A DNA stretch of 36,388 nt, from contig JAJCZE010000007.1 in assembly GCA_029262555.1 (NCBI GenBank), positions 1 through 36,388 of the forward strand. Direction: 5' to 3'. The translations under genes were made by a program, and so were the position numbers. Of this stretch, positions 1 through 36,388 are shown piece after piece. The notes under the pieces are model-generated. The model saw only the letters and a program-made list of their open reading frames with translations, had not been told where the DNA came from and ran no database searches. The stretch comes from Candidatus Babelota bacterium (lineage in GTDB: Bacteria; Babelota; Babeliae; Babelales; Vermiphilaceae). Position 1 is the first letter of the stretch. Every line of letters begins with the position of its first letter.

Positions 1-63
1 CTTAATTGCTTTTAAAATTTCAAAAATCACTTCAAATTCTGTATCTTTAACCAGGTAATGCAT
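1..63 (-). CDS. Start of a gene cut by the window edge; possible IS5-type transposase OrfA
   Basis: Twenty-one codons from an ATG at 61-63 run open to the window edge and read MHYLVKDTEFEVIFEILKAI, then K. A good Shine-Dalgarno (AAGGAAG) lies 5 bases before the ATG, which supports a real start. The pattern of an acidic residue followed by F..IF..LK.IK resembles, from memory, the N-terminus of IS5-family OrfA transposases common in intracellular bacteria; with so few residues this is only a suggestion. The ribosome binding site lies inside a hairpin (67-108), which would suit a transposase whose translation is blocked when transcription enters from outside. The opposite strand is also open over 2-58, but without a visible start. 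Confidence 0.4.
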   Translation of the reverse strand, partial: MHYLVKDTEFEVIFEILKAIK

Positions 64-66
64 TAC

Positions 67-127
67 AGCTTCCTTCTTGGGACTTTCGTCGGTTTTTTGA
101 AGGAAGCTTATCTTTTTTTTAAGCTTC
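67..127 (-). promoter_or_regulatory. Two mutually exclusive hairpins controlling the downstream ribosome binding site
   Basis: On the minus transcript, GAAGCTTA (127-120) can pair with TAAGCTTC (110-103), giving an 8-bp perfect stem. The same central segment, extended as AGCTTCCTTC (108-99), can instead pair with GAAGGAAGCT (76-67), a perfect 10-bp stem whose 3' arm contains the AAGGAAG ribosome binding site of the gene starting at 63. The two folds share positions 103-108, so they exclude one another. On the plus strand the 67-108 stem is followed by TATC and a run of eight T, so it could also work as a terminator for a plus-strand transcript. The complementarity is read directly; regulation is inferred. 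Confidence 0.45.
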
Positions 128-139
128 TTTTAATTTTTG

Positions 140-1105
140 TTAACAGAACCTAGGATCAAATGGTTCATCATCATCAGATTCGTCATCTCTTTCAGCTTTA
201 CCTCCCGCAGCTGCCGACGCAGAAGAATCTGCACTCGCACTTTTTTTTGTAGCGTCCCGCCTTTCGCCCTTAATCCCTAGCAAGCTTTCCATATCTAAGC
301 CGCCTTCAACGTCAGAATCATCATCATAAACATCTTCTAGCCCGGCCTCCCATTCAGATTCACTTTGCTCGCCTATATACACATATTGAACTCTAAATCG
401 ACTCTTTAACTCTTGCGGTAATAGATTTGCACGATTTGCTGTACCTACAATAATAATATTTGGCTTATTTATCTCAAAGTCATCTAGGCACTGCCAAAAC
501 GCAACAGCACTTTCCTTGTGATCTGTATGATGATTTTCATATCCCTCAAAAAGCTGGTGCAATTCATCTATAATAAGAAACGTACGCGCTTGCTCGCCCC
601 GCAACTCTTTAAACAAAGCTTCAATATTAAGTGCTGTTTCGCCACGATTACGACCTCGAAGAGACGTTGATTTAACAAGCCTTATTTTGTATCCAAGTTT
701 CTGAGCAACAGCCAGGACTGTTTCAGATTTTCCCGTACCGGGAGGCCCAACCAAAAGCAATCGATTAAATGATACAATTTGTCTTCTAGGATCCATTGAA
801 GATGGAGATTTTTGGTACGCAAGAAATCCACACAGTAGTGGTGGCATATTTCGTGTACAAGCCTCTACCATTCTTGCTGATAACGTAGGAACTTGACTAT
901 AAAATTCTCCCGTCGCACGAGTCTCATGCCCTGAAAAACCCTGCGGCCATATACTCGCGGGATCAAAGGGGCTACCACCCGTGCCAGCGGCTGCTGCGGC
1001 AGCGCCTCCAGAATCGGCAGAAAATAAATACATTGGAACTAATAGAAGTGAGAAAAGAAACAGGGCTCGATTACTACCTCTCCATGATACCTGCTTTAGC
1101 ATCAT
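140..1105 (-). CDS. AAA+ ATPase with an N-terminal signal peptide
   Basis: A 321-residue protein with one AAA+ module. Walker A is GPPGTGKS (120-127), Walker B FLIIDE (176-181), sensor 1 around N224 (GTANRAN), and R236 in KSRF is the likely arginine finger. The N-terminus is a basic stretch, a hydrophobic segment (about 14-28) and LFSA/DS, which looks like a Sec signal peptide or anchor. An Ala/Gly-rich linker (31-45) follows. After the ATPase core comes a low-complexity acidic tail (about 257-320) rich in D, E and S, ending FDPRFC. The start has AAGGG six bases upstream and a promoter at 1152-1179, so it is transcribed apart from the rph operon. An ATPase of this kind outside the cytoplasm would be odd; a membrane anchor with a cytoplasmic domain is the alternative. 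Its substrate is unknown. Confidence 0.75.
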   Translation of the reverse strand: MMLKQVSWRGSNRALFLFSLLLVPMYLFSADSGGAAAAAAGTGGSPFDPASIWPQGFSGHETRATGEFYSQVPTLSARMVEACTRNMPPLLCGFLAYQKSPSSMDPRRQIVSFNRLLLVGPPGTGKSETVLAVAQKLGYKIRLVKSTSLRGRNRGETALNIEALFKELRGEQARTFLIIDELHQLFEGYENHHTDHKESAVAFWQCLDDFEINKPNIIIVGTANRANLLPQELKSRFRVQYVYIGEQSESEWEAGLEDVYDDDSDVEGGLDMESLLGIKGERRDATKKSASADSSASAAAGGKAERDDESDDDEPFDPRFC

Positions 1106-1151
1106 GATAAACCCTTAAGATAAAAATATGTAGAAACTATTCCTACTTTGG

Positions 1152-1179
1152 ATTATCCTCTTATTTTTTTAAAAAGCAA
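1152..1179 (-). promoter_or_regulatory. Sigma-70-type promoter for the AAA+ ATPase gene
   Basis: On the minus strand, TTGCTT (1179-1174), a 16-base spacer and GATAAT (1157-1152). The expected transcript start gives a leader of about 40 bases before the ATG at 1105. Judged by eye. Confidence 0.45.
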
Positions 1180-1232
1180 GCAAAATAAAGGCTTTCATCG
1201 CAATTGAATTCAGATTGAAACTTTAAAGCTCC

Positions 1233-2165
1233 TTACGATTGCAAGAAGACGGTAGAATAGAAAAGATCAAGCGCATGGTCAGCACCGCCGTTTTTCACAT
1301 GAAAATCAATCTCATATAAAAAGTGGTGATACGCTTTTAAATCATCCAGTTTATGATTGCGCCAGGTGCGATTAAGAAAAGAAAACGGCAATCGATAGCC
1401 AATTTTTTTAGCCTCGAGTTGCTTGCCCTTTTTTTGAAATGTCACGTAATGATACGCACGCCACATCTGCTCAGACCAAAACGTAGTCCAAAAGGGTGCC
1501 GAATAGCGATGAGAGAGTTGCTTCCATAGCCTAAAAAACGATGATGCTTTGCGATCAAAGAGTGCCTGACTCAATGAAAAGAGAGACACTTCCGGCACGA
1601 TCATATCAGGCAACCAATCAGTTACAAACTCTTGCGAGCCTTTGCCCAATACTGCATCATACTTTACAAATAAATAGGCCTCATCAAGTGAAAGTGAACT
1701 TGTCTGCCGATAGAGATCAGACGCAAACGAAACATTGGAAACGCCCAGCATCTGTGCAACCTTTGAAAACAATGAAACATCCACTACATCAGGAAGCTCA
1801 ACGGTTTCAAAATGATCACTGCCATCAAATGATGCAGCGCTATAAAAAAGTACTACGTGCGGGCCACTGTACGCTTTTAAGAATTCCGCCCACACTTTTT
1901 GCTTACCTTTTGAAAGATCATCAAAATTTCCAAGCCAATAGCATGAATTGCTTCCTAAAAAAGAAGTTTGCAATGCAGCCATAGCGGCAGATTGATTTTC
2001 AGCTTGCATGCTTTGATAAGAAAAGGTCATTCCAATCAACTCCGCATAGCGCTGCGCACACGCACGACCAAACAAAAGTGGATATGAAACTCCCTGCAAG
2101 CAGATCACTGACTTTGCAGTTTCTTTAGTAGTTTTTGTATCAGAAAGAAAAGATAACAGTTTCAT
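1233..2165 (-). CDS. Divergent DNA polymerase III delta (HolA-like) protein
   Basis: A 310-residue protein with weak resemblance to the clamp-loader subunit delta, which opens the sliding clamp on DNA. Near residues 65-110 it has the delta-like layout of an 'L..SFLG..CYWLGNFDDL' segment followed by a hydrophobic strand (VVLFY). The C-terminal third (about 190-305) is helical and follows the delta pattern: LSQALFDRKASSFFRLWKQL, then FWSEQMWRAYHYV, then IGYRLPFSFLNRTWRN, then a helix ending YEIDFHVKNGG, matching the 'aDlalKgg' segment of HolA. No P-loop is seen, as in delta. The ATG overlaps the rph stop by one base (TAATG), so translation is probably coupled. If this is not HolA I do not recognise it. 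Confidence 0.5.
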   Translation of the reverse strand: MKLLSFLSDTKTTKETAKSVICLQGVSYPLLFGRACAQRYAELIGMTFSYQSMQAENQSAAMAALQTSFLGSNSCYWLGNFDDLSKGKQKVWAEFLKAYSGPHVVLFYSAASFDGSDHFETVELPDVVDVSLFSKVAQMLGVSNVSFASDLYRQTSSLSLDEAYLFVKYDAVLGKGSQEFVTDWLPDMIVPEVSLFSLSQALFDRKASSFFRLWKQLSHRYSAPFWTTFWSEQMWRAYHYVTFQKKGKQLEAKKIGYRLPFSFLNRTWRNHKLDDLKAYHHFLYEIDFHVKNGGADHALDLFYSTVFLQS

Positions 2166-2974
2166 TACAGAGCACTATCTGGCTGGCGGCGTTGCAAACT
2201 AAAGAGAGCATTTTTTTGTGGCTTTGCTCCTAAAGCTGCTGCTTTAGAAGAACGACTACCACTATTGCCTTCTAAAAACTGAGCGATATCTTGTATGCCC
2301 TTTTTTGCAAGCTCCCCCGCAGCAATAAGTTTTTTCCATGCGATAGGCTCTTTCTCTGCACCACCCTGTACTTCAATTACATCACCCGTATGCGTCATAA
2401 TAAAATTAATATCTGCAATGCCGGATGCATCTTCTTGATAGTCGGGATCAAGCACTAATGAATGATCACTCATCACACCAACGGAGATAGCAGCAATGCC
2501 ATGCTTAATAATATCTTTCGTAATAACGCCATCAGCCTTCCATTGCTTTTGTGCCATAGAAAGCGCAGCAAACGCTGCAATAATTGATGCCGTTCGCGTG
2601 CCACCATCTGCCTGAAGCACATCACAATCAATCATGATGCTCCGCTCTCCAAGTACCGATAGATCAACCACCGTACGCATTGATCTACTAATCAGACGAG
2701 AAATCTCAACTGATCTGTGGTGACGTTTCATTACGGATATTTCTCGCTGCGTGCGATAAGAAGTAGATGCAGGAAGGAGTGCATACTCGGCAGTCAACCA
2801 CCCGGTGCCCTTTCCTCTCAAAAAATGAGGAACTGTCGGCTGGAGCGTGACTGCGCAAAGCACTTTAGTTTTGCCCAGCTCTAGTAATACAGAGCCGGGC
2901 GCATATTCATAAATGTTGTGAGTTACTTTGAGTTGACGAATTGCATTGTATTCTCGTCCATCAAACCGTTTCAT
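2165..2974 (-). CDS. rph: Ribonuclease PH
   Basis: Phosphorolytic 3'-5' exoribonuclease that trims the 3' ends of tRNA precursors. Family hallmarks are the N-terminal RFDGR, the KTKVLCAVTL strand, the GKGTGWLTAEY.LLPAST block, ERSIMIDCDVLQADGGTRTASI, and the DINFIMT....IEVQGGAEKEP block that contains the phosphate and metal site. At 269 residues it is about 30 longer than usual: the family fold ends near IAQFLEG (about 233-240), and a Ser/Ala/Lys/Gln-rich tail follows. It lies 38 bases after pnp, giving two phosphorolytic exonucleases in tandem, and its stop overlaps the next start. The encoded tRNA CCA ends nearby would be natural substrates. Confidence 0.95.
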   Translation of the reverse strand: MKRFDGREYNAIRQLKVTHNIYEYAPGSVLLELGKTKVLCAVTLQPTVPHFLRGKGTGWLTAEYALLPASTSYRTQREISVMKRHHRSVEISRLISRSMRTVVDLSVLGERSIMIDCDVLQADGGTRTASIIAAFAALSMAQKQWKADGVITKDIIKHGIAAISVGVMSDHSLVLDPDYQEDASGIADINFIMTHTGDVIEVQGGAEKEPIAWKKLIAAGELAKKGIQDIAQFLEGNSGSRSSKAAALGAKPQKNALFSLQRRQPDSAL

Positions 2975-3012
2975 ACTGTTCCAAGCGGTTATGAGTAACG
3001 TAAATACGTCTC

Positions 3013-5100
3013 TTATTTATCAATAATTTGGAGACTAATTCGCCCATTTGAATCATCATAATCCAAGACCTTAACGCGCACATCATCATCCATTTTGTAA
3101 TCGTCCATGAATGTTTGTTGCTTGTCGCGTGGGATTCTTGAAATGTGAACTAAGCCCTGAACGCCAGGAACCAATTCAACAAATAATCCAAACTCTGCAG
3201 ATCGACGAACTTTACCATCAAACACATCACCAGCGGCAATTTGTCCAACAAGTGTTTTTATCCATCGAATTGCTAAATCAGTTTTAGCATCAGCATCACC
3301 AAATATTTTCACCAATCCATCAGGATCGATATCTATTTGAGTGCCAGTTTCTGCAATGATTTCACGAATAGTTTTACCACCCGAACCAATAACTGCACCA
3401 ATTTTTTCAGTATTGATTTGAAGCGTAGTAACGCGTGGAACCAATGGAGACATGTCTTCACTTGGCTTATCCATTACTTTGCGCATTTCGCCCAAAATAA
3501 AGAGTCTTCCACCGCGAGCTTGTTCAAGCGCACGTTCGAAAATTTCACGTGGCAATCCGCCTTTGTGTTTGATATCCATCTGAATAGCAGTAATACCTTC
3601 ATCAGTACCAGCTACTTTGAAATCCATCAGACCAAAGTTGTCTTCAAATCCAGTGATATCTGAAAGCACTTTAAACGAGCCATCATCACTCTTAATAAGC
3701 CCCATTGCATTACCAGCAACCATCTTAGAAAGAGGCACACCAGCTTGCATAAGTGCCATAGTAGCACCACACGTAGTTGCCATAGAGCTTGAACCATTAG
3801 ATTCAAGAATGTCTGACACTACTCGAATTGTGTATGGGAAATCTTCTTTGCTTGGACGCACATACTTCAGTGCAGATGCAGCTAAATTTCCGTGTCCAAT
3901 TTCTCGTCGGCCAGGGCCACGTAAAAAGCGAGCCTCACCAACTGAGTATGGAGGGAAGTTGTAATGAAGCATAAATGAGCCATCGTAATCTTCATCATTG
4001 CCAAGCAATGTTTCTGAACGTTGAGCATCATCTCCGCTACCAAGTGTTACGGAAACAAGAGCTTGGGTTCTTCCCCGCTGGAACATTGCAGAACCATGCG
4101 TATTAGGAAGAATTCCAACCTCAACATCAATATCACGAATTTTATCAAACGCCCGACCATCAATACGCTCATCTTTTTCAAACATATATGCAGTCAGTTT
4201 TTCTTTAAGCGCTGATTCAAACTGATATCCTGCTAATGATGTTGGCGTATCAGTTTCTTCAAGAAAACCTTTGTTTTCTTCAATAAACTTCTCACGCAAT
4301 TCACTCAACGTAATATCACGTTTAATTTTATCTTTTTCGCAGACACTCAATACGCGTTCAGTATTTAAAAACGCTGCAGCTCGAGCGCGCCATTCTTCAA
4401 AATTATATTTAGACTCAGGCATTTCTTTGGTTTTACCCACTTCAGCCTGAATAACTTCTTGCCATGCAACAATTTTTTTAATGCTTTCATGGCCATCAAA
4501 CATAACATCAAGGAAGTCTGATTCAGAAAGCTCATTTCCTGAACCTTCTACCATAACAACACCGTCTTTAGTACCCGCAACAACAACACGGCCATCTGCG
4601 CGCTCAGTATTTTCATACGAAGCACCCAATACCCATTTGCCATCAACGCGAGACATTTCAACAGAGCTGACCGGCTCCAAGAATGGAATTTGAGAAATTG
4701 AAAGCGCAAGTGATGCTGCAGTAAGAGCAAACGATTGTGGAGGATGCTCTTTATCTACAGAAAACACCGTAATAATAACTTGCACTTGATCAAAATAATT
4801 TGCAGGGAATAATGGCCGAATAGCACGGTCAATTAAACGAGAAGTCAGAACTTCTCCTTCACTTGGCCGACCTTCTCGTTTGAAGTAACCACCCGGAATT
4901 TTTCCTGCTGCTGCAAATTGCTCTCTGTATTCAACTGTTAGAGGAAAGAAGCCAGGAAACTCCTTTGACGGCGCAGCAACGACTGTCGCCAACATAACTG
5001 TACCACCGCGCTGTAACCAAACAGCTCCGTCAGCTTGTTGTGCGTACTTGCCGATCTGTGCCTCATACTGAAAATCTTCTAAACGAAACGTTTTTACCAT
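3013..5100 (-). CDS. pnp: Polyribonucleotide nucleotidyltransferase (PNPase)
   Basis: A 695-residue phosphorolytic exoribonuclease and polymerase, a core enzyme of mRNA decay. The order is standard: first RNase PH-like domain (about 10-145, with FPLTVEYRE and the GGYFKREGRPSE..LTSRLIDR block), an all-helical linker, second and catalytic RNase PH-like domain (about 315-540, with DERIDGRAFDKIRDI, MFQRGRTQALVSVTLG and KVAGTDEGITAIQMDIK), a KH domain with the GSGG loop (about 555-615), and an S1 domain at the C-terminus (VFDGKVRRSAEFGLFVEL..GVQGLVHIS). It follows rpsO by 45 bases, the common rpsO-pnp pair. The start is preceded by AGG. Nothing appears to be missing. Confidence 0.97.
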   Translation of the reverse strand: MVKTFRLEDFQYEAQIGKYAQQADGAVWLQRGGTVMLATVVAAPSKEFPGFFPLTVEYREQFAAAGKIPGGYFKREGRPSEGEVLTSRLIDRAIRPLFPANYFDQVQVIITVFSVDKEHPPQSFALTAASLALSISQIPFLEPVSSVEMSRVDGKWVLGASYENTERADGRVVVAGTKDGVVMVEGSGNELSESDFLDVMFDGHESIKKIVAWQEVIQAEVGKTKEMPESKYNFEEWRARAAAFLNTERVLSVCEKDKIKRDITLSELREKFIEENKGFLEETDTPTSLAGYQFESALKEKLTAYMFEKDERIDGRAFDKIRDIDVEVGILPNTHGSAMFQRGRTQALVSVTLGSGDDAQRSETLLGNDEDYDGSFMLHYNFPPYSVGEARFLRGPGRREIGHGNLAASALKYVRPSKEDFPYTIRVVSDILESNGSSSMATTCGATMALMQAGVPLSKMVAGNAMGLIKSDDGSFKVLSDITGFEDNFGLMDFKVAGTDEGITAIQMDIKHKGGLPREIFERALEQARGGRLFILGEMRKVMDKPSEDMSPLVPRVTTLQINTEKIGAVIGSGGKTIREIIAETGTQIDIDPDGLVKIFGDADAKTDLAIRWIKTLVGQIAAGDVFDGKVRRSAEFGLFVELVPGVQGLVHISRIPRDKQQTFMDDYKMDDDVRVKVLDYDDSNGRISLQIIDK

Positions 5101-5145
5101 TAGAACCTACAATAAGTATTATGTGTATATCACGCTCTGATCGTC

Positions 5146-5418
5146 TTACTTGCGAAGGCCAAGTTTTTCAATAAGTGCTTTGTATGCCGCTTCGTCTTTT
5201 TTCATAAGATACTTCAAAAGACGTTTGCGATTACAAACCAATTTAACTAAGCCACGACGTGAACTAAAATCTTTTTTATTTATTTTACAATGATTTTCAT
5301 TCAAATCATTGATGCGCTGTGTTAGCAATGCTATTTGCACAGCGGTTGAACCTGAATCTTGAGCTGTTTGCCCAAAATCGGTAATTATTTTTGTTTTTTC
5401 TACTTTATCTAGTGCCAC
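5146..5418 (-). CDS. rpsO: 30S ribosomal protein S15
   Basis: A primary 16S rRNA-binding protein of the 30S platform. The family block runs from DSGSTAVQIALLTQRINDLN through the SRRGLVKLVCNRKRLLKYLMKKD helix pair to the LIEKLGLRK end. I start it at GTG (5416-5418), because AGAGG lies six bases before it; a TTG two codons upstream is too close to that site. The resulting 90 residues match the usual 89. A promoter at 5441-5469 lies between tRNA-Val and this gene, so rpsO-pnp-rph can be expressed independently of rpoBC. Confidence 0.96.
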   Translation of the reverse strand: MALDKVEKTKIITDFGQTAQDSGSTAVQIALLTQRINDLNENHCKINKKDFSSRRGLVKLVCNRKRLLKYLMKKDEAAYKALIEKLGLRK

Positions 5419-5440
5419 AATCAACCTCTTTACGGTATAT

Positions 5441-5469
5441 AGTATAATTCATAGTATGTTGCAATTCAA
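5441..5469 (-). promoter_or_regulatory. Promoter for rpsO-pnp-rph
   Basis: On the minus strand, TTGAAT (5469-5464), a 17-base spacer and TATACT (5446-5441), all inside the 65-base gap between tRNA-Val and rpsO. It would give a short leader. Read by eye; close to the sigma-70 consensus. Confidence 0.5.
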
Positions 5470-5483
5470 TTCACTCTTCATTT

Positions 5484-5558
5484 TGGTAGGCACGAGCGGG
5501 ATCGAACCGCTGACCTCTGCTACGTCAAAGCAGCGCTCTACCACTGAGCTACGCGCCT
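5484..5558 (-). tRNA. tRNA-Val (anticodon GAC), CCA encoded
   Basis: A full cloverleaf: acceptor AGGCGCG pairs with CGTGCCT (one G-U), the D arm is GCTC/GAGC, the anticodon stem CTGCT/AGCAG holds a loop with GAC, the T arm is AGCGG-TTCGATC-CCGCT, the discriminator is A and CCA is encoded. Its first two bases (5558-5557) lie within the TAG stop codon of rpoC (5559-5557). Making the mature 5' end therefore requires cutting the rpoC message inside its stop codon. Confidence 0.95.
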
Positions 5559-8500
5559 AAAGTGATATATCTGCATCGCTTTCCGGCTGGAACTCACGCT
5601 GGTGCATTTCTTCTTCTCTCGCTTGTCTTTCAAGCTCAGAAACATCATCACCTAAATATTTCTCTCTAAAGGATGGAACTCCGGTACCGGCTGGAATCAA
5701 TTTACCTACGATCACATTCTCTTTGAGTCCGTAGAGATGATCAACCTGCCCTGCAACCGATGCTTCAGCCAAAATACGAGTTGTTTCTTGGAAAGATGCT
5801 GCCGAAATAAAGCTCTCTGTCCCCAAGGATGCTTGTGTAATCCCCATGAGAACCGGTTTTGCAACCGCAACTTTCTTTCCTTCAGAACGCAATATCGCAT
5901 TAACTGCTGCAAAATGAATTCTATCCACACGATCCCCCACAAGGAAGTCACTTTCACCTGCATGCACAATACGTACTTTACGCATCATTTGGCGAACAAT
6001 AATTTCAATGTGACGATCGTTAATCTCAACGCCTGTTAGGCGATAAATTTGCTGAATTTGATCTACTAAATAATTTTGAACCACATCAGGACCCAAAATA
6101 CGAAGCATGTCATGTAATACCGGCGCACCAATAGTTAATTGATCACCCGCAGTCACATGCTCTCCATCAACCACGTTCAACTGTTTACCACGTGGTACAA
6201 AATAGTCATATGAATCAGCACCGGAAGTAACCGATATCTTACGCAATCCGCGATGAAGACCACCAATTACAACCTCACCATCAATATCCGCAATAATAGC
6301 AGGATCTTTTGGCATACGTGCTTCAAACAGTTCCGCAATTCGTGGTAAACCACCCGCGATATCTTCTGTTTTTGAAGCTTCGCGAGGCATTTTAACAAGC
6401 GCATCACCAACCGCAATTTCACCATTATCTTCAATCGTTAAAATCGAACCTGAAGGAAGGAAGTAGTGAGCTAGCTCATTGTCATCTGCATCAACAATGC
6501 TTACTGCTGGCTGATATTTCTCAGTTTTCGATTCAGTAACCATATGACTGGATTGCCCTGATGCTTCATCAACACTTTCTTGCATAGTAACGTTATCAAT
6601 AAGATCGATATATTTAACCCGACCACTTTTCTCAGTAATCAGTACTTTGTTATTCGGATCCCATTCAGCAAGCTTCGCTTTTTTCTTAACTGGCTGCTTA
6701 TCTTTCACAAATAACGTAGTACCGTATTCTAAGTTCTGAGCCTGAAGCTCTCGCCCATCGGGAGACTCAACAATCAATTGCGCCTTACGACTCAAAATAA
6801 CTGCGTTACCATCGCTGTTAGTAACAGTTCGTACGCCAGAGAGCTTAATAATACCATCTTGCTTTGCAAAGGCAGAAGATTGCTCAGTGATACCACTCGC
6901 AATACCACCCATGTGGAACGTTCTCATGGTCAGCTGCGTACCCGGTTCACCAATCGATTGTGCACCAATAATACCAACCGTTGCACCAACATCAACCATG
7001 TGACCTTTTGAAAGATCGTTTCCGTAACATTCAGCACATACGCCACGTTTTGCCTGGCAATTTAATACTGAACGCACCAAAATCGTACTTACCGCAGAAT
7101 TTTCAAGACGCTCAACATCCGCACGATCAATAATATGCCCACGTTTGAAAAGAAGCTCACCCGTTACAGGATCAATCAAATCAGCCGCCAACATACGACC
7201 ATACACTCTACGAGCTGCTGAATAAATAACATCACCCGCTTGCTTGAGATCAACGATTGTTACATACCCCAATGTTTTGCAATCTTTCATACTGATTACA
7301 ACATCTTGAGCTACATCAACCAAACGTCGAGTCAAATAACCAGAGTTTGCTGTTTTCAGCGCAGTATCAGCCTGACCTTTACGCGCACCGTGAGTAGAGA
7401 TAAAGTACTCATATACACGAAGACCTTCTTTAAAGTTAGTCTTCACCGGAGTTTCAATAATCTCACCCGTCGGCTTTGCCATCAAACCACGCATACCCGC
7501 AAGCTGCTTAATCTGATCTTTAGAACCACGCGCTCCAGATTCCAACATCATGAAAACTGGATTGAATGGTTGGAATTTTTCATCTTTATTTTCAAATGCA
7601 TCTTTGTCTTCATTCTCAAGCTGTTTATACATTTCTGATGCAACAGCAGCAGTAGCATGATGCCACGTACTAATTACTTTATTAGCTCGCTCACCGTTAG
7701 TAATCGCACCATCCATGTACATTTTTTCAGCTTTTTCAACTTGCTTTTCAGCTTTTTTAACCAAACCATCTTTATCTGATGGAATCATTAAATTGGAAAG
7801 TGATAATGAAATACCACTCGCCGTTGCATAATAAAAACCAAGCTTTTTAATATTATCAAGACAATTCACCGTCTCTTGAGACCCAAATCGATAATAAATT
7901 TTCTCAATAAACAAGCGTACATCTGACTTTTTCAGTACTTTATTAATCCAACTAAAATCGGTTCCCTTAGGAAGAGCATCATATACCAATACACGGCCAA
8001 CCGTTGTATCAACAATGCTCTTATCTTCTAAACGGAATTTAATACGTGTATGCAAAGTTACTTTTTTAACCTGAAATGCAAAAATTACTTCTTGCATGCT
8101 TGCAAACACAATACCTTCACCTTCAGCTTGAGAGCGAAGTTTGGTCATGTAATGCAAGCCAAGAACCATGTCTTGGTCTGGTACAGTAACAGGACGACCG
8201 TTAGAAGGAGACAAAATGTTGTTCGTAGACAAAATCAAACGAGCACTTTCATCTTGTGCGTATGCGTTTAACGGCAAATGCACAGCCATTTGGTCACCAT
8301 CAAAGTCAGCATTGAATGCAGAACAAACAAGTGGGTGGATTTTAATCGCTTTACCTTCAACTAAAATCGGGTAAAACGCTTGAATACCGAGTCTATGCAG
8401 CGTCGGTGCACGGTTAAGTAATACCGGACGACCTTTTACTACCGATTCAAGAACATCCCAAATTTCTGGCTCCAGCTCTTCTACCATTCGACGAGCAACG

Positions 8501-9681
8501 CGCATATTAGGAGCAATTTCCCACTCCATAAGGCCTGCATATACGTATGGTTTAAATAACTCTAATGCCATCATTTTAGGAATACCGCACTGATCAAGAC
8601 GTAGTTCTGGATCAACAACAATTACTGATCGGCCAGAATAATCAACACGACGACCCAATAAGTTTTGACGGAATCGACCTTGCTTACCACGTAACATCTC
8701 ACTCAGAGATTTTAATGGACGACGATTTGATCCTCGAACTGGCTGCCCACGGCGACCATTATCAATCAGAGCATCAACAGACTCTTGAAGCATTCGTTTT
8801 TCATTCTTAATAATAACTTCAGGAGCTTCAATATCCATCAAACGTTGTAAACGAATGTTTCGATTCAATACACGTCTATATAATTCATTTAAATCTGAAC
8901 TTGCAAATCGACCACCCTCAAGAGGAACCAGCGGACGAAGATCAGGAGGAAGTACCGGAAGAATATTCAGCACCATCCATTCAGGCTTTAAGTTTGCATG
9001 CACAAGACTTGAAAGCACTTTAATTCTTCGCATTATTTTATGACGAACAGCAACCGATGCTGTTTTTTCATACGCTTGACGAAGTTTTACAATTTCAAGA
9101 TTCATGTCGATATCAATCAGAACCTGACGCACCGCTTCTGCACCGGTTTCGGCACCAAATTCGGTATCTTCTGGATGCCCTTCAGTATAGTTAAGGTACT
9201 CAGTAGTAGTAAGCAATGTTTTGCGAGGATACGGAGATTTTCCTTGCTTGACTACCATATACAGATCAAAGTATACAACCCGCTCAATGTCTTTAACCGG
9301 CATATCCAAAATTAAACTTAAATAACTTGGAATCCCTTTTAAAAACCAAATATGACAAACGGGAGCAACTAAATTGATATGACCCATACGCTCACGACGC
9401 ACACGAGATTGAATAACCTCAACGCCACATTTTTCGCACGTAACACCACGATGCTTCATGCGCTTATATTTACCGCAATTACACTCCCAGTCTTTCACCG
9501 GGCCAAAAATGCGTGCGCAAAATAGGCCATCTCGCTCTGGTTTGAGCGTACGATAGTTAATAGTTTCGATTTTTTTAACTTCACCATATGAAAGCAATGC
9601 AATCTTTTCTGGAGAAGCCAAGCTCAATTTAAGAGCATTAAAACGGGTAACACTTACGTATTCTTTAAAACGTTCCAACAT
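5557..9681 (-). CDS. rpoC: DNA-directed RNA polymerase subunit beta'
   Basis: The catalytic large subunit of RNA polymerase. Seen from N to C: zinc site 1 (C67, C69, C82, C85), the long clamp and rudder region, the active-site motif NADFDGD with the Mg2+-binding D459, D461 and D463, the bridge-helix/trigger-loop region ([15 protein letters not shown]), and zinc site 2 ending [14 protein letters not shown] start at ATG 9679-9681, which aligns with the E. coli N-terminus and has GGTGAG seven bases upstream. A GTG at 9693 (with AAGGAG seven bases upstream) or a TTG at 9711 are possible and would overlap the rpoB end. From the ATG it is 1374 residues, close to the usual length, with no large insertion noticed. 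The TAG stop is shared with the 5' end of tRNA-Val. Confidence 0.97.
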
Positions 9682-9685
9682 ACGA

Positions 9686-12600
9686 TTACTCACCAACGTT
9701 CTCCTTGCCAACTTTCAATAGATCCACTTGTAGCCCTAAACTTTGTAGCTCTTTGATCAATACGTTGAATGATTCTGGAACGCCTGGTTCAGGCACGCCT
9801 TCCCCACGCACAATTGCACCATATGCACGGTGTCTGCCACCAACATCATCAGACTTATAGGTAAGCATTTCTTGCAACGTATACGCTGCACCATATGCTT
9901 CCAATGCCCAAACTTCCATTTCTCCAAGACGCTGACCACCTTGCTGAGCTTTACCACCCAATGGTTGCTGCGTAACAAGAGAGTATGGACCAACTGAACG
10001 AGCATGCAGTTTATCATCAATCATGTGGTTCAATTTCATAATATACATTTTACCAACGGTAACTGGCTGATCAAAGCGTTCACCAGTTCGTCCATCGTAT
10101 ACATCAAACGCACCCGATGTTGGTAGTTTCAAATCTTTCATTAACGGCTTAATATCCGACTCAAAGTTTGCGCCATCAAAAACAGGAGTTGCAAAACGCA
10201 CACCATTTTTAGCACTTGTTTGAGCAAGCTCTAAAACACCCTCTTTGCCATACATTTTATCATATTCTGCAATCAGTTCTGGTCCATAGCAGTATGACAA
10301 ATACTTTTTGACATCTTGATAGCCTTTAGTGTCAGAAATTTCCTGAAGCTGTTCGCCCATTCTTGTGCCAACGAGGCCGAGCATCGTTTCTAAAATTTGA
10401 CCAACGTTCATACGAGAAGGTACACCCAATGGATTCAATACGATATCAATCGCAGTGCCATCTTCGAGATATGGCATGTCTTCGCGAGGAACAATGTTAG
10501 AAACAACACCCTTGTTTCCGTGACGACCAGCAATTTTATCACCAACCGAAATTGTTCGCTTCATGCCAATATAAATCTTAACAACTTTAATTACACCCGA
10601 TGGAAGAGGATCACCCTTCTTTAAGACGCCAATTTTTTCTTCTTTTAGCATCGATAAAATACGAAGCTGATTTTCATAAGAATGTTTCGTTTTCTTAAGA
10701 GCATCAAGCACCGGCTTATCTTTTGGCTTCAAGGTAAACAACTCATCAAGAGAAAGCTTTTTTAATTGATCAGCTTTAAAAGTAGCTCCGCTCATTAATC
10801 GTTTTGCAATCCCAGCACCAGTTGCTTTTCCATCAAGTTCTGCAACAATTTTCTCTGAAAGCATCTTTTGCAAAAGCGCAACATGATGTTCATGATTTTT
10901 TTCTAATTTTTCAATTTCTTTAAACGCTTCTTCTTTGTAGCGCTTGTCTTTACGAACACCGCTTCGAGAGAAAATTTTAACGTCTACAATAGTCCCTTCA
11001 ATTCCCGGCGAAACTCGAAGAGACGTATCTCTTACTTCACGAGATTTTTCACCAAAAATTGCGCGTAATAGTTTTTCTTCAGGAGAGAACTGAATGTCTC
11101 CCTTTAGAGTAACTTTACCAACTAAAATATCGCCCGCTTTTACTCGAGTACCAATGCGAATAATTCCATCATCGTCCAAGCTTGAAAGAGCCGCTTCGCT
11201 TACATTTGGAATATCACGAGTAATCTCTTCAGGTCCCAGCTTCGTATCACGAGCTTCAACATCAAATTCTTCAATGTGAATTGAGGTCAGCGTGTCATCA
11301 TATACTGCGCGCTTACTCAAAACGATCGCATCCTCAAAGTTGTATCCAAGCCATGGCATGAATGCAACAAGAAGGTTAGAACCAAGGGCCAACTCGCCCT
11401 TTTCAATTGACTGACCATTCGTGAGTAAATCACCAACCGCAATTTTATCACCAACTTTTACAATCGGAGTATGATGCATCCAAGTACTGTAACTTGAACG
11501 TACAAATTTCTTTAGAGGATACGTATCAACACCTTTTGCAATCCACTCATCTTCAGTTGAAACCTGATTACGATCTATTTGAATTACAATTTTTTCAGAT
11601 GAAACATACGTTACTACGCCAGCACGACGAGCTGTTAATACCGCGCTCGACCCTTTAACAATTTCTTTTTCCATACCGGTACCAACAATAGGCACTTCGG
11701 TCTTAATAAGAGGAACTGCTTGACGTTGCATGTTAGAACCCATCAACGCACGCACCGCATCATCATGTTCCAAAAATGGAATTAACGCTGCAGACACAGA
11801 AACTAACTGCTTTGGAGATAAATCAATATAGTTAACTTTATCCGAGTCAACGAGCATAAAGTTGCCTTCGTGACGTGCAATCACATCATCAGACAAGCTA
11901 TTCTTGCCCGGCTTTACCGCATCAGCTTGAGCAATATAATCTTCACTTTCTTGAAATGCATCAAGAAAAACAACTGCCTCTTTAATTTTGCCTTTGGTTA
12001 CCGGACGATATGCCGTTTCAATAAATCCAAGATCATTTACCATTGCATACGTAGCCAATGATGAAATCAAACCAACGGTCTGACCCTCAGGAGTTTCGAT
12101 CGGACAAATACGACCATAGTGAGATGTGTGTACGTCACGTACTTCAAACGTTGCACGATCTTTTAATACACCACCGGGCCCAAGAGCAGAAAGACGCCTT
12201 TTATGCGCAAGCTCAGCAAGTGGATTTGTTTGGTCCATAAATTGAGAAAGTTGTCCTAATCCGAAAAATTCACGTAATACTGCGCTCAGCGGTTTTACGT
12301 TTAAAAAGTCTTGAGGCATCAAGCCACTATGCGCTTCCTGCATACGGAATCGTTCACGAATAATTCGCTCGATTCTCATAAAACCAACATATACTTGGTT
12401 TTTAAGAAGCTCCCCAACGAGACGAACTCGGCGATTTCCAAGATGATCAATATCATCCAACTCACCTTCACCTCGTTCACGTAAGTTCACAAGGTAACGC
12501 AATGTTTGAACGATATCTTCTTTGGTTAAAGAAAGTGTATCTTCAGAAATATCAAGCCCTAGCTTTCTATTAATACGAATTCGGCCAACTCGCGTAAGAT

Positions 12601-14005
12601 CATAAAATCTGCTATTGAAAAAAAGATTATTCAAACGCTCTTTAACCTCTTTCAATGCAGCGCTATCTCCAGGCCACACCTTAGAATGAAGTTCTTTAAG
12701 GGCTTCGTCCTCTGTAGAGCATTTATCTTGCGCTAATGTAAGGCCAACTGTTGGTTGGAACACATACCCAGAAGATTGAATCAGATTAAATGATATTTTT
12801 TTAATTTTTTCTAGTTGCTCTATGCGAGGCTCAGTAATCACTTCGCCCTGGTCCATGATAATTTCACCAGTTTCTGGATCAACTACTTCCTGGCCAACAA
12901 CACGATTAAGAAGAGAGGTCTTTTTCAGTAACAGTTTTTTAACGCCTAACTTCTGAAGTTTTTTAATTGTTTCTTTTGTTACGCGTCTTCCAACAAATTC
13001 TTTTTCATGCTCATCAAGCATCCCTTTTTCAATACGCATGCCAACGATTGAATCGTTAACAGGTCTGAAAAATTGACCTTTTTCAACAACTACAGCATCA
13101 AATCGATAGAAGAGCGAAAGTATTTCGTCTCGACTGTATCCCAATGCCTGGAGAAACGTAGTAGCCAAAAACTTCTTTTTCTTATCGATACGCACGTAAA
13201 GAATATCATTACTATCAAATTCGAAATCTACCCAAGAACCGCGCATCGGAATAATACGTGCAAGGTAGTAAGGACGATCACGAAAATCTTTTACTTTTTT
13301 GCTTTGCGATATAACCACGCCCGGAGAACGATGCAACTGACTTACAATAACCCGATCAACACCGTTAACCAAAAACGTACCATGACTTCCAACCTTAAAC
13401 CGACCAGCCTCTTCATAGATGTCGGTCATAATAGGAAGATCTGCAAAGAAGATATTTTGTTCTTTAATATCTCTTACTGTTTTATTTCCAGCATCATCAA
13501 GATCCCAGCTTACAAGCTGTACCTTGATTTTGAGAGGCATAGAAAATGTTTTACCGCTTGCACGACACTCTTCAACGGTCATATCAAGCGATAAAGCCAC
13601 GCGTGACAAACAATTTGTACACGCATCATATTCAGCATTTCCCTTCTTACATGAGGGGCAAGAAAACGCATCGTCCAATCGAGAACAACCCGTTTTTTTG
13701 CATGAAGAACAACGCCATTTGTAACGGTTTTCAATTCCCGTAACTTTACCGCACGTACATGCCCAGTTACCAACTTCGTAACTTACATATTCGATTGATA
13801 AATCAGCATCATGCTCAACAGGAAAGATATCCTGCAAGACCTTTTCAAATCCAGTATTTTCCCGCTCTTCCGGTAGATAATCCAATTGTACAAAGTCATT
13901 AAACGATGCAGACTGAATTTCAATAAGATTTGGAACTGGAACAATGTCCTTAATCTTACTAAATGACTTGCGAATAGTTTCCTTGACTGTCGGCAGATGT
14001 GGCAT
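9686..14005 (-). CDS. rpoB: DNA-directed RNA polymerase subunit beta, with a cysteine-rich insertion
   Basis: The second large catalytic subunit, 1439 residues against 1342 in E. coli. Conserved landmarks include the rifampicin pocket (QLSQFMDQTNPLAELAHKRR then LSALGPGG), RICPIETPEGQTVGLI, GYNFEDAIVLSKR, GDKIAGRHGNKGVVS and the C-terminal LGGKAQQGGQRLGEMEVWALEAYGA. In the beta1 region, where most bacteria go straight from the YVSYEVG strand to the DECRERG segment, this protein has about 60 extra residues (about 80-140) with nine cysteines: C83, C85, C99, C102, C107, C116, C119, C129 and C132. That looks like one or two zinc ribbons. GGGGAG lies seven bases before the ATG. The stop is just ahead of the rpoC ATG, so the two are translationally linked. 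Confidence 0.97.
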   Translation of the reverse strand: MPHLPTVKETIRKSFSKIKDIVPVPNLIEIQSASFNDFVQLDYLPEERENTGFEKVLQDIFPVEHDADLSIEYVSYEVGNWACTCGKVTGIENRYKWRCSSCKKTGCSRLDDAFSCPSCKKGNAEYDACTNCLSRVALSLDMTVEECRASGKTFSMPLKIKVQLVSWDLDDAGNKTVRDIKEQNIFFADLPIMTDIYEEAGRFKVGSHGTFLVNGVDRVIVSQLHRSPGVVISQSKKVKDFRDRPYYLARIIPMRGSWVDFEFDSNDILYVRIDKKKKFLATTFLQALGYSRDEILSLFYRFDAVVVEKGQFFRPVNDSIVGMRIEKGMLDEHEKEFVGRRVTKETIKKLQKLGVKKLLLKKTSLLNRVVGQEVVDPETGEIIMDQGEVITEPRIEQLEKIKKISFNLIQSSGYVFQPTVGLTLAQDKCSTEDEALKELHSKVWPGDSAALKEVKERLNNLFFNSRFYDLTRVGRIRINRKLGLDISEDTLSLTKEDIVQTLRYLVNLRERGEGELDDIDHLGNRRVRLVGELLKNQVYVGFMRIERIIRERFRMQEAHSGLMPQDFLNVKPLSAVLREFFGLGQLSQFMDQTNPLAELAHKRRLSALGPGGVLKDRATFEVRDVHTSHYGRICPIETPEGQTVGLISSLATYAMVNDLGFIETAYRPVTKGKIKEAVVFLDAFQESEDYIAQADAVKPGKNSLSDDVIARHEGNFMLVDSDKVNYIDLSPKQLVSVSAALIPFLEHDDAVRALMGSNMQRQAVPLIKTEVPIVGTGMEKEIVKGSSAVLTARRAGVVTYVSSEKIVIQIDRNQVSTEDEWIAKGVDTYPLKKFVRSSYSTWMHHTPIVKVGDKIAVGDLLTNGQSIEKGELALGSNLLVAFMPWLGYNFEDAIVLSKRAVYDDTLTSIHIEEFDVEARDTKLGPEEITRDIPNVSEAALSSLDDDGIIRIGTRVKAGDILVGKVTLKGDIQFSPEEKLLRAIFGEKSREVRDTSLRVSPGIEGTIVDVKIFSRSGVRKDKRYKEEAFKEIEKLEKNHEHHVALLQKMLSEKIVAELDGKATGAGIAKRLMSGATFKADQLKKLSLDELFTLKPKDKPVLDALKKTKHSYENQLRILSMLKEEKIGVLKKGDPLPSGVIKVVKIYIGMKRTISVGDKIAGRHGNKGVVSNIVPREDMPYLEDGTAIDIVLNPLGVPSRMNVGQILETMLGLVGTRMGEQLQEISDTKGYQDVKKYLSYCYGPELIAEYDKMYGKEGVLELAQTSAKNGVRFATPVFDGANFESDIKPLMKDLKLPTSGAFDVYDGRTGERFDQPVTVGKMYIMKLNHMIDDKLHARSVGPYSLVTQQPLGGKAQQGGQRLGEMEVWALEAYGAAYTLQEMLTYKSDDVGGRHRAYGAIVRGEGVPEPGVPESFNVLIKELQSLGLQVDLLKVGKENVGE

Positions 14006-14030
14006 TAAGTCGCTCCCCGTTATCCCTCAT

Positions 14031-14054
14031 AAAAAATCCGAAGGTAGTTACCTT
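14031..14054 (-). terminator. Candidate attenuator between rplL and rpoB
   Basis: On the minus transcript AAGGT-AACT-ACCTT forms a small hairpin (14054-14041), followed by CGGA and six T (14035-14031 and beyond). The stem is short, so at most partial termination is expected. A partial terminator in exactly this gap is known in E. coli, where it sets the ratio of L7/L12 to RNA polymerase. Confidence 0.35.
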
Positions 14055-14086
14055 TATAATGAAAAAAAGAGTAGGGCTTTCATGTA

Positions 14087-14470
14087 TTATGAAAGCTCTA
14101 CTTTTGCTCCTACAGCTTCTAACTCTTTTTTGATCTTTTCAGCGTCTTCTTTAGAAGCTGACTCAACAATAACTGTTGGAGCTTCTTCAACTGCTTTTTT
14201 AGCATCAGTCAAGCTAAGATTTGCAACTACAGAGCGAAGTGCTTTGATGTTTTTAATCTTTTCTGAACCCGCTTCTTTCAACGTTACTTTGTACGCTGAT
14301 TTCTCTTCTGCAGCAGCAGCTTCAGGAGCGGCAGCAGCAGGAGCAGCAGCAGCAACTGGCATTGCAGCGCTTACGCCAAATTTTTCTTCTAAATCCTTAA
14401 CAAGATCAGCTAATTCGATAACTGACAATCCACCAATTTCTTCAATTAGCTTTTCGTTTTTGTTTGCCAT
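14087..14470 (-). CDS. rplL: 50S ribosomal protein L7/L12
   Basis: The multicopy stalk protein that recruits translation GTPases. The N-terminal dimerisation helices (LIEEIGGLSVIELADLVKDL) are followed by an Ala/Pro/Glu hinge (about 38-56) and the globular C-terminal domain (YKVTLKEAGSEKIKNIKALR to AVGAKVELS). I start at the ATG at 14468-14470 with GGAG six bases upstream, giving 127 residues; an ATG six codons earlier lacks this. The helix segment that reads T.LGLKEAK in most bacteria reads NLSLTDAK here, an unusual change in the factor-binding face. It lies after rplJ in the standard order. Confidence 0.96.
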   Translation of the reverse strand: MANKNEKLIEEIGGLSVIELADLVKDLEEKFGVSAAMPVAAAAPAAAAPEAAAAEEKSAYKVTLKEAGSEKIKNIKALRSVVANLSLTDAKKAVEEAPTVIVESASKEDAEKIKKELEAVGAKVELS

Positions 14471-14519
14471 GAAAATCTCCGATATCATTAAAAGTCGTTA
14501 ATGAACAACAACACACCAA

Positions 14520-15038
14520 TTATTTCTTTTTCTCTGCTACTTGCTTCAATACTAAAAGAAGTTGCATTATTTGCATGTTAAGACCAAATACTAAGCGAGT
14601 GATTGGCGCTTGTAATGTTCCACACAACTTTGCACGTAATACATCTTTTGAAGGAAGAGTTGCTATACGTATAATTCCCTGAGAATCGAGCACCATATCA
14701 TCAAGTTTTCCAACAACAAGCTGTAACGCTTTATTGCTTTTTGAAAACACGCTGAGTACTTTCGCAACTGCTGGCGCTTCATCTGAAGCAAAAACAACTC
14801 CGATTTGCTCTTTCAAATAAGGATTTAACGCAGAGTCGCCCTCCAAATCCCCTACAGCACGTTTTAACAAACGAGCCTTTGCAATCTTTAAAACGCCACC
14901 GTCTTTTCGTAGCTGCGAACGCAAATCTTGCATCTGCACTACTGAAAGGCCACTATAGCCCACAACAAATGCAGCACTACTTTGCGAAAATCGCTCTTTT
15001 AAAGACTGAACTGTCGCTTCTTTTTGCTGGCGATTCAT
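14520..15038 (-). CDS. rplJ: 50S ribosomal protein L10
   Basis: The stalk base protein that binds 23S rRNA and carries the L7/L12 dimers on its C-terminal helix. The N-terminal half (QKEATVQSLKERFSQSSAAFVVGYSGLSVVQM then LRSQLRKDGG.LKIAKARLLKRA) is typical of L10, and the C-terminal helix ends in VLKQVAEKKK. Its 172 residues are normal. Only 14 bases separate it from rplA, so there is no room for the separate L10-binding leader seen in some bacteria. Confidence 0.95.
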   Translation of the reverse strand: MNRQQKEATVQSLKERFSQSSAAFVVGYSGLSVVQMQDLRSQLRKDGGVLKIAKARLLKRAVGDLEGDSALNPYLKEQIGVVFASDEAPAVAKVLSVFSKSNKALQLVVGKLDDMVLDSQGIIRIATLPSKDVLRAKLCGTLQAPITRLVFGLNMQIMQLLLVLKQVAEKKK

Positions 15039-15052
15039 TAAATTCCCTTTGC

Positions 15053-15751
15053 CTAACTACGAACTAATTCATCTGGGTTAATCGAAATACCTACTCCCAT
15101 AGAGGAAGATAGAGACATTTTTTTCAGGTACTTTCCCTTCGCAGTTGCTGGCTTAGCAGCCTGCAATGCTTTAATAAAAGCAGCAAGATTTTCTTGAAGC
15201 TTTTCCGCTCCAAAAGAAACTTTACCGAGAGAAAAGTGAACAATTCCCGCTTTATCATTACGGAAAAATGCCTGCCCCTTTTTCAATTGTGCAACCACTC
15301 CTGCAACATCGTCAGAAACAGTGCCTAATTTTTTATTAGGAAGCAGCCCACGAGGCCCAAGAATTTTAGCTACTTTACCAACAATAGCCATCATATCTGG
15401 AGTTGCAACCGAGTGATCAAAATCCATCCAACCACCAGTAATCTTTTCAACCAGATCTTCAGCTCCTACAAAATCAGCTCCTGCTTGTTTTGCTTGATCG
15501 GCAGCATCACCTTTCGCAAACACAAGAACTCTCACTTTTTTACCACGACCATGCGGCAATACCACAGAGCCGCGAACTACTTGCTCACCCTTTGAAGGAT
15601 CAATGCCAAGATTGATATCTACATCAACCGACTCATCAAACTTAACAAAAGAAAGCTCTTTAATTTTTTCTAGCGCATCTGCAACAGAAAGCTTCTGTTC
15701 TGGAGCTACCTGCTCTGCCGCTTTACTGTATTTTTTTCCGTGCTTAGACAT
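15053..15751 (-). CDS. rplA: 50S ribosomal protein L1
   Basis: Forms the mobile L1 stalk of the 50S subunit at the E site. Recognised by SFVKFDESVDVDINLGIDP, VVLPHGRGKKVRVLVFAKGD, the KILGPRGLLPNKKLGTVS block, and the C-terminal YLKKMSLSSSMGVGISIN. The length of 232 residues is normal. It starts 11 bases after rplK and continues the rplK-rplA-rplJ-rplL order. Confidence 0.97.
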   Translation of the reverse strand: MSKHGKKYSKAAEQVAPEQKLSVADALEKIKELSFVKFDESVDVDINLGIDPSKGEQVVRGSVVLPHGRGKKVRVLVFAKGDAADQAKQAGADFVGAEDLVEKITGGWMDFDHSVATPDMMAIVGKVAKILGPRGLLPNKKLGTVSDDVAGVVAQLKKGQAFFRNDKAGIVHFSLGKVSFGAEKLQENLAAFIKALQAAKPATAKGKYLKKMSLSSSMGVGISINPDELVRS

Positions 15752-15762
15752 AATTGCAGCCC

Positions 15763-16191
15763 CTATCCATCGATAACATCTATTCCCATGCTCCGCGCGC
15801 TTCCAGCAACAATCTTCTTAGCTTGATCGATTGTAAATGCATTAAGATCTGGAAGTTTAATTTGCGCAATTTCTTCTACGTCTTTCCAACTGATTTTCCC
15901 AACCTTCAATTCATGCGGCCGAGAAGAACCCTTAGAAACATTTGCTTTTTTGCGAATCAATTCAGATACCGGCGGAGTCTTAAGAATAAAATCAAAACTA
16001 CGATCTGCGTAGATAGTGATTTCAACCGGTACGGTTTGACCCTTTTTATCGCCTGTTTTTGAGTTAAACTGTTTGCAAAATTCCATGATGTTTGCACCAT
16101 GCTGTCCCAAAGTAGAACCTACGGGAGGAGCTGGTGTTGCACCACCACCAGGAATCTGAAGCTTAACCTTAGCTTTAACCTCTTTTGCCAT
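15763..16191 (-). CDS. rplK: 50S ribosomal protein L11
   Basis: Binds the GTPase-associated region of 23S rRNA at the base of the stalk. It has the family's [19 protein letters not shown] and [17 protein letters not shown]-terminal part, with the PPVG turn of the thiostrepton-site domain, and the C-terminal rRNA-binding domain ([20 protein letters not shown] to [11 protein letters not shown]). Its 142 residues match the family exactly. It follows nusG by nine bases. Confidence 0.97.
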
Positions 16192-16200
16192 GATAGTAAC

Positions 16201-16722
16201 CTACTGTTTTATTTGATGAAATCCAAGTTCAACTGGCGTCATACGCCCAAAAATACTTACCATAATCGTCAGCTTTTCGTTTTCGTGATCAACTTTTTCA
16301 ACCACACCAACAAAACCAGCAAACGGCCCTTCACTAATATCTACTTCAGTGCCTACAGAAATAAACTCTTCTCGCGTTTTACCAACCGTTACTTCGCCCT
16401 TCATTTGAGACAAAATACGATCAATCTCTTTTTGAGATAACGGCGCCGGATCCGCTCCCCCTAGAAAACGCAAAACACGCGGTGCAGATGTTACCGCGCG
16501 AATTACACCAGGAGCAATCTCCATCTCAACTAACAAATAACCGGGAAACAGCTGCTGATCTTTAGCATCTGTTGCTTCGAAAAATTGTCGCAATTTAGCA
16601 GAAGGTATTAAAACTTCTCCAAAATATTCTTCCAAGCCACGCTCAACAAATCTTTTTTGCAAGTCGGCCTTAACGGCTTCTTCGTATCCAGCATATACTT
16701 GAACAACATACCATCGCTTCAT
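16201..16722 (-). CDS. nusG: Transcription termination/antitermination protein NusG
   Basis: A universal elongation factor that binds the RNA polymerase clamp and links transcription to Rho or the ribosome. The N-terminal NGN domain (WYVVQVYAGYEEAVKADL..., LFPGYLLVEMEI, SAPRVLRFLGG) is followed by a linker and the C-terminal KOW domain (about 120-173; VGTEVDISEGPFAGFVGVVE). The 173 residues are the usual length. Its place after secE and before rplK is the common one. Confidence 0.97.
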   Translation of the reverse strand: MKRWYVVQVYAGYEEAVKADLQKRFVERGLEEYFGEVLIPSAKLRQFFEATDAKDQQLFPGYLLVEMEIAPGVIRAVTSAPRVLRFLGGADPAPLSQKEIDRILSQMKGEVTVGKTREEFISVGTEVDISEGPFAGFVGVVEKVDHENEKLTIMVSIFGRMTPVELGFHQIKQ

Positions 16723-16744
16723 GCGAGCAAATCCCTATAACTTA

Positions 16745-16945
16745 CTATCCGCCGTATTCAGCGAATATATATTTAGCCAATCTTGAAAGCCCTAAGTCCA
16801 CAAGCCCTAAATAAATTGAAAAAAAACAAACGAGGAACAACACAACTATGGTTGACCCCACAAACTCATTAAACTTTGGCCACTCTACTTTAGAAAGCTC
16901 TCCGCGAACTTCTTTTATAAATTGCACAGCATTTTTAATTGCCAT
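16745..16945 (-). CDS. secE: Preprotein translocase subunit SecE
   Basis: The small clamp subunit of the SecYEG channel in the inner membrane. Its 66 residues form the single-helix short type: an amphipathic stretch with the family motif EVRGELSKVEWPKFNEF (about 13-29), then one membrane helix (about 30-56). It lies 22 bases before nusG. The many signal-peptide proteins in the window would depend on this channel. Confidence 0.95.
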   Translation of the reverse strand: MAIKNAVQFIKEVRGELSKVEWPKFNEFVGSTIVVLFLVCFFSIYLGLVDLGLSRLAKYIFAEYGG

Positions 16946-17012
16946 GATATGCGCACCTTATTGTTCAAAACCATCACACAATTCACAAGCGAGCTCGCCC
17001 TTCACATACAAG

Positions 17013-17089
17013 TGGCAGGCCAGGAGGGATTCGAACCCCCAACACGCAGATTTGGAGTCTGCTGCTCTACCAATTGGAGCTACTGGCCT
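17013..17089 (-). tRNA. tRNA-Trp (anticodon CCA), CCA end encoded
   Basis: The acceptor AGGCCAG/CTGGCCT pairs perfectly, the anticodon stem GCAGA/TCTGC holds a loop with CCA, the discriminator is G as expected for Trp, and the 3' CCA is encoded. It lies between rpmG and secE, a common position. It reads UGG only, consistent with TGA being a stop here. Confidence 0.96.
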
Positions 17090-17095
17090 ATAAGC

Positions 17096-17254
17096 CTACT
17101 TAGTCTCTTTATGCATATGGTGCTTTTTGCACTTTGTGCAGAATTTTTTAACATTCAACGAACCAATGCTTCTTGCTTTACCTACTTTTTGCGTGTAGTT
17201 GCGATCTTTGCACTCAACACACATTAAATGAGAAATAACTTTATTTTTTGCCAT
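17096..17254 (-). CDS. rpmG: 50S ribosomal protein L33
   Basis: A short gene of 52 residues between tRNA-Thr and tRNA-Trp. It begins MAKNKVISHLMCVECKDRNY and has two CxxC pairs (C12/C15 and C39/C42), the zinc-binding form of L33; the rest is basic, with the family's YTQKVGKAR and LNVKKFC segments. AGGA lies about seven bases before the ATG. The order rpmG, tRNA-Trp, secE, nusG is widespread. In many genomes tuf precedes it; here a tRNA-Thr lies directly upstream. Confidence 0.93.
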   Translation of the reverse strand: MAKNKVISHLMCVECKDRNYTQKVGKARSIGSLNVKKFCTKCKKHHMHKETK

Positions 17255-17283
17255 TAACTATCCTGAACTGATTTATCAGCACC

Positions 17284-17359
17284 TGGAGCCCGCGATCGGA
17301 TTTGAACCGATGACCTCTCCCTTACCAAGGAAGTGCTCTACCGACTGAGCTACGTGGGC
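17284..17359 (-). tRNA. tRNA-Thr (anticodon GGT), CCA encoded
   Basis: The anticodon stem CTTCC/GGGAG (one T-G pair) holds a loop with GGT; the D arm is GCTC/GAGC, the T stem ATCGG/CCGAT, the discriminator T, and CCA is encoded. The acceptor GCCCACG against CGCGGGC has an A-C mismatch at the fifth pair; the other six are Watson-Crick. It reads ACC and ACU codons. Confidence 0.93.
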
Positions 17360-17455
17360 GCGATCATATATTTCACATCCCTACTAGACTAAAGGAAAAA
17401 ACCGCAAAAGACAACTTTTTTAATGCCTCAAACAGCCGATCTATAGGAAAAAAAC

Positions 17456-17531
17456 TGGAGCTGGCGGCCGGATTTGAACCCGCGACCTGCTGATTACAAA
17501 TCAGCTGCTCTACCAACTGAGCTACGCCAGC
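17456..17531 (-). tRNA. tRNA-Thr (anticodon TGT), CCA encoded
   Basis: The acceptor GCTGGCG/CGCCAGC pairs perfectly, the anticodon stem GCTGA/TCAGC holds TGT, the discriminator is T, and CCA is encoded. The T stem has one G-G opposition in its middle (positions 51 and 63). It reads ACA and ACG codons. About 96 bases separate it from the next tRNA-Thr; nothing coding is visible between them. Confidence 0.93.
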
Positions 17532-17549
17532 ACACATTCTTTATTAATT

Positions 17550-17625
17550 TGGAGCGGGAAACGGGACTCGAACCCGCAACCTACAGCTTGGAAGGCTGTC
17601 GCTCTACCAATTGAGCTATTCCCGC
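17550..17625 (-). tRNA. tRNA-Gly (anticodon TCC), CCA encoded
   Basis: The acceptor GCGGGAA/TTCCCGC pairs perfectly, the anticodon stem ACAGC/GCTGT holds TCC, the T arm is GCGGG-TTCGAGT-CCCGT, and CCA is encoded. Between it and tRNA-Tyr are about 120 bases with a possible promoter (TAGACT, 17 bases, TATGAT) and a small CCCAA/TTGGG hairpin (17640-17651). Confidence 0.95.
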
Positions 17626-17747
17626 CTACCATGCCCTATCCCAAAATTGGGACGCGCACAATCATACCTGAATTATCAAAGATAGTCTATATGTCTTTTC
17701 AGCGCCCGTCTTACTTCTATCATAGCCTATTTTAACGCAAAAATGAC

Positions 17748-17832
<85 letters not shown>

Positions 17833-17861
17833 AATAAATATTTCAATTTTGCTGTTCAACT

Positions 17862-17890
17862 ATAATATTGTTTTTCTGCGCCTATTTCAA
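17862..17890 (-). promoter_or_regulatory. Promoter for tRNA-Tyr and the downstream informational cluster
   Basis: On the minus strand, TTGAAA (17890-17885), a 17-base spacer and TATTAT (17867-17862), about 30 bases upstream of the mature tRNA-Tyr. Close to the sigma-70 consensus; judged by eye. Confidence 0.5.
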
Positions 17891-17976
17891 CTAATTCTTA
17901 CAAGAAAACGCTGTTTTTTTAGTATCCGCCAAAGGTAATAACGCATTAACATTCTGAATATATCGATTGAGTGGGC

Positions 17977-18186
17977 CTAACAGCCATATCCTTCATCTTT
18001 TAAAATATCACACACTTCCGGCACACAGCTATTGCAGCCGGTACCAACCATGAGCACTTCAGAGAGCTCTTCAAATGTGGTATTGCCTTGCCCTATAGCG
18101 TCTCGTATCTCAGAAGCCATAACACCCATACAGGTGCAAACCAAATAATCTGGCTTTTGTGCAAGTGGGCTTTTTATATCCGCCAT
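17977..18186 (-). CDS. BFD-like [2Fe-2S] cluster protein
   Basis: A 69-residue protein that is a single BFD-like [2Fe-2S]-binding domain, as found in bacterioferritin-associated ferredoxin and in the middle of NifU and nitrite reductases. The four ligand cysteines follow the family pattern C-x-C (C17, C19) and C-x2-C (C51, C54), with the flanking VCTCMGV and VGTGCNSCVPEV. Two further cysteines (C59, C69) are extra. It lies five bases after tsaE and forms an operon with it and the NYN protein. The role could be iron release or electron transfer; neither partner is visible here. Confidence 0.85.
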   Translation of the reverse strand: MADIKSPLAQKPDYLVCTCMGVMASEIRDAIGQGNTTFEELSEVLMVGTGCNSCVPEVCDILKDEGYGC

Positions 18187-18191
18187 ATCGC

Positions 18192-18623
18192 TTACTCCTC
18201 TCCCTGAATGACCAACACTCGCCTGCCTGGATCCTCATGATATTCAATATCTACATGACACACTTTCTGATCAAGCAACGGTAAAATCGCCTCCGGCCAC
18301 TCAATAATGGCCATGCTATTTGGCTGATATAAATACTCCTGAAAGCCTGCAGCCATAAAGTCCTGCATGGTCTTGATCCGATAAAGGTCAAAATGATAAA
18401 AGCGCCTTCCCTCTTCATTTTCATACTGATTCATATAAGTGAAAGTAGGGCTCGTCACTCGATCGCTCACCCCATATGCCTTGAGTAGCTCTTTAACCAA
18501 GGTAGTTTTACCAGCCCCAAGTGAGCCAGTGAGCGTCAACACAGCGCTACCACTCAGCAATTTTTTCAGTTTTTGAACAACAAGAGGAAGCTCTTGAAGG
18601 GAATATTCAATTGTTTCTGTCAT
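18192..18623 (-). CDS. tsaE: tRNA threonylcarbamoyladenosine biosynthesis ATPase TsaE
   Basis: The P-loop ATPase that helps TsaB and TsaD form t6A at position 37 of ANN-decoding tRNAs, such as the two tRNA-Thr encoded nearby. The 143 residues show Walker A GSLGAGKTT (33-41), the SPTFTYMNQYE switch-like segment, FYHFDLYRI, and IIEWPEAI. Full length for the family. Its ATG overlaps the stop of the upstream gene (ATGA), so translation is coupled. The other t6A genes are not in the window. Confidence 0.95.
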   Translation of the reverse strand: MTETIEYSLQELPLVVQKLKKLLSGSAVLTLTGSLGAGKTTLVKELLKAYGVSDRVTSPTFTYMNQYENEEGRRFYHFDLYRIKTMQDFMAAGFQEYLYQPNSMAIIEWPEAILPLLDQKVCHVDIEYHEDPGRRVLVIQGEE

Positions 18624-19195
18624 AGCTTTTGTAACTTTTTTAATAATGCTCGTTCTTGCTTTGAGCTCTTTCGCTTTGAAGAAAGAGGCGTTTCTTGATG
18701 CAATTGATCTTCTGCTTTTACTGGGACGGTACTACTGCCTGCTTGCATTAATTCATCTAGATCTTCAATCGATTCATCAATCTCAACATGCACATCCTCT
18801 ACAGCCTCTTCAAATGGATTTCTTAATGCTTCTTGTAAAAGATAATAAAACTCTTCCGACCCTATCGAAACCAGATCAAATTTCTGTGCATATCGAGCCA
18901 GTTCATTATCAGAAGAAACAAGCAATACATCTTTTGCGTGATTATTTTTTATATAGTCCATTATAACAGCATCGGCGGTTTTTTTGAAACCAGAATACAC
19001 CACTTTAACCTTCGCTATTACCTCTTTAGATGGCCACGTACAAGGCCCTCCGTCAAATACCAATACTATCGCATGTTTTTTGCGATGATGATAATTGCTC
19101 AACATCTGAATAAATTGACCACGCTCCTCTTTTCCAATCTTCCGATTAGCATCCACCTGCTTTAATACATTATATCCATCAATTACTATAATCAT
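18620..19195 (-). CDS. NYN-domain (YacP/Rae1-like) RNA nuclease
   Basis: From the ATG at 19193-19195 the 191-residue protein begins MIIVIDGYNVLK, the first acidic motif of the NYN/PIN-like domain, followed by IVLVFDGG, VKVVYSGFKKTADAVIMDYI (second acidic cluster) and VLLVSSDNELARYA (third acidic cluster). These are the metal-binding acidic residues of YacP-type proteins, ribosome-associated RNases in Bacillus (Rae1). The C-terminal third is an acidic stretch (EEAVEDVHVEIDESIEDLDEL) and then a basic tail rich in K, S and R. Reading the frame further upstream would overlap atpG and adds no family sequence, so I rejected it. It is first in an operon with tsaE. Confidence 0.8.
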   Translation of the reverse strand: MIIVIDGYNVLKQVDANRKIGKEERGQFIQMLSNYHHRKKHAIVLVFDGGPCTWPSKEVIAKVKVVYSGFKKTADAVIMDYIKNNHAKDVLLVSSDNELARYAQKFDLVSIGSEEFYYLLQEALRNPFEEAVEDVHVEIDESIEDLDELMQAGSSTVPVKAEDQLHQETPLSSKRKSSKQERALLKKLQKL

Positions 19196-19235
19196 ATATT
19201 TATCCCAATCATTACCTGCGTAGAGCTCAGAGTAA

Positions 19236-19264
19236 TTGCAAAAGCCAAAAATACCAAGTACATT
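19236..19264 (+). promoter_or_regulatory. Possible promoter for atpG
   Basis: TTGCAA (19236-19241), a 17-base spacer and TACATT (19259-19264), leaving about 30 bases to the ATG. A TATAAT at 19277-19282 is nearer the consensus, but it has no -35 and would start transcription on top of the ribosome binding site. Confidence 0.35.
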
Positions 19265-19301
19265 GGTCTGTGCATCTATAATTGGCCAGGAGGATTTCAC
19301 T

Positions 19302-20150
19302 ATGTCAAAGCTCATTCAACTTCGCCAGCGAATAAAAGCAATCGAAACGATCAAAAAAATTACTCATGCAATGCGCTTAATTGCGATGTCGTCACATTCA
19401 CAATTGAAAAATTCTCAACCAATTATTACATCATACACCCATGAGCTAGAATCTATCTTCAATCAACTCCGTATGCATGCACCCGACTGGAACCATTCTG
19501 TATTGCAGCCCAATACAAAAAAAACGCACAAAATAGCATTGATAATTGTAGGATCACAAAAAGGACTGTGTGGTAGTTTTAATAATCACCTGTTTAAAAT
19601 GGTACACAAAACAATAGCCGACCTTGAAAGGCAAGAGGTCGATATCATTCCTGTTGGGCAAAAAGCAATCGATTTTGCAGGCCAACTATCCACCAAGCAC
19701 ATAAAACAGAGCTACAAAAAATTTTCTATTCGGCTCATATCTGATATTGCGGATGAAATTGCGAGCTCACTATTTAACGCATCCCCAGCATATAAATCAG
19801 TTTTTATAGTAAGCAATCGATTTAAAAACTTTTTTACGCAATTTCCAAAAACAACACAACTCATTCCAGAGCAAAACAATGTTGCTACGGGGCGAGAGCA
19901 AGATAATGATCTTATTTGGGATCAAAACGCAGGGCAAAGCCTGAATGAGCTCGCTTTTTCTTATATTACCGCACGCATACAATTGCTACTTTTTGATTCG
20001 CTTCTTTCAGAACATGCCGCTCGATTCGTGTCTATGGATGGGGCAACACGCAATGCGAACGGCATTCTTGAATCTACCAAGCTTGAATACAATAAACTGC
20101 GTCAAGCAAAAATAACGAAAGAACTTACCGAGTTAACCGGCAGCCTTTAA
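19302..20150 (+). CDS. atpG: F-type ATP synthase subunit gamma
   Basis: The central rotor shaft of the F1 ATPase. The N-terminal helix (LIQLRQRIKAIETIKKITHAMRLIA) and the C-terminal helix (FVSMDGATRNANGILESTKLEYNKLRQAKITKELTEL) that form the coiled coil are well conserved. Between them are the IIVGSQKGLCGSFNNHL segment and a more divergent Rossmann-like part. From the ATG with AGGAGG eight bases upstream it is 282 residues, the normal length. No other ATP synthase genes lie in the window: its neighbours are a NYN protein and a secreted protein. So the atp operon is split here. It ends one base from the opposing gene. Confidence 0.95.
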   Translation: MSKLIQLRQRIKAIETIKKITHAMRLIAMSSHSQLKNSQPIITSYTHELESIFNQLRMHAPDWNHSVLQPNTKKTHKIALIIVGSQKGLCGSFNNHLFKMVHKTIADLERQEVDIIPVGQKAIDFAGQLSTKHIKQSYKKFSIRLISDIADEIASSLFNASPAYKSVFIVSNRFKNFFTQFPKTTQLIPEQNNVATGREQDNDLIWDQNAGQSLNELAFSYITARIQLLLFDSLLSEHAARFVSMDGATRNANGILESTKLEYNKLRQAKITKELTELTGSL

Positions 20151-20151
20151 G

Positions 20152-20742
20152 TTATTTATTTTTGATGGTCATATTAAGCGGAGAAAAGGAAGCATCTGTG
20201 CTACCTGGGCCACTCCAACAATGCCCTGGCTTTGCATCCTGAAGAGTAACAACGTCCCTACATTCAACAGTACGCACATTTGCACCTTCTTTCACCCGAC
20301 AAAAAATCTTATAGTGATCATGCGTACCACCAGCACGATCAAATTTCACACGCATGCCACCTGGACTCAGCTCAGTCCATTTTGAAAGCACCTTACCCGG
20401 ACGCGCTGCTGATCCCCAAAGGCTTTTAACAAATCGTTGTGAGCGAACTTCTACATTACGGCCGACCATTGGAATCAATGTAACCCCCGTACATTTCCCC
20501 ATTCCCGCAGACTTTAATTTGATTGAACCAAAATCAAACACTGGCATCCCTGCAGCACTTGATTTAGAAATGTTATCTGTATGGATAGGTGTCATTACAT
20601 CAACCACAGGTACTATATGTTCATCAGGAACTACATCAACCACTCCTTGTGGTGGTGATACAGAAGTATGTGAAAAAATATTGGTATTCAGCAAGAACAA
20701 ACACGCCAATAGCGCCACAAAAAAAACAAAATGCTTCTTCAT
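20152..20742 (-). CDS. Secreted protein of unknown function with four cysteines
   Basis: A 196-residue protein with a clear Sec signal peptide (MKKHFVFFVALLACLFLLNT, cleavage near residue 25). The mature part has a Val/Pro-rich linker (about 30-52) and then a probably beta-rich domain with four cysteines (GKCTG, IFCRV, VECRD, GHCWSG), suitable for two disulfides. I do not recognise a family. The ribosome binding site AAGGAG is strong. It meets atpG tail to tail with one base between the stops, and murA ends 66 bases upstream. Confidence 0.7.
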   Translation of the reverse strand: MKKHFVFFVALLACLFLLNTNIFSHTSVSPPQGVVDVVPDEHIVPVVDVMTPIHTDNISKSSAAGMPVFDFGSIKLKSAGMGKCTGVTLIPMVGRNVEVRSQRFVKSLWGSAARPGKVLSKWTELSPGGMRVKFDRAGGTHDHYKIFCRVKEGANVRTVECRDVVTLQDAKPGHCWSGPGSTDASFSPLNMTIKNK

Positions 20743-20808
20743 ACAGACTCTCCTTATAGAAAAAAGTTATACTCCTACTTTAAAGATAGTTGTTTGAATC
20801 GTTTTAAA

Positions 20809-22140
20809 TCAAGAGTTTTTTATAGAAAGGCTTAGTTGATCCGAAGGTTTCTGCGTAAATAATGATGAATCAATCAGCTTAATGAAGGCCCCGAGTGAAG
20901 CCATTTTCTGCTCTAATCGATCATAGCCTCTACGCCAATGGGATATCCCAGTCATAGTCGTAGTGCCCTTGGCAGCCAATCCTGCAATAGCAAGCGCGCA
21001 AGAAGCCCGAATATCCGAAGCAATAACGTTGGCCCCATATAGCTCTTCAACTCCCGTAATAATCGCCTTTGAGCCCTCAACCAAAATTTGCGCTCCCATT
21101 TTTTGAAGCTCTCGAATATGGACCAAGCGATTTTCAAAAACCGTCTCGTCAATAACACTTCTGCCCTGTGCCAAGCATTGCACCGCCATCATCGGCGCTT
21201 GCAAATCAGTAGGAAATCCTGGATACGGAGCTGTTTTAAATGAAACTGACTGCGGAGACTGGGTTGCTTGAAATGAAATGCCATAGCCATCAAAGCCATA
21301 ACTCACTTGATGCCCCATTTCCTGTAACTTTAAAAGGAACACCGCCAAATGATCTGCGTAAGCGTTTGTAATCGTAATGGATCCACCCGTAATAGCCGCA
21401 GCAAGCAATAACGTGCCCGCTTCCAAGCGATCTGGTACAAGATCGTGGTCAACTGGCTCAAGAGAATCCACCCCCTCAACCACTATTGTGGCGGGAACCT
21501 CTAAATCGACCTTTGCACCCATTTTCTTGAGGACCGAAATCAAATCAAGCACCTCTGGCTCGAGAGCAGCATTCACTATTCTCGTGATTCCGGAAGCAGA
21601 CACGGCCGCCATCATCAAATTCTCAGTTGCCCCCACACTTGGATAGTCCAAAATGATATCTTGCGCCCTGAGGCTTGAGGCGTGTGTTTTTAAATATGAG
21701 CCACTTCGATCAATATCAACCCCCATTTTTTCAAAATTCTTCAAATGTAGATCAATTGGGCGGCTTCCAATTACGCACCCACCCGGCAATGCAATATCAG
21801 CCCGAGAAAACCGAGCAAGTAATGGCCCCATTACCAAAATAGAAGCGCGCATTTGCTTCATAATATCCTGCCGAACCTGCCATTTATTGACGCCGCTCGT
21901 ATCTACTTCAAGTTCGTGCGCCACTTGATCAAATATAACTACCGCACCCAAAGACTCTAATAGTTTAATCATATGAAGCACATCACTCGATCCCGGCACA
22001 TTTTTCAGACGAGATTTGCCACTCGTAAGCAAAAGAGATGCCATAATAACGAGCACTGCATTTTTTGCACCATACAAAGAAACGTCCCCAGAAAGTTCTG
22101 GGGATTGTTTAATTTCTAAATAACTATTTCCGTTACTCAT
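20809..22140 (-). CDS. murA: UDP-N-acetylglucosamine 1-carboxyvinyltransferase
   Basis: Catalyses the first committed step of peptidoglycan synthesis, the transfer of enolpyruvate to UDP-GlcNAc in the cytoplasm. It is the fosfomycin target. The 443 residues have the substrate-binding K26-N27 (YGAKNAVL), the active-site loop ALPGGCVIGSRPIDLH with catalytic C122, and the C-terminal DIRASCALAIAGLAAKG. Since Cys is kept in the loop, a fosfomycin-sensitive form is expected. The ATG overlaps the stop of the upstream pseudouridine synthase by four bases (ATGA). Its presence shows that this organism makes, or once made, a cell wall. Confidence 0.97.
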   Translation of the reverse strand: MSNGNSYLEIKQSPELSGDVSLYGAKNAVLVIMASLLLTSGKSRLKNVPGSSDVLHMIKLLESLGAVVIFDQVAHELEVDTSGVNKWQVRQDIMKQMRASILVMGPLLARFSRADIALPGGCVIGSRPIDLHLKNFEKMGVDIDRSGSYLKTHASSLRAQDIILDYPSVGATENLMMAAVSASGITRIVNAALEPEVLDLISVLKKMGAKVDLEVPATIVVEGVDSLEPVDHDLVPDRLEAGTLLLAAAITGGSITITNAYADHLAVFLLKLQEMGHQVSYGFDGYGISFQATQSPQSVSFKTAPYPGFPTDLQAPMMAVQCLAQGRSVIDETVFENRLVHIRELQKMGAQILVEGSKAIITGVEELYGANVIASDIRASCALAIAGLAAKGTTTMTGISHWRRGYDRLEQKMASLGAFIKLIDSSLFTQKPSDQLSLSIKNS

Positions 22141-22850
22141 TCCATTCCAACTGCTTTTTTTAAATAGCTTACTTCTTTCTGCTGCAGCTTACGCCACACC
22201 CCTGCTGGCAATCCCCGCTTATTCATGCGTGCATATTGCACACGATCTAATTTTTTCACTTCATAGCCCAGAGACTCAAAAAGGCGACGTACTACTCTAT
22301 ACTTACCACTATGCAAGGTAACGCGCACTTGATTTTTTTTCGGCCCTAATGCATGAGAAATACGATCAACGGTTACTTTCCCATCACGCAGTCGAATCCC
22401 AGCTAATATTTTTTTTCGATCAGACTCATCAAACGTTTTACTCAAAGTGACATGATATACTTTTTGCACTAAATGCTTCGGATGCGCAAGGCGTTGTGCA
22501 AGCTCACCATCATTGGTAAGCAATAATATACCAGTAGTATTTCTATCCAAGCGCCCCACAGGGTAAAGTCGCTCTTTATGCGAGCTTCCAATAAGATCCA
22601 TTACCGTGTCGCGCCCTTTATCATCTGAAGTGGTGGTAATATAACCACGGGGTTTATTCAAAATGATATAAAGCTTGCGCTCAACGTCGACCTTTTTTCC
22701 ACGAACTGTTACCGCATCATTCTCAGAAACCGTATGGCCCGGCTCTTTAATAACCGTCCCATTAATTCTAACGAGTCCCTGCTTAATCAGCTCAACTGCA
22801 TTTCTTCGAGAACATACGCCCGCATGGGCTAAAAATTTATTTAATTGCAT
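22137..22850 (-). CDS. RsuA/RluB-family pseudouridine synthase
   Basis: Isomerises a uridine of rRNA. The N-terminal S4 RNA-binding domain (QLNKFLAHAGVCSRRNAVELI, residues 2-22, then GLVRINGTVI) is followed by the catalytic domain with NKPRGYITTTSDDKGRDTV and the motif PVGRLDRNTTGILLLTNDG, where D102 is the catalytic aspartate. The 237 residues and the KVYHVTL and VRRLFESLGYEV segments place it in the RsuA/RluB/RluE group; RluB (23S) seems most likely, but the target cannot be read. It is coupled to murA and has a promoter at 22890-22917. Confidence 0.9.
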   Translation of the reverse strand: MQLNKFLAHAGVCSRRNAVELIKQGLVRINGTVIKEPGHTVSENDAVTVRGKKVDVERKLYIILNKPRGYITTTSDDKGRDTVMDLIGSSHKERLYPVGRLDRNTTGILLLTNDGELAQRLAHPKHLVQKVYHVTLSKTFDESDRKKILAGIRLRDGKVTVDRISHALGPKKNQVRVTLHSGKYRVVRRLFESLGYEVKKLDRVQYARMNKRGLPAGVWRKLQQKEVSYLKKAVGME

Positions 22851-22889
22851 ACTACCTACAGGTAAAAATAATAGACCTTTGAATATGTA

Positions 22890-22917
22890 ATTGTACCGTT
22901 TGTTTCGAGGTTTGCAA
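22890..22917 (-). promoter_or_regulatory. Promoter for the pseudouridine synthase-murA pair
   Basis: On the minus strand, TTGCAA (22917-22912), a 16-base spacer and TACAAT (22895-22890). The -10 and spacer are the same as in the rimK promoter. It leaves a leader of about 35 bases. Confidence 0.45.
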
Positions 22918-22997
22918 TGTAATTTTTGGTTGCCTATTTACAGTAATGTACTACTCTAAATTGAATCTCACTCATATTAACTCGCGGAGAATCAAAA

Positions 22998-23618
22998 ATG
23001 TCCCAAAATAAAACAAAAAAAGGATCTTTAGAAGTCATCTGTGGTCCCATGTTTTCTGGAAAATCAGAAGAGCTTATTAGAAGATTACGACGTGCAGAAA
23101 TTGCACAGCAAAATGTATCCGTTTTTAAACATGCCATTGACGATAGATATAACATTGAAAATGTAACTTCGCACAACGGCACCAAGCTTCCCGCGCACGC
23201 TACAGACAATGGATCTCATCTTCTTGCGAAAGTTCAAACTAAAAAGTACACCGTTGTTGGGATTGATGAAGTACAATTTTATACTCATGATATCATTTCA
23301 ACAATCTGTGCTCTTGTAGAAAAAGGCGCTCGAGTTATCGTCGCAGGGCTCGATATGGACTATCGAGGAGTACCCTTTGGCCCAATGCCTACGCTACTTG
23401 CAATTGCTGATTCCGTTACCAAGCTTAAGGCTATTTGTACCGAATGCGGAGATGATGCGCATTTTTCTCAATTATTAGCAGGTAATGACCCTGCCATAGA
23501 AAAAGATGTTCAACCTATATTGGTAGCAGCATCAGATAAATTCACAGCACGCTGCCGAGCGTGTCACGATACTGATATAAAATTTGGCAACACAAAACAA
23601 AATGAATCCCTTCGCTAA
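22998..23618 (+). CDS. tdk: Thymidine kinase
   Basis: Phosphorylates thymidine with ATP in the salvage route to dTMP, in the cytoplasm. The 206 residues show the P-loop GPMFSGKS (16-23), the catalytic glutamate in GIDEVQFY (E91), the LDMDYRGVPFGPMPTLLAIAD lasso/active-site segment, and the structural zinc cysteines C147, C150, C186 and C189. GGAG precedes the ATG by eight bases. The stop overlaps the radA start by one base (TAATG). Thymidine salvage suits a host-dependent organism, though it is common elsewhere. Confidence 0.96.
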   Translation: MSQNKTKKGSLEVICGPMFSGKSEELIRRLRRAEIAQQNVSVFKHAIDDRYNIENVTSHNGTKLPAHATDNGSHLLAKVQTKKYTVVGIDEVQFYTHDIISTICALVEKGARVIVAGLDMDYRGVPFGPMPTLLAIADSVTKLKAICTECGDDAHFSQLLAGNDPAIEKDVQPILVAASDKFTARCRACHDTDIKFGNTKQNESLR

Positions 23619-24961
23619 TGGCAAAAGCAACTACTCGATATAACTGCTCATCATGTAATCATGTAAGCCTTAAATGGCTCGGGTGCTGCCCAGAATGCAA
23701 CGAGTGGAATACCTTTACAGAGCAACAGCAGGTAAAAACAAAACCTGCCACACCAACCACATCAGCATCTCCGCTGCAAAGCCTTGATGAAATATCTCAT
23801 GAAAAACAATCTCGTATTTTAAGCAGAATTCACGAATGGGATCGAGTACTGGGTGGGGGCATTATGCCCAGTTCATTATTGGTACTTACGGGAGATCCTG
23901 GCATTGGAAAATCAACTCTTCTCTTGCAAGTGTGCAATGCTTTAGCCCAACAGCAAGAAATTTTTTATTTTTCAACTGAAGAATCCATGTATCAAGTAAA
24001 GCAGCGAGCAATCCGTTTGGGGTGTGATTCACAGCAACTAAAATTTTCAGATAATCCTGATCTTGGTGCAATTGTCGCAACTGCCGAGCAGCATCAACCT
24101 GCCGCAATTATTATCGACTCTATACAAAGTTGTTTTATTCCGGGATCTGCAAGCCTTCCTGGGAGTGTTGGCCAATTACGCGAAGCCGTTTTTCAACTAA
24201 TGCGCCTTGCAAAAGAAAAGGGAATTACCGTCATACTCACCGGGCACATTACAAAAGAGGGAATTATTGCGGGGCCCAAAACATTAGAACATATGGTGGA
24301 TGGCGTATTTTACCTGCAAGGAGAGGATCAGTGGAATACGCGCATACTTCGTGCCGTTAAAAATAGATTTGGTACCATCAATGAAATCGGTTTTTTTGAA
24401 ATGGCAGAAAATGGCCTGCAAGAAGTTGCCAATATTAACGCCCATCTTCTTGATGATATTTCCCACGAATCGGGCGCTTCATTAATTAGCATTATGGAAG
24501 GGTCTCGCCCACTTTTACTTGAAGTGCAAGCGCTTACAATACAATCCAAGCTTGCAATGCCCCAACGCGTCGTATCTGGAATTGATCACAAGCAAGTCAT
24601 TTTAATTGCCGCTATTTTAGAAAAATATTTACACATAAAACTCAGCACGCACGATATTTTTTGCAAAGTAAGTGGTGGATTTAAAATAAAAGGAAGTTCG
24701 AGCGATTTAGGAATTGCACTTGCACTTCTATCGAGCTATTTTCAGCAACCATTACCAGAAAAAACAATTGCTCTAGGGGAAATTAGTTTAACCGGAAACA
24801 TCAAGCCGATAAATCAAATAGGCATGCTCGTAAAAGAAGCTGAGAAGTTTCATATTAAAAATCTACTGCTTGCCAAACAACAAAAAATAGAAAACACTGC
24901 ATGTATAATAAAAAAATTTCATCATGTGTATGAGCTTCTGACTTTATTTGAACTCTCATAA
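23618..24961 (+). CDS. radA: DNA repair protein RadA
   Basis: A RecA-like branch-migration ATPase that helps recombination and stalled-fork repair. The domains are in the usual order: a zinc finger (C10, C13, C24, C27), a RecA-like ATPase with Walker A GDPGIGKST (92-100) and Walker B AAIIIDSIQ, the diagnostic KNRFG motif (248-252), and a C-terminal Lon-protease-like domain (about 275-447) that is structural, not proteolytic. The 447 residues are the normal length. It is coupled to tdk by a one-base overlap. Confidence 0.96.
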   Translation: MAKATTRYNCSSCNHVSLKWLGCCPECNEWNTFTEQQQVKTKPATPTTSASPLQSLDEISHEKQSRILSRIHEWDRVLGGGIMPSSLLVLTGDPGIGKSTLLLQVCNALAQQQEIFYFSTEESMYQVKQRAIRLGCDSQQLKFSDNPDLGAIVATAEQHQPAAIIIDSIQSCFIPGSASLPGSVGQLREAVFQLMRLAKEKGITVILTGHITKEGIIAGPKTLEHMVDGVFYLQGEDQWNTRILRAVKNRFGTINEIGFFEMAENGLQEVANINAHLLDDISHESGASLISIMEGSRPLLLEVQALTIQSKLAMPQRVVSGIDHKQVILIAAILEKYLHIKLSTHDIFCKVSGGFKIKGSSSDLGIALALLSSYFQQPLPEKTIALGEISLTGNIKPINQIGMLVKEAEKFHIKNLLLAKQQKIENTACIIKKFHHVYELLTLFELS

Positions 24962-24973
24962 AAAGGATGAAAC

Positions 24974-25270
24974 ATGCGTTTTCTTTTTATTATAATGATG
25001 CTCTTTTCCCAGTTTCTTATTGCAGATAATAGTGTTGAGCTAGCGCTAGCAACTCCTCACCCATCATCAAGTGCCGAACACGTTCCAACTCGCGATGAAA
25101 TGCGAGCAATGGCAGAAAATATTTGCGATCGATCCAAACCTGATCAAGATCGAGCGCACTCTCTTTTAATGTATGAGCGCGCAATGGGCATGCGAGAAAA
25201 CGCGGAGTTTGAAAGAAAACCTCAATGGCTTAAAGAGCTCATTTTATTTTGGAACGCTCTTAATGAGTAA
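24974..25270 (+). CDS. Small secreted protein of unknown function
   Basis: A 98-residue protein that begins with a short signal peptide (MRFLFIIMMLFSQFLIADNS, cleavage near residue 17). The mature part is a short Pro/Ser-rich linker followed by a charged helical region rich in Glu, Arg and Met (DEMRAMAENICDRS, ERAMGMRENAEFERKP). I recognise no family. AAGGA precedes the ATG, and it follows radA by 12 bases, so it may share that transcript. Its last 11 bases overlap the end of the opposing symporter gene. Confidence 0.6.
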   Translation: MRFLFIIMMLFSQFLIADNSVELALATPHPSSSAEHVPTRDEMRAMAENICDRSKPDQDRAHSLLMYERAMGMRENAEFERKPQWLKELILFWNALNE

Positions 25271-26432
25271 CGCCAATACGCTTTAATACCTTGCTTACAA
25301 TCATCACAAGCGCACCATCCCCCATCACATTTGCACCCGTTCCAAATGCATCAAGCAGAAAATAAATCGTCATTATTACATTGACCATTTCACCGGTAAA
25401 CCCAAGCTGTGATTTTAAAATTGGTATCATTACCAAAATACCCCCACCAGGGATCCCTGAAGCTGCAAACATCGTCAGACAAAAATAAAAAACGAATCCT
25501 AAATATTGCACAAATCCTGGTAGCACTCCTTGAAATACCATCATTGTTACCATCGCTAAAATAGGTGTAACAATACTATCTCCCAGTAAATGAACATTCG
25601 CCATGATAGGCATCGCAACAGATGCAAGCTCGCGACTTCCAATATTTTCTTCTGCCGCCTTGATTGAAACAGGAATTGCTGCAGCGCTAGACATTGTACT
25701 AAATGCAGTTATATAACTCGGAAATGCAACCTTAATCGCTCTCCATGCTGCGTTAATTGAAAACCCACTTGCAACAATATACATCCACAAAAGATAGACC
25801 AACTGTAAAGCAATAATAAGCATGAACGCAGTGCCATATTGCTCAAGCAAGCAAACAAACATTCCTTCTGCTCGAATTTTAAGCAAAAAACCTAAAATAT
25901 ATAACGGTAAAAGAGGAATGAAAATATAGGTAATACAATACTCAATCCATTTTTTGCCAAACGTAAACAATCGCTCAAGCCACGGAACACTCACAAATGA
26001 ACAAACAATTCCAACGATCAAGGCTGCAATAAGCGCATGCACGCCATTAAACAAAATTGGTATAGAAAACGAAACAAGCGATTCTATTGAAACTGTCTGA
26101 TCAATAAAGCTTGTAAAAGCGGTATCACAGGTAACCTGCGATCCAAAAAATATCATAGTTGCATAGCTCACCAATGCTACCATTGCATTTGATATGAAAA
26201 TGCAACTCAGCATAATCCCAAGTACCACTGGGGCATTTTTTCGAAAAGAAAGTATGCCAGTAACTACAAATAAAAACACCATAAATGGAAGAAGAGCGCT
26301 TAAAAATTCTTTAAAAATAGAACTAAACGTATAGCACCCCTGAACACACGATATTGGCACCATTCCACCAAACAATAATACCGCAATAATAATGGCAATA
26401 AGCTGTGCCGGTATTGAGAGAAAATTTTTCAT
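25260..26432 (-). CDS. DAACS-family dicarboxylate/amino-acid:cation symporter
   Basis: A 390-residue inner-membrane transporter with about eight membrane helices and re-entrant loops. Signature parts of the glutamate/dicarboxylate:cation symporter family are present in divergent form: the serine-rich hairpin (TMSSAAAIPVS), the NVHLLGDSI segment, ASGIPGGG for the second hairpin, and DAFGTGANVMGDG, corresponding to the DRFRTMVNVTGD substrate and cation motif. Asp-Arg in the last motif is replaced by Asp-Ala, so the substrate may not be an acidic amino acid. A TATAAT (26486-26481) lies about 50 bases upstream. In a host-associated cell it would import nutrients from the surroundings. Confidence 0.8.
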   Translation of the reverse strand: MKNFLSIPAQLIAIIIAVLLFGGMVPISCVQGCYTFSSIFKEFLSALLPFMVFLFVVTGILSFRKNAPVVLGIMLSCIFISNAMVALVSYATMIFFGSQVTCDTAFTSFIDQTVSIESLVSFSIPILFNGVHALIAALIVGIVCSFVSVPWLERLFTFGKKWIEYCITYIFIPLLPLYILGFLLKIRAEGMFVCLLEQYGTAFMLIIALQLVYLLWMYIVASGFSINAAWRAIKVAFPSYITAFSTMSSAAAIPVSIKAAEENIGSRELASVAMPIMANVHLLGDSIVTPILAMVTMMVFQGVLPGFVQYLGFVFYFCLTMFAASGIPGGGILVMIPILKSQLGFTGEMVNVIMTIYFLLDAFGTGANVMGDGALVMIVSKVLKRIGVTH

Positions 26433-26544
26433 AACTAACCTTGGATTTTGGTAGACTCTATGGTACTAACTGATTACATAATTATACCCTATTTTTTAAG
26501 AAATTGGGAATCTGCTCCATTATGCACGAATCAAGGATTACGTA

Positions 26545-29500
26545 ATGAAAAAGTCTACGCACATCTATTTTTTATGGTTCTTGTTTATCGTTGGCTCTAC
26601 GAGCTGCTTTATAGCCTCATATCTCTATTTCCCTAAAGCACTTCCGATCGTAGATTTAACAATCTCAATGAATCGCACTCAGGCCATACAGTCCGCACAA
26701 CGCCTCGCACAAACTCATATTGTTGGTCCAAATGATCCTCAGATTGCTACCACATTTGCAACGGATGAAAAAGTAAAAACATTCGTTGAATTAGAACACG
26801 GCGGCAAATCAGCATTAAACGAAATGATACAGAATCATTTTTATCAACCATACGTATGGACTGTTCGACTATTCAAACCACTGGAACAACAAGAGGCCGT
26901 TATGTTCTTCACTCCAGATGGTACACCGTATGGATTTAAAGAACAGCTTTCAGAACAAGATACGCGAACAAACCTTGATGAGAAATCTGCACAAAAACAA
27001 GCAGAACTAACCGCCACGTCTTCACCCTGGAACATACCCCTTTCAGATTATACTCTCGTAGAATCCTCACAAGACACAACCCCCTTTGGACGAATCAATC
27101 ACAGCTTTGTCTATGAACGCTTACATCAATCAATCATATATCGTCTTTTAATCGTGGTAAGCGGCAATCATGTATCAACCGTTTATCGACACGTAAAAAT
27201 TCCAGAATCTTTTTTGCAAAAATATAAAGAAATGCGATCAAAAAATGAAAACATCGCTTACTTGGGCACACTCATGATGATCCTACTTTACGGAATTGGA
27301 GGATGTGCTTTTGGATTATATTATCTTTCACGGAAACGAATGGCTCTGTATAAGCCTGCATTATTTTGGGCATTAGGAATCGCATGCGCAATTGGACTTA
27401 CCGTCATCAATAAATTACCGCTCCATTGGATGAATTATAACACGTCCCACTCACCTACAAATTTCTTGCTTCAAATCGCAATCATGGTGGCGTATAACAT
27501 TGTCTTTTTAACGTTTATGTTTGCACTTGTATTTATCGCTGCAGAAGGTCTTACCCGAATTGCATTCCCTGAAAAAATTCAATTTTGGAAACTATTTAAT
27601 CCATCAGTTGCAGGGAGCTTTACCCTTCTTGGATACACTGTTGGCGGATATCTTATTGTGCCGTTTACCTTAAGCTACCTCTTACTTTTTTATTTTTTCA
27701 CAACCACCTATTTCGGATGGTGGACGCCAACATCCGCGCTTTTTGATCCTGACATTTTGGCAACCTACTTTCCTTGGCTAGAATCAGTCTCGCTTTCATT
27801 GCAAGCTGGTTTTTTTGAAGAATGCTTGTTTCGCGCGATTCCGCTCGCAGGCGCCGCCCTCTTAGGGAATTATTATGGCAAACGAAACTGGTGGATAGCA
27901 GCAGCTTTTATGATACAAGCACTTATTTTTGGTGCAGCACACGCAAACTATCCTTCTTATCCAGCCTATGCCCGCCTCATTGAACTTATACTCATTTCTT
28001 TCTTTTTTGGAGGGGTATACCTACGCTTTGGATTGCTTCCCTCAATAATTTCCCATTTTGGATATGATGTATTACTTTTTGCCCTTCCTATTTTTTCCTC
28101 CACTGCACCCGGAGCTCTTTTTAATAAATGCATGGTAATCGGATTATCGCTAACGCCGCTCTGGATTGTATTGGCAGCTCGAATACGGAACAAAAAATGG
28201 ATAACAATTTCCCCATCGTTTTTCAATAAATCATGGAAAGCTTTACCAATCAAAAAAGCACCCACTATTACGCACACAGAACCATTGCCATTTTCAGCCA
28301 AAAAGTCGACACACTACCTCATACTTACTTTAGGAATATTTGGAGCAGCTTCATGGATTGCAACTACTCGCTTTCAACCAAATTCTCCAACTTTTTCAAT
28401 TAATAGAAATGATACTCTAGAAAGAGCAATTGATTTTTTACAAAAACAATCTCTCAATCCAAACGAATGGACTCCGCTCGCCAATCCTATAACCGATTTT
28501 TCTCAAGTCGAGGCATTAAATAAACAACATCGATTCATATGGCAAGAAGATCCCAGTCTCTATGCCTCTTTTATCGGCTCTTATCTTGCCCCTCCTCACT
28601 GGATAGTACGCTTTGCAAAGTTTAATGGCACACTCGCACAAAAAGCTGAAGAGCATGTAGTCTACCTCAATCCCAATGGATCTCTCTTTCGATATATGCG
28701 CAAAATACCAGAGGAAATGGAACTCACCACCCTCTCTCGCGATAAAGCAATTGAACGTGCTCTTAAAACAATAAACTCTCAATTCTCTCTCTTGCCAGAC
28801 TCACTCGAGCAAGTATCTGTACAAGCAAAAAAGCAACCAAACCGCACTGATTGGATCGTAACATACAAAGATCTTACAAAGCCTTTGCCTCGTACAGGTG
28901 AAAAACATATCACCGTTCAACTAGCAGGAGATCAGATTGCAGATAGCTATCGATCCATACACACTTCAGAACAATGGAGTCGCGCAGAAGATAATCGCCT
29001 CATGCTTGCAGCTATTATTACCAAGCTGTGCCAGCTCCTTATATATTTCTTACTTTTAATTGGATTATTCATCTCCATTAAAAAATTAAGTGCAGCTCAA
29101 ATAACAACCCCGCTGTTATTACTCGCCGCACTTCTTGGAATTTTTATTTTTGAACTTTTTAATGCATATCCTACGAAAGTATTTAATTTTTCAACAAGCC
29201 AACCATTCTATGATCAACTATTTCGTACATTTGGCATTACCTCAATTTTGCTGTTAGTTCGTGCAATACTGCTCGCTATCATTATTAGCTTTGTCAGTGC
29301 GCTCCCCCAGCGCTACTATTTTTCTAGTAAACAATATATTCCGCTTTTTGGCATATGTATTGGCATGTTTTTTGCAGGATTACAATCTCTCCTTACATCA
29401 CTGATACCCGCATCCACTCCAACCTGGGCGAACTACACCCCACTCCGTTTTTTAAGCCCATGGGCAGTAGCCGTTAATAGCCTAATTTTAAATTATCTTA

Positions 29501-29895
29501 CACTCACTGCTGTGACATTATTTGCACTTATCATCCTGCAATCCATTGCCTTCATTTCTCGTAACAAGCTTTATGGCAGTTTTTGCTTCATGTTTTTCGG
29601 CTTTTTAGGGTCCGGCATTTTATATGCTGACAATATCCCGCTCTTTTTTGTAAATGGATGTATAACAGGTGCAGCCTTTTGTTTTTTCTACTACAGCCTT
29701 TTGCGCTACAATTACGCAGCAATCCCCCTTGCTACTGCAGCGTATTTACTCACATGGCAACTACAAGAAGCACTCTTTAATAGTTTTACAGATTCTGCAC
29801 TTATTCATGGAACTGCAAGCAGCGTTATGCTGCTTACAGCATGGATATGGTATAAAGCATTACGAACGTGCTCTATAAAAAAATACAACTGTTAA
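26545..29895 (+). CDS. Large duplicated membrane protein with a CPBP intramembrane protease domain
   Basis: An 1116-residue protein built of two similar halves. Each half has a membrane helix, an extracytoplasmic domain of about 200 residues (about 40-230 and 615-815) and then several membrane helices. The first half contains the CPBP (Rce1/Abi-type) metalloprotease motifs: EECLFR (E425, E426, R430), FGAAH (F462, H466) and HFGYD (H504, D508). The second half has the same general layout but lacks these motifs, so it looks like an inactive copy. The two soluble parts correspond segment by segment (for example T/D..QAIQSAQRLAQ with DTLERAIDFLQ, and VRLFKPL...VMFFTPDGTPY with VRFAKFN...VVYLNPNGSLF). 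AGGA precedes the ATG. Substrate unknown; it ends three bases from rimK on the other strand. Confidence 0.75.
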   Translation: MKKSTHIYFLWFLFIVGSTSCFIASYLYFPKALPIVDLTISMNRTQAIQSAQRLAQTHIVGPNDPQIATTFATDEKVKTFVELEHGGKSALNEMIQNHFYQPYVWTVRLFKPLEQQEAVMFFTPDGTPYGFKEQLSEQDTRTNLDEKSAQKQAELTATSSPWNIPLSDYTLVESSQDTTPFGRINHSFVYERLHQSIIYRLLIVVSGNHVSTVYRHVKIPESFLQKYKEMRSKNENIAYLGTLMMILLYGIGGCAFGLYYLSRKRMALYKPALFWALGIACAIGLTVINKLPLHWMNYNTSHSPTNFLLQIAIMVAYNIVFLTFMFALVFIAAEGLTRIAFPEKIQFWKLFNPSVAGSFTLLGYTVGGYLIVPFTLSYLLLFYFFTTTYFGWWTPTSALFDPDILATYFPWLESVSLSLQAGFFEECLFRAIPLAGAALLGNYYGKRNWWIAAAFMIQALIFGAAHANYPSYPAYARLIELILISFFFGGVYLRFGLLPSIISHFGYDVLLFALPIFSSTAPGALFNKCMVIGLSLTPLWIVLAARIRNKKWITISPSFFNKSWKALPIKKAPTITHTEPLPFSAKKSTHYLILTLGIFGAASWIATTRFQPNSPTFSINRNDTLERAIDFLQKQSLNPNEWTPLANPITDFSQVEALNKQHRFIWQEDPSLYASFIGSYLAPPHWIVRFAKFNGTLAQKAEEHVVYLNPNGSLFRYMRKIPEEMELTTLSRDKAIERALKTINSQFSLLPDSLEQVSVQAKKQPNRTDWIVTYKDLTKPLPRTGEKHITVQLAGDQIADSYRSIHTSEQWSRAEDNRLMLAAIITKLCQLLIYFLLLIGLFISIKKLSAAQITTPLLLLAALLGIFIFELFNAYPTKVFNFSTSQPFYDQLFRTFGITSILLLVRAILLAIIISFVSALPQRYYFSSKQYIPLFGICIGMFFAGLQSLLTSLIPASTPTWANYTPLRFLSPWAVAVNSLILNYLTLTAVTLFALIILQSIAFISRNKLYGSFCFMFFGFLGSGILYADNIPLFFVNGCITGAAFCFFYYSLLRYNYAAIPLATAAYLLTWQLQEALFNSFTDSALIHGTASSVMLLTAWIWYKALRTCSIKKYNC

Positions 29896-29898
29896 ACA

Positions 29899-30801
29899 TT
29901 ATGCAGTATTGCGCTTTGTATATGGCTTAGCGTTTTTCTCAATATACTCAATAATCATATCGGCAAGATCTATTCCAGTTGCTGCTTCAATGCCTTTGAG
30001 ACCAAGAGAAGAGTTCACTTCAAGAATGAGAGGTCCTCGTTTTGATCGAAGCATATCTACTCCGGCAAGATCGAGTCCTAAAACCTTTGCTGCTCTTACC
30101 GCAATAGCCCGTTCTTCTGCTGTTATTTTAATCTGCTTTGTTTGCCCACCCAAGTGCACATTCGCTCTAAATTCACCTTCAACTGCTGTGCGCTCCATAG
30201 CAGCAATAACCTTATTTCCAAGCACAACACATCGAATATCACTACCTGATGACTCTTTAATAAACTCTTGTACTAAAATATCAGCATTCAACTCTTTAAA
30301 TGCATTAACAACGCTTTTTGCAGCAGTATGTGTATCTGCAAGAACCACACCATGCCCCCGCATGCCTTCAATCAGCTTAATCACTATAGGAGCTCCTCCA
30401 ACAGACTTAATAACATCATCTGTATCTTGAGGCGAATGCGCGAAGCCGGTTATTGGCATAGGCAATCCATTTTTTGCAAGTATCTGCAAAGAACGTAATT
30501 TATCCCTAGATCGCAATATGCTCATTGAATTATTAAGAGGAAAAAAACCAAGAAGCTCTAACTGACGAAGCACAGCTGTACCAAAGGTGGTCATTCCCGG
30601 ATAAATACGAGGAATAACAGCGTCCAAGTTAGTAATCAGCTCTCCTCCTCGATAGTGCACTTGTGGATCATTTTGAGATATTTTTACAAAACACTCTGCA
30701 AAATTAATAAGGCGAACAAAGTGTCCTCTTTTTTCAGCAGCTTCAATCAATCTATCTATTGAATGATCACGATCACGAGAAAGCAATATACCGATATTCA
30801 T
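29899..30801 (-). CDS. rimK: RimK-type ATP-grasp glutamate ligase
   Basis: In E. coli RimK adds glutamates to the C-terminus of ribosomal protein S6; relatives ligate amino acids to other substrates. The 300 residues equal the E. coli length. The N-terminal domain begins NIGILLSRD and has the DAVIPRIYPGMTTFGTAVLRQLE and NNSMSILRSRDKLRSLQILA segments of RimK; the ATP-grasp fold follows (PIVIKLIEGMRGHGV with the P-loop-like lysine, ILVQEFIKESSGSDIRCVVLG), with the metal-binding ILEVNSSLGLKGIE near the C-terminus. A well-formed promoter is at 30833-30860. S6 is not encoded in the window, so the substrate cannot be checked here. Confidence 0.9.
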   Translation of the reverse strand: MNIGILLSRDRDHSIDRLIEAAEKRGHFVRLINFAECFVKISQNDPQVHYRGGELITNLDAVIPRIYPGMTTFGTAVLRQLELLGFFPLNNSMSILRSRDKLRSLQILAKNGLPMPITGFAHSPQDTDDVIKSVGGAPIVIKLIEGMRGHGVVLADTHTAAKSVVNAFKELNADILVQEFIKESSGSDIRCVVLGNKVIAAMERTAVEGEFRANVHLGGQTKQIKITAEERAIAVRAAKVLGLDLAGVDMLRSKRGPLILEVNSSLGLKGIEAATGIDLADMIIEYIEKNAKPYTKRNTA

Positions 30802-30832
30802 GTAGGTCCCTTAGATAAAATATAATAATTTG

Positions 30833-30860
30833 ATTGTACGAAATTAACATTAATTTTCAA
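30833..30860 (-). promoter_or_regulatory. Promoter for rimK
   Basis: On the minus strand, TTGAAA (30860-30855), a 16-base spacer and TACAAT (30838-30833), leaving about 25 bases of leader. It is one of the cleaner promoter matches in the window. The divergent promoter for the gene at 31001 is not clear; TTGATA near 30956 is a weak candidate. Confidence 0.5.
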
Positions 30861-31000
30861 CAAAAAAAACGTACTTTTCACGGCATTATTACATACTTTT
30901 TATCCATTCCTAGCACCAACCCTTGTTCTTATGCTCCACTAAGACTAGTAGAAAATTGATAATCGCTTGTGATTAATAATCCTAATCGTGGAGAAAGTGC

Positions 31001-32005
31001 ATGCCTGTTGAACGCTTATCCAATAAAAAAATTAGCGCTCTTTTTCAAGCAATTACATTTTCAATAGCGTTTATATGCTTAGCGCTTTTCTACTCTGCTA
31101 GATATCACATGTTTATTACACATGATCCACCTCTTGCTCTCTCTGCTAATCTGCAAAGTGAAAAACATGTAATTACAGGATTACACATAGCTCACTTTAG
31201 TGAATTCGATATTGCAAAAAATAAATTCGTAATGGATGGAACCATTTGGTTTCTTTTTAATCCTACGGAAGTATCACTTGATACCATCAAAAAATTCAAC
31301 CTATTTAATGGCAGTATTTTGCATATTTCTGATGCAGCAGTTATCGATCATAAAGATTCAAAAATCGCTCAATTTCGTATACGCATTGACTTCCACACTC
31401 CATTAAACTATCGTCTCTTTCCTTTGGATGATCATCGGATTAACCTTATTATTTATAATCGATTTTTATCTGATGACGTAGTACTACAATCAAATAAAAA
31501 CGACATTACTTTTTCAGAATCAATGTTTTTGCCGGGATGGAAAATTGTGCGCCACAATATACGCACCGGCATTAAGAAATTAATTTTAGAGCGGAACAAC
31601 GAAAAATATTCTGATTTACAACAAGAAGCAATCATCTCATTTGATTGTGAACGAACCGATCCAAGCATTATGATTAATATCTTACTTACTCTTCTTTTAA
31701 TGCTTTTTCTATCAATGCTTACCTTCTCTTCAGACGAAGACAGCGTGCTTATCGTAACAGTAGGGATCGTAGCATTAATTGGATATCGAAGCGTGATGCA
31801 AACAATGGCTCCTCCTCAAGTAAGCTACTTCATCTATTCTGATTACATGTACCTTTTTGCATTAGTAAGCGTCATCATCACGTTATTTGCTGGAATTGTA
31901 ACCAGGGATAAAACAAGTAATCTTTTCATTAAAAAATGTTACATCGCAGGGATATACAGTTTTTTTGTCGCTGCATGCATTATTAGTTCTCTTATTCTTT
32001 CTTAA
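31001..32005 (+). CDS. Putative pentameric ligand-gated ion channel-like membrane protein
   Basis: A 334-residue protein with the architecture of bacterial pentameric ligand-gated channels (GLIC/ELIC type). An N-terminal hydrophobic signal or anchor (about 11-32) leads to an extracellular beta-rich domain (about 45-220) with a GLHIAHFSEFDIAKNKFVMDGTIWF-like first strand pair and the RLFPLDDHRINLIIYN motif (F140, P141, D143), where channels have R.FPFD.... Four helices follow: M1 about 223-241, M2 about 248-268, M3 about 276-300, M4 about 312-333. The M2-M3 stretch (IVALIGYRSVMQTMAPPQVS, then YFIYSDYMYLFALV) matches the family's '..LP.vsY.t..D' pattern well. As in other bacterial members there is no Cys-loop. 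DUF4436-type proteins are an alternative. It precedes the secreted giant by 15 bases. Confidence 0.65.
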   Translation: MPVERLSNKKISALFQAITFSIAFICLALFYSARYHMFITHDPPLALSANLQSEKHVITGLHIAHFSEFDIAKNKFVMDGTIWFLFNPTEVSLDTIKKFNLFNGSILHISDAAVIDHKDSKIAQFRIRIDFHTPLNYRLFPLDDHRINLIIYNRFLSDDVVLQSNKNDITFSESMFLPGWKIVRHNIRTGIKKLILERNNEKYSDLQQEAIISFDCERTDPSIMINILLTLLLMLFLSMLTFSSDEDSVLIVTVGIVALIGYRSVMQTMAPPQVSYFIYSDYMYLFALVSVIITLFAGIVTRDKTSNLFIKKCYIAGIYSFFVAACIISSLILS

Positions 32006-32020
32006 AAAGGAGTCTATCGT

Positions 32021-35000
32021 ATGAAATCTAAATCATACATTTTATCAATACTATTACTTTTCACTTTCCACTCGCCTACATTTAGCGCACAGCTTTCATC
32101 TGCCTTAAAAAGGCAACAAGATGCAGCGCAAGCCTCAATAAAACAAGCAACCGCAGCAGTAAAAACGGCCATTCCCGGAAAAACTACTGCACCAACCAAA
32201 GCACCCGCAACCACAACGACCAAAACTACTGCACCAACCAAAGCACCCACAAAACCATCTGCAACAGCTCCATCGACAGGAAAACAATCACCCGCGCCAA
32301 CCGATAAAGCCGTTACATCAGTTACATCTCAAATCAAAGATGGAAAGCTTGCCACTTCAGCCCTCGGACCTCTCGCAGATATTCTCAATAAAGTTGGAAC
32401 TGTTTTAAAAACTGAGATTGTGGATATTTCTAATGTTGGGCAATATCCACTTCCAATTGAATTTAATCCATATAAAGCAACATCATTTAGCGGAAAAATA
32501 ACTTTTTTAAATCAGCAAGTAACCTGTATTGTCATTCTGGGGCAACTCAAAGGATCAACTGGAAAAACAAAACTTGGCTTTAGTCTCGATCTTGCTTTAG
32601 ACAAAAATTATAAAGTAAAAGACTTAAACTTCCTTTCTGCATTGGGCGTTAAAGGATCGGATCTTGGAAAATTTGGCACAATAGACTTACCGAAACCGCA
32701 CATTATATTTTCAACCTTCGAATCATACACCAATCCAGAAAGTAAAACCCTCATAAAAGCAGGCGTGACCGTTTCAACAAAAACTAAAATCGCATCGATG
32801 ATGAAGCTCATAAAAACAGAAGCTAATAAGTTAACTGGAGGACAAGCGAGTAAGCTTCCATTCCTTGCAAAAGTGAATGATAATGCAGAAGTCGCATTCA
32901 ATATAGCAGTCGGATTTACCGGAATAACGCTCGATAGCTTTGCTGCAAACGTCTCTCTACCTATGGAGCTCGGAGTAGATCTGGCTAAATTACGCGCGCA
33001 AGAAAAAAGCTTTAATCCTGGAATTAAAGCTCCATTTGACGGACTCAACAAGCCAATTAAAGAAGTTACCGGAATTATAAATAAACCACCACTCAATGAT
33101 TTAAAAGATATTAGTGTCGGTAACTTTATTGCATCGTTCGGCGTAGAAGCGAATAGTATTAAAGTTTCATTTGGGGCAGAGCTGAATGTAACTACTAATT
33201 TTGGCACTCGCTATGGAATGCTTGGCGTAGTTGCCCTTACGCCAGAAGAAATGGCAATTGAACTGCGAAAATCTCCCTCTATCCAATCAATGCCATTAGG
33301 GAATGGTGTATCCATTGAAAACATTGCCCTCGCAACATTTACCAATTTCAAAGTACTTGCCACTTCTGGTGTACCATTCTCAGGACTCGGACTGCTTGGC
33401 GAAATCAAATTCCCATTTGAAGGTGATAGCGTTGTCATTGGACTTGCAGGACAAGTAAAAGCAACGGGTGACTTTATGATGATGGGATCTGTAGCAAATC
33501 TAGATGCCAGAAAATTAGCAGCGCTAAATGCCAGCATGATTGAAAACGTTGCTCGCTTGGTTAAATTTGATACGAGCAAGCTTACTGAAGCAATGAAGCA
33601 ACTACCGCCAATGAAGATCAATGAAGCATTCTTCTATGTTGCAACCAAACAGGTTTCTCTGGGCGGTCGAATTTTCCCAATGGGACTTGGTGCAACCTTA
33701 GATGTAATGATAGATAAACAAAAAGCAAAACTTTCAGTTGCTGGAAATCAAAAAGAGCTCGCATTCATGGGATATTTATCTGAAATAAAAACCCCAATCA
33801 TTGTAATCAGCGGTATGGGACCAGACAAAAAATATGGATCAGCTGATGATGGGCCAATCATTGATTTTGTTATTTCTGCCGACAAACCATTAAAAACAAA
33901 CTTTGATATGAGTGGAAGCGTTGAGCTTCCTCCAGTGCAAATAAAGGGGAGCGGCGACGTATCAATGGGAATCGGAAGGATTGCAGCAAACTTTAGCTCA
34001 AATGTAGCCAATCTCTTTAAAGCTGATTTTGATTTGCAATTTAATGTACAAAAAATTTCAGATGCGCGAATAGGATTTGAGCTAAATGCAAAAGAGCGTA
34101 AAGGTTTCCTTGGACTTGCATTTAAAGAACTTGAAAAAGCAATTGTAAAAGCTCAAAAAGGTGCTGCAAAAGTAATGCTTGAACCTCTCCGCCTTCTTGC
34201 AAAAGAAATCGGAAAAGGAGTGAATAATTTGGATATTGGCCTTCCAAAGAAAATAGCCGCAAGCCTTGTTGCTAAAACGTGGTCTGGATCAATGGAAATT
34301 GATGGAGGAAGTTTTAAACTCCCTGTTATTGGAGAAATAAAACTTGGTATCCCTAAAATTGAATTTTCATTAAAAGATCCAATGAAAGCAATTGGAAAAA
34401 TTGCCGAAAAATGGGCAAAACAAATTGTCGAAGACATGAAAAAACTCGGCAAAGAAGTAGAAAAATTTGCTAAAGAAGTAGGCAAAGGGGTCGAAACCGC
34501 TGCAAAAGAAACCGGAAAATTTGTTACCGAAACGGGCAAAACAATTGGAAAAGGAACAGAAACTGCAGTAAAAGAAACCGGTAAAGCTGTTACTAAGGCT
34601 GGGCAAACCGTTGCTAAAGGGACACAAACAGCGGTTAAAGAAACAGGTAAAACTGTTACTAAGGCTAGTCAAACCGTTGCTAAAGGGACACAAACAGCGG
34701 TTAAAGAAACAGGTAAAGTTGCCACTCAAGCCGGAAAGAGCATTGAAAAGGGTGCTAAATCTATTGGAAAGGCGATCGGTAGCTTATTTGAACCCAAAAA
34801 GAAAAAACGCCCTACAAGGGCACCGCAAACGGCCGACAGCAGAAGGAAAAGCCTTATCAACCTTCTTCCTGGCCTCATGCACTCACTCGAAAGCCAAGTA
34901 AAAAATGCGCAAACCAAGAATGACAAGCCAAAATGGCAACTTCAAAGAAATAATACTCCCCAATTTACAACGTTTCAATTACGAAAAATGCTGAGAGATT

Positions 35001-35170
35001 ACAGAGAAGTTAAAAAAACAATCGACACCTACGAACTCATTCCATACATTCCAAGATTGAAAGCGGTACGTGAAGGTATTAATAAGCTCATCAAAGATAA
35101 TCCTGAATCAACAAGCAACCTTGGAGCTGTACATGGTCTTGGCAGAGACAATCAACTTCCTCGAATATAA
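32021..35170 (+). CDS. 1049-residue secreted protein with amphipathic 11-residue repeats
   Basis: Not recognised as a known family. A signal peptide (about 1-23, FSA/QLS) is followed by a short Lys/Ala helix, a Thr/Pro/Lys/Ala-rich linker (about 52-94) and a long probably beta-rich part (about 115-740) with alternating hydrophobic strands and few charged patches. A region of Lys-rich helices follows (about 690-800), then ten in-register 11-residue repeats (807-916) of the type KETGKxVTKAx, a polybasic stretch (EPKKKKRPTR, about 921-930) and a charged helical C-terminus. The repeats resemble LEA/synuclein-type lipid-binding helices, so membrane or lipid contact is a reasonable inference. AAGGAG precedes the ATG by eight bases; it is probably co-transcribed with the channel-like gene. 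The terminator is at 35190-35221. Confidence 0.75.
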   Translation: MKSKSYILSILLLFTFHSPTFSAQLSSALKRQQDAAQASIKQATAAVKTAIPGKTTAPTKAPATTTTKTTAPTKAPTKPSATAPSTGKQSPAPTDKAVTSVTSQIKDGKLATSALGPLADILNKVGTVLKTEIVDISNVGQYPLPIEFNPYKATSFSGKITFLNQQVTCIVILGQLKGSTGKTKLGFSLDLALDKNYKVKDLNFLSALGVKGSDLGKFGTIDLPKPHIIFSTFESYTNPESKTLIKAGVTVSTKTKIASMMKLIKTEANKLTGGQASKLPFLAKVNDNAEVAFNIAVGFTGITLDSFAANVSLPMELGVDLAKLRAQEKSFNPGIKAPFDGLNKPIKEVTGIINKPPLNDLKDISVGNFIASFGVEANSIKVSFGAELNVTTNFGTRYGMLGVVALTPEEMAIELRKSPSIQSMPLGNGVSIENIALATFTNFKVLATSGVPFSGLGLLGEIKFPFEGDSVVIGLAGQVKATGDFMMMGSVANLDARKLAALNASMIENVARLVKFDTSKLTEAMKQLPPMKINEAFFYVATKQVSLGGRIFPMGLGATLDVMIDKQKAKLSVAGNQKELAFMGYLSEIKTPIIVISGMGPDKKYGSADDGPIIDFVISADKPLKTNFDMSGSVELPPVQIKGSGDVSMGIGRIAANFSSNVANLFKADFDLQFNVQKISDARIGFELNAKERKGFLGLAFKELEKAIVKAQKGAAKVMLEPLRLLAKEIGKGVNNLDIGLPKKIAASLVAKTWSGSMEIDGGSFKLPVIGEIKLGIPKIEFSLKDPMKAIGKIAEKWAKQIVEDMKKLGKEVEKFAKEVGKGVETAAKETGKFVTETGKTIGKGTETAVKETGKAVTKAGQTVAKGTQTAVKETGKTVTKASQTVAKGTQTAVKETGKVATQAGKSIEKGAKSIGKAIGSLFEPKKKKRPTRAPQTADSRRKSLINLLPGLMHSLESQVKNAQTKNDKPKWQLQRNNTPQFTTFQLRKMLRDYREVKKTIDTYELIPYIPRLKAVREGINKLIKDNPESTSNLGAVHGLGRDNQLPRI
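32180..32248 (+). repeat. 27-base direct repeat in the Thr/Pro-rich linker
   Basis: The same 27 bases, starting AAAACTACTGCACC, occur at 32180-32206 and again at 32222-32248, 42 bases apart, and encode KTTAPTKAP twice. The bases between them encode more Thr. Such perfect DNA repeats change copy number easily. Confidence 0.9.
34439..34768 (+). repeat. Ten tandem 11-codon repeats, with a near-perfect 66-base DNA unit inside
   Basis: Codons from 34439 to 34768 fall into ten consecutive 11-residue units without a break: KKLGKEVEKFA, KEVGKGVETAA, KETGKFVTETG, KTIGKGTETAV, KETGKAVTKAG, QTVAKGTQTAV, KETGKTVTKAS, QTVAKGTQTAV, KETGKVATQAG, KSIEKGAKSIG. Units five-six and seven-eight are almost the same at DNA level (66-base period, starting at 34589 and 34655 in the GTTACTAAGG phase), a recent duplication. 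Each unit places Lys, Glu and small or aliphatic residues in a pattern suited to an amphipathic 11/3 helix. Confidence 0.9.
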
Positions 35171-35189
35171 ACAGATATAAATAGACAAT

Positions 35190-35221
35190 AAAAAAGCCTC
35201 GAAATTAATCGAGGCTTTTTT
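35190..35221. terminator. Bidirectional terminator between the converging genes
   Basis: A run of six A (35190-35195), the stem GCCTCG/CGAGGC (35196-35201 and 35210-35215) with an eight-base loop, and then six T. It works on either strand: for the 1049-residue protein gene (plus) and for the small secreted protein gene (minus), which end 20 bases away on each side. Confidence 0.85.
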
Positions 35222-35241
35222 ATTTAATCTACAAGAAATGC

Positions 35242-35685
35242 TTAACAAAATTTCACTTTTAAAAGACGCTGCACTTTAGAGCCATCTTTCAAAGTTTTAA
35301 ATTTCTCTTTAGAGTTATTTTTAATAACAATCACACTTACCTGTTTTTTGCTATTTTTCGCTCTACTATAAAAACCTTTAGGCAGCGCTTTTACTACCTT
35401 AACTGTCTTTAAATTTTCCATATCAACCTGATCAGCAACAGCACAACCCGATTTTTTATTTATAGCTTTTGAAAGATCAACGTCAAGAATGCTGCCTTGA
35501 GTAACGGACACGTGAACATATCCTTTAGCGGCCTTTCCAGTATTGTCTTCAAATTTTACTTTAATACGAAAATCAGAAATCGATGTTTTTTCAGTAAAAT
35601 TCCCTACCTTAATAGTAGTAGCTGCAGAAATTGACACTGAAAAAACCACTGCTAAAGTCATTAATGCTAAATTTCGTTTATTCAT
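35242..35685 (-). CDS. Small secreted protein of unknown function
   Basis: A 147-residue protein with a classical signal peptide (MNKRNLALMTLAVVFSVSIS, cleavage near A22). The mature part is Lys- and Val-rich and looks like a single beta-sandwich: strands such as FRIKVKFED, GYVHVSVTQG, VSVIVIKN and QRLLKVKFC. It has one cysteine in the middle (SGCAVAD) and one at the very end, which could bridge. I recognise no family. AGGGGG lies about six bases before the ATG, and a promoter at 35731-35759 gives it its own transcript, separate from the rRNA operon. Confidence 0.7.
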   Translation of the reverse strand: MNKRNLALMTLAVVFSVSISAATTIKVGNFTEKTSISDFRIKVKFEDNTGKAAKGYVHVSVTQGSILDVDLSKAINKKSGCAVADQVDMENLKTVKVVKALPKGFYSRAKNSKKQVSVIVIKNNSKEKFKTLKDGSKVQRLLKVKFC

Positions 35686-35730
35686 AATGAACCCCCTATT
35701 GATAAACGTTATTACTTAATATTCATTATC

Positions 35731-35759
35731 ATTTTACCAAAGAAAGAAATGGATGTAAA
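35731..35759 (-). promoter_or_regulatory. Promoter for the small secreted protein gene
   Basis: On the minus strand, TTTACA (35759-35754), a 17-base spacer and TAAAAT (35736-35731), about 45 bases before the ATG. The remaining bases between here and the rRNA terminator (35760-35841) hold nothing I can name. Confidence 0.5.
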
Positions 35760-35841
35760 GGACCCATCAATAACCCTCGCTAAAGGCACTATTGAGACAC
35801 TTGCAATTTATTCATATAAGCTTTTTTAAGAAAAAGACAAT

Positions 35842-35873
35842 AAAAAAGCCCCGAAATTAATCGAGGCTTTTTT
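35842..35873 (-). terminator. Terminator of the rRNA operon
   Basis: Just downstream of 5S on the minus strand: the stem GCCTCG/CGGGGC (one T-G pair) with an eight-base loop, preceded by six A and followed by six T. It starts seven bases after the 5S end. Almost a copy of the hairpin at 35190-35221. Confidence 0.85.
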
Positions 35874-35879
35874 ATTCAA

Positions 35880-35993
35880 TCTGGCACTACCTGCTTTCCC
35901 GAGCCGTCTCCAGCTAAGTATCATCGGCGCTGCGGACTTCACTTCCGTATTCGGAATGGGAACGGGTGTTTCCCCGCAGCTATACACACCAGA
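35880..35993 (-). rRNA. rrf: 5S ribosomal RNA
   Basis: About 114 bases with the 5S landmarks: ends that pair (TCTGG... with ...CCAGA), the loop segment CACCCGTTCCCATTCCGAA, GAAGTGAAG, and the GATGATACT...GGGAAAGCAGG 3' half. The ends are set by this pairing and may be off by a few bases. Just upstream, CAGAAAT-AAAAA-ATTTCTG (36008-35990) forms a perfect 7-bp stem across the mature 5' end, probably a processing site. Confidence 0.93.
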
Positions 35994-36110
35994 AATTTTT
36001 TATTTCTGTACGAAAAAATCTTTCAAATTTAGCCTTGTGAGCTTTGAAATATTCATAGGTTAGTTCAAGAACATAATTTTTGCATCATTAGAGTAGTCAA
36101 TATAATAAAT

Positions 36111-36388
36111 ATGACTAAAACATTCGACTTATTAGTACTGGTTAGCTGAACGCATTACTGCGCTTACACACCCAGCCTATCAACCTTGTAGTCTTCAAGG
36201 AGTCTTATTAATGTATCTCACGCCATTATAATCCAGACCGAAGCCCAAAAAATAATATTGTTTGATACGGGGTATCTAATCTCGAGGCGAGTTTCCCACT
36301 TAGATGCTTTCAGCGGTTATCTCTTATAAACTTGGCTACCCAGCGTTGCTCTTGGAGAACAACTGGAACACCAGAGGTTTACTCATCC
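36111..36388 (-). rRNA. rrl: 23S ribosomal RNA, 3' end (partial)
   Basis: The last about 280 bases of 23S, cut by the window edge. Landmarks are GCTGAAAGCATCTAAGTGGG, AAACTCGCCTCGAGAT, GGTTGATAGGCTGGGTGTGT, AAGCGCAG and GAGCTAACC-like sequence followed by AGTACTAATAAGTCG. The 3' end near 36111 is estimated from E. coli. The part between GAGAT and the CTTGAAGAC segment (about 36203-36282) is about 80 bases, longer than the roughly 36 I recall for E. coli. The 23S-5S spacer (35994-36110) holds no tRNA. Confidence 0.95.

Follow-up and report, generated by a model that had tools for sequence, protein, structure and literature searches.

A divergent pentameric ligand-gated ion channel subunit and its changed gene partner in a Dependentiae genome

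The stretch of DNA analyzed here (the window, 36,388 nt) is contig 7 of the 1.11-Mb draft genome of a Candidatus Babelota bacterium. An intact, ATG-started open reading frame on the plus strand (31001..32005) encodes a 334-aa subunit of the pentameric ligand-gated ion channel (pLGIC) family. Its upstream neighbor, on the opposite strand, encodes a RimK-type ligase. Downstream, the gene for a secreted-looking protein of 1049 aa (32021..35170, plus strand) starts 15 nt past the stop codon of the channel gene, behind AAGGAG. The two genes probably form one operon, because they lie on the same strand with a gap of only 15 nt. A 16-bp stem with A/T-rich flanks (35187..35224), listed on the minus strand by a consensus scan, is a possible terminator of the pair, to the weak extent that such a scan can indicate one. 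The window also encodes a multi-pass protein of 1116 aa (26545-29895) that matched a CPBP-type intramembrane protease weakly and nothing in a Pfam scan; a member of the same genus, G001, has a 1138-aa gene at the corresponding place (L067:5880-9296). G001 also has a 334-aa homolog of the channel, 64% identical over aligned codons. Comparison of the two channel genes gave a dN of 0.25 and a dS of 2.4 (NG86; dS saturated), for a dN/dS of about 0.1, and the channel gene is under purifying selection, with the reservation that dS is saturated.

A hydropathy scan of the channel protein showed exactly five strong segments, one N-terminal (scan windows starting at 10-15) and four C-terminal. The AF2 model, made with an alignment of 44 relatives gathered from 51 related genomes (alignment A1), had a mean pLDDT of 92.6 and a pTM of 0.86. 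It contained a helix at residues 13-35 (31037..31105), a beta-rich domain at residues 55-218 (31163..31654) and four further helices, M1 to M4, at residues 222-243 (31664..31729), 248-268 (31742..31804), 279-303 (31835..31909) and 308-333 (31922..31999), all on the plus strand. An initial sequence-only reading had described an N-terminal anchor, a beta-rich domain and four C-terminal helices, and the scan and the model between them contain every one of these elements. The beta-rich domain is conserved in A1 and is predicted to be a periplasmic, ligand-binding-type beta-sandwich. The N-terminal helix is a probable retained anchor ("M0"). No AxA cleavage motif was obvious in it by eye, and a Gln at the start of the hydrophobic segment is widely conserved among relatives, so the helix may stay in place as a fifth membrane helix; cleavage is also possible.

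Two motifs had been singled out in that first reading, RLFPLDDH in the beta-rich domain and MAPPQVSYFIYSD as the M2-M3 signature, and both were present as described, at residues 138-145 and 269-281, respectively. The former contains the Pro-loop, F140-P141-L142-D143 (31418..31429, plus strand), which fits the F/YPxD signature, and the latter contains the M2-M3 loop proline, Pro272 (31814..31816, plus strand), equivalent to P247 of GLIC. P141 and P272 were invariant in all 44 aligned relatives. Two more signature residues could be aligned to GLIC: Trp180 in beta9 (31538..31540, plus strand; GLIC W160), also invariant in A1, and the pre-M1 Arg218 (31652..31654, plus strand; GLIC R192), at whose position some relatives carry Lys, Asn or another residue. 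In total, six of the seven superfamily signature residues were present (F/Y, P and D of FPxD, W180, R218 and P272). The seventh, the kink proline of M1, was found in 42 of the 44 aligned sequences and was missing only in the window protein and its congener; Thr230 takes this position in the window protein. Across the superfamily, the tip proline of the beta6-beta7 loop is conserved in 100%, the beta9 Trp in 71%, the pre-M1 Arg in 94%, the M1 proline in 77% and the M2-M3 loop proline in 88% of sequences (PMC4795631 Table 1). Since the M1 proline is conserved in only 77%, Thr230 does not exclude membership. No cysteine was found near residues 125-150, where the Cys pair that flanks the Pro-loop in the animal Cys-loop branch would be expected.

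The predicted pore-lining helix, M2, was placed in register by an ungapped alignment between the family profile and GLIC and a column table. In this inferred register, D-1' and E-2' precede M2, R263 is at 15' and Q267 at 19'. Positions 2', 6' and 9' of the window protein are Leu, Val and Val and 16' is Ser; in the relatives, small or polar residues predominate at the first three positions and Phe occupies 16'. The M2-M3 loop of the window protein and of the G001 protein has one extra residue. By analogy with GLIC, the acidic residues D245, E246 and D247 before M2 would favor cations, for which they are weak evidence.

Sequence and structure searches agreed on the family. A single-sequence phmmer search of the PDB with the window protein returned only pLGICs (GLIC chimeras with E-values of 2.1e-4 and 4.4e-4 and glycine receptor beta with 5.8e-4), with alignments in register from the Pro-loop to M3. 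The A1 profile matched GLIC with an E-value of 2.6e-18 over the Pro-loop and M1-M4, and all of the 60 matches listed, of 229, were to GLIC. When the AF2 model was compared with the PDB using Foldseek, the best 50 matches were all pLGICs of the GLIC or GABA-A type, with E-values down to 7.6e-18. TM scores were mostly 0.58-0.66, but the rmsd against GLIC was high, about 8-11 Å. The two domains, or the N-terminal helix, may accordingly be positioned differently than in GLIC. Because profile, fold and signature residues agree, it is well supported that the open reading frame encodes a divergent subunit of the pLGICs ("Pro-loop receptors"), a distant but convincing relative of the animal neurotransmitter-receptor channels. 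This bears out the assignment to the GLIC/ELIC family made in the first reading, which had also judged the protein to be of normal length for the family; GLIC is of similar length.

The alternative that this is an unrelated membrane protein family, such as DUF4436, whose motifs resemble those of a channel by chance, could draw on the finding that no model in Pfam or NCBIfam reached its cut-off with the window protein. The profile and fold searches, however, returned pLGICs with very small E-values, and the alignments keep the signature residues in their expected order; resemblance by chance is also contradicted by the retention of the same motifs in 44 aligned relatives and in the 334-aa homolog of the congener. 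DUF4436 was absent from the Pfam hmmscan of the protein up to E=10. At the level of these tools an unrelated family is ruled out, and we regard it as next to impossible. A search with the Neur_chan and DUF4436 profiles had been suggested as a check, with a best match to an unrelated family or a fold without channel topology as grounds for giving up the channel. Profile and monomer fold both gave pLGICs and DUF4436 did not match, which favors the channel, but the Neur_chan models did not score the window protein. That part of the check would miss the protein in any case, because the ligand-binding model PF02931 had no matches among the 44 relatives and the membrane model PF02932 had only one, below threshold.

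The channel family is common and phylum-wide. A search with A1 found a match in 57 of 90 searched genomes of the phylum, with up to about five per genome and three to five in several; some whole families within the order contained none. The expectation in the first reading that such channels are rare in small genomes was therefore wrong for this phylum, while its proposal of a host-associated bacterium fits the Dependentiae lifestyle (PMC6561590), the known members living inside protists as parasites or symbionts (PMC6561590, PMC12172432). Scanning named genomes with a tighter alignment, A2, identified 12 named loci, and the close relatives there belonged to Candidatus Dependentiae, candidate division TM6 and Babeliaceae, which assigns the window's genome to the phylum Dependentiae; the same scan with the single window protein found nothing. 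Two contigs labelled Leeuwenhoekiella sp. HyVt-349, a Bacteroidota MAG (L054 and L056), carry pLGIC genes 65-66% identical to a Dependentiae copy, and their label or binning is probably wrong. Pattern scans of viral contigs with A2 and with the window protein revealed no relative. The best viral structure match was BFVD A0A5J6VL22 (E=3.5e-13), from a Megaviridae environmental sample and annotated as Neur_chan_LBD, and giant viruses of protists may, on the strength of that predicted structure, carry such channels too. No paper naming a pLGIC in Dependentiae or TM6 was found in the part of the freely accessible literature searched. The kind of protein, a pLGIC, is known; its family is divergent and set apart by its gene context, and annotations of this sort may already exist in sequence databases.

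The window's genome contains two further core members of the family, on contigs 18 and 11, both full-length and with the M1 proline. In G001 the window-type channel is the only core member. Two proteins of the Cache type, of 707 and 736 aa, are also encoded in the window's genome, on contig 1 (L084:6412-10622) and contig 11 (L085:6776-8986), and their C-termini weakly resemble pLGICs. The first is separated by 11 nt from another gene (691 aa), whose Cache match stays below threshold. A Cache plus pLGIC architecture is already described for bacterial pLGICs (PMC549065). Longer proteins of the pLGIC family were encoded at L065:3338-7891 (1517 aa), L038:2040-3719 (559 aa), L038:9385-11058 (557 aa) and L039:2248-4242 (664 aa), and their extra regions had no informative Pfam match. 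In several genomes a protein of ~1200 aa with an MscS-type channel domain adjoins the pLGIC cluster (L068:8496-12098, L057, L058, L063, L070, L074 and L079); the domain was checked with Pfam in L068, and the other loci were grouped by BLAST clustering.

Most members of the family share a gene neighbor. Clustering of the genes around channel loci showed that 41 of the 52 distinct channel ORFs had a member of one protein cluster as immediate neighbor on the same strand, downstream of the channel in 35 of the 41, with gaps of -52 to +34 nt. The sampled partners were secreted and contained one to four Peripla_BP_6 (PBP-I) domains and/or a calcineurin-like phosphoesterase domain. Among 44 genomes, 53 of the 65 above-threshold Peripla_BP_6 hits lay within 20 kb of a core channel gene on the same strand, and 31 of 40 channel matches had a Peripla_BP_6 domain within 4 kb. 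The PPP-phosphatase motifs GDxHG, GDxxDRG and GNHE were degenerate in most partner copies and nearer the consensus in a few, so this domain is probably non-catalytic in most partners. Operons of a core pLGIC with such a PBP-I/degenerate PPP-phosphatase protein were seen at two loci in the window's genome (L053:620-5061 and L052:4270-7621) and at about 40 more, and the arrangement is conserved across Dependentiae. In contrast to the degenerate operon copies, the PPP motifs are intact (GDLHG, GDYVDRG and GNHE) in a 626-aa protein whose gene (L072:9971-11851) runs on the other strand from a pLGIC operon. Pairing of bacterial pLGICs with periplasmic binding proteins, by fusion or in operons, is described in the cited part of PMC549065, and the phosphatase part is an addition which that part does not mention.

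In the window and in G001, the usual PBP-I/phosphatase neighbor is replaced by an unrelated secreted-looking protein of 1049 and 928 aa, respectively, 64-65% identical to each other and encoded at the same place. The 1049-aa protein has a Thr/Pro-rich N-terminal part, beta-rich repeats and a coiled C-terminal part. It had no Pfam match over the cut-off and no match in the PDB, and its AF2 model was of low confidence (pLDDT 56), with long extended beta-hairpins and a fold that is tentative. Weak relatives occur elsewhere in the phylum, mostly on contigs or at positions away from core channel genes. No Peripla_BP_6 domain was detectable in the G001 genome. The window and G001 channels sit together on a long stem branch of 1.2 substitutions per site. 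The swapped partner, the long stem, the lost M1 proline and the altered M2 residues indicate that the window channel is probably a re-purposed paralog under purifying selection. Three tandem pLGIC paralogs at L036:803-3975, which have no PBP partner and sit on another long stem branch, are a second case in which a missing partner accompanies fast divergence.

We consider it likely that, taken as a whole, the locus encodes a pLGIC-type channel, a re-purposed paralog with a swapped secreted partner, which converts the sensing of a chemical cue into an ion flux. What the computations show, and what this reading builds on, are the homology and the fold, the signature residues, the purifying selection and the conservation of the gene context. 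From what is known of the family, five subunits would surround an M2-lined pore in the inner membrane, with the beta-sandwiches facing the periplasm, and a ligand at the subunit interfaces would move the Pro-loop and the M2-M3 loop and so open the pore. For most members, gene context suggests that the co-operonic secreted PBP-I/pseudo-phosphatase protein may capture the ligand and present it, or touch the channel; in the window's genus a different, large secreted protein would occupy the partner slot. The likeliest role would be to sense a chemical cue outside the inner membrane and respond with ion flux or depolarization, and the cue could be a metabolite of the host or a change that accompanies entry into or exit from it. 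The sensing is most likely tied to the life cycle; that it serves to notice host entry, or to sense the host at all, is speculation. A role in chemotaxis, proposed for bacterial pLGICs (PMC549065), is unlikely here, because CheW was not found in the window's genome and was absent from 28 of the 29 genomes searched. Within this picture, the channels may be split receptors, gated by contact with the separate co-operonic PBP-I/dead PPP-phosphatase protein, and the window's genus may have exchanged that partner for an unrelated secreted beta-rich protein and with it acquired a different gating protein or cue; we offer this only tentatively, as a possibility that is rather doubtful in this specific form. 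We know of no pLGIC with a protein partner of the PBP-I/dead-phosphatase kind.

Conduction by the window protein is not assured, because the M1 proline is missing, 2', 6' and 9' are hydrophobic and F16' has become Ser. The subunit might instead be a non-conducting, regulatory or scaffold member of the pLGIC fold, perhaps co-assembling with the two core paralogs, or a membrane receptor for the 1049-aa partner. The long stem of the window/G001 pair, the lost M1 proline, the hydrophobic lower pore in the inferred register, the extra residue in the M2-M3 loop, the changed partner and the presence in the same genome of two full-length paralogs that retain the M1 proline would all be in keeping with this. 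However, about a quarter of known pLGICs also lack that proline (77% conserved, PMC4795631 Table 1), the protein retains the four helices and every other signature residue, and in G001 no second core member accompanies the channel, which means that co-assembly with further core subunits is not a general rule. Loss of conduction is, on balance, unlikely. Fast stem divergence and the absence of the usual partner could also mark a gene copy decaying after the loss of its PBP partner, but the 334-aa ORF is intact in two species, dN/dS is about 0.1, and the new partner gene is itself conserved at the same place (about 65%), which makes decay very improbable.

Dependentiae are reduced intracellular bacteria that have lost most of their metabolism, and prokaryotic pLGICs have been described as sporadic, usually one per genome, with natural roles that are largely unknown. 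A phylum of this kind that keeps pLGICs widely despite its lost metabolism, often in several copies, points to an important role for them in the intracellular lifestyle. The conserved PBP-I/pseudo-phosphatase neighbor offers a way to test for the natural ligand, and with the window member comes a comparison in which the partner has been swapped naturally. The Dependentiae family is also evidence that some pLGICs escape standard profile libraries.

One of the nearest described counterparts is GLIC, the proton-gated pLGIC of Gloeobacter violaceus (Glr4197), which shares with the window protein the beta-sandwich followed by M1-M4, the FPxD Pro-loop, the beta9 Trp, the pre-M1 Arg and the M2-M3 proline. 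Its M2 aligns with that of the Dependentiae family without gaps, and its Glu at 19' is common to about half of the relatives. The two proteins are only about 17-18% identical, however, and the window protein differs in its N-terminal hydrophobic helix, which may stay in the membrane, and in the missing M1 proline. Position 15' is Asn in GLIC and Arg in 34 of the 44 aligned family sequences, and the Dependentiae family, unlike GLIC, escapes recognition by Pfam. Channels with a Cache domain have a counterpart in the two Cache-type proteins of the window's genome, whereas the window protein itself has no such domain. The same pairing of a channel with a periplasmic ligand-binding protein is seen in bacterial pLGICs that are fused to PBP-I or share an operon with PBP-II or Cache proteins (Tasneem et al. 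2004, PMC549065); in Dependentiae a separate secreted protein carries the PBP-I domains, in many cases together with a PPP-phosphatase domain whose motifs are mostly degenerate. In DeCLIC, likewise a prokaryotic pLGIC, an extra N-terminal domain acts as the accessory periplasmic module that modulates the channel (PMC9897478, PMC12664993), but the accessory part is fused to the channel in DeCLIC and is mostly a separate neighbor protein in Dependentiae.
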